DNA of 28,867 nucleotides from a virus. A model generated the notes under the pieces. The model was not told where the DNA came from and ran no database searches. It saw nothing but the letters and a program-made list of their open reading frames with translations. The stretch spans positions 1 through 28,867 of the IMG/VR virus record IMGVR_UViG_3300038620_000121; one strand, given 5' to 3'. A program made the position numbers and the translations under genes. The stretch's first letter is position 1. The number at the start of each line of letters is the position of its first letter. Positions 1-28,867 of this stretch are shown piece after piece.

Positions 1-462
1 CGTGGCGCCGGTCGTGAGCTGGATGGCCCCGTTCGTGAGGGTGTCCGAGATCGTGTCCGGGGCGAGCTGGTGGGCGCACCAATAGGTCATCTGCTCACGC
101 AGGGCCGATGCGGCTTGCTGCATTTTGCGCGGCAGCTTGTTGGGGGCGCCGGGGATGTAAAACAGCTCTTCATCGGTGATGGAGATGTTCTTGGTGCGGA
201 ATTTTTCCAGCTCGATCTGGAAGTATTTGTCCAGGCTCTGCTGGGCTTCGATGGGCATTTGGGTATTGCCGACGAGGACTTCGGGGTCTTCGCCTTCTTC
301 GCCCATTTCAAGAATGTGCGAGCCTTTGCCGGTTTTGACGAGATCGTTGCTGAAATCGGGGATGCCTTGCGTAAAGGTATCCTCATCACGCATGTGCTCG
401 AACATGATCCCCGACCATACTTCGTCGAAGATTTGCTGGATGTCGGTAGGCGTGTTAGCCAT
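1..462 (-). CDS. Major capsid protein, N-terminal part (runs off the left edge)
   Basis: The frame is open from an ATG at 462 to base 1, giving 154 residues without a stop, so the gene continues outside the window. It begins MANTPTDIQQIFDEVWSGIM and later contains a segment about forming a structured, charged shell protein (FQIELEKFRTKNISITDEEL, then a Pro/Gly turn and PRKMQQAASALREQM). I call it capsid mainly from position: it directly follows a ClpP-type head protease fused to a scaffold-like region, which is the normal order protease-scaffold-capsid in tailed phages. No strong Shine-Dalgarno is visible before the ATG. The opposite-strand open frames over this region are shadows. Another head protein such as a decoration protein is possible, but the length and placement favour the coat protein. 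Confidence 0.7.
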   Translation of the reverse strand, partial: MANTPTDIQQIFDEVWSGIMFEHMRDEDTFTQGIPDFSNDLVKTGKGSHILEMGEEGEDPEVLVGNTQMPIEAQQSLDKYFQIELEKFRTKNISITDEELFYIPGAPNKLPRKMQQAASALREQMTYWCAHQLAPDTISDTLTNGAIQLTTGAT

Positions 463-487
463 GGTTGCTGAGGTTTAGACGGGTAGG

Positions 488-607
488 TTATTGGAGCGCT
501 TCGGGCAATTCAAACATGACGGCGATCGTATGCCAGCTCAGCTCGGGGTGCTGCTGGGCATAGCGTTGGGCTTGCTCGCGGCGCTCTTGTGTGGAATTGG
601 TGTGCAT
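488..607 (-). CDS. 39-residue protein between scaffold and capsid genes
   Basis: A short frame starts at ATG 607 and stops at TAA 488-490. Its start shares one base with the stop of the upstream protease-scaffold gene (TGATG), the arrangement expected for translational re-initiation. The product (MHTNSTQERREQAQRYAQQH, then PELSWHTIAVMFELPEALQ) is charged and helical, with a second half that vaguely resembles half of a helix-turn-helix. I do not recognise a family. It lies 25 bases upstream of the capsid start. A real small head-region protein is plausible because of the coupled start, but it could also be a non-functional read-through of the junction. Confidence 0.4.
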   Translation of the reverse strand: MHTNSTQERREQAQRYAQQHPELSWHTIAVMFELPEALQ

Positions 608-1818
608 CAGACGATTTGTTCAGGCTTGATCAACTCGCGCGGGATGTTGGGGAACTTGGCTTGGTACAAGTCCTTGAAGTGCTCGGGGTTCTGATCGTAG
701 GCAGCCTTCATGGCGCTGTAGCCGGCCTCGTATAGCGCATCGAAAGACTGGAACTCCAGGGGCTGCTTGCCGGCGGCGGCGTTGGGGTCACTGGACTTGT
801 TGGCGAAAAGCTCGCGGGCGTCGATGATGTTCTGCTGGGCGATGTACTGGCGGGCGTGCTCGAAGTCGCCGGCTTGCATCAGGGCGCGGAAGGCTGGCCG
901 GTGCTCCTCAGCGACGGCGGCCTCGAAGGCTTGAGCGATCGCTTGGGGTTCCGTGCCGCTGCTAGGCTGAGATTTTTGCCCGGCTTGGTAGCCTTCGTTG
1001 TAGGCTTGCTGGCGGCGGTTCTCGATTTCTTGCTTCAGCTCCTCGGCGGTTGTGCAGTTGGTGCCGAGAGCGGCGTTGATGGTTGCGATGTCCATATGGC
1101 TTGTGGGTTCGTTTTGCGTCCGCTGGGCGCGGGGGGCGAATAGTGAATCTTCGCTAGGGCGTTGATAGAGGGCGTAGACTTGGGCCGGCGATGTGATGCT
1201 GGAGATGACGCCTTCGCGCAGGGCTTCGGAGGCGGTCATCAAGGGGTTGGTGATCTTATCGACGAGGCCGCGTTCGAGGGCTTCTTCGGCCCGGAGCGTT
1301 GTGCCTTCGTCGGTCATCAATTCCTCGACTTCTTGTTGGCTCATCTTAGAGCGCGTGGCGTAGATATCGCGCAGGCGCTCGTTGACTTTATCGATCTCTT
1401 CGGCGGTTTTGCGCAGATGGCGGGCGGTCGGCCGGTCGGATGGAAGCCCTTGGGCGGTGTGGATGAAAAAGGTGGCACTGCCTGCCATGCGGCGGTTCTT
1501 GCCGCTGCCGTGCCCGGCCAGGGCGATGATGCTGGCGATGGAAGCGACTTCGCCGTCGATGATGGTATTAACGGTGGCTTTCTGGCGGCTGAGCATCTCG
1601 TAGATCGCCAGGCCTTCCTCGACCAGGCCGCCGGGCGATTTCATGTAGACGTTGATGGTATTTGCGCCTTCGGCTTCAGCAAGGTAACTGGCGACGGTTT
1701 GGGCATCGACGAATTCCTCGGGAAAGATGGCAGCCGCTAGGGGATCGCCTATTGCCTGGTAGAGCGTAATGTCAACCGTGCCGGGCGCTTGATTGGTTAT
1801 TTGGAAGGCGGCGCTCAT
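607..1818 (-). CDS. Head maturation protease (ClpP/S14-like) fused to a scaffold-like C-terminal region
   Basis: 403 residues. Residues about 15-215 have the ClpP-type fold signature seen in phage prohead proteases: the oxyanion-region motif SPGG at 61-64, a nucleophile-type segment DGEVASIASIIALAG with Ser93 aligning with the ClpP active serine, and a His at 120 in FFIHTAQG matching the ClpP MIH motif. Residues about 240-403 are Gln/Glu/Ala-rich and helical, as in a phage scaffold. The inferred role is to guide procapsid assembly and then cleave the scaffold. The gene overlaps its upstream neighbour by four bases (ATGA) and its downstream 39-residue ORF by one base, so it is in the middle of a coupled head operon. 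The acidic third member of the triad cannot be placed by eye. Confidence 0.85.
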   Translation of the reverse strand: MSAAFQITNQAPGTVDITLYQAIGDPLAAAIFPEEFVDAQTVASYLAEAEGANTINVYMKSPGGLVEEGLAIYEMLSRQKATVNTIIDGEVASIASIIALAGHGSGKNRRMAGSATFFIHTAQGLPSDRPTARHLRKTAEEIDKVNERLRDIYATRSKMSQQEVEELMTDEGTTLRAEEALERGLVDKITNPLMTASEALREGVISSITSPAQVYALYQRPSEDSLFAPRAQRTQNEPTSHMDIATINAALGTNCTTAEELKQEIENRRQQAYNEGYQAGQKSQPSSGTEPQAIAQAFEAAVAEEHRPAFRALMQAGDFEHARQYIAQQNIIDARELFANKSSDPNAAAGKQPLEFQSFDALYEAGYSAMKAAYDQNPEHFKDLYQAKFPNIPRELIKPEQIV

Positions 1819-2201
1819 TGCTTGAGGAACTGTACGTAAGGTTGTGTGTGCTCGATGACCATGCCGGCCTGGTTGAGTTGAGATTCGTCGTAGCCTTTTG
1901 CTTTGGAGGGGTTGACCTTTAGGACTTCATGGATGCCTTGGTCGATGCAGAGCTTTACGATGTAGTCTTCTTCGAGCGTTGGGTTCTTTATCACACGCGG
2001 CTGGCCTTGACGTAGGGTTATGCTTGCGGCGGTGACTTGATCGAGGAGCTCGGGGTTTTGTCTGGCAAGTTGGTCGAGCTCATGCTTTATTCGCTTGTAC
2101 TCTGCTTCGGCTTGCTTTTTCTCTTGCGTCAAGCGCTTTAGCTCGACGTCGGCAGCTAAGGCATCGGCGGTTAGCTGGTTTAGGGATTCGATGCGGTTCA
2201 T
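1815..2201 (-). CDS. Coiled-coil protein upstream of the head protease
   Basis: From ATG 2201 the product is 128 residues. A frame five codons longer exists but would use TTG, so I chose the ATG. Residues about 1-60 are a strongly charged heptad-rich helix (AADVELKRLTQEKKQAEAEY), with a smaller globular second half ending QPYVQFLKQ. I do not recognise a family. Its stop overlaps the protease start by four bases, so the two are translationally coupled, and it is the first gene after a 190-bp gap that carries the near-palindrome at 2252-2264. The context suggests a head assembly or head-completion role, but that is inference from position only. Confidence 0.65.
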   Translation of the reverse strand: MNRIESLNQLTADALAADVELKRLTQEKKQAEAEYKRIKHELDQLARQNPELLDQVTAASITLRQGQPRVIKNPTLEEDYIVKLCIDQGIHEVLKVNPSKAKGYDESQLNQAGMVIEHTQPYVQFLKQ

Positions 2202-2393
2202 AACTAGATGAGGCAAGATAATGAAGAGGGGGTTCTTTCGCTAGCTGTTCCTCATTGACAATGAAGCGCATAAAAATGTGCGGTTTTTACTTTTGCTAAT
2301 CAACGAGCTGAAGCGAATTCAAACGCTGCAAAGCGGTGATGTGATAATAGCCTGTACATCCCTGTATTACAGTTTATTACAAGGCCCATACTT
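2202..2393 (-). promoter_or_regulatory. Intergenic region with near-palindrome at 2252-2264, probable promoter for the protease-capsid genes
   Basis: This 190-bp gap separates the portal gene from the downstream head genes. It contains TCATTGACAATGA at 2252-2264 (6-bp arms TCATTG/CAATGA around one base), 51 bases upstream of the start at 2201. The identical 13-mer occurs upstream of the terminase small subunit at 6197-6209. The rest is AT-rich, with a run of A/T at 2270-2300 and 2340-2390. No gene and no convincing hairpin terminator is visible. Confidence 0.45.
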
Positions 2394-3590
2394 TTAACTG
2401 AGTTTAACGCCGAATCGCCGCTCTAATTGCTCAGCATCAAACACGCTATCCGTATCAAGTTCCTGCAAGGTCTTTAGCAACTCCGCCTCTTCCTGCATGC
2501 CCATCTGTTCATGCCGCAAGAATTGAAACCGATATTGACCCAGCCCCACAAGCGGCAAAACCCGCTCATTCATCACATCCATCACAGCCTGCCGGTCTCG
2601 TTGCACGATCTCCTCCGTTACTTTCTTCTGCAGCTTGGCCGCATCCTGGTTGCCATCTTTGCTCAGCGGTAGCGAGCCCAGCAGCACCTCCCGTATCTCG
2701 CTTTTCTCTTGCTCCAGCGCCGCTGTAAAGTGTTGATAGCTTTCCATCTGCCCCTTCAGCTGCGACACCTCCATGTTATTGCTGTACATCCCAAAGCTTG
2801 CGCCCCCCTCCGTAAATGACCCCAGCATGTTCTTGGTGTACTCTACCTGTTCTTCGTTCCGGAACGCCTCGTCCGGCAAGCCTACCAAGAACGGCGGCAC
2901 TCCGAACGTGCTCAAAAACACAGCCCAAGCATCGCGGGTATGCTTGATCCGTATCCAGTTCTTGGCGATATGCAGCATCGTCCCATATTCCCACGTCCCC
3001 CTTATATGTAGCAGGTTATCATAATCCCCGATTTGGATGCCTTGATACTGCCATATATCCTCAGCTATGATCCCGAGTTCCGGGCGCACATGGTCACGTG
3101 GGATTAGAAACACATCGCTGACCGTCCCGTCCTTCTTCCATAACACCTGGATCGTGCTCTCGCCCCACAGCTCGGCCTCTTGAATGTACTGCATCAGCTT
3201 TCGGACTTCCGGGTTTTGCAGCTTGCGCGTTGCCTCCGGGGCCGGTTCGTTCGTCTGAGCATCAATAAGCTCAAAGGGCTGCTGCTCAATCGCCCGTCGG
3301 CGCTGGCTGACCTTGCTCGCTACGAACGTATCCGTAAGCGCATTGATGTAGATACTGTACAGCGGATTCCGGTTAGGCATATGCTCCGCCCGTGCCCGGT
3401 CATAGGCTTGCTCAAGCTGCCGTTCGGCAGTCCGGCGGGCCCGCTGCAGATGGTTCTCAAAGTCCTCGGGCTTTAGCCGCGTACGCCGCGCATTGGCCGG
3501 AACATCAAGCTGGTTTTGCACCGGATTCCGCCGGTCCCCGCCGGGCAGCATGCTTCTGAATTTTGCTCGGATATCGTCTAATAGCGCCAT
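2394..3590 (-). CDS. Portal protein, DUF935 / Mu gp29-like
   Basis: 398 residues, near the usual length for the family. The central part has the look of DUF935 portals: IYINALTDTFVASKVSQRR at about 80-100, a segment with QEAELWGESTIQVLWKKDGT, PRDHVRPE, and a long helical C-terminal region with EIREVLLGSLPLSKDGNQDAAKLQKKV that fits the portal stem helices. The protein forms the dodecameric ring at the capsid vertex through which terminase pumps DNA and to which the tail attaches. Its ATG shares one base with the stop of the upstream gp36-like gene (TAATG). It is the last gene before the gap at 2202-2393, which probably marks the end of a transcription unit or an internal promoter. Confidence 0.85.
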   Translation of the reverse strand: MALLDDIRAKFRSMLPGGDRRNPVQNQLDVPANARRTRLKPEDFENHLQRARRTAERQLEQAYDRARAEHMPNRNPLYSIYINALTDTFVASKVSQRRRAIEQQPFELIDAQTNEPAPEATRKLQNPEVRKLMQYIQEAELWGESTIQVLWKKDGTVSDVFLIPRDHVRPELGIIAEDIWQYQGIQIGDYDNLLHIRGTWEYGTMLHIAKNWIRIKHTRDAWAVFLSTFGVPPFLVGLPDEAFRNEEQVEYTKNMLGSFTEGGASFGMYSNNMEVSQLKGQMESYQHFTAALEQEKSEIREVLLGSLPLSKDGNQDAAKLQKKVTEEIVQRDRQAVMDVMNERVLPLVGLGQYRFQFLRHEQMGMQEEAELLKTLQELDTDSVFDAEQLERRFGVKLS

Positions 3591-4066
3591 TACAAATCGC
3601 TTTCACGGTTGGAGCGCAGCTTCCCATAGCCGCCCTTCAATAGATGCTGTTCTTGCTCAGGATGCTCTTTTTCGGCAGGCTTGGGCTTCAGCGGCAAATC
3701 GTCGATGGGCAACTTAAAGCTTGCAACGTCCTTCAGCCACTTAAGCGCATTGTCATACTCTTTCTTGAGCGGCCCGCCTTCCCGGCCCTGCCGTATCTCC
3801 AGCTTATAGAGCGTCATCGAGACCAGCGTGTTGACGATTCGCATATCCCGCGGATCATCCCGCTCCGTATGCCCTTGCAGAATCAAGTTCACATCGAAAG
3901 ACCCGCTCAGCCACTGCCGGAGCTCGGCCTCCGCAAACCGCACGTTTTGCCAGAGGATTTGAAAGTCCCAGTCCTCGGGCTTTGGCGCATCGTTATCACA
4001 TAACTGCGCCAAGCGCTTACGGTTCATGCGCGCCTCAAAGTCTTCAAACTTCAGAAATTCGCTCAT
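3590..4066 (-). CDS. Mu gp36-like (DUF1320-type) head-tail connection protein
   Basis: 158 residues. The pattern of a helical N-terminal region, a segment around AEAELRQWLSGSFDVNLILQ, then DMRIVNTLVSMTLYKLEIR and a closing helix NALKWLKDVASFKLPI resembles the DUF1320/gp36 family, whose members sit in the head-tail connector region of Mu-like phages. The C-terminal 30 residues are Pro/Lys/Glu-rich and probably disordered. The start overlaps the terminase stop by four bases (ATGA) and the stop shares one base with the portal start, so all three are translationally coupled. Placement between terminase and portal differs from Mu itself, where gp36 follows the capsid gene. The family assignment is from pattern only. 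Confidence 0.55.
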   Translation of the reverse strand: MSEFLKFEDFEARMNRKRLAQLCDNDAPKPEDWDFQILWQNVRFAEAELRQWLSGSFDVNLILQGHTERDDPRDMRIVNTLVSMTLYKLEIRQGREGGPLKKEYDNALKWLKDVASFKLPIDDLPLKPKPAEKEHPEQEQHLLKGGYGKLRSNRESDL

Positions 4067-5628
4067 ATACTACTCCTGCGATTACCCCCCACGCGTGCGG
4101 GGCCTATTACCATTTTCACCCGCCCTTTGTCGTTGCGGGTATACTGCGATAAGATCCGCAGCGCGCTGGCATCCGCATCCAGCATATCGTCGGGCGACTT
4201 CGGCTTGATGGGGTTATAGCTTCTATACTGCGTCTCGGCTCGCTTGAAGTGCAGGTTGTCTGCCTTGTCAGCATTCCAGCGAATGCGCGTATCGTTGAAC
4301 AGGATCTCCATCTGGCTGATGCGCTCCTCTTTGTTGCCCTTATGCTCCCGGTCCTCGCTAATGGGCAAGTCAATCCCCCGCTCCAAAGCCTGCCGCTTGA
4401 ATTCTTCCACGTACAACCCCTGGTTGAACATCCCCTCGGAATAGATCATCAGCTTGCGCTTGGCCTCTTCGGGCAAATCCAAGTATCGCCGGAACACCCA
4501 ATCGATCCAATTCTGCTTGCTCCCCCGGTCCAGGTAACAGTCGATTTTATCGTAACGCCATTGGCCGCCCCGGTCCTGCCATAACCCCCACAAGGCCGCG
4601 GCTTTGAAATCACTACGCTTGTGCTCCCGGTGGCTTGGGTCCAAATACATGCACAGCTTGTGGTAATCTCCCCAGGGGCGCAGCACCTGATAGTTCGCCC
4701 AATTTTCCTGAAACCACTGATCCGGCGATATAGGGTTCAGCATGTACTCGGTCTCCCAGCGGTGCACAGTCTGTACGCTTCGTATTTCCTCAATCTTCGC
4801 CCGGTCGGCCATCTCCGGCCAGTTCGGATTGCCGTGCTCATCCATGATCGGCACTTCCAGCACCGCATCTTCCCCCGACAGCTCCAGCGCCCGTTCCTTG
4901 AAGCGGTTCGCAATGCAGTCATCCGCAATAGGATTCCCCACCACCACAATGGGCGTATCATAACGAGGATCCCGCATACCATAGATGTCGCCCCAGACCG
5001 TATCATTCCAGACCTTATCGACCAGCTCGGGATTCCGGCACACGTCCGTCCGGTCGAAGTCGTCGAACACAAACACATTCGGCCGCTGCCCCCGGCTATT
5101 TTGCAGCCCCCGGAAGTTGCTGCTGTTCTGCCCGAAAGCCCAGAATGTATCCCCATGCAGCGTCTCGATCTCGTGATCCGTCCAGGTGGTGTACCCGCGT
5201 TGCGGCCCCAGGTCCGTTAGCAACTTCTCATTCCACTCAAGCTGCGTCCGCAGCGCTTTGAGGTGCCGCTCCGCCGCATCCTCCGTCGACCCAATGATGA
5301 CCGCCCGCGTGGGCACGCCGTGCATCAAGCGCCACAGCAGCTTTAAGCGCATCATTGTAGACTTGCCCCCGCTCCGGAACACCCGCTCGCACATGATCGG
5401 ATGCTTGATGTCTAGGAAGTTGTACGCACTGCGGATATGGAACTGGGGGATCCGCGCCGAGACCATATCCTCGAAATAGGTAGTGCAGAACGCGGCGAAG
5501 TCCTGCTTGACTTTCCGAATCCGCTTACGTTGCTCCGCCGTCGTCTGCGTCGTATGCAGCATGCTCCCCAGCCGGTGGCTGAACTCGTTGACTTGCTGCC
5601 GCTCCTTATTTGTTAGGCCTTTACCCAT
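4063..5628 (-). CDS. terL: Terminase large subunit (ATPase-nuclease)
   Basis: 521 residues from ATG 5628. I chose this start because GAGGAGG lies five bases before it and because it overlaps the small-subunit stop by only eight bases; a longer frame of 16 codons exists. The Walker A-type loop FRSGGKST is at 84-91, and a Walker B segment VFVFDDFD at 185-192. The RNase H-like nuclease has Asp330 (MYLDPSH), Glu398 (YSEGM) and the closing acidic group DDMLDADASAL at 481-490. These match the two-domain motor that cuts and packages phage DNA. It is the second gene of the late operon, directly after the small subunit, and is coupled to the gp36-like gene by a four-base overlap. Confidence 0.93.
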   Translation of the reverse strand: MGKGLTNKERQQVNEFSHRLGSMLHTTQTTAEQRKRIRKVKQDFAAFCTTYFEDMVSARIPQFHIRSAYNFLDIKHPIMCERVFRSGGKSTMMRLKLLWRLMHGVPTRAVIIGSTEDAAERHLKALRTQLEWNEKLLTDLGPQRGYTTWTDHEIETLHGDTFWAFGQNSSNFRGLQNSRGQRPNVFVFDDFDRTDVCRNPELVDKVWNDTVWGDIYGMRDPRYDTPIVVVGNPIADDCIANRFKERALELSGEDAVLEVPIMDEHGNPNWPEMADRAKIEEIRSVQTVHRWETEYMLNPISPDQWFQENWANYQVLRPWGDYHKLCMYLDPSHREHKRSDFKAAALWGLWQDRGGQWRYDKIDCYLDRGSKQNWIDWVFRRYLDLPEEAKRKLMIYSEGMFNQGLYVEEFKRQALERGIDLPISEDREHKGNKEERISQMEILFNDTRIRWNADKADNLHFKRAETQYRSYNPIKPKSPDDMLDADASALRILSQYTRNDKGRVKMVIGPARVGGNRRSSI

Positions 5629-6151
5629 TGTCCTCCTCGCTTTTGCCTTGGTCCAACAGCCCGACTTGCTCTTCATGGAACCCGTCCAGCACCTCGCGCG
5701 CCTGCTGTACGAATTCGCCGCTCAACTCCCCCTCATGGGCCCGGCGGGCCATGTACTTCGCAAACCGTTCCAGGTACGTCTGCAAATGATAGAGCTCCAG
5801 CGCGGGCGATACATCATTGATCAAATCCTCGTACTTGCGTATTACGTCGGCTAGCGTCTTATCCTCGTTATTCGCGTGCTCTTTTTCGGCAGCCCGCTCA
5901 GCTTTGCTGATATACTGATCCTGCAGTTGCGTATACCGGTACAGACGGGCCTGCTTGCCGCTCAGCATTACCTCCCGCTCCTTGGCCCAGTTATCCGTCC
6001 GTTCCCAGTACCGCAGCGTATTCTGCCCGATCCCCAGCTGCTCCGCCACCTGCTCCTGCGTATGCCCGCGCAAGCGCAAGTTCTTGGCCTGAAAGTACAG
6101 CTCGTAGTGCTCCGGCCGGCAGCTCGGCTTTTGCTGATTCCGCTTGCTCAT
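5621..6151 (-). CDS. terS: Terminase small subunit (HTH DNA-recognition subunit)
   Basis: 176 residues. An N-terminal helix-turn-helix is visible at about 28-55 (TQEQVAEQLGIGQNTLRYWE), followed by a long charged helical region (about 60-140) suitable for ring oligomerisation and a short acidic tail. This is the usual layout of small terminases, which bind the packaging site and regulate the large subunit. The stop lies inside the start region of terL. It is the first gene of the head operon; the near-palindrome at 6197-6209 lies 46 bases upstream of its ATG. A different phage DNA-binding protein would be an alternative, but the position before terL makes it unlikely. Confidence 0.8.
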   Translation of the reverse strand: MSKRNQQKPSCRPEHYELYFQAKNLRLRGHTQEQVAEQLGIGQNTLRYWERTDNWAKEREVMLSGKQARLYRYTQLQDQYISKAERAAEKEHANNEDKTLADVIRKYEDLINDVSPALELYHLQTYLERFAKYMARRAHEGELSGEFVQQAREVLDGFHEEQVGLLDQGKSEEDNG

Positions 6152-6196
6152 ATGCGCGCAAGCTAGCGGCCTGCCGCTGCCCCACCTTGCACACCT

Positions 6197-6209
6197 TCAT
6201 TGACAATGA
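6197..6209. promoter_or_regulatory. Near-palindrome TCATTGACAATGA upstream of terS
   Basis: The arms TCATTG and CAATGA flank a single base. The same 13-mer occurs at 2252-2264 before the other late gene block, at a similar distance from its start codon (46 bases here, 51 there). The site lies in the 105-bp gap between the divergent terS and the plus-strand gene at 6257. It is a candidate operator or activator site for late transcription. CATATTTG at 6234-6241 resembles a Bacteroidota -7 element on the plus strand, with one mismatch to TAnnTTTG. Confidence 0.5.
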
Positions 6210-6256
6210 CACTTTTATCACTCTCAATACGGACATATTTGTAAGTTGCCCCTGTT

Positions 6257-6523
6257 ATGCCCGCAACGCAGCAATCGCACATAACAGCCCGAAAGCGCAA
6301 ACTCCTCGACCTCCTCGATCGCTACGTCTTGCTCGTAGAACTCGAACCCTACCTCGAGCACGAGACAGAAAAACGCCGCCGCTGCCGCATCAAAGACCGC
6401 CTCCAGCACGAATTTTACCTCGAGTACAGGCGCTCCGTAAACATGATGCTTCACGAAGCCCGGCGCCTTCACCAAAGTGACCGTAAGCTCAGCCAGCACT
6501 GGGCGCACGATCTCGACGCTTAA
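6257..6523 (+). CDS. Small charged helical protein on the opposite strand
   Basis: 88 residues, beginning MPATQQSHITARKRKLLDLL, with very high Arg/Glu/Leu/His content and predicted almost fully helical. No family is recognised. Two observations support a real gene: it is followed within 30 bases by a clear rho-independent terminator on the same strand, and it fills a gap that the minus-strand genes leave free. It is one of only three plus-strand genes in the window. Its position between terS and the iteron array would suit a regulator or replication accessory, but no function can be assigned. A minus-strand open frame across it reads through the iterons and is a shadow. Confidence 0.55.
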   Translation: MPATQQSHITARKRKLLDLLDRYVLLVELEPYLEHETEKRRRCRIKDRLQHEFYLEYRRSVNMMLHEARRLHQSDRKLSQHWAHDLDA

Positions 6524-6550
6524 GCCCCTTGCTTTGTCTGCCTTTTTGTT

Positions 6551-6583
6551 CCCCGCAAGCCACGCGTTTGCGGGGTTCTTTAT
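6551..6583 (+). terminator. Rho-independent terminator after the plus-strand 88-residue gene
   Basis: Arms CCCCGCAA (6551-6558) and TTGCGGGG (6568-6575) enclose a nine-base loop and are followed by TTCTTTAT. The pyrimidine tail is on the plus-strand side only, so the terminator serves the plus-strand gene ending at 6523. Confidence 0.8.
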
Positions 6584-6650
6584 GCTTAACAACCGATTTA
6601 GCAGCATAAGAATTATAACCACCCCGCCATAGGGGTACCCACCCTCAAAC

Positions 6651-6932
6651 AATACCAACACTTCCAACACTCCCCAAATCGCCTCCAACGCCGCACACAG
6701 GCCATTTTGCTGTTGGTATACTGTTGGTATAACCCCCCATTTTGTTGGTATAAGCCCCTTTAGCCGGGGGGTGCTGTTGGTATAGACCGAATTCCTGTTG
6801 GTATAACCGAAATGCGCTATACCAACACTGCCCCCTGTATACCAACAAAACACCAACGCTATACCAACAGGCTATCCCTCGTAACGCATACGCAAAAGCC
6901 TTTACACCCCTTACTGTTGGTATGTTGGTATA
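6651..6932. repeat. Iteron array, consensus CTGTTGGTATA, about eleven copies in both orientations
   Basis: Forward copies lie at 6710-6720, 6721-6731, 6742-6752, 6774-6784, 6795-6805, 6914-6924 and 6922-6932. Inverted copies (TATACCAACA) lie at 6818-6828, 6838-6848 and 6860-6870, with a one-mismatch copy at 6651-6661. Successive centres are 11, 21, 32, 21, 23, 20 and 22 bases apart from 6715 to 6865, close to whole turns of B-DNA, so the sites would lie on one face. The array sits in the longest non-coding stretch of the window (6524-7091), bounded by two terminators. It is unlike a CRISPR array because the units are only 10-11 bp and there are no regular spacers. An origin of replication bound by an initiator, or a multi-site operator, are the two readings I consider. 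Confidence 0.8.
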
Positions 6933-7038
6933 CATAACGACATGTGTAGTTAGGTAAAACCGCCCCCTGTATAATTCAACAATGGCCGAACATTCGACCA
7001 ATCTTTAGAGCCTTAATAAGCGCGTTATTATCAAGCAC

Positions 7039-7067
7039 AAAAAACCCCGGGCGCAGCGCACCCGGGG
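7039..7067 (-). terminator. Rho-independent terminator closing the accessory operon
   Basis: On the minus strand, CCCCGGG (7067-7061) and CCCGGGG (7051-7045) form a stem around a nine-base loop, followed by six T (7044-7039). It lies 25 bases after the stop of the gene at 7092-7628. Between it and the iteron array (6933-7038) I see only AT-rich sequence. Confidence 0.88.
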
Positions 7068-7091
7068 CTCGTTACAGCGTCAATGGCCGAC

Positions 7092-7628
7092 TTACTCAAG
7101 AAACGGATTGTTGCCGCGGATTTCTGCAGCGATGTACTCCTGCGCCTCGTTGATCTTGCTTTGGGCATCCGCGTCCGGATCGCCGTACAACCAATCTCTC
7201 GCGACCTTGATTATGAGGTTGCGATCACTGCGAAAGTCGAGCTGAATCATCAGGTCGAACACGCTAACAACCTCCCCGCGAGCCTGCGCAGCTTCCAGGC
7301 GCTGCTTAATCCGCTGCGCTTGCTTCCACCTCTCGTGCCGGCCGTCGATGTACCCGGCGGCCGCCGCCAGCAACTGGTCCCAGCGGTAATCCTCCTCGAT
7401 CAGCTCCGCCAGCTCACGCAGCCAGCGCAAAATCGCCTTTTCCTGCGCCGGCTGCTGCGCGCGGATCGCCCACACCCAGTTAAACCCGCCAAGCTGGGCC
7501 TCAACCCAGCGCATCTCCTCAAAGCTACTGGGTTGGTATTCTACCACCTCGCGGCCGGGATGAGGCGGGTATCCTTGGGCTAATTGATCTTGGCTATGAT
7601 GCTCTCTATAATCATAAACGATAATCAT
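7092..7628 (-). CDS. Unknown protein, last gene of the accessory operon
   Basis: 178 residues from ATG 7628. The product starts MIIVYDYREHHSQDQLAQGY, is rich in Trp, Gln, Glu and Arg (for example RWLRELAELIEEDYRWDQLL at about 68-87) and ends EIRGNNPFLE. It looks soluble and mainly helical, with no signal peptide or membrane segment. No family is recognised. The start is supported by a leader of about 45 bp that is shared almost exactly with the gene starting at 8036. A terminator follows the stop by 25 bases. No function is proposed. Confidence 0.6.
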   Translation of the reverse strand: MIIVYDYREHHSQDQLAQGYPPHPGREVVEYQPSSFEEMRWVEAQLGGFNWVWAIRAQQPAQEKAILRWLRELAELIEEDYRWDQLLAAAAGYIDGRHERWKQAQRIKQRLEAAQARGEVVSVFDLMIQLDFRSDRNLIIKVARDWLYGDPDADAQSKINEAQEYIAAEIRGNNPFLE

Positions 7629-7674
7629 TTTTCCTATGGCTGGATTTCTCCCTCCGCGCCCGGGGTTTGGGTCG
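7629..7674 (-). repeat. Shared 5-prime leader, copy 1
   Basis: The sequence immediately before ATG 7628 matches that before ATG 8036: both read, toward the gene, AAACCCC(C)GGGC, a GGAGG-containing stretch, AAATCCAGCCATA and GAAA just before ATGAT. The proteins that follow are unrelated, so the shared piece is a leader with a ribosome-binding function rather than a gene duplication. Confidence 0.6.
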
Positions 7675-7681
7675 ATAATAA

Positions 7682-7707
7682 CGCCCGGCTGCCGTGGCAG
7701 CCGGGCG
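7682..7707. other. Perfect 12-bp inverted repeat with two-base loop
   Basis: Arms CGCCCGGCTGCC (7682-7693) and GGCAGCCGGGCG (7696-7707) surround GT. It lies 12 bases after the stop of the gene at 7719. Read on the minus strand, the stem is followed by TTATTATC, a poor T tract, so it may be a weak terminator, an mRNA-stabilising hairpin or a dyad operator. Confidence 0.55.
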
Positions 7708-7718
7708 ATCCTCGCTTG

Positions 7719-8036
7719 CTAAAACACGCATTCGTCATCTACAACAGGCCAATACAGGAGGACAGAGAACTTGTCCCCGTCGCCCAGGTCGCCGGGGCTT
7801 TGGTCCTCTTCCAAAAAGAGGACCTCAAATTTGTCTCTGCTGTTGTCAAACAGGGCAGCAAGGTACTGGCTGATCTCTGTCGCAAGATCAGCAATAGTGT
7901 GATTTGATGGCCACTGGGTATAGGCCATCGTCTTGCAAGGACTCTTTTCGTCCTCGTGCATGGGAGCCTGAATGTACGACCGACCCTGCTCTAGGGCCTT
8001 GTCGATTAACTGCTGGTCAATCCGCGCTGTGATCAT
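7719..8036 (-). CDS. Unknown small acidic protein
   Basis: I use ATG 8036, giving 105 residues (MITARIDQQLIDKALEQGRS). An upstream ATG at 8087 is in frame but lies within the shared leader and overlaps the stop of the previous gene, so it is less likely. The second half is acidic (FLEEDQSPGDLGDGDKFSVL) and the protein ends DDECVF. No family, signal peptide or membrane segment is seen. It follows an XRE-type regulator gene and precedes a perfect hairpin at 7682-7707. The function is unknown. Confidence 0.55.
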   Translation of the reverse strand: MITARIDQQLIDKALEQGRSYIQAPMHEDEKSPCKTMAYTQWPSNHTIADLATEISQYLAALFDNSRDKFEVLFLEEDQSPGDLGDGDKFSVLLYWPVVDDECVF

Positions 8037-8080
8037 CTTTCGTATGGCTGGATTTCCCCCTCCAGCCCGGGGGTTTGTCG
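8037..8080 (-). repeat. Shared 5-prime leader, copy 2
   Basis: This is the partner of 7629-7674. In this copy GGCTGGA and TCCAGCC could pair around GGGGGAAA, which would place the purine-rich stretch in a hairpin loop. The pairing is not preserved in the other copy, so the conserved feature is probably the sequence, not the fold. Confidence 0.55.
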
Positions 8081-8083
8081 TTA

Positions 8084-8296
8084 TCAATATGCATTAGTCT
8101 GTGCCACAACCTGGGCCACCTTGTTAAGGTATTCCCAGGTTGTTTTTACTTGACCTTGCTCAACGCGTTGGACGCTGGCTTTGGTCAAGCCAATCCGCTG
8201 CGCAAGTTGCTCTTGCGTTAGGCCCGTTTGCGAGCGCAGGTCTTTAGCTACTTGGTGGCCCATTAGCTTCAGGAATACTTGAGGATCAACCTGCAT
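8084..8296 (-). CDS. XRE-family HTH regulator
   Basis: 70 residues. A helix-turn-helix of the XRE/Cro type occupies about 15-60: VAKDLRSQTGLTQEQLAQRI followed by GLTKASVQRVEQG, the classical pattern of recognition helix and turn. It is essentially a bare DNA-binding domain with no dimerisation extension. Its ATG shares one base with the stop of the gene upstream (TGATG), so the two are co-translated. Such pairs are sometimes toxin-antitoxin modules with a downstream antitoxin, but the upstream partner does not show a toxin motif I know. A local regulator of this accessory operon is equally likely. Confidence 0.8.
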   Translation of the reverse strand: MQVDPQVFLKLMGHQVAKDLRSQTGLTQEQLAQRIGLTKASVQRVEQGQVKTTWEYLNKVAQVVAQTNAY

Positions 8297-8736
8297 CAGT
8301 TCACCCCCCTTGATTCGCCGGGCGCGTTCACGCCCGGGTTGTTATCTTCATATACCCACGCACCACAGGGGTGCTGCGAGTATCGTTCGACCAGCCCATC
8401 CACGTATTGAATGTGGAGCTGCTCGTTTTCCCCCCATGCGTCCACAGCGTTGCGCGTCAGCATGGGGCCAATAATACCCCTGCTGGGATCGCCGTAGCGC
8501 GCATCCACAGGATGCACAACTTCCGCGTACTGCCCGTTCACAAGGAGGACCTGGTCCCCCTCGTTCTTGTGCGCCTGCTCGCCGACTTGACACAAGAACT
8601 TGAACTCTTGGCAAATCGCGTCTCGGCTATCCGCTGGGGTAATTCCCGCGGCCTGGGCAATGCCCCAAGCCGCGTCTTTAATCGCCAGCCTGCGCTCAAG
8701 GTGCGCAGGCGTTAGGGTTACCAGCTGTACCTTCAT
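8296..8736 (-). CDS. Unknown protein coupled to an XRE regulator
   Basis: 146 residues starting MKVQLVTLTPAHLERRLAIK. A central segment has alternating hydrophobic residues that suggest a beta-rich fold (GDQVLLVNGQYAEVVHPVDA), and the C-terminal part contains LHIQYVDGLVERYSQHPCG. No catalytic motif, signal peptide or membrane segment is recognised. The stop shares one base with the start of the XRE gene at 8296. It lies 20 bases after the stop of the gene at 8757. Its function is unknown; a partner of the XRE protein is inferred only from coupling. Confidence 0.55.
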   Translation of the reverse strand: MKVQLVTLTPAHLERRLAIKDAAWGIAQAAGITPADSRDAICQEFKFLCQVGEQAHKNEGDQVLLVNGQYAEVVHPVDARYGDPSRGIIGPMLTRNAVDAWGENEQLHIQYVDGLVERYSQHPCGAWVYEDNNPGVNAPGESRGVN

Positions 8737-8756
8737 CGTTGTCAGAGGTTGTTAGT

Positions 8757-9203
8757 TTACACAAATACAATCTGTTTGCCAGCTTGAGCAGCAGCGATGG
8801 CCTTGTTGGCCTCGCCTGCTGTTAACAGGCCTTGCAGCCTGCGGACCTTGACATCTTCTTTCAAAGTCTTACCAGCAGTCGCTAGAATATCCTGTTCATA
8901 TTCATCGCCGGCCGCGATAAGATCCTCTACCTGGCTGCGAGAGGCATTGTTTTTGTTGAGGCCCAGCTCGACCTCAACTTGCTCCTTGGCCTGGGCCGGG
9001 GAGAAGATGCGCTCCAGCACGCGCATGCCGCGTGGGCCAGCGTACTGGATTGCGCGCAGGCTTTTGCTATCCTTAGCGAAAGCCCAAGCAGCACGCAAGG
9101 CACGGCTGAAATCGTAAACGTCGTAGCCTCCCTGTTCCCGAACTAGCGAGTGCGCGGCTTTCATAACTGTGCTTTTGTTGATGGTATTGGTCGTCGTCGT
9201 CAT
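8757..9203 (-). CDS. Unknown helical phage protein with an N-terminal motif common in phage early proteins
   Basis: 148 residues, beginning with a Thr/Asn-rich stretch (MTTTTNTINKSTVMKAAHSL) followed by GGYDVYDFSRALRAAWAFAK, a pattern like the short 'SxALKxAW' domain repeated in many phage and mobile-element proteins of unknown function. The remainder is charged, Ala-rich and helical. ATG 9203 is supported by the block 9204-9289, which is almost identical to the block before ATG 9794, so both genes seem to have the same promoter and leader. No enzymatic motif is seen. Confidence 0.6.
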   Translation of the reverse strand: MTTTTNTINKSTVMKAAHSLVREQGGYDVYDFSRALRAAWAFAKDSKSLRAIQYAGPRGMRVLERIFSPAQAKEQVEVELGLNKNNASRSQVEDLIAAGDEYEQDILATAGKTLKEDVKVRRLQGLLTAGEANKAIAAAQAGKQIVFV

Positions 9204-9289
9204 TTCCTTTTGCGTTGTTGCTTTCTACCACTAATATACGATTTATGAGGCCTCGCGTTACGTATAGCCCTAAGAAATTTCAATTTTTT
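9204..9289 (-). promoter_or_regulatory. Duplicated promoter-leader block, copy 1
   Basis: From the start codon upstream, 9201-9269 matches 9792-9860 with a single mismatch in 69 bases; similarity continues through an AT-rich stretch to about 9289. It contains the 8-bp palindrome GAGGCCTC, TATATTAG (a near match to the Bacteroidota -7 element TAnnTTTG) about 30 bases before the ATG, and AAAAGGAA just before the ATG. I see no clear -33 TTG at the usual distance, so the exact promoter is not settled. Confidence 0.6.
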
Positions 9290-9311
9290 GGGGCCGAGCG
9301 CGTAACGAAGC

Positions 9312-9794
9312 TCAAGCCTCCCAAATACAGTAGTTGTGCCCAATATGCACAATGGGCAAAGCCTTCAGCTTAGCAGCTTCAACGCCGTCGGCGAACTCGT
9401 CAAACGCATCAGGAATGCGATCAACTTCTGCAAAAGCAATCACATCCTCCAGCGTCCAATCTTCAGGCAATACGTAGCAGGCCAATCCTGGGTGACGCAT
9501 GTCAACAGTCGCCCAGTACTTAACGCCTTTGTGTTTGAAAGGGCGCACCTCAACTTGCCCAATCATCAGCAGCTCATCATTAATAGCCTCAATGACATCC
9601 CGCTCTGGGAAAAACTCATCGAAGCCAATGCTAAACTGCGATTGGCCTTCCAGCTCTTCAGCAAGTTCATACGCAGTACCCTCGAAAGGGTAAGCGTCGC
9701 CGGCGCCGGCTGGGTCAATGACCTGCATGCCGTTCGCGGTAAAACCGCGCTCGAGGTCTTCGTTTAGGTGGTCAGTGTAGCGGAGAATGTACAT
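9312..9794 (-). CDS. Unknown acidic protein
   Basis: 160 residues, strongly acidic (about a fifth Asp/Glu), beginning MYILRYTDHLNEDLERGFTA and ending HIGHNYCIWEA. Segments such as EGTAYELAEELEGQSQFSIG and PEDWTLEDVIAFAEVDRIPD suggest alternating strands and acidic helices. No known catalytic motif is visible. It is the first gene after the terminator at 9908-9937 and has its own promoter-leader block, so it is probably expressed independently of the csf operon. The negative charge and small size would fit a DNA-mimic or inhibitor, but this is only a guess from composition. Confidence 0.6.
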   Translation of the reverse strand: MYILRYTDHLNEDLERGFTANGMQVIDPAGAGDAYPFEGTAYELAEELEGQSQFSIGFDEFFPERDVIEAINDELLMIGQVEVRPFKHKGVKYWATVDMRHPGLACYVLPEDWTLEDVIAFAEVDRIPDAFDEFADGVEAAKLKALPIVHIGHNYCIWEA

Positions 9795-9877
9795 TTCCTT
9801 TTGCGTTGTTGCTTTCTACCTCTAATATACGATTTATGAGGCCTCGCGTTACGTATAGCCAAGAAATTTTAATTTTT
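9795..9877 (-). promoter_or_regulatory. Duplicated promoter-leader block, copy 2
   Basis: Copy 2 of the block described at 9204-9289, directly upstream of ATG 9794. It sits between the terminator of the csf operon and this start codon, which is where a new promoter would be needed. The two genes behind the two copies encode unrelated proteins. Confidence 0.6.
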
Positions 9878-9907
9878 GCCTTTCCTCCACCAGGTCGTGT
9901 ACGGCAC

Positions 9908-9937
9908 AAAAAAGCCCCCGGCCAGCGGCGCGGGGGC
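9908..9937 (-). terminator. Rho-independent terminator at the end of the csf/methylase operon
   Basis: On the minus strand GCCCCCG (9937-9931) pairs with CGGGGGC (9920-9914) around a ten-base loop and is followed by six T (9913-9908). It lies 65 bases after the stop of the adenine methylase gene. A short open frame covers it (see rejected items). Confidence 0.85.
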
Positions 9938-10001
9938 GAACGATAATAACAAAGCGTAGATTACATAACCGATAAAAATTGCTCCGGCACCCAGCACGAT
10001 A

Positions 10002-10928
10002 CTAGTCAAACAGCTGGAGCTTTCCGGCTTGCAGCAGCTTCTGGCAACGCGGATTGATGTAAATGCTCTCCGTACGTGCTGCGTGCTGTAATCCGCTGCC
10101 TCGGCCCTGAAGCTTACTGCCCCGTATTCGTCCGGCCGCATTACTTGCTGTTTGCCTGTCATACCGCTCCCAGCCGTTCGCTTCTAACGGCTGGTATAAC
10201 TCATGCGCGTAGGCGCTCAGCGTTACGCTGCCTTGAAGCGTTAGCAATGTGTTGACAAGCTTAGTGTGATCTTCATTCTCAAGCTCGTGATCGTATACTT
10301 TCCCCTTTCGCGTATCATGCACGTAGGGCGGATCGACGTAGAAGATGGTGTCAGGGGTGTCGTACTGATCGAGCACGTACAATGCAGGACGACACTCAAT
10401 TTGAACACGGGCTATACGTTCGCGCCATGCTTGGAATAGCTGTTGCCGGCTTTGCCATTTATTGACCGTAGCAGCTTTATTATTATCACTTGTAGTTATG
10501 CACTTAGACCAATATCCGCTTGTTTTAGCATAGGGGCCAACACCACTAAAAGTTTGATTACAAAGTGTATAGAATGCCCAGGCACGCAACACATAAGATT
10601 GCGAGGGGGCTGGATTGTTATAAATGTGTATACTTCTTTCTAATTCGCTTCTACTATAGAGCGTATATTTGATTCGATACTCCAGCTCCTTGCTTGCTTC
10701 GGGGTCTTGTAGTACGCGAAACAGGTTGACGAGGTCTTCATGCAAGTCATTGTAAACCTCGACGCGCGAAGGCTCGCGCTGGAACAACAAACTTGCTGCG
10801 CCGCCAAAGGGCTCTACGTAGGTTCGCGCATACGGCACAAACTGGGCAATCCATGGCAACAAATTGCCTTTACCCCCAAACCATCTTACTGGTGCCATTG
10901 ATCGCCTTGCGACGTTATCCTTTATCAT
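10002..10928 (-). CDS. DNA adenine methyltransferase, D12 class (Dam-like)
   Basis: 308 residues; a second ATG at codon 11 is also possible. The N-terminal motif VRWFGGKGNLLPWI (FGGK at 17-20) is the SAM-binding motif of the D12 class, and DPPY at 199-202 is its catalytic motif; YVEPFGGAASLLF fits motif I context. The enzyme methylates adenine N6 in DNA; its target cannot be read from the sequence. It lies 12 bases after csf3 in the same direction and is the last gene before the terminator at 9908-9937. The stretch 10440-10670 is visibly more AT-rich than the rest, a possible sign of recombination in the specificity region. No restriction enzyme gene is adjacent, so it is an orphan methylase, perhaps protecting phage DNA. 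Confidence 0.92.
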   Translation of the reverse strand: MIKDNVARRSMAPVRWFGGKGNLLPWIAQFVPYARTYVEPFGGAASLLFQREPSRVEVYNDLHEDLVNLFRVLQDPEASKELEYRIKYTLYSRSELERSIHIYNNPAPSQSYVLRAWAFYTLCNQTFSGVGPYAKTSGYWSKCITTSDNNKAATVNKWQSRQQLFQAWRERIARVQIECRPALYVLDQYDTPDTIFYVDPPYVHDTRKGKVYDHELENEDHTKLVNTLLTLQGSVTLSAYAHELYQPLEANGWERYDRQTASNAAGRIRGSKLQGRGSGLQHAARTESIYINPRCQKLLQAGKLQLFD

Positions 10929-10940
10929 AGTTCTAATGAC

Positions 10941-11615
10941 TTACATAATCGCCAAAAACCCTTCTGGTACCCAGCACAGCTCCTGGTTGGCCGGGTGCCA
11001 GTACGGCGCGCGCCAGCCCGTGACGGCCTTGCCGTGTCCGTCCTCCATTGCTTCTGGAACGTACAAACGCACAGGATAAGGCCGCATGAGAGGAATCGGG
11101 TTGTACTCTTCGTAGCTCACTTCCTGCAGCGACAGCGTGCGGATGATCCCGTAGCCCTGCGAGGTTTTCTTGCCCATCGCAAAGACGTAGTCCTCCAGCA
11201 GCTGCTTGACGGCCGGGCCGTCGCCCTCAAAAAAAAACTCGCAGCACGGTATTGACTTGACTTGTAATGCCAGCGAGTAGCTTTTGTAATGTCCACGCCC
11301 CGTATCGACCTCGCGTTTGCCATTAAAGCGCGCGAGGTGGTCATGCTGGTTGTCCCAGCGTTTGTAATACCGCTGCTCGTCAACCGCGTAGCTGCTCCTG
11401 TCAAACAGCATCATGCTGGCAAGGGGCACGCCCTGGCCATCGTACTGGATCGGCATCGCGCTCAAGTCGATTATATCGTCCTCGCTCAACTGCGCCGGCT
11501 GCGGCGGCGGGCCGCCGTGCTGCTCGCGCAGCCACGCCCAGGCTACGACGCTGTCGAGGCAAATTGGCGTCGTAAAAGCGATATTGGTTTCAAAATATAC
11601 GGTGATCTTATACAT
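10941..11615 (-). CDS. csf3: Csf3-like (type IV Cas5) RAMP protein
   Basis: 224 residues, the normal Csf3 size. The N-terminal strand-helix unit (YKITVYFETNIAFTTPICLD, then SVVAWAW) has the Csf3/Cas5 pattern of a strand followed by an LD-containing helix. A glycine-rich RAMP loop GKKTSQGYG occupies 148-156, and the C-terminal part carries RPYPVRLYVPEA, GWRAPYWHPANQELCW, a pattern I associate with Csf3. In type IV complexes Csf3 holds the 5-prime end of the guide RNA and joins the Csf1 and Csf2 subunits. Here it is the third csf gene but is separated from csf2 by a methyltransferase gene, whose stop overlaps its start by eight bases. The family call is from motif and context; a structure comparison would decide it. 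Confidence 0.75.
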   Translation of the reverse strand: MYKITVYFETNIAFTTPICLDSVVAWAWLREQHGGPPPQPAQLSEDDIIDLSAMPIQYDGQGVPLASMMLFDRSSYAVDEQRYYKRWDNQHDHLARFNGKREVDTGRGHYKSYSLALQVKSIPCCEFFFEGDGPAVKQLLEDYVFAMGKKTSQGYGIIRTLSLQEVSYEEYNPIPLMRPYPVRLYVPEAMEDGHGKAVTGWRAPYWHPANQELCWVPEGFLAIM

Positions 11616-12093
11616 ATATATATCCGTAATAGCAATTGCCTGTTATATTCATTTCTAGCTTATAAGTATCACTTAAATATTGCAAACGGGGTTCTAAATC
11701 ATTTACAGCTCGAAGATTCCTGTAGTATTTAGGGCTACCGTCTGTAAAAAAGATAAGCTTATTAGAATACTGCGCGGCGATTTTTTCAATAAGATCAATT
11801 ATGCAGCCATAGGCATCTATATCAACAATATCGCCTAAATCAATTAAAGCTAGCGCTGCGTCAGAATAAGCATCTAGTTGATGCGTCGTTATTTTACGAC
11901 CTTGTAGTTCAAGAACACGAGAGTCTTTGTCGCACGCAATAACGCGATCACAAGCATGCGTCCAATACTGCGTTGTAAGCGTCCCGCTCCCGGCCATTAA
12001 CTCAATAACAACTGATTGATCGATAGCCGGGAAGCGAAACAATGCGTTGCGTAAGCGAGTCTTCGCGGCGTAGTCTGTATTATCAACCTTCAT
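11608..12093 (-). CDS. Small SAM-dependent methyltransferase inserted between csf2 and csf3
   Basis: 161 residues from ATG 12093, which lies one base after the csf2 stop; a frame five codons longer would overlap csf2. Motif I ELMAGSGT is at 31-38, an acidic motif II IACDKD at 52-57, and a motif IV-like DIDAYG at 91-96. The last resembles the D(I/V)DP(F/Y)G motif of Trm1-type N2-guanine tRNA methyltransferases, with Ala replacing Pro. A Tyr-rich C-terminus (ITGNCYYGYIYV) closes the fold. There is no target-recognition domain, so substrate could be RNA, DNA or a protein. The gene is clearly AT-rich (28% GC in 11641-11700) compared with csf2 (near 58% in a sample), suggesting separate origin, yet it is neatly coupled to both csf neighbours. 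Confidence 0.75.
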   Translation of the reverse strand: MKVDNTDYAAKTRLRNALFRFPAIDQSVVIELMAGSGTLTTQYWTHACDRVIACDKDSRVLELQGRKITTHQLDAYSDAALALIDLGDIVDIDAYGCIIDLIEKIAAQYSNKLIFFTDGSPKYYRNLRAVNDLEPRLQYLSDTYKLEMNITGNCYYGYIYV

Positions 12094-12094
12094 G

Positions 12095-13354
12095 CTACTG
12101 CTTGCCAAGTTGCTTCAGATGCTCCTTTTGGTAGTCAAGGTCACTCCAGAACTGCCGCGCCTGCTCGGCGACCTGCTCTATATGCTCGTAGTACTGCTGC
12201 GCCGAAGCCTTCAGCGCGCTGGTGTCGAGTTCCCATGCAACTTCGCCCATCCCGCGCGCGCTCTGGCCGCCCAGATAGCCGTACTGCTCCAGCAGCCTAA
12301 TACCCGCCAGTAGCGTTGCCGCGTCCAGGCCTTCCGCGTCGGCGTCCAGGCCAAACTTGCCCTGCAACTGTGTGCCGGTTGACAGGACCTCGTACTCGTA
12401 CTTCATTTGCGTCGGGTTCCCGTCCTCAGCGTCAAGAATCTTGATCTTGTCCTCTGTCTTGCTGCTGTCCATGCGTGTCCCGAACGCGCGGTCCAGCAGC
12501 GCCCAGTAGCTTGTGTCGCCGGTCCTGTGCTCTTTGCAGACCGGCTGCGCGGGCCCTGTCTTAAGCCGCCCTTGGATCGTCTGATTGCCGACGGCCGACC
12601 CTAGTAGCCCCAGCACGGGGCATAGGCGGATCATCTCCTCGCGCGTCGCGATCTGCTCTTTGCCGGTGCTCTCTGTGATAGCGCCCCCTGTAAACAGCAT
12701 GTGATAGAGCTTTGCCGGCATGCCATCCAGGCCGATGTGCTCGCAGTAATCGTACATCATGATGCGCCGCAACAATCCGCGTACGCTGTTGCCGCTCAGC
12801 ACGGGGATCTCGTAGTAGCTCTTCTCAATCGTCAAGGGCGTGCCGGACGGCAGCTCGCCGCTGCTGTCAGCAAAAGGATCATCGCTCTTGTCCTTGCGCA
12901 TGCGCAGCATGAGCTGCAAGTAGTTCGTCTCATGACGAATCAACATCAGCAGCTCCTCGTCATCAAAGCGCGCGAGCGCCTCGGCCGCGTCCTGCGCGTA
13001 CGATGAATCCAGCGACTGGATGTCCCAGGCGGCCATCAGCTCGTTGAGCCACTCCGCCTTGTTCTTGACGCCCGTGCTGTTCGCCAGCTTGTTGGCGAAC
13101 TCCTCCCAGATGTTGTACAGCCGCCGCTGTTCCATGCCCGCTGTGTCAATTGAGCGATAAACCGCGAGCAGGATAGTGACCAGGGCCTGCCGCCGCTCGT
13201 GCTCGCTGTAAAAATTGCTCGTGCGCTTGTCGGGGTTCGGGCAATGCACGCGCTCGCGGCGCATCTGCCGCAGCGTGCCTCGCGTTTGATCGCTCCCGGT
13301 ATGCAGGGGCGCCTTGCAGGTGATCGTGTAGGGTACTCTAATCATTGTTGTCAA
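12095..13354 (-). CDS. csf2: Csf2-like (type IV Cas7) RAMP backbone protein
   Basis: 419 residues; ATG at codon 4 is an alternative start. Cas7 signatures in order: a first strand with APLHTGSD at 15-22, IPVLSGNSVRGLLRR at 183-197 (the conserved SGNSxRGxLRR motif), LCPVLGLLGSAVGNQTIQGR at 244-263, EYEVLSTGTQLQGKF at 321-335, and the glycine-rich loop GYLGGQSARGMGEV at 359-372. Csf2 polymerises along the guide RNA as the backbone of type IV complexes. The protein is longer than the roughly 330-350 residues I expect; the excess is a helical, charged block at about 50-165. It overlaps csf1 by 17 bases. No Csm3-type cleavage residue can be assigned with confidence. Confidence 0.82.
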   Translation of the reverse strand: MTTMIRVPYTITCKAPLHTGSDQTRGTLRQMRRERVHCPNPDKRTSNFYSEHERRQALVTILLAVYRSIDTAGMEQRRLYNIWEEFANKLANSTGVKNKAEWLNELMAAWDIQSLDSSYAQDAAEALARFDDEELLMLIRHETNYLQLMLRMRKDKSDDPFADSSGELPSGTPLTIEKSYYEIPVLSGNSVRGLLRRIMMYDYCEHIGLDGMPAKLYHMLFTGGAITESTGKEQIATREEMIRLCPVLGLLGSAVGNQTIQGRLKTGPAQPVCKEHRTGDTSYWALLDRAFGTRMDSSKTEDKIKILDAEDGNPTQMKYEYEVLSTGTQLQGKFGLDADAEGLDAATLLAGIRLLEQYGYLGGQSARGMGEVAWELDTSALKASAQQYYEHIEQVAEQARQFWSDLDYQKEHLKQLGKQ

Positions 13355-14129
13355 GTTCTGTAGGGTTTAACAAATACACAAGAAATTGAAATTGGGGCTT
13401 GTATAACTCGAACTGGATGCAGCTGATGTAATAGCGAAAGGTTTGAAAGTCAAACTGCTGGATAAAGCGCTGGGCTTTATTAGGAGGCAGCTCGCCCGTG
13501 AGGATATCCTGCTTGCTGAAGAAGGGATACTTTTGCCCGGGCGGCTTGCTGTACAGCATGCGCGCGGCCATAAAGGCCTCGCTGGTCAGCCAGCGGCGGC
13601 TGAGCTGCAGCTGCCCCGCGTCCGTGCCGATGCGGAGTACGTCGTCGCCGGGATTGTTGACCGCCGCGTTCAGCCAATGCAGCTTCTTATAGCTTTCAGC
13701 GACCGAAAGCACGAACCGGCCGCGCGGCGGCATGCGCAGAACGTCGAGAATGTCGCTGCGCTGAATTTGATGCAGCCCGGCGCTGTAGTGCGCGCGCGTC
13801 AGCTCGACGGAGACCGACCGCCATTGCAGTTGCTCTTCGTCTTGCTCCGTGACGAGCAAATTCGCTTGTCGAAGCTGGCGCTTGATAGCGCCATCGGCGT
13901 TGGGGAGGCAAGGCAGGAAACACTTCGCTGTATTGACGCTGACGTACTGCGAATCGTAAGGGATCGCATCGTAGCCTGTAAAGTTGCTGCTCAGCACCTG
14001 CGATAGGCGTACCCCCTTGTTGATGCGCTCTCCCGTGAACGCACAGACCTGCTCGTTGCGAAACGCTAAGATCCGGCTGGGCTGGGCGTGTAGGTATTTC
14101 GCGATAAAATCGATGGCTGTCATGCTCAA
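13338..14129 (-). CDS. csf1: Csf1-like (type IV Cas8-like large subunit)
   Basis: 263 residues, close to Csf1 length. The N-terminal segment VCAFTGERINKGVRLSQVLS then SNFTGYDAIPYDSQYVSVNT, with C70 and C74 following, matches the Csf1 zinc-finger region: a CxxCG knuckle, a conserved FTxYD stretch and a second Cys pair. The second Cys of the first knuckle is replaced by Thr32. The segment SVAESYKKLHWLNAAVN at 142-158 resembles the (S)xQKHxxxxAPVN motif of Csf1. Csf1 caps the type IV effector at the guide 5-prime handle. The ATG overlaps the nucleotidyltransferase stop by four bases. Csf1 families are diverged, so the call leans on both motifs and on the following csf2. Confidence 0.72.
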   Translation of the reverse strand: MSMTAIDFIAKYLHAQPSRILAFRNEQVCAFTGERINKGVRLSQVLSSNFTGYDAIPYDSQYVSVNTAKCFLPCLPNADGAIKRQLRQANLLVTEQDEEQLQWRSVSVELTRAHYSAGLHQIQRSDILDVLRMPPRGRFVLSVAESYKKLHWLNAAVNNPGDDVLRIGTDAGQLQLSRRWLTSEAFMAARMLYSKPPGQKYPFFSKQDILTGELPPNKAQRFIQQFDFQTFRYYISCIQFELYKPQFQFLVYLLNPTELDNND

Positions 14130-14707
14130 ATACCTTTCAAATGCGCTTTATAACTATCCCGCTGATGCGGCGGCAACCAGGGCAGACCGGCCAAGTCAAA
14201 CACGTCTTGCTCGTGCAGCACGTGAACCACCTGCTGCGTCCGCCGGCTCCATACATGCCCGTCGTGCATATAATAGCCCTGTCGTTTGAGCTGCTGCATA
14301 ACGTACGCACTAAAGCCGGCTTCGCCCCCGGGCCCTGTGCGGATAAGATACTGAATACCCCAGTTCAATGGCGAGCACATAAAGAGGTCAACCTTCATGC
14401 CCTTGTAAGTAAACTTGCAATAGCGGCCGGTCTTAGGCTCGCCTTTCGCAACTTGCGAGCGCTCTTGCCAGCCGCGCACGAGCTTGCAAAAGCCGTCGTT
14501 GTGGACGGCAGGCCCGGCGTCTTCAAAAAGGGATTGCATCTTGTTGACATAAGGGATGCAGACTACCTCAATGTCTTTCACGCGCTCGCGCTGGCGGCGA
14601 ATGCTCCCGGCGATCTCGATCGCTGCGCAGTGCGGGGCCAGCGCCTCCTTCAGCTCTTGCGCGATCGGTTCAATAGTTTCTAGCGCTACTTTTTCGTCAT
14701 CGTTCAT
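14126..14707 (-). CDS. DNA polymerase X-type nucleotidyltransferase
   Basis: 193 residues. GSIRR at 34-38 followed by VKDIEVV (Asp45, Glu47) and VDLFM (Asp107) give the G-S, D-x-D/E and third carboxylate motifs of the polymerase beta/X palm. The motif NWGIQYLIRTGPGG, then a region with SRRTQQVVHVLHEQDVF, matches the short phage-encoded versions of this family that lack the 8-kDa lyase and helix-hairpin-helix domains. Reaction class: transfer of a nucleotide to a nucleic acid end or other acceptor. AAGGAGG precedes the ATG, which overlaps the ASCH gene stop by four bases; its stop overlaps csf1 by four bases. Such genes occur in many phages, so its linkage to csf genes may be functional or incidental. 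Confidence 0.85.
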   Translation of the reverse strand: MNDDEKVALETIEPIAQELKEALAPHCAAIEIAGSIRRQRERVKDIEVVCIPYVNKMQSLFEDAGPAVHNDGFCKLVRGWQERSQVAKGEPKTGRYCKFTYKGMKVDLFMCSPLNWGIQYLIRTGPGGEAGFSAYVMQQLKRQGYYMHDGHVWSRRTQQVVHVLHEQDVFDLAGLPWLPPHQRDSYKAHLKGI

Positions 14708-15348
14708 ACAGCCTCCTTTTCAATCGTCTTATCCCCGAACAGCCGAAACGAGTACACCCGGACTGGCTTAATCCCATAATTTTGAAAGTGATTAGGGCCG
14801 TGCAGCTGGTTCCAGTGCAGAATATAATTGTTCAGCGTCTCAAAGCCTTCCCGCCGCGCATCCTGCTCAGTCATGCCAGATAGCGACGTGACGTAAACGT
14901 GCTCAACTTTGAGGATCAGGCGTGCGAACGCCTTTGGCATCACTGCCGGCGAGCGCATGCTCAGCAGATTCTCAGTGTAGACCGCATCTATATCATACTC
15001 CGTCAGCTGTGCCCCTTTGCGTTCCTGCTCATCAGATATATCCACATGCAAATCCACTAGCCAATCCGCGCTCACGAGTGACTCGTCTGTGCAGGCCTCA
15101 GCCTGCTGGGCGTCGCTGTACTCGATGCGCAGCTCGTTTGGCTCCCAGGTCGCCGGTCGCCATCGCTCGCGCACATACACCAAGTCGCCAAGATGCGCTT
15201 TCGAGCGCAGATTCTGCGATCGCGTATCCTCAACGACCTGCTGCGTCTCTGTTTTACGCCCTTCGCGGATGGCCTGAACCATTACGGGCGTAAAGCTCAT
15301 GCTCGCGCGGCAATCTTGTAAGTACGTGTTAAACTTAGTCGTTCTCAT
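14704..15348 (-). CDS. ASCH-domain protein
   Basis: 214 residues. The pattern MSFTPVMVQAIREGRKTETQ, then a region ending HLGDLVYVRERWRP, is the phage ASCH-type domain (motif: GxKTxTxRxx...GDxxxVRExW). ASCH proteins have an RNA-binding-like beta barrel related to PUA and some are nucleic-acid or nucleotide enzymes; no specific activity can be assigned. The C-terminal half has TEQDARREGFETLNNY and ends with a WNQLHGPNHFQNYGIKPVRV stretch, also common in this phage family. A start at codon 17 would fit the domain boundary, but I keep ATG 15348 because GAGGG precedes it. It overlaps the gene upstream by 14 bases and the nucleotidyltransferase by four. Confidence 0.8.
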   Translation of the reverse strand: MRTTKFNTYLQDCRASMSFTPVMVQAIREGRKTETQQVVEDTRSQNLRSKAHLGDLVYVRERWRPATWEPNELRIEYSDAQQAEACTDESLVSADWLVDLHVDISDEQERKGAQLTEYDIDAVYTENLLSMRSPAVMPKAFARLILKVEHVYVTSLSGMTEQDARREGFETLNNYILHWNQLHGPNHFQNYGIKPVRVYSFRLFGDKTIEKEAV

Positions 15349-15598
15349 CCCTCTTTGGGGTTTGATTCGCCCCCTTATCCGCCATTTTGTGCTCCAGGTC
15401 CTCCACCGCCGCCTCGGGCGTGTTGCCTAGGCCGATGTTGGTTAAGTCCGCCGTGAGCTCAGGTTGCACCGCCCAAAACCACTTGGCCTCCTCGAAGTAG
15501 TACGTATCTTCCAGGATATCCTCGGGCCACTTGTTGAACGCCAACCAGTTATAGCCCGAGTTGCACTCGTGGTCCTTTATGATTGTGATAGGCCACAT
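15335..15598 (-). CDS. Unknown small protein, first gene of the csf-containing operon
   Basis: 87 residues, beginning MWPITIIKDHECNSGYNWLA, rich in Trp and Tyr in the first 45 residues (six Trp), then Ala/Glu-rich and ending with a charged Lys/Asp tail. The compact aromatic N-terminal part suggests a small folded domain; no family is recognised. It starts 21 bases after the stop of the DnaA-domain gene and overlaps the ASCH gene by 14 bases. No hairpin lies between it and the replication operon, so transcription may continue from there. Confidence 0.55.
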   Translation of the reverse strand: MWPITIIKDHECNSGYNWLAFNKWPEDILEDTYYFEEAKWFWAVQPELTADLTNIGLGNTPEAAVEDLEHKMADKGANQTPKRDEND

Positions 15599-15619
15599 AG
15601 GTAGTGTTTTGCTAAAGAA

Positions 15620-16087
15620 TTATACAAAAGCCCCTGTAATCTCTAACTCCAGCTCCTCAAAGCCAGGGTCGCTATAGCGCTGATGCTTGCCCTGGCGGAT
15701 CAAGGTTATGAGCTGATCGCGTAAAAAGCTGTAGGCGGGCGCGGGGGCCTGCTTCGTGTCGATGTCCGCACGCATTTCATTCAGAGCGTGAATGACCGTC
15801 GCATGATCGCGATTGATCGTGTTGCCAATAGCGGTGAGGCTGTACAGCGTAAAGTCGCGCATCAGCTTGCAGTACACCCGCCGTGCGTAAACCAGATAGC
15901 GTTTGCGGGAAGCCCCCACGAGCTCCGTCGTAGTGATGTTAAAGTACCCCGCCACAACGCGCTTGAGGTACGCCTCGCTGTCGCTGCGGATGTGCCCAAT
16001 AAGGTGCTGCCCCAAATAGGCCTCTAAGCGATACGCCTCGCGTGTGTTTTGATCGAGGCCAGCGTAAATGTGTGGATTGAGCTTCAT
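15620..16087 (-). CDS. DnaA domain IV-like DNA-binding protein
   Basis: 155 residues. The C-terminal DNA-binding domain of DnaA is recognisable at about 35-110: ASRKRYLVYARRVYCKLMRD followed by SLTAIGNTINRDHATVIHAL, with the DnaA signature RDHATVIHALN at 93-103. The AAA+ ATPase and domains I-II are absent, so this is a free-standing box-binding domain with a short N-terminal extension and a 45-residue tail. It probably recognises origin sequence and recruits the helicase or regulates transcription. It lies directly downstream of SSB and the primase-helicase, so a replication role is likely. Whether it binds the iteron array at 6651-6932 or DnaA-box-like sites cannot be told by eye. Confidence 0.85.
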   Translation of the reverse strand: MKLNPHIYAGLDQNTREAYRLEAYLGQHLIGHIRSDSEAYLKRVVAGYFNITTTELVGASRKRYLVYARRVYCKLMRDFTLYSLTAIGNTINRDHATVIHALNEMRADIDTKQAPAPAYSFLRDQLITLIRQGKHQRYSDPGFEELELEITGAFV

Positions 16088-16096
16088 AGGTAAAAT

Positions 16097-16558
16097 CTAG
16101 AAGGGTAAATTGTCGCCTTGGTTTGAAGATGTTTGTTGCTTGCTAGCCCCCTGTGTCCCAGCAGGGCGATGTTCCTGCTGCGCTGGGGCTTGCTGACTAT
16201 CCGCAGTGCCTTGGCTGCTCCCGCCGCTCAGCAGCTCTATCTTATCGACCGACACCTGCAGCTTGCTTTGAGGCTTCTGCTCGCGGTCGATGTAAACGCG
16301 CGTACGCACCGCTCCCTCGATATAGACCTGCGTGCCCTTCGTCAGATACTGCAGCAGCGGCGGCCCGTCCGGGTGCCGCTCGGGGTTGTAGTTCAGCAAG
16401 CAGTCTGTCCATTCAGTCTGCTTATTGCGCTCCCCTGTCTCCGGGTCGCGCGTGCGGCGGTCCGTTGCGACGCTGAAGCGAATGAACGCGTAATCGCTTC
16501 TTAGCTCAGCGTCCTGCCCCAGGCGGCCGCCGGCGATGATGACTTTGCGTAGGCTCAT
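16097..16558 (-). CDS. ssb: Single-stranded DNA-binding protein
   Basis: 153 residues. An OB-fold of the bacterial SSB type occupies 1-110: SLRKVIIAGGRLGQDAELRS, FSVATDRRTRDPETGE, EWTDCLLNY and LTKGTQVYIEGAVRTRVYID. A Gln/Ser/Gly-rich linker follows and the protein ends GDNLPF, which matches the acidic C-terminal tip that binds partner proteins in bacterial SSBs. It coats single strands during replication and recombination and likely brings in host enzymes. It starts 11 bases after the primase-helicase stop. The first residues (MSLRKVIIAGG) lack the usual MNKVxLxG pattern but keep its spacing. Confidence 0.93.
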   Translation of the reverse strand: MSLRKVIIAGGRLGQDAELRSDYAFIRFSVATDRRTRDPETGERNKQTEWTDCLLNYNPERHPDGPPLLQYLTKGTQVYIEGAVRTRVYIDREQKPQSKLQVSVDKIELLSGGSSQGTADSQQAPAQQEHRPAGTQGASKQQTSSNQGDNLPF

Positions 16559-16569
16559 AAAATCTAGTG

Positions 16570-19314
16570 TTAGTTACTTGTCATTTGAGCGAGCGCGGAG
16601 CTCTGTGCTGTGGGTTCTTCCTCGCCGCCTTCTTCGATGTCAAAATCGGTATGCTGTCGTAGCAAATTGAGATCGAATACATAAGCAGATGTATTTCGAT
16701 TTTTTGAAGGCCAGCGTACGGACTTACGATAGTCAATGAAGTAAGGCATCGTCTGTACGTACTGCTTGAGCGAGGGCAGTCCGAGGACGCTGTGCTGCAT
16801 GCCCTGACGCTGCGCCTCCTTGCGGTACTCCCCGTGCGCGGCCTTTAGGTTGAGCAGCAGCAGTTCTTGTCGGGTATCCGGGTCATGTTTGACGTCATAA
16901 TGGCGGCCTTGGATCAAATCGCGGCCTTGTAGGATGATGTTGCTGAGCAATTGCCAGAACACCGACAGCTCGTTACTGCTGTCCATGTACGTCGTTTGCG
17001 TCTGCGCGCGCGCCGTCAGGGCCTCGATCAGCTTGGCACTGTAATTCGTATGCACGCAATCCTTGTTCTCCAGCAGCATTAAGGGCGCCAGGATCACCGC
17101 ATTGTTCTTAATAAGCCGGTCGTCCACGTTGCCCAGCACCGTCCGCATCGTGTCGATGGCGTCGTCGACAAAGCTCTGCAGATGCTGAGCGACGGTTCCC
17201 CGATATTGGAGTAGTTGACCGGTAATACCGCTTAGGCCGCTTACCTCATACTTTTGCAGCTCGTTGAAAGCCTTGACCTGCTGCTCGCTAAAGTGGTCCT
17301 GCTCAAAGCTGAGCAGAATACAGCGAGAGAACAGCGCCCCCTCTGCGGCCGGCAGCTCCTGCCCGCTAACAATCGCACTGCTTAGGACCGGCGTATTCTG
17401 TGTCTTGTTGTCAGTAGACTTTTGCGCCCGGGCATACCCGCTGCCGTCGTAAATCCCCTTTAGCATCTCGATCTGCTGCCGCGGGATCGTATTCTTGTAC
17501 TCGTCCATCCAGACGATGCCATCCCGAATCTGGGCCATTTTTCGCTGGTAACTTTTAGGCGTACTGCCACCGCCGAGGTTCTGCGGCGGCTGCGGAAGAC
17601 CATACAGCGCTGTCAGCGAGCGCGCCATCGTACTTTTGCCCGTCCTTGGCGGCCCGGCCATCATCAAGAGGGGGAAAAACTTGTGCCGGTCATAAATCAA
17701 ATCCCGGAACAAGGCCGCGATATAATACCCAACAGCCACAATGCCATTATCGCCATACGCCTGATACATCCAGGCCGCCCATTGCGCAAAATTGATGGGG
17801 GGCTCTACGTACTTAATGCGCCGTTCTTCGTCCTGTCCCTCTTGATCATCCTCGCTGATAAGCTGAGAGTAATAGGGTAAGTAGTAGCGGTACCCCCCAT
17901 AGCTGACGACACCGTATTTATCAACCGGGTAAAATTCCCCGCTGGCATCCTGCAAGCCATTACTCCAGGCCCAAAAGCCCGCGCGGTGCCAGCCCAGCGT
18001 ATGTATTTGATCGGCCTCGGGGACCCCGCGGCTGATATAGTCAAGAATGAGCTGCCACTCCATGTTGGTGCAGTAAAACATGAAGCGCCCTTTCGCGAAG
18101 AACTTGCCGCGCGCCGTGGCGAAGTCTGTCATCTTATCGGCGGGCATCGTTAGCGATGCTGTTTCGCCGTCGGCGTTACGTGCCGTGAGCACCCTCAGCC
18201 CCTCATCTTGTCCCGTTCTGATCAAATACAAATTGCTCACGACACAGTTGCTCAGCGCCTTTTCGTTGCCCTCCTCATCCACCTTCCACATGCAATCTCC
18301 CATGACCTGGATTTGGTCACGGCTGCCGATGGCTTTTTCAATCGCCCCATCTTCGTTAATGGTGTAGCTAAAGCCGCTGAAGACGAAGGTATCGCCCCGG
18401 CGCGCGAGCTTGTCTTGGTACTGGGCTGCGAACTGCTCGGCGTTTTGCAAGCCGAAGACGCTGTAAACTTGGCTCTTACTGTCGATCGCCCGCTTCTCGA
18501 ACCATTTGCCCTGCTCGCTCTTCTTAGCCGAATTCAGCAAGTGCTCCAGGTCTGACACAACCTGTTCGTCACTATAGCCCTGCTCGTTCGCGTCGTTCAG
18601 CAAGTCATCTAACCCCAGCTTGCGGTTCGCCTCCGGGCGCACCCAGACCAGCTGCATATCCACGCCGACCTCTGTGGCCGCCGCGCGAAAGTTGCGCACC
18701 GCCGCCGCAAAAGCTTTCGGCCGCTGGTCCTCGTCTTTTTCGTTATTCCCCAGCTCAAACAGGTCGCTATCCAGCAGGAATACCACCTCTTTGGCCTCCG
18801 TCGAGCGCAGCAAGCGCTTGATGTCCGCAAAAAAGCTGCCCTCTTGCCCGATGACGTTGATCCCCTGCAGCCCTACGATGCTCAGCCCGGCACGGTCGCC
18901 GCGGAATGCTGTAAACTCGCCCTCGGTAAACAGCACGCGGTGGTGCGGCTCGGCCTCGTGATGTGCGCGCAATGCGTTAGGCGGGAAGAATACATAGGTC
19001 GGCTGCCCTTTCGGCCAGGTGTATTTCCGCCCCTGCTTCATGTTCTCCGGCCGGTGGCGCACGCGCTCGACGTATAGCCCCTTCGTCTTCCCCTCCTGCA
19101 GTTTCTTCTCGTCCAGCAGGGCGCATTTGTCGAGTGTCGGGTAACGGATCAGCACATCGCCGTAATGCGCCTTGGTCCGCTTCTCAGCAAAGTAGTACTC
19201 CCAATGCGCCGTCTCCACGTCCAGCTCGTGCCAAAACATCGCGTTCTCGGGCGTGGCCCCGGCCTCTTGCATTCGCTGCAGGAAGTACTCCCCTACGTCG
19301 CCCCAATCGCTCAT
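16570..19314 (-). CDS. TOPRIM primase-like / helicase fusion (DUF3854-DUF927-type)
   Basis: 914 residues. A TOPRIM-like domain at about 125-240 has TEGEFTAFRGD (E131, E133), VVFLLDSD (D182, D184) and GLDDLL (D236, D237), the acidic metal sites. A middle region (about 290-540) resembles the DUF927 superfamily. The helicase/ATPase has Walker A GPPRTGKST at 554-562 and Walker B GIVWMDEY at 599-606, followed by SAIVSGQELPAAEGALFSRC, which matches the DUF927 helicase arginine-finger region. I infer it unwinds DNA at the phage origin; whether the TOPRIM domain primes is uncertain because no zinc-binding domain is seen. It overlaps the upstream gene by four bases. No phage DNA polymerase is in the window. 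Confidence 0.88.
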   Translation of the reverse strand: MSDWGDVGEYFLQRMQEAGATPENAMFWHELDVETAHWEYYFAEKRTKAHYGDVLIRYPTLDKCALLDEKKLQEGKTKGLYVERVRHRPENMKQGRKYTWPKGQPTYVFFPPNALRAHHEAEPHHRVLFTEGEFTAFRGDRAGLSIVGLQGINVIGQEGSFFADIKRLLRSTEAKEVVFLLDSDLFELGNNEKDEDQRPKAFAAAVRNFRAAATEVGVDMQLVWVRPEANRKLGLDDLLNDANEQGYSDEQVVSDLEHLLNSAKKSEQGKWFEKRAIDSKSQVYSVFGLQNAEQFAAQYQDKLARRGDTFVFSGFSYTINEDGAIEKAIGSRDQIQVMGDCMWKVDEEGNEKALSNCVVSNLYLIRTGQDEGLRVLTARNADGETASLTMPADKMTDFATARGKFFAKGRFMFYCTNMEWQLILDYISRGVPEADQIHTLGWHRAGFWAWSNGLQDASGEFYPVDKYGVVSYGGYRYYLPYYSQLISEDDQEGQDEERRIKYVEPPINFAQWAAWMYQAYGDNGIVAVGYYIAALFRDLIYDRHKFFPLLMMAGPPRTGKSTMARSLTALYGLPQPPQNLGGGSTPKSYQRKMAQIRDGIVWMDEYKNTIPRQQIEMLKGIYDGSGYARAQKSTDNKTQNTPVLSSAIVSGQELPAAEGALFSRCILLSFEQDHFSEQQVKAFNELQKYEVSGLSGITGQLLQYRGTVAQHLQSFVDDAIDTMRTVLGNVDDRLIKNNAVILAPLMLLENKDCVHTNYSAKLIEALTARAQTQTTYMDSSNELSVFWQLLSNIILQGRDLIQGRHYDVKHDPDTRQELLLLNLKAAHGEYRKEAQRQGMQHSVLGLPSLKQYVQTMPYFIDYRKSVRWPSKNRNTSAYVFDLNLLRQHTDFDIEEGGEEEPTAQSSALAQMTSN

Positions 19315-19754
19315 ACGGCTACGTTTCCGCCTCTTTTGTTGTGTAGAATGATGCGGGAGAACTGCTTGAGTGACTCGATCGCCTTACCTTCCTCCACTTG
19401 CACCCTTGCCCGTTCGCGGGCATCTGTGCTATAGGCTAATGCCTCTGGTGCCTCCCGAATCGTATTGTAAACTTCGCTCTGCTTCGCCATCACCATCCCC
19501 AGCGTCTTATCGGTAACACACTGCTGGATATACACCCTGCACTCGTTGTAGCTCTGCTGCTGAAGGCATGCGACCACTTTTAATAGTTGCTGCCACTCTT
19601 TGTACTCTTCCGCTTTTTGTTCACTGAAAAAGCACAGCCTATTGCCGGTTTGGTAAGCAAAAAGCGCCGTATGCTTAATTTGGAACTGGATGTAACGACG
19701 TAGTTCTGTTACGCTAAGGGGCAACGCCCTTAGCCTCCGATCTATATTGAGCAT
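19311..19754 (-). CDS. Unknown helical protein upstream of the primase-helicase
   Basis: 147 residues starting MLNIDRRLRALPLSVTELRR, with many Gln, Glu, Lys and Arg residues and a helical character; ESLKQFSRIILHNKRGGNVA lies at the end. It has no signal peptide, membrane segment or enzyme motif that I recognise. The stop overlaps the primase-helicase start by four bases, so it is translated with it and may be a helicase loader or accessory factor. That assignment comes only from position. Confidence 0.6.
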   Translation of the reverse strand: MLNIDRRLRALPLSVTELRRYIQFQIKHTALFAYQTGNRLCFFSEQKAEEYKEWQQLLKVVACLQQQSYNECRVYIQQCVTDKTLGMVMAKQSEVYNTIREAPEALAYSTDARERARVQVEEGKAIESLKQFSRIILHNKRGGNVAV

Positions 19755-19766
19755 AGGTATAAGGGA

Positions 19767-20081
19767 TTAGTTTGGAGACTCGATGCGTTCAAACAGGCTG
19801 TATTGCCAGGGGTCGAGCTCTGGATTCTTGCGCAAAACATCCCACAGATCCGTGTTTAGCGCATCATTAAGCGCTAAAAGCTCACAGTACATAGCATGCG
19901 CATTACTACGCTGGGATATGTAGAAGGCTTTGCACATAGCATCATCCTGCATCTCGGCTAGCCGATCGTTGCTATGGTAAGCAGCAAGCGCCTCGTGCAG
20001 CACAGCGTTCAGCTTCTTCTGCGCAAACTGCCGGGTAAAAGCTTCCAGCAGCTTACGCTTTATGTATCCAGCGTCGATCAT
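19767..20081 (-). CDS. Unknown small protein
   Basis: 104 residues, beginning MIDAGYIKRKLLEAFTRQFA. It is rich in Ala, Leu and Tyr, likely all-helical, and ends with LDPWQYSLFERIESPN. GGAGGAGGAGC precedes ATG 20081 at a good distance, supporting a real start. It overlaps the previous gene by four bases. No family is recognised; the neighbourhood implies an early or replication-linked role. Confidence 0.55.
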   Translation of the reverse strand: MIDAGYIKRKLLEAFTRQFAQKKLNAVLHEALAAYHSNDRLAEMQDDAMCKAFYISQRSNAHAMYCELLALNDALNTDLWDVLRKNPELDPWQYSLFERIESPN

Positions 20082-20365
20082 CTTTGCTCCTCCTCCACTT
20101 CAGCCGCCGGTAAATGCTGTTCGATGAAATGATAAACATCTTCAGAAAGCACGATATGCGACCCTACTATATGCCTTCTGACATGTACATTAAACAGCTG
20201 ATAGTTTTTACCTGCATCTATATATTCATCTAAAAGCCTATTGAGATTATCGATTATAACGCCGTATCTAGCCCCTTCACATTCAAGCAGAAACTTTGCC
20301 GCCGCTTTATAGGCATTACCGCTATGTATAAGCTCTTTCACTTTTTGTAAAGTTGTATAGTTCAT
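20078..20365 (-). CDS. Unknown small protein
   Basis: 95 residues, MNYTTLQKVKELIHSGNAYK at the start and an acidic tail (AAEVEEEQR). The first 30 residues form an amphipathic helix and HVRRHIVGSHIVLSEDVYHF suggests a beta-containing second half. The gene is AT-richer than its neighbours. Both ends overlap neighbours by four bases (ATGA). No function is assigned. Confidence 0.55.
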   Translation of the reverse strand: MNYTTLQKVKELIHSGNAYKAAAKFLLECEGARYGVIIDNLNRLLDEYIDAGKNYQLFNVHVRRHIVGSHIVLSEDVYHFIEQHLPAAEVEEEQR

Positions 20366-20760
20366 ACCTCAAGGATGCTTTTGACTTGTTGAACATTGAT
20401 TTCGCACTGCCCTGTATCAGGGCATATTCGCGAGACCGTACCTTCTGCGTCCAGCTCAATCGCCCCTAACACCGAGGCCTTCGTCCAGCCATGAATCCGG
20501 GCAGCCGTCTCCCATTCCATCCACTCGGCGTCCAGTTGCTCGGCCGGGATCCGCAACGGACCGCCGTCAATGCGCGCAAAAGGCTGCAAGACGCCCTCCT
20601 CAACCATGTTGCGGACTGTTTGCTGGCTGACCCGCAGTCGCTTGGCAACCTCGCTAACTGTAAGCACAGAGCTATGCTGCCGCAGCAGTCTGCGCACCAT
20701 GCCACGCAGTTCCCGCACCTCTGTCCTTAGCGCCTGCATCTCAGTCTCGACCTCGTTCAT
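20362..20760 (-). CDS. HTH protein of the MerR/excisionase (HTH_17) type
   Basis: 132 residues. An N-terminal coiled-coil (about 1-30, EMQALRTEVRELRGMVRRLL) leads to an excisionase-type winged HTH at 33-76: TVSEVAKRLRVSQQTVRNMV then PFARIDGGPLRIPAEQLD, the classic helix-turn-helix with a wing ending in RIP. Such proteins act as Xis or as small regulators. The C-terminal 50 residues are not recognised. It is translated together with the gene at 20078. With an integrase nearby at 22457, an excisionase or directionality-factor role is reasonable but unproven. Confidence 0.8.
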   Translation of the reverse strand: MNEVETEMQALRTEVRELRGMVRRLLRQHSSVLTVSEVAKRLRVSQQTVRNMVEEGVLQPFARIDGGPLRIPAEQLDAEWMEWETAARIHGWTKASVLGAIELDAEGTVSRICPDTGQCEINVQQVKSILEV

Positions 20761-20941
20761 TGCGATTCGCTCTTTGTAGCTCGTCGATTTTGACGTCGAT
20801 CTGCTCTATGGTAAACCACCAGCGGTATTCCGCACCGCGCCAATCCCGCCGAGAGGCACCGTCCAGCTCCTGCAGAAAGTAAACCCCCGCTTTCTGCAAG
20901 TGGAGGAATATTAATTTCAACCGTTTTTGCCGCGCTGTCAT
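20741..20941 (-). CDS. Unknown small protein
   Basis: 66 residues from ATG 20941, chosen because it overlaps the upstream stop by four bases (ATGA); an ATG ten codons earlier lies within the neighbour. Sequence MTARQKRLKLIFLHLQKAGV then WRGAEYRWWFTIEQIDVKID suggests a small basic helical domain with a conserved aromatic cluster. It overlaps the start of the excisionase-type gene by 20 bases. No family is recognised. Confidence 0.5.
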   Translation of the reverse strand: MTARQKRLKLIFLHLQKAGVYFLQELDGASRRDWRGAEYRWWFTIEQIDVKIDELQRANRNERGRD

Positions 20942-21138
20942 TGCCTTGGCTCTTTTAGCGGTGCACGGCAAGGCTTATTGTTGCTCCTGTTGCTGTACAA
21001 CCGATGCGTTGCCTTGGCCGACAAATCGAGAGGAGCCTTACCTGGGCTGTCCTTGCGCATTTGACGCACTTGCTCCCATAGTTCTTCAAACTCCTGTTCG
21101 CGGTTGCTCTTGAAGAGCTGTAATTGTTTCGGTTTCAT
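20938..21138 (-). CDS. Unknown small basic protein, first gene of the early operon
   Basis: 66 residues, MKPKQLQLFKSNREQEFEEL at the start, with a positively charged Ser/Asn-rich second half that is probably flexible (ATHRLYSNRSNNKPCRAPLK). No family is recognised. The interest lies in its control region: TCGGTT occurs at 21145-21150 and 21152-21157 before the ATG, and again at 21129-21134 inside it, the same hexamer found at the lysogeny switch. It may be the first gene transcribed when the repressor is lost. Confidence 0.5.
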   Translation of the reverse strand: MKPKQLQLFKSNREQEFEELWEQVRQMRKDSPGKAPLDLSAKATHRLYSNRSNNKPCRAPLKEPRQ

Positions 21139-21177
21139 AGTAGATCGGTTTTCGGTTCTATACTATAGGCTTCGGTC
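21129..21177 (-). promoter_or_regulatory. TCGGTT operator-like cluster before the early operon
   Basis: TCGGTT is present at 21129-21134, 21145-21150 and 21152-21157, with a degenerate TCGGTC at 21172-21177. The hexamer also forms the arms of the inverted repeat at 21438-21472, next to the repressor gene. I infer that the repressor at 21483 binds both. Confidence 0.45.
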
Positions 21178-21378
21178 CCGCGCGGCCTCTTGCATCGCAG
21201 CCCCCAGCTCTTCGGCATGCACATCAGCGTACTCATTCAGCAACTGATCCATCAGTTGCCGGATCGGCACCCGGCGGTACCACGCTAGCAGCGCAATGCG
21301 CTCCTGCACTGACTTGCTGACACGGCAAGTAGTGATGCCGGTATCCGCCTCTGCCTTATTTTGATTGGTGTTTTGCAT
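21163..21378 (-). CDS. Ribbon-helix-helix type small DNA-binding protein
   Basis: 71 residues from ATG 21378; a TTG-initiated longer frame and ATG 21393 exist. The central part has the RHH pattern: a strand TTCRVSKSV, helix ERIALLAWYRRV, turn, helix PIRQLMDQLLNEYADVHAEE. RHH proteins of this size act as antirepressors, DNA-binding regulators or antitoxins. It is divergent from the HTH repressor at 21483, the position of a Cro-like or early regulator. The TCGGTT cluster lies just downstream of its stop and before the next gene. Confidence 0.65.
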   Translation of the reverse strand: MQNTNQNKAEADTGITTCRVSKSVQERIALLAWYRRVPIRQLMDQLLNEYADVHAEELGAAMQEAARDRSL

Positions 21379-21437
21379 AACCTTAGTTTGCATGTACCGT
21401 ATAAACACTATACATTGTATTGACTGTAACAAATATC

Positions 21438-21472
21438 TCGGTTAAAGTCGAAACTGTCAAGACCTAAACCGA
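21438..21472. promoter_or_regulatory. Inverted repeat in the divergent lysogeny control region
   Basis: TCGGTTAAAGTC (21438-21449) and GACCTAAACCGA (21461-21472) are inverted with 10 of 12 matching positions, separated by 11 bases, giving centres 23 bases apart. It lies just upstream of the repressor start (21483) in the 104-bp gap between divergent genes. TTGACT at 21420-21425 could be part of the plus-strand promoter. It is a candidate repressor operator. Confidence 0.5.
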
Positions 21473-21482
21473 AAAAATTGCG

Positions 21483-21956
21483 ATGGATTTGACTACGATC
21501 GGCCAGAGAATTCGCTACTTGCGTGAGCATCAGGGCGATAACCGAAATGCTTTTTCCAGAATGCTTGGGATACACTACAGCACTCTCCAGAATATCGAGG
21601 AGGATCGCGTAGATGGTCCCAGCTACAAGACCCTCATGGCGCTTCGCAAGCAAGTGCCTTACTTTAGCTGGGATTGGCTATTAGAAGGAAAAGAGCCCGA
21701 TGGAGGAGAGGATACCGGTCATGATGTATTCAACATCCCTCAACCTGGTTGGGTATCCACTCAAGCAGAAGATATGCAAACGAGTTATGGTAAGAGTAAA
21801 GAGATTGACCTTTACGAGCGCTTGCTGGCATCTTGCCGAGAAGAGGTCCAGACGCTAAACCATCAAATTTACCGGCTGGAGACGGCCATGGAGGAAATCC
21901 AAGGCCATGCAGAATACTACAAGAACCGGTTATTACAGCTTGAAAAGTCTAACTGA
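21483..21956 (+). CDS. HTH (XRE/CI-type) repressor
   Basis: 157 residues. An XRE-type HTH is visible at 5-60: IGQRIRYLREHQGDNRNAFS then RMLGIHYSTLQNIEEDRVDG and a WDWLLEGKEPDG turn that often closes the DNA-binding domain of Bacteroidota phage repressors. The C-terminal region at about 105-155 is a coiled coil (LYERLLASCREEVQTLNHQI), giving dimerisation. No LexA/S24 protease part is present, so induction would not use RecA-driven self-cleavage. It is the first of two plus-strand genes and is separated from the minus-strand early genes by the operator region. It likely maintains lysogeny. Confidence 0.8.
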   Translation: MDLTTIGQRIRYLREHQGDNRNAFSRMLGIHYSTLQNIEEDRVDGPSYKTLMALRKQVPYFSWDWLLEGKEPDGGEDTGHDVFNIPQPGWVSTQAEDMQTSYGKSKEIDLYERLLASCREEVQTLNHQIYRLETAMEEIQGHAEYYKNRLLQLEKSN

Positions 21957-21962
21957 AAAACT

Positions 21963-22460
21963 ATGAACAAGCTTTTGCAAAGCCTTAAAAAGCCTCGTGT
22001 TTGGGGGCCTTTGCTCTTAGTGTGCTTGATGATCGCTCTGATGGTTTATGCGGCGAATAATGACCTGGGCAGCAACAGCTACGAAAGCACGCAATATTAC
22101 AAGGCCGATGCGTGGGAATACAGCGAGCACCAATGCGCGCACGCGATTGATTCACTACGCAAATCGGGAGCCGAGCGCTGGAGCGACGCCCGCATCAGCA
22201 CAAACGTTGACATCCGTATGGCGCTTCGTCGCAAGATCGTCGGCGACGTAGAATTCGAGAGTTTAAGGGGCACTTTTGAGGCCCGCGCAGACCTGGTCCG
22301 GCAGTCCTTCCATCATGGCGATTTGGATGATTGCACAGCGGTTTGGCGGGGCAAGATCAAAACCAAACAAACGCCCAGTGTCCGGGCCATAAGGGTAGTA
22401 TGGGCCTGGAATGGCTATAGTAATGATGCCGAAGTCAAGACGCTACGCGAAATCCGCTAG
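21963..22460 (+). CDS. Membrane-anchored protein after the repressor
   Basis: 165 residues. A single hydrophobic segment near the N-terminus (about 14-30, VWGPLLLVCLMIALMVYA) follows basic residues (KLLQSLKKPR), which would place the rest outside the inner membrane; no signal-peptide cleavage site is clear. The remainder is charged, with two Cys (about 58, 119) that could pair. No family is recognised. It is co-oriented with and six bases after the repressor, so it is likely expressed in the lysogen. Superinfection exclusion or another lysogen-expressed trait would fit, but that is inference. It converges on the integrase with a four-base overlap. Confidence 0.65.
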   Translation: MNKLLQSLKKPRVWGPLLLVCLMIALMVYAANNDLGSNSYESTQYYKADAWEYSEHQCAHAIDSLRKSGAERWSDARISTNVDIRMALRRKIVGDVEFESLRGTFEARADLVRQSFHHGDLDDCTAVWRGKIKTKQTPSVRAIRVVWAWNGYSNDAEVKTLREIR

Positions 22461-23629
22461 CGCCAAAGCTTATCAGCTATCTCCGTTATTTGCCCGAAAG
22501 CCGCGCGATTGTAGCGTTGCAGCATTTCCACACTCTTATGGCCGGTTAGCTTCATCAAGTTCTCCCGCTGGAACCCGGCCTCCAGCATCAAGGTGACAAA
22601 GGTGCGCCGCCCCCAGTGCGTGCTGATCGCATCGCATACCCGCCGCCGCTGAACGCTTGTTTTACTACCGGATCGCCGCTCTTGCGTAAACGTCCGCGTA
22701 AGGCCGGCCGCGCTTGCTAGCTGTTTGAGCTCGCGATTGACGACCTGCTGTGCCCTGTGCGGCAAGCTTCCACTATAGCCCTCCAGCATCACAACAGCCG
22801 GCGGCGGGCAATACTTCACCTGGACTTCAGCGTCTTTGCTGGCATATACCTCTACGCGATGGTCCCCCAAACTGCCCGGCACAATCGCCTGAGCTTCACT
22901 AATTCGCATCGAGGTCATGCAGCACAGCAAAAAATAGTCTAGCGACAATCCAGCCCCACGCTCTTCAACCCCTTGTCGGTATCGCATCAGCTGCAACAAC
23001 TCGTCATGCGTCAATGCCGCTTCCCCGCCGCTCGCTTCCTTCATCCCCCTCAAGTTCTTCGCTACGCCTGCTTCAGCGATTCCCGCCTCAAACGCATAGT
23101 TGCAAACAGCTCTTAGCCTATTCAGTATGCTGTTGATCGTAGAATTCTGATACCCCTGCTCAACAAGCCAACGCGTCAGTCGCTCTCCTTCCGCCGCCGT
23201 TATCGCATCGATCGTTATACCAGGACGATACTGTTCGATGACTTGCGCTGCCTTATGCAAGTTCTCAATAGCCCCCTTGCTCAGCCGATGCCGCATTGCG
23301 CTAATACGCATCTGCGTCGCCTCGTACACCGATACGTTATTTGTACGCACCCCAAAGCAAGCCTGCTGTAAGCCCGCTTTCGTTAAAGATTTCGCCGCAA
23401 CACGCGCTTCCAGCATCGTTTCTTCGGCCCGTTCTGCAAACAACGCCAGCGCGCGATTGTAGTGCGCGCTTTTCGGATGCCGCGCCTTCACGCGCCGCTG
23501 CCGCCTCGACCAATCTTGATCCTTAACAAATATCCCCGTCGCAACCTTGAGGCGATTGCCAAAGTAATTGACGTGCAAGTAAATTTGCCCCGTTTTGCCA
23601 TCTCGCCATATGTTCACCGAGTTTGCCAT
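22457..23629 (-). CDS. int: Tyrosine recombinase (phage integrase, Bacteroidota type)
   Basis: 390 residues from ATG 23629. A longer start at 23653 would lie within the repeat 23633-23654, so the shorter is preferred. The N-terminal arm-binding-like domain (VNIWRDGKTGQIYLHVNYFG, WSRRQRRVK) and core-binding SAM-like domain (about 95-190) precede the catalytic domain with Arg242 (MTSMRISEAQ), His338-x-x-Arg341 (THWGRRT), His364 (LTGHKS) and nucleophile Tyr373 (QRYNR). It integrates and excises the phage at attP/attB. Domain layout and the start motif resemble integrases of Bacteroidota elements. It is convergent with the membrane protein gene, and a pair of CGCACA repeats lies on its 5-prime side, where attP may be. 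Confidence 0.95.
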   Translation of the reverse strand: MANSVNIWRDGKTGQIYLHVNYFGNRLKVATGIFVKDQDWSRRQRRVKARHPKSAHYNRALALFAERAEETMLEARVAAKSLTKAGLQQACFGVRTNNVSVYEATQMRISAMRHRLSKGAIENLHKAAQVIEQYRPGITIDAITAAEGERLTRWLVEQGYQNSTINSILNRLRAVCNYAFEAGIAEAGVAKNLRGMKEASGGEAALTHDELLQLMRYRQGVEERGAGLSLDYFLLCCMTSMRISEAQAIVPGSLGDHRVEVYASKDAEVQVKYCPPPAVVMLEGYSGSLPHRAQQVVNRELKQLASAAGLTRTFTQERRSGSKTSVQRRRVCDAISTHWGRRTFVTLMLEAGFQRENLMKLTGHKSVEMLQRYNRAAFGQITEIADKLWR

Positions 23630-23632
23630 AGC

Positions 23633-23654
23633 CTTCGCACAATGATCGCACAAA
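23633..23654. repeat. Candidate integrase arm-type site, copy 1
   Basis: CTTCGCACA (23633-23641), four bases, TCGCACAAA (23646-23654). Each half carries CGCACA and the half-sites are 12 to 13 bases apart. The copy at 23796-23817 has identical halves and a different four-base spacer. Inverted TTGTGC and TTGCACAAAAG follow at 23658-23677. Confidence 0.55.
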
Positions 23655-23715
23655 ACCTTGTGCTAACTTGCACAAAAGCAATAAATACGCAAAAGCCAGC
23701 AGCATGAAAGTCAAT

Positions 23716-23740
23716 AAAAAACCCCTGCCGTCAGCAGGGG
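23716..23740 (-). terminator. Rho-independent terminator after the tail operon
   Basis: On the minus strand CCCCTGC (23740-23734) pairs with GCAGGGG (23728-23722) around a five-base loop and is followed by six T (23721-23716). It stands 78 bases after the stop of the last baseplate gene and separates tail transcription from the integrase. Nothing else gene-like is seen in 23654-23817. Confidence 0.9.
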
Positions 23741-23795
23741 CTGCGCCCGTTCTAGGGTCAAAAAATGATGCTGTCAGTGAGAAACTTATGCGTTA

Positions 23796-23817
23796 CTTCG
23801 CACACATGTCGCACAAA
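23796..23817. repeat. Candidate integrase arm-type site, copy 2
   Basis: CTTCGCACA (23796-23804), four bases (CATG), TCGCACAAA (23809-23817). It is 163 bases from copy 1 in the same orientation, and ends just before the stop of the last baseplate gene at 23818. A core crossover sequence may lie between the two copies, but I cannot pick it out. Confidence 0.55.
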
Positions 23818-24366
23818 TTACACCTTGATGTTCAGCTGAGGATGAGCGCGCGGCTGATCACTATACTTGAGCGTCGTGTAATCGGATAAGCGCGTGCGAA
23901 AGTTGAGAAGGTGCCCGAAAATGCCTTGATCGGCTAAATCGTATAGCGGTTCAAAACTTAAATACTGCAGCGATGTAGCGTGTCCCAGGCCATTTTCGGC
24001 CCAGCCGTAGCCATGCGCACGGCGGCGCATCATGCGCATGCGCGTCCAGTAGCGATCGCCCGCCTCTTCGCCTGGCGCATGGCGGGTTGTAGCGGCCCCG
24101 ATGCGCTGCAACAAATAGATCTGCACGACCGCGTTGTCAGTAATGACCCCGCTGTTATCGATCTCCGCATCCCCACGCGAAGCAAAGTCAAGCAGGGCAA
24201 TACCTTTATCAAGATTGCCTTGCAAGGCATCAAGCCCCTCATCGTACTGCTGATGATTCCAGTCTACTTGCGCGATCAGTCGTTCATCGCCAAGCAAGTT
24301 TTGCTCTTCTTGGGTCAGCGGGGCTTGTAAGTGATCCGCAAGGGCGCGCTTGTAGTACTCGTACAT
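23818..24366 (-). CDS. Tail/baseplate-region protein of unknown family
   Basis: 182 residues, starting MYEYYKRALADHLQAPLTQE. The region has LDKGIALLDFASRGDAEIDN, followed by acidic and His-rich segments and an Arg/Met-rich stretch (RMRMMRRRAHGYGW). No known family is recognised. The ATG shares one base with the upstream stop (TAATG), and the gene is the last of the tail operon before the terminator at 23716-23740. Position at the end of a baseplate operon suggests a fibre- or baseplate-associated structural protein or chaperone, but nothing in the sequence decides that. Confidence 0.6.
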   Translation of the reverse strand: MYEYYKRALADHLQAPLTQEEQNLLGDERLIAQVDWNHQQYDEGLDALQGNLDKGIALLDFASRGDAEIDNSGVITDNAVVQIYLLQRIGAATTRHAPGEEAGDRYWTRMRMMRRRAHGYGWAENGLGHATSLQYLSFEPLYDLADQGIFGHLLNFRTRLSDYTTLKYSDQPRAHPQLNIKV

Positions 24367-24767
24367 TAGGGCACGTAGTTGATGGTTGTGAGGCTATGCT
24401 CAAAGGGCATGATAGCGCGCACGGCCGCGCGCAAGCGGCGGAGCTTGTCGCCTTTAATGTTGAGGTACTGCGGGATCTTAATGACCAGCTCGCCGGGAGC
24501 GCCAGTGCCCTCGTCAAAATTGCGATTGTCCGGGTCGTAGCGGTCATTCAAGACCTTTAGGATCGTAGCGACAGGGGCCCGGAATGCAATTTGCGCCTCG
24601 ATATCCTCGACCTCCAATCGCAGCTCTTTGTTTAGGCTGTTCATCGGGCCAACAAGTTCGCGTACCAGCACATGGGGGCCTTTTTCATCTACCTCGCCGG
24701 TATACCAGTGCAGGCCATAGACATGCAGCCAACCATTGACGTTATACTTCAGCTTATCCGCGATCAT
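24366..24767 (-). CDS. Tail/baseplate-region protein of unknown family
   Basis: 133 residues starting MIADKLKYNVNGWLHVYGLH. A mixed charge composition and strand-like stretches (AQIAFRAPVATILKVLNDRY, GELVIKIPQYLNIKGDKLRR) suggest an alpha/beta fold. It is coupled to its neighbours by a four-base overlap upstream and one base downstream. Following directly after the baseplate J gene it could be a gpI-like baseplate protein, yet no motif supports that. The function is not assigned. Confidence 0.55.
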   Translation of the reverse strand: MIADKLKYNVNGWLHVYGLHWYTGEVDEKGPHVLVRELVGPMNSLNKELRLEVEDIEAQIAFRAPVATILKVLNDRYDPDNRNFDEGTGAPGELVIKIPQYLNIKGDKLRRLRAAVRAIMPFEHSLTTINYVP

Positions 24768-25588
24768 ACGCCGGTCGATATGTAGTTGCTGAACTTGAGG
24801 ATCATGTACCCCGAGGCCATTTCCAGCCGGTCAGGATTGTTAAAAGTTGACCCGGTATAATCCGTGATGTTGGCGTTATTGATTGTAAAATCTACAATCC
24901 CCTCAGCGTCACGTACGGCATTGATTAAGCCGTTCCGGTAATAGATGCCGCCAAAATCTATGCTGGCTAAATAGGCCTCGATCGCCGCGGTAGCATTGTC
25001 TTCGGCCTGTTGCTGACCGATTTCGTTGTCGTAGGTCAAATTCCCATTGAGCTCCAGCTCGTCCGCAGCTTCGGATACGGTAGAAATCAGTGTCCCGCCA
25101 GCCTTCACTTTGTCGAAGTAGTCAGCGAATTGGGTCTCTTCCGATGAAGTTAAGGGCTCTGGCCCGCTGCTGCCCTCCTTGGCAAGGTATACTCGGAGCT
25201 CGCCGGGCTGTGGGCGCTTGAGCGCTACGCGGGATATGATCTGGGCGTTCGTGTCGATGGTGCTGTAAGCAACGCCCCCATCGCCTTGGACCTCCGCTAC
25301 ATCCCCCAGTTGGAATTCCCGCGCTTTCTGATCGTAATAGTTAAGCGTATGCGGTTTCAAGCTCTCGGCCAGCTGCTGCATCTCATCGCGGATCTGGGCG
25401 ACAAGCTGCTCATGCGTGGCTTGCTCAAACGCAATCGCGTCGATGAGCGCCTTTTCATAGCTCGCGTCCGGCAGGTCGGCAAATTGTGTATAGCCCTGCG
25501 TACTAAAGTTGCCTTTGAAAGGCTCATAACTCGCTAGTCGAGTGAAAATTTCGTCACGGATGGTCTCTTGACTTCTGGGCAGGCTCAT
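24764..25588 (-). CDS. Baseplate J-like protein
   Basis: 274 residues, near the usual size. It has the typical order of this family: an N-terminal helical region (MSLPRSQETIRDEIFTRLAS), EQATHEQLVAQIRDEMQQLA, a central part with AVEVQGDGGVAYSTIDTNAQ-like strands, then YDNEIGQQQAEDNATAAIEA and ASIDFGGIYYRNGLINAVRD, DAEGIVDFTINNANITDYTG near the end. The C-terminal DFGGxxxRxxLINAVRDxxGIxD pattern is characteristic of baseplate J. The protein forms part of the contractile-tail baseplate, next to the gp25-like wedge. It is coupled to the genes on both sides by four-base overlaps. This gene is one reason to call the tail contractile. Confidence 0.85.
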   Translation of the reverse strand: MSLPRSQETIRDEIFTRLASYEPFKGNFSTQGYTQFADLPDASYEKALIDAIAFEQATHEQLVAQIRDEMQQLAESLKPHTLNYYDQKAREFQLGDVAEVQGDGGVAYSTIDTNAQIISRVALKRPQPGELRVYLAKEGSSGPEPLTSSEETQFADYFDKVKAGGTLISTVSEAADELELNGNLTYDNEIGQQQAEDNATAAIEAYLASIDFGGIYYRNGLINAVRDAEGIVDFTINNANITDYTGSTFNNPDRLEMASGYMILKFSNYISTGV

Positions 25589-25914
25589 TGTTCAGGGTAT
25601 CTTGCTTTCACGTACAGTTCCTTGACGGTACTCCCAACAGGGGCGTTAAGCTCAAGGGTGCGAATATTGCTGAGACCGGCCGAAACGAGCTGGGCGCGGA
25701 CGGCCGCCAAATCATTTTGGCTCCAGGGCGCATTGACGCGGCGCCCAGCGCCGTAACCCAGCAAAGGGGCGTAGCGTATTTGGCCTGGCGTTACGACGAG
25801 CACGATCTTGGTATGCAGGTCCTCCAGCTCGCCGCTTTGGCCACGCGTAGCGACAAGGCCGTCACTGCCAAATACAAAGTCGTTGTTCTCATCTATGCCC
25901 ATGCCAATATACAT
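25585..25914 (-). CDS. gp25/GPW-like baseplate wedge protein
   Basis: 109 residues. The order of a short N-terminal strand with FVFGSDGLVATRGQSGE, LEDLHTKIVLVVTPGQIRYA, LGYG and then LVSAGLSNIRTLELNAPVGS is that of the gp25-like family, where members average 100-140 residues. In myophages it sits at the wedge of the baseplate and connects the sheath. It overlaps baseplate J by four bases, and the order gp25 then J is the usual one. A small C-terminal strand ends ELYVKARYPEQ. Confidence 0.78.
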   Translation of the reverse strand: MYIGMGIDENNDFVFGSDGLVATRGQSGELEDLHTKIVLVVTPGQIRYAPLLGYGAGRRVNAPWSQNDLAAVRAQLVSAGLSNIRTLELNAPVGSTVKELYVKARYPEQ

Positions 25915-25916
25915 CG

Positions 25917-26153
25917 CTAGCTCATTTGATTGATCGCGTTTTCGCGCGCTGCCTCGTAGTCTGCTGCGCTAATATCTTGCTTGTTTTGTTCCCTGCGCTG
26001 AAGTTCGTAATACTGTCGTAGCGAGCTGGGCAGGCGTTGCATTGTAACGCTTCCGTCCTGGTGCAGCTCTACCGCAGTAATCCAAGTCGCTGTTACCTTA
26101 AAGTACTTGTCAGAGCTGGCGCCCCCCTTTGTTGTCTTAAAGTAGTACATCAA
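25917..26153 (-). CDS. Unknown small baseplate-region protein
   Basis: 78 residues starting MMYYFKTTKGGASSDKYFKV. It has a beta-rich first half (TATWITAVELHQDGSVTMQR) and a charged helical tail (QRREQNKQDISAADYEAARE). No family is recognised. Its start overlaps the spike-like gene by four bases, and its stop is two bases from the gp25-like start. A small structural or assembly role is likely from the position. Confidence 0.55.
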   Translation of the reverse strand: MMYYFKTTKGGASSDKYFKVTATWITAVELHQDGSVTMQRLPSSLRQYYELQRREQNKQDISAADYEAARENAINQMS

Positions 26154-26695
26154 CTTAGACTGTTCTCACTGGAAAGAAAATTGCTCAACTTGCTGGATAA
26201 GTTGCCAACTTCAGCCGCCTTTAGCTGTATAGTTGCTTTATTCGTCAATGGAACTTGGCTGCCTGATTGCGGGTCAGTTACGGTTGCATTAGCGATCTCA
26301 TTGCCCAGCGCTTCAACTTTGCTCAAAATCGTATCAAGTTGTGATTTGATCTCATTTCCTAAGACCGCGTCTTCATAGCTGCCGGTCCCTAATTTGATCT
26401 CCTCGACCTCTGCCACGACCTTATCCAGCTCGCCGTACTGGATGATATGCGCCTGGCGGGCATCGTAGTCCACTGCAGCGCAAAGAACGGTGCTGTCTAC
26501 AGCGGGGTAAAACAGCACGCCTTTGGCGGCCTCGTTGGTAGCGCGAAAGAAGCCCTTGAGCGTAGCGTTTTCGCTGGCAATCGGCTTCACGATGCAAAGG
26601 CGTTCGTCGTCCTTACGCTCCTCGACTGTTGCGTAGAAGAACCACGGCCCCAACCGCTGGCGTAGCAGGCGTATTAGTTCGTCAGTGTCGCTCAT
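26150..26695 (-). CDS. Baseplate spike-like protein (gpV/gp45-type, tentative)
   Basis: 181 residues. The first 100 residues read as an OB-like beta-rich unit (FFYATVEERKDDERLCIVKP; GVLFYPAVDSTVLCAAVDYD, then ARQAHIIQYG), similar in arrangement to the OB domain of baseplate assembly protein V / Mu gp45 spikes, where a conserved (V)DxVLVGF-like segment is followed by small acid-rich turns. The rest (about 110-181) is helical, QLDTILSKVEALGNEIANAT. It is placed between gpD-like hub and gp25-like wedge genes, where a spike is normally encoded. The match is moderate and alternative baseplate proteins are possible. Confidence 0.55.
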   Translation of the reverse strand: MSDTDELIRLLRQRLGPWFFYATVEERKDDERLCIVKPIASENATLKGFFRATNEAAKGVLFYPAVDSTVLCAAVDYDARQAHIIQYGELDKVVAEVEEIKLGTGSYEDAVLGNEIKSQLDTILSKVEALGNEIANATVTDPQSGSQVPLTNKATIQLKAAEVGNLSSKLSNFLSSENSLS

Positions 26696-27663
26696 ATCTT
26701 AGGGCCCAGGGTTAAATGTTGCATCAGCCCCGCGTTGACGCTGATTTCGGTTTTCACCTTGTCAACAAGGTATGTGCCGTCCCGCTCGGGAAAGCGCGGG
26801 TCGATGATCTCAATGATTTGCCCGGCTTGCACAGCCGGATCCCCAAAGGTCACGAGCTGTCCCTGCAAGCCATCATAGCGGTTTTGATCCAGCCAGTCCT
26901 GGCCGTATTGCTTGGGGTTCGGATGATTGTACGTATGCAGCGTGCGGAGGTCGCCCTCGCTGGCGCCCAGCTCGACGGTATCCTTGCTGGCGTCATCCTT
27001 ATGGTTGACGACCTTGACTTTGAGTTTTAGCTCCTCCGCACGCTTGAACTTGATGCTGCTGCTTTGCAAATCCACGTTGAGGTCCAGCACCAGCAGTTTT
27101 GTGATGCCGTCAACCTTCTTATCGTAAATGTCCCCTACGCGCAACACCGGCTGGGCGTTGTCATCGAGGCGAAAGTAGCTGCGCTGAAAAAACTTCTCGC
27201 GCAGCTTCTGCAGCACGGCTGCTGCAGTGCCGTTCTCGCTGGTCAGGTCGCCGATCTTGGCGCTCCGTACAACAGCTTGTCCGCTATAGAGGTCTGGCAC
27301 AACGTCTTGAATGTCCGCATCTTCCCACGTCTTGTCAACTACCTTGTCCCGCAACGCGCCGCCGGCGTCTTCGGCCTCCACCTTGATCTTTTCGCCCCGG
27401 CGCACCTTGCGCACCCGCGTAACTGTGCCGCGAAAGCGCGGCGTGTATTTGCCGTCATAGCCCGCGTCAATGCTCACGTTATCGCCCCGGCGCACAATCT
27501 CCTCCAGCGGCTTATTAGCTAGCTGGGCCGTACGCGGGAAAACCGCCTCGGCCGTGCCAATCAGCTTGTCAACGCTTTGAAGGATCATCATGCGCTCGGC
27601 CCACCGCAGCGCTTGATCTTGCAAGCGCCCGAACCTTGCGCGAGCTGTTACGCGGTAGTACAT
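26692..27663 (-). CDS. Late control D / gpD-like baseplate hub protein
   Basis: 323 residues. Segments match the gpD/VgrG-like hub family: an N-terminal OB/barrel with GDNVSIDAGYDGKYTPRFRG and TVTRVRKVRRGEKIKVEAED, then a middle region with DVVPDLYSGQAVVRSAKIGD, ERDGTYLVDKVKTEIS and the closing strand GLMQHLTLGPKI. Members average about 330-350 residues and form the central hub that holds the spike. It is coupled by four bases to the spike-like gene and shares one base with the stop of the tail-fibre gene. This with J and gp25 supports a contractile tail. Confidence 0.78.
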   Translation of the reverse strand: MYYRVTARARFGRLQDQALRWAERMMILQSVDKLIGTAEAVFPRTAQLANKPLEEIVRRGDNVSIDAGYDGKYTPRFRGTVTRVRKVRRGEKIKVEAEDAGGALRDKVVDKTWEDADIQDVVPDLYSGQAVVRSAKIGDLTSENGTAAAVLQKLREKFFQRSYFRLDDNAQPVLRVGDIYDKKVDGITKLLVLDLNVDLQSSSIKFKRAEELKLKVKVVNHKDDASKDTVELGASEGDLRTLHTYNHPNPKQYGQDWLDQNRYDGLQGQLVTFGDPAVQAGQIIEIIDPRFPERDGTYLVDKVKTEISVNAGLMQHLTLGPKI

Positions 27664-28867
27664 TACAAGGTTATTTGATCGAAGATGTGAAGCTTTGTGC
27701 CTGCATTGTAACTGCTAATGCGTATAGTATTATTAGATGGATCAAAAAAAACCGATCGGAAAACTGGTCCTGTTTGTTCTGTTCCAATCATGTACTGTAC
27801 TGTAGAAGGCCTATACCCTGCTGGCAGGGTAAAGATAGCCTCATCTGTAGTTACATCAGAGCCCTTTTCAATAGTCCCTCTTATTTGTACAATATCACTG
27901 TTCAACAATCGAAATTCTAAAGGTTGAGGATTCGTTAGTGTAGAATTGTTGCCCCAACTGTTTTGGAAGCCAGGACCAGTTGCGACGTCCTGCCACTCTG
28001 CCCGCGTATCCTCATGCAGAACGTAGCGATACCAAGTGCCGCCAAAATAAGTAAACAGTATCTCGCGTGCATTGGCAGGGCTCCAGCTAGTTGATCCATC
28101 CAGGAACGTATCCGAGGATTGGGTATCGAAGCTGGCGTTGCCGGCCTTGAATTGGGTGTTGGGTAAGTCCCCAATACGCACAATAATGATTTGCCCGTCA
28201 TTCAACGCGGGCAGAACATAGCTCGCATTGCGATTTTTCTCAAGTTGATAGAAAACGTTGTTTTTGTTCAGCTGAAAGTTTGTCGTCGAAGACTGGCCAT
28301 TATCAGGATCTAATTCAAAGCCTGGGCTAAAACCCCCATCGCGGCGTATGCCCTGGACGTAATGGTCGCTTTGCGCAGTTACGTCGCTTTGCAACGTCGT
28401 AACGCCCGTGACGTCTAGGGTACCGCCGAAGCTCCCGTTGCCGGTGGTGGTTTGATTGCCGCTGGTGTTTTGGTTGGCATTAAGGTCTAAGTCATCCTGC
28501 AGCGTCGTTTTGCCTATAACCTCCGCTGTACCTTGCGACACAATGCTTTGCGCATCCACGCGCTGTTCAAAGGTGCCCGCCACGGCCACCCAACTCTTGC
28601 CACTTGCGCTGTCGATGATGTAGGGCACGTTCTGCGTTTGCCCGGCGCTATCGTACACGTAAATGCCGCCGCCGGTAGGGGTTTCGCCGGTGAAGCGCGC
28701 AGCGATGACGACCCCGTCAGTGTTGTCAAGTGCTTGGATCTCCGTCGGGTTCTGGGCATCCGCAACGTCGACGATGGTCAAATCCGTTTGGATTTGCTGC
28801 CAGTACGTCGTGTTCGTCACGGCGATGGAGCCCCCGTTTGCGCTCAGCTCGGCGCTGTCGATCTCGC
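27663..28867 (-). CDS. Tail fibre / receptor-binding protein (start beyond the right edge)
   Basis: The frame is open from base 28865 to the stop at 27663, 401 codons including the stop. An in-frame GTG at 28820 is possible but the frame stays open to the edge, so the true start is probably outside. The middle part is Asn/Thr/Gly-rich with triple-helix or beta-helix-like repeats (LDLNANQNTSGNQTTTGNGS, then TLDVTGVTTLQSDVTAQS). The C-terminus has NSWGNNSTLTNPQPLEFRLL and IFTLPAGYRPSTVQY, a receptor-binding module found in many phage fibres. The last third (27663-28000) is AT-richer than the rest. The gene is followed immediately by the gpD-like gene. Confidence 0.8.
   Translation of the reverse strand, partial: EIDSAELSANGGSIAVTNTTYWQQIQTDLTIVDVADAQNPTEIQALDNTDGVVIAARFTGETPTGGGIYVYDSAGQTQNVPYIIDSASGKSWVAVAGTFEQRVDAQSIVSQGTAEVIGKTTLQDDLDLNANQNTSGNQTTTGNGSFGGTLDVTGVTTLQSDVTAQSDHYVQGIRRDGGFSPGFELDPDNGQSSTTNFQLNKNNVFYQLEKNRNASYVLPALNDGQIIIVRIGDLPNTQFKAGNASFDTQSSDTFLDGSTSWSPANAREILFTYFGGTWYRYVLHEDTRAEWQDVATGPGFQNSWGNNSTLTNPQPLEFRLLNSDIVQIRGTIEKGSDVTTDEAIFTLPAGYRPSTVQYMIGTEQTGPVFRSVFFDPSNNTIRISSYNAGTKLHIFDQITL

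Follow-up and report, generated by a model that had tools for sequence, protein, structure and literature searches.

The csf operon of a viral record raises the question of why a gene for a SAM-dependent methyltransferase-fold enzyme should lie between csf2 and csf3, and what its product might do there. In the open-access literature searched, no report was found of a methyltransferase gene within the csf operon of a type IV locus. The stretch of DNA analyzed here (the window) is the whole viral record, 28,867 bp, with Mu-like head genes, a terminase gene and a tyrosine integrase gene. The integrase is of the arm/SAM-like tyrosine type, which is common in Bacteroidota.

The csf operon of the window

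Four genes form a tight operon on the minus strand, in which the junctions are either overlaps or one-base gaps: csf1 (Cas8-like, 261 amino acids; positions 13338 to 14123; PADLOC Csf1_0_IV, 3.2e-13), csf2 (Cas7, 416 amino acids; 12095 to 13345; Csf2_0_IV, 6.9e-47), the gene for the enzyme in the csf2/csf3 slot (161 amino acids; 11608 to 12093; recognized from its open reading frame, an AF2 model and homologs in the same slot), and csf3 (Cas5, 224 amino acids; 10941 to 11615; Csf3_0_IV, 1.5e-33). The match of csf3 to the NCBIfam model cas5_csf3 (1.5e-16) was under the curated cut-off. The ATG of the slot enzyme gene (12093 to 12091) follows the csf2 stop codon TAG (12097 to 12095) after a single base, giving the junction TAG C ATG, and the csf3 start at 11615 creates an 8-bp overlap with the slot enzyme gene; the coordinates in the first-pass annotation were exact. 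A PolX-like protein is encoded directly upstream of csf1 (14126 to 14707, minus strand; Pfam DNA_pol_B_thumb, 1.2e-7), and a D12-class N6-adenine DNA methyltransferase is encoded directly downstream of csf3 (10002 to 10928, minus strand; Pfam MethyltransfD12, 4e-22).

A Cas11 small-subunit domain was detected within csf2, at residues 52 to 153 (12887 to 13192, minus strand; PADLOC Cas11_1_IV, 3.3e-14); the residue range was taken on a 414-amino-acid reference, so that the nucleotide limits are accurate to about 6 bp. In the alignment this domain is an internal insertion near the N terminus of Csf2, which yields a single Cas7-Cas11 protein in a type IV-B-like system. The same single-gene fusion was present in four other loci (L009, L010, L011, and L012), and the five loci belong to one supported clade.

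The presence of csf1, csf2, csf3, and a Cas11 domain is shared with type IV-B systems such as the Csf complex of Mycobacterium sp. JS623 (PMC7937560), and the tree places the core proteins of the window within the CysH-bearing IV-B loci. As expected of type IV-B, no CRISPR-like direct repeats were found in the window record. Unlike type IV-B, however, the window lacks CysH and has a methyltransferase-fold gene in its slot, and its Cas11 domain resides inside Csf2. No PF01507 domain was found in the record, but the record may be a fragment, and thus the locus is best called IV-B-like. The Fuxivirus IV-B locus is likewise a virus-borne IV-B core without adaptation genes, but in that locus CysH adjoins csf3, a mini-array is present, and the DNA methyltransferase is described as stand-alone (PMC10848311).

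The slot enzyme gene differs from its neighbors in composition, as the first-pass annotation had remarked. Its GC content is 0.40 (0.28 in positions 11641 to 11700), whereas csf2 has 0.61 and csf3 has 0.58. Across the record, only 0.2% of 486-bp windows are equally AT-rich, and the sole stretch with a GC content of ≤0.42 (11514 to 12133) is the slot enzyme gene itself, which fits the expectation for a recent import. The corresponding genes of three other loci (L017, L055, and L063) are also lower in GC than the adjoining csf2, by a smaller margin. The slot enzyme is probably co-translated with the csf operon and was probably acquired horizontally.

Exchange of CysH and the slot enzyme

A search seeded with csf2 relatives yielded 80 viral loci, in which csf1, cas11, csf2, csf3, and cysH were located with iterated profiles. 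Both csf2 and csf3 were present in 84 loci, a set that includes plasmid loci, one phage record, the window, and a locus from a Bacteroidales metagenome-assembled genome (MAG; L095). CysH lies between csf2 and csf3 in 24 of the 84 (a few near-identical contigs are among the 24) and elsewhere nearby in 45, and it was absent from the stretch in 10. The assertion in the first-pass annotation that csf2 and csf3 are normally adjacent in type IV loci thus holds only in part, as CysH intervenes in these 24 loci. The enzyme of the window occupies the csf2/csf3 slot in five loci: the window, L017, L055, L063, and L095.

The Pfam domain PAPS_reduct (PF01507) was not found anywhere in the whole records of the window (28.9 kb), L017, L063, or L055. 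It was present in the records of CysH-slot relatives that served as positive controls (L009, L012, L044, L026, and L054). The L095 genome does encode PAPS_reduct genes, yet none is on its csf contig. A profile of the slot enzyme had no match in nine relative records and matched the L095 genome at 1.7e-67; both CysH and the slot enzyme were detected together in none of the virus records examined. Because virus records may be fragments, CysH could be encoded elsewhere in enzyme-bearing genomes. Among 395 genomes sampled from the phylum to which the L095 genome belongs, no further enzyme-bearing locus was found, and the csf2 locus of one of these (G375) has CysH in the slot. A TerL query recovered one identical 5.8-kb contig that ends short of csf, and the primase of the window retrieved no near-identical phage contig. 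The slot enzyme almost certainly takes the place of CysH, the type IV-B signature gene.

In order to follow the history of the slot, the presence of the enzyme was compared with a tree of csf2 plus csf3, from which columns filled in <70% of rows, and hence those of the Cas11 insertion, had been dropped. The enzyme state requires at least four changes on this tree, all forced by well-supported branches. The window falls among L009 to L012, which have CysH; L017 is placed with L026, L063 with L044, and L055 plus L095 beside L054 and L059. A tree built with greater care for the best-sampled clade gave the same picture. The csf proteins of the window are on a long branch in a clade with L009 to L012 that has 100% support. 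The Cas11 insertion common to these loci, the columns of which were absent from the tree, corroborates this placement. The approximately unbiased (AU) test rejected a single clade of L055, L095, and L063 (p = 6e-7), as well as one to which L017 was added (p = 6e-64). As judged from these sequence comparisons, CysH and the slot enzyme have been exchanged at least four times, each time among CysH-bearing relatives. Such counts do not distinguish gain from loss and the kinship of the enzymes roughly tracks the csf tree, so repeated gain and the repeated overwriting by CysH of an old enzyme allele are equally possible; under either history the two genes have traded places. The gene had been described as spliced between csf2 and csf3, which is correct as to position but incomplete, because the gene replaces CysH, and this in at least four separate csf lineages. 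The first-pass annotation had also named absence of the gene from otherwise identical csf loci of near relatives as a refutation of its reading. L009 to L012, the nearest csf relatives, do lack the enzyme. In these loci, however, CysH is found between csf2 and csf3, so that the absence of the enzyme does not refute a link to the csf operon, and the presence of CysH in its stead strengthens the finding.

Where the DNA is still alignable, the swap is gene precise. The flanking DNA of L095 and L059 is 82 to 85% identical on both sides of the slot; homology is lost no more than about 10 bp from the csf2 stop and restarts exactly at the csf3 ATG. The stop-start overlap TAATG is identical with either CysH or the slot enzyme. 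CysH variants have been swapped as well: L059 and L062, which share 90% of csf2, have only 32% of CysH in common, and L062 groups with L028 in the CysH tree.

Other genes also occupy the slot. In L071 (9362 to 11013) it contains a 306-amino-acid protein without an assigned family, about 32% identical to Cronobacter and Citrobacter phage proteins, and a 245-amino-acid protein with a weak match to queuine tRNA-ribosyltransferase (E value, 0.007); no PAPS_reduct domain was found in the whole 47-kb L071 record. In L054 (8771 to 11224), IbrA-like DUF3440/PAPS and ParB-like (ParB_N, IbrB-like) proteins are encoded beside CysH. CysH of L018 is followed in the slot (9484 to 10409) by a dual-specificity-type phosphatase and a SpoU-family RNA methylase (1.4e-8), and a MazG-like gene is also present in the slot of L012. 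Several of the recognizable occupants are enzymes of the nucleic acid modification type, which is suggestive without being proof. DUF3440 genes were also observed near csf genes on two haloarchaeal plasmids (L003 and L007).

Fold and sequence relationships of the slot enzyme

Searches with the window protein alone revealed no close relative among phages, plasmids, or contigs of viral and genomic origin; homologs surfaced only via csf2 relatives and alignments. In pairwise phmmer comparisons the window protein matched the enzymes of L017 (6e-13), L063 (7e-13), and L055 (1e-8). A model built from the single sequence (pLDDT, 43) gave a fold search without meaning, and the AF2 model from an alignment of 20 sequences (pLDDT, 85.3; pTM, 0.83) was used instead. 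The model is compact and shows the topology of a minimal class I SAM enzyme, in which all seven strands and the helices follow the class I order. VIA-align gave Z scores of 13 to 15 versus many SAM-dependent methyltransferases. Z was ≥8 for 965 of 1,000 chains, so that structure does not discriminate the substrate: protein and small-molecule methyltransferases matched at equal strength, and Trm1 structures were not among the fold matches listed.

In SAM motif I (ELMAGSGT, residues 31 to 38; 11980 to 12003, minus strand), A34, G35, and G37 do not vary among the four csf-linked members, and G35 is invariant across all 20 aligned members. In motif IV (DIDAYG, residues 91 to 96; 11806 to 11823, minus strand), D91, D93, Y95, and G96 are invariant in 20 of 20, and the pattern D-x-D-[A/S]-Y-G is kept throughout. 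Both sites accordingly look intact. The modeled protein thus has the class I SAM-dependent methyltransferase fold in complete form, its SAM site is intact, and the first-pass assignment to the SAM methyltransferases is upheld at the level of the fold. The dN/dS ratio for the L055 and L095 enzymes is about 0.12, indicating purifying selection. A random insertion or pseudogene is ruled out by the recurrence of the gene, its conserved motifs, and this ratio.

The profile links of the enzyme point, weakly, to RNA-acting families. Alone, the window protein had sub-threshold Pfam matches to Cons_hypoth95 (E value, 0.005) and RrnaAD (0.13). The L017 enzyme passed the RrnaAD cut-off (26.9 bits versus 24) and matched TRM5-TYW2 at 2.6e-4 and TRM at 0.005. 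The best solved-structure match of a four-row profile was PH0793, an archaeal Taw2 (Taw2/Trm5-like), at 1.9e-4. Taw2 transfers an aminocarboxypropyl group from SAM rather than a methyl group, and thus "methyltransferase" is a fold-level name for the slot enzyme, which may transfer some other group. Trm5/Taw2 (PF02475; PH0793) and Trm1 (PF02005) share the class I fold and the motif I region with the slot enzyme, and Trm1 additionally shares a D-x-D-x-[FY]-G motif. The slot enzyme lacks the RNA-binding domains of these proteins, however; matches of its relatives were weak or sub-threshold (E values, 1e-4 to 5e-3), and the window protein had none. RrnaAD (KsgA/Erm) and RsmD (Cons_hypoth95) enzymes have the same fold but a different motif IV, and the window protein was sub-threshold to both.

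The resemblance of DIDAYG to the Trm1 motif had been read as a hint of an RNA or base-N2 target. A nucleic acid substrate is plausible, but the Trm1 link is weak and guanine N2 is not established. The window protein had no match to Pfam TRM (PF02005), only 3 of the 20 relatives matched, all below threshold (best, 17.0 and 16.6 bits versus a cut-off of 27), and the solved structure that the profile matched best was the Taw2/Trm5-like PH0793. The conserved D-x-D-[A/S]-Y-G agrees with the Trm1 motif DxDP[FY]G except at the proline, which is replaced.

A wider standalone family (L091 to L094, L096 to L111, and L113 to L115; about 170 to 200 amino acids) occurs in phages and mostly Clostridia MAGs and displays the pattern TDN..K..R...AG...D-x-D-[A/S]-Y-G. 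The members tested had no Pfam or PHROG match above cut-off. No csf genes were seen near these relatives, which indicates that the enzyme is not dependent on Csf.

Possible substrates and rival explanations

The CysH gene has been named as the probable key to the role of type IV-B systems (PMC8175902, PMC7937560). CysH-like proteins belong to the PP-loop group, which includes nucleic acid modifiers such as DndC, although the IV-B CysH has been argued to be an unlikely phosphorothioate maker (PMC8175902); the RNAs on which the Csf complex assembles are heterogeneous and of non-CRISPR origin (PMC7937560). If an enzyme related to RNA methyltransferases can fill in for CysH, the simplest activity that the two would have in common, as we infer, is to modify covalently a nucleic acid that the Csf complex handles. 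We lean slightly toward the slot enzyme being a catalytic accessory that stands in for CysH and probably modifies Csf-bound or Csf-targeted RNA. Nucleic acid is a likely substrate, and the chances that the modification is coupled to the Csf complex appear evenly balanced. Such an accessory would be functionally interchangeable with the PP-loop enzyme CysH, and the task common to both would be to modify a nucleic acid covalently, RNA being the most likely kind. Candidates for this RNA are the guide, a target, and any host RNA that the Csf filament holds. Coupling to the complex would come through co-translation, perhaps contact, and variation in the slot would arise if different modifications or target specificities were favored against different hosts or rivals. 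Fibrillarin in the box C/D ribonucleoprotein, which carries out RNA-guided 2′-O-methylation, offers a precedent in which RNA guides a small SAM enzyme; it was among the fold matches (Z, about 13.5), but it has no sequence relation to the slot enzyme, and a common Rossmann fold shows no function.

The main rival explanation is that the csf2/csf3 junction is a tolerated cargo site, whose genes encode independent counter-defense or self-marking enzymes that use the csf promoter and do not act with Csf. The standalone relatives without csf are in keeping with this idea, as are the other cargo in the slot (the IbrA/IbrB-like proteins of L054, the phosphatase of L018, and the MazG-like gene of L012) and the faster turnover of slot genes than of csf genes. 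Mere tolerance of cargo accords poorly with the facts that CysH or a substitute is nearly always kept, that the exchange is one for one with conserved stop-start overlaps, that the two genes co-occurred in zero virus records examined, and that CysH almost always accompanies IV-B (PMC7937560). We thus regard a cargo site as rather unlikely.

It seems improbable that the slot enzyme methylates a protein, such as a Csf subunit or a host factor, and thereby switches the complex on or off. The fold is equally close in Z score to the protein methyltransferases PrmA and NTMT1, but the sequence profiles indicate RNA-acting families, D-x-D-[A/S]-Y-G looks like a base-methylating motif IV, and PP-loop CysH-like enzymes have kin acting on nucleic acids. 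Marginally less probable still is an anti-restriction DNA methyltransferase that shields phage DNA from host nucleases, like the downstream D12 enzyme. DNA methyltransferases are common in phages and the D12 gene adjoins csf3; however, the slot enzyme has no match to DNA methyltransferase families or to PADLOC restriction-modification models, has no DPPY/NPPY motif, and at 161 amino acids has no target-recognition domain.

The repeated exchange of CysH and the slot enzyme suggests that IV-B systems work through a nucleic acid-modifying enzyme. It is a more tentative proposition, for which the chances seem less than even, that phage IV-B Csf complexes in general are RNA-guided or RNA-bound nucleic acid modifiers with an interchangeable csf2-csf3 module, consisting mostly of CysH variants, of the slot enzyme family in at least four lineages, and possibly of a transglycosylase-like enzyme (L071). 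The several one-for-one replacements of CysH by an unrelated enzyme with tractable chemistry amount to a natural substitution experiment. Assays of SAM-dependent transfer are far simpler than those of CysH chemistry, and thus the purified Csf complex together with the slot enzyme offers a route to the IV-B substrate, and RNA-coupled modification by a CRISPR-derived complex becomes testable through the slot enzyme.

Elsewhere in the window, a 69-bp direct repeat with 99% identity (9201 to 9269 and 9792 to 9860) was observed. Its copies lie at the start of two adjoining small genes (8757 to 9203 and 9312 to 9794) and may be duplicated promoter regions.
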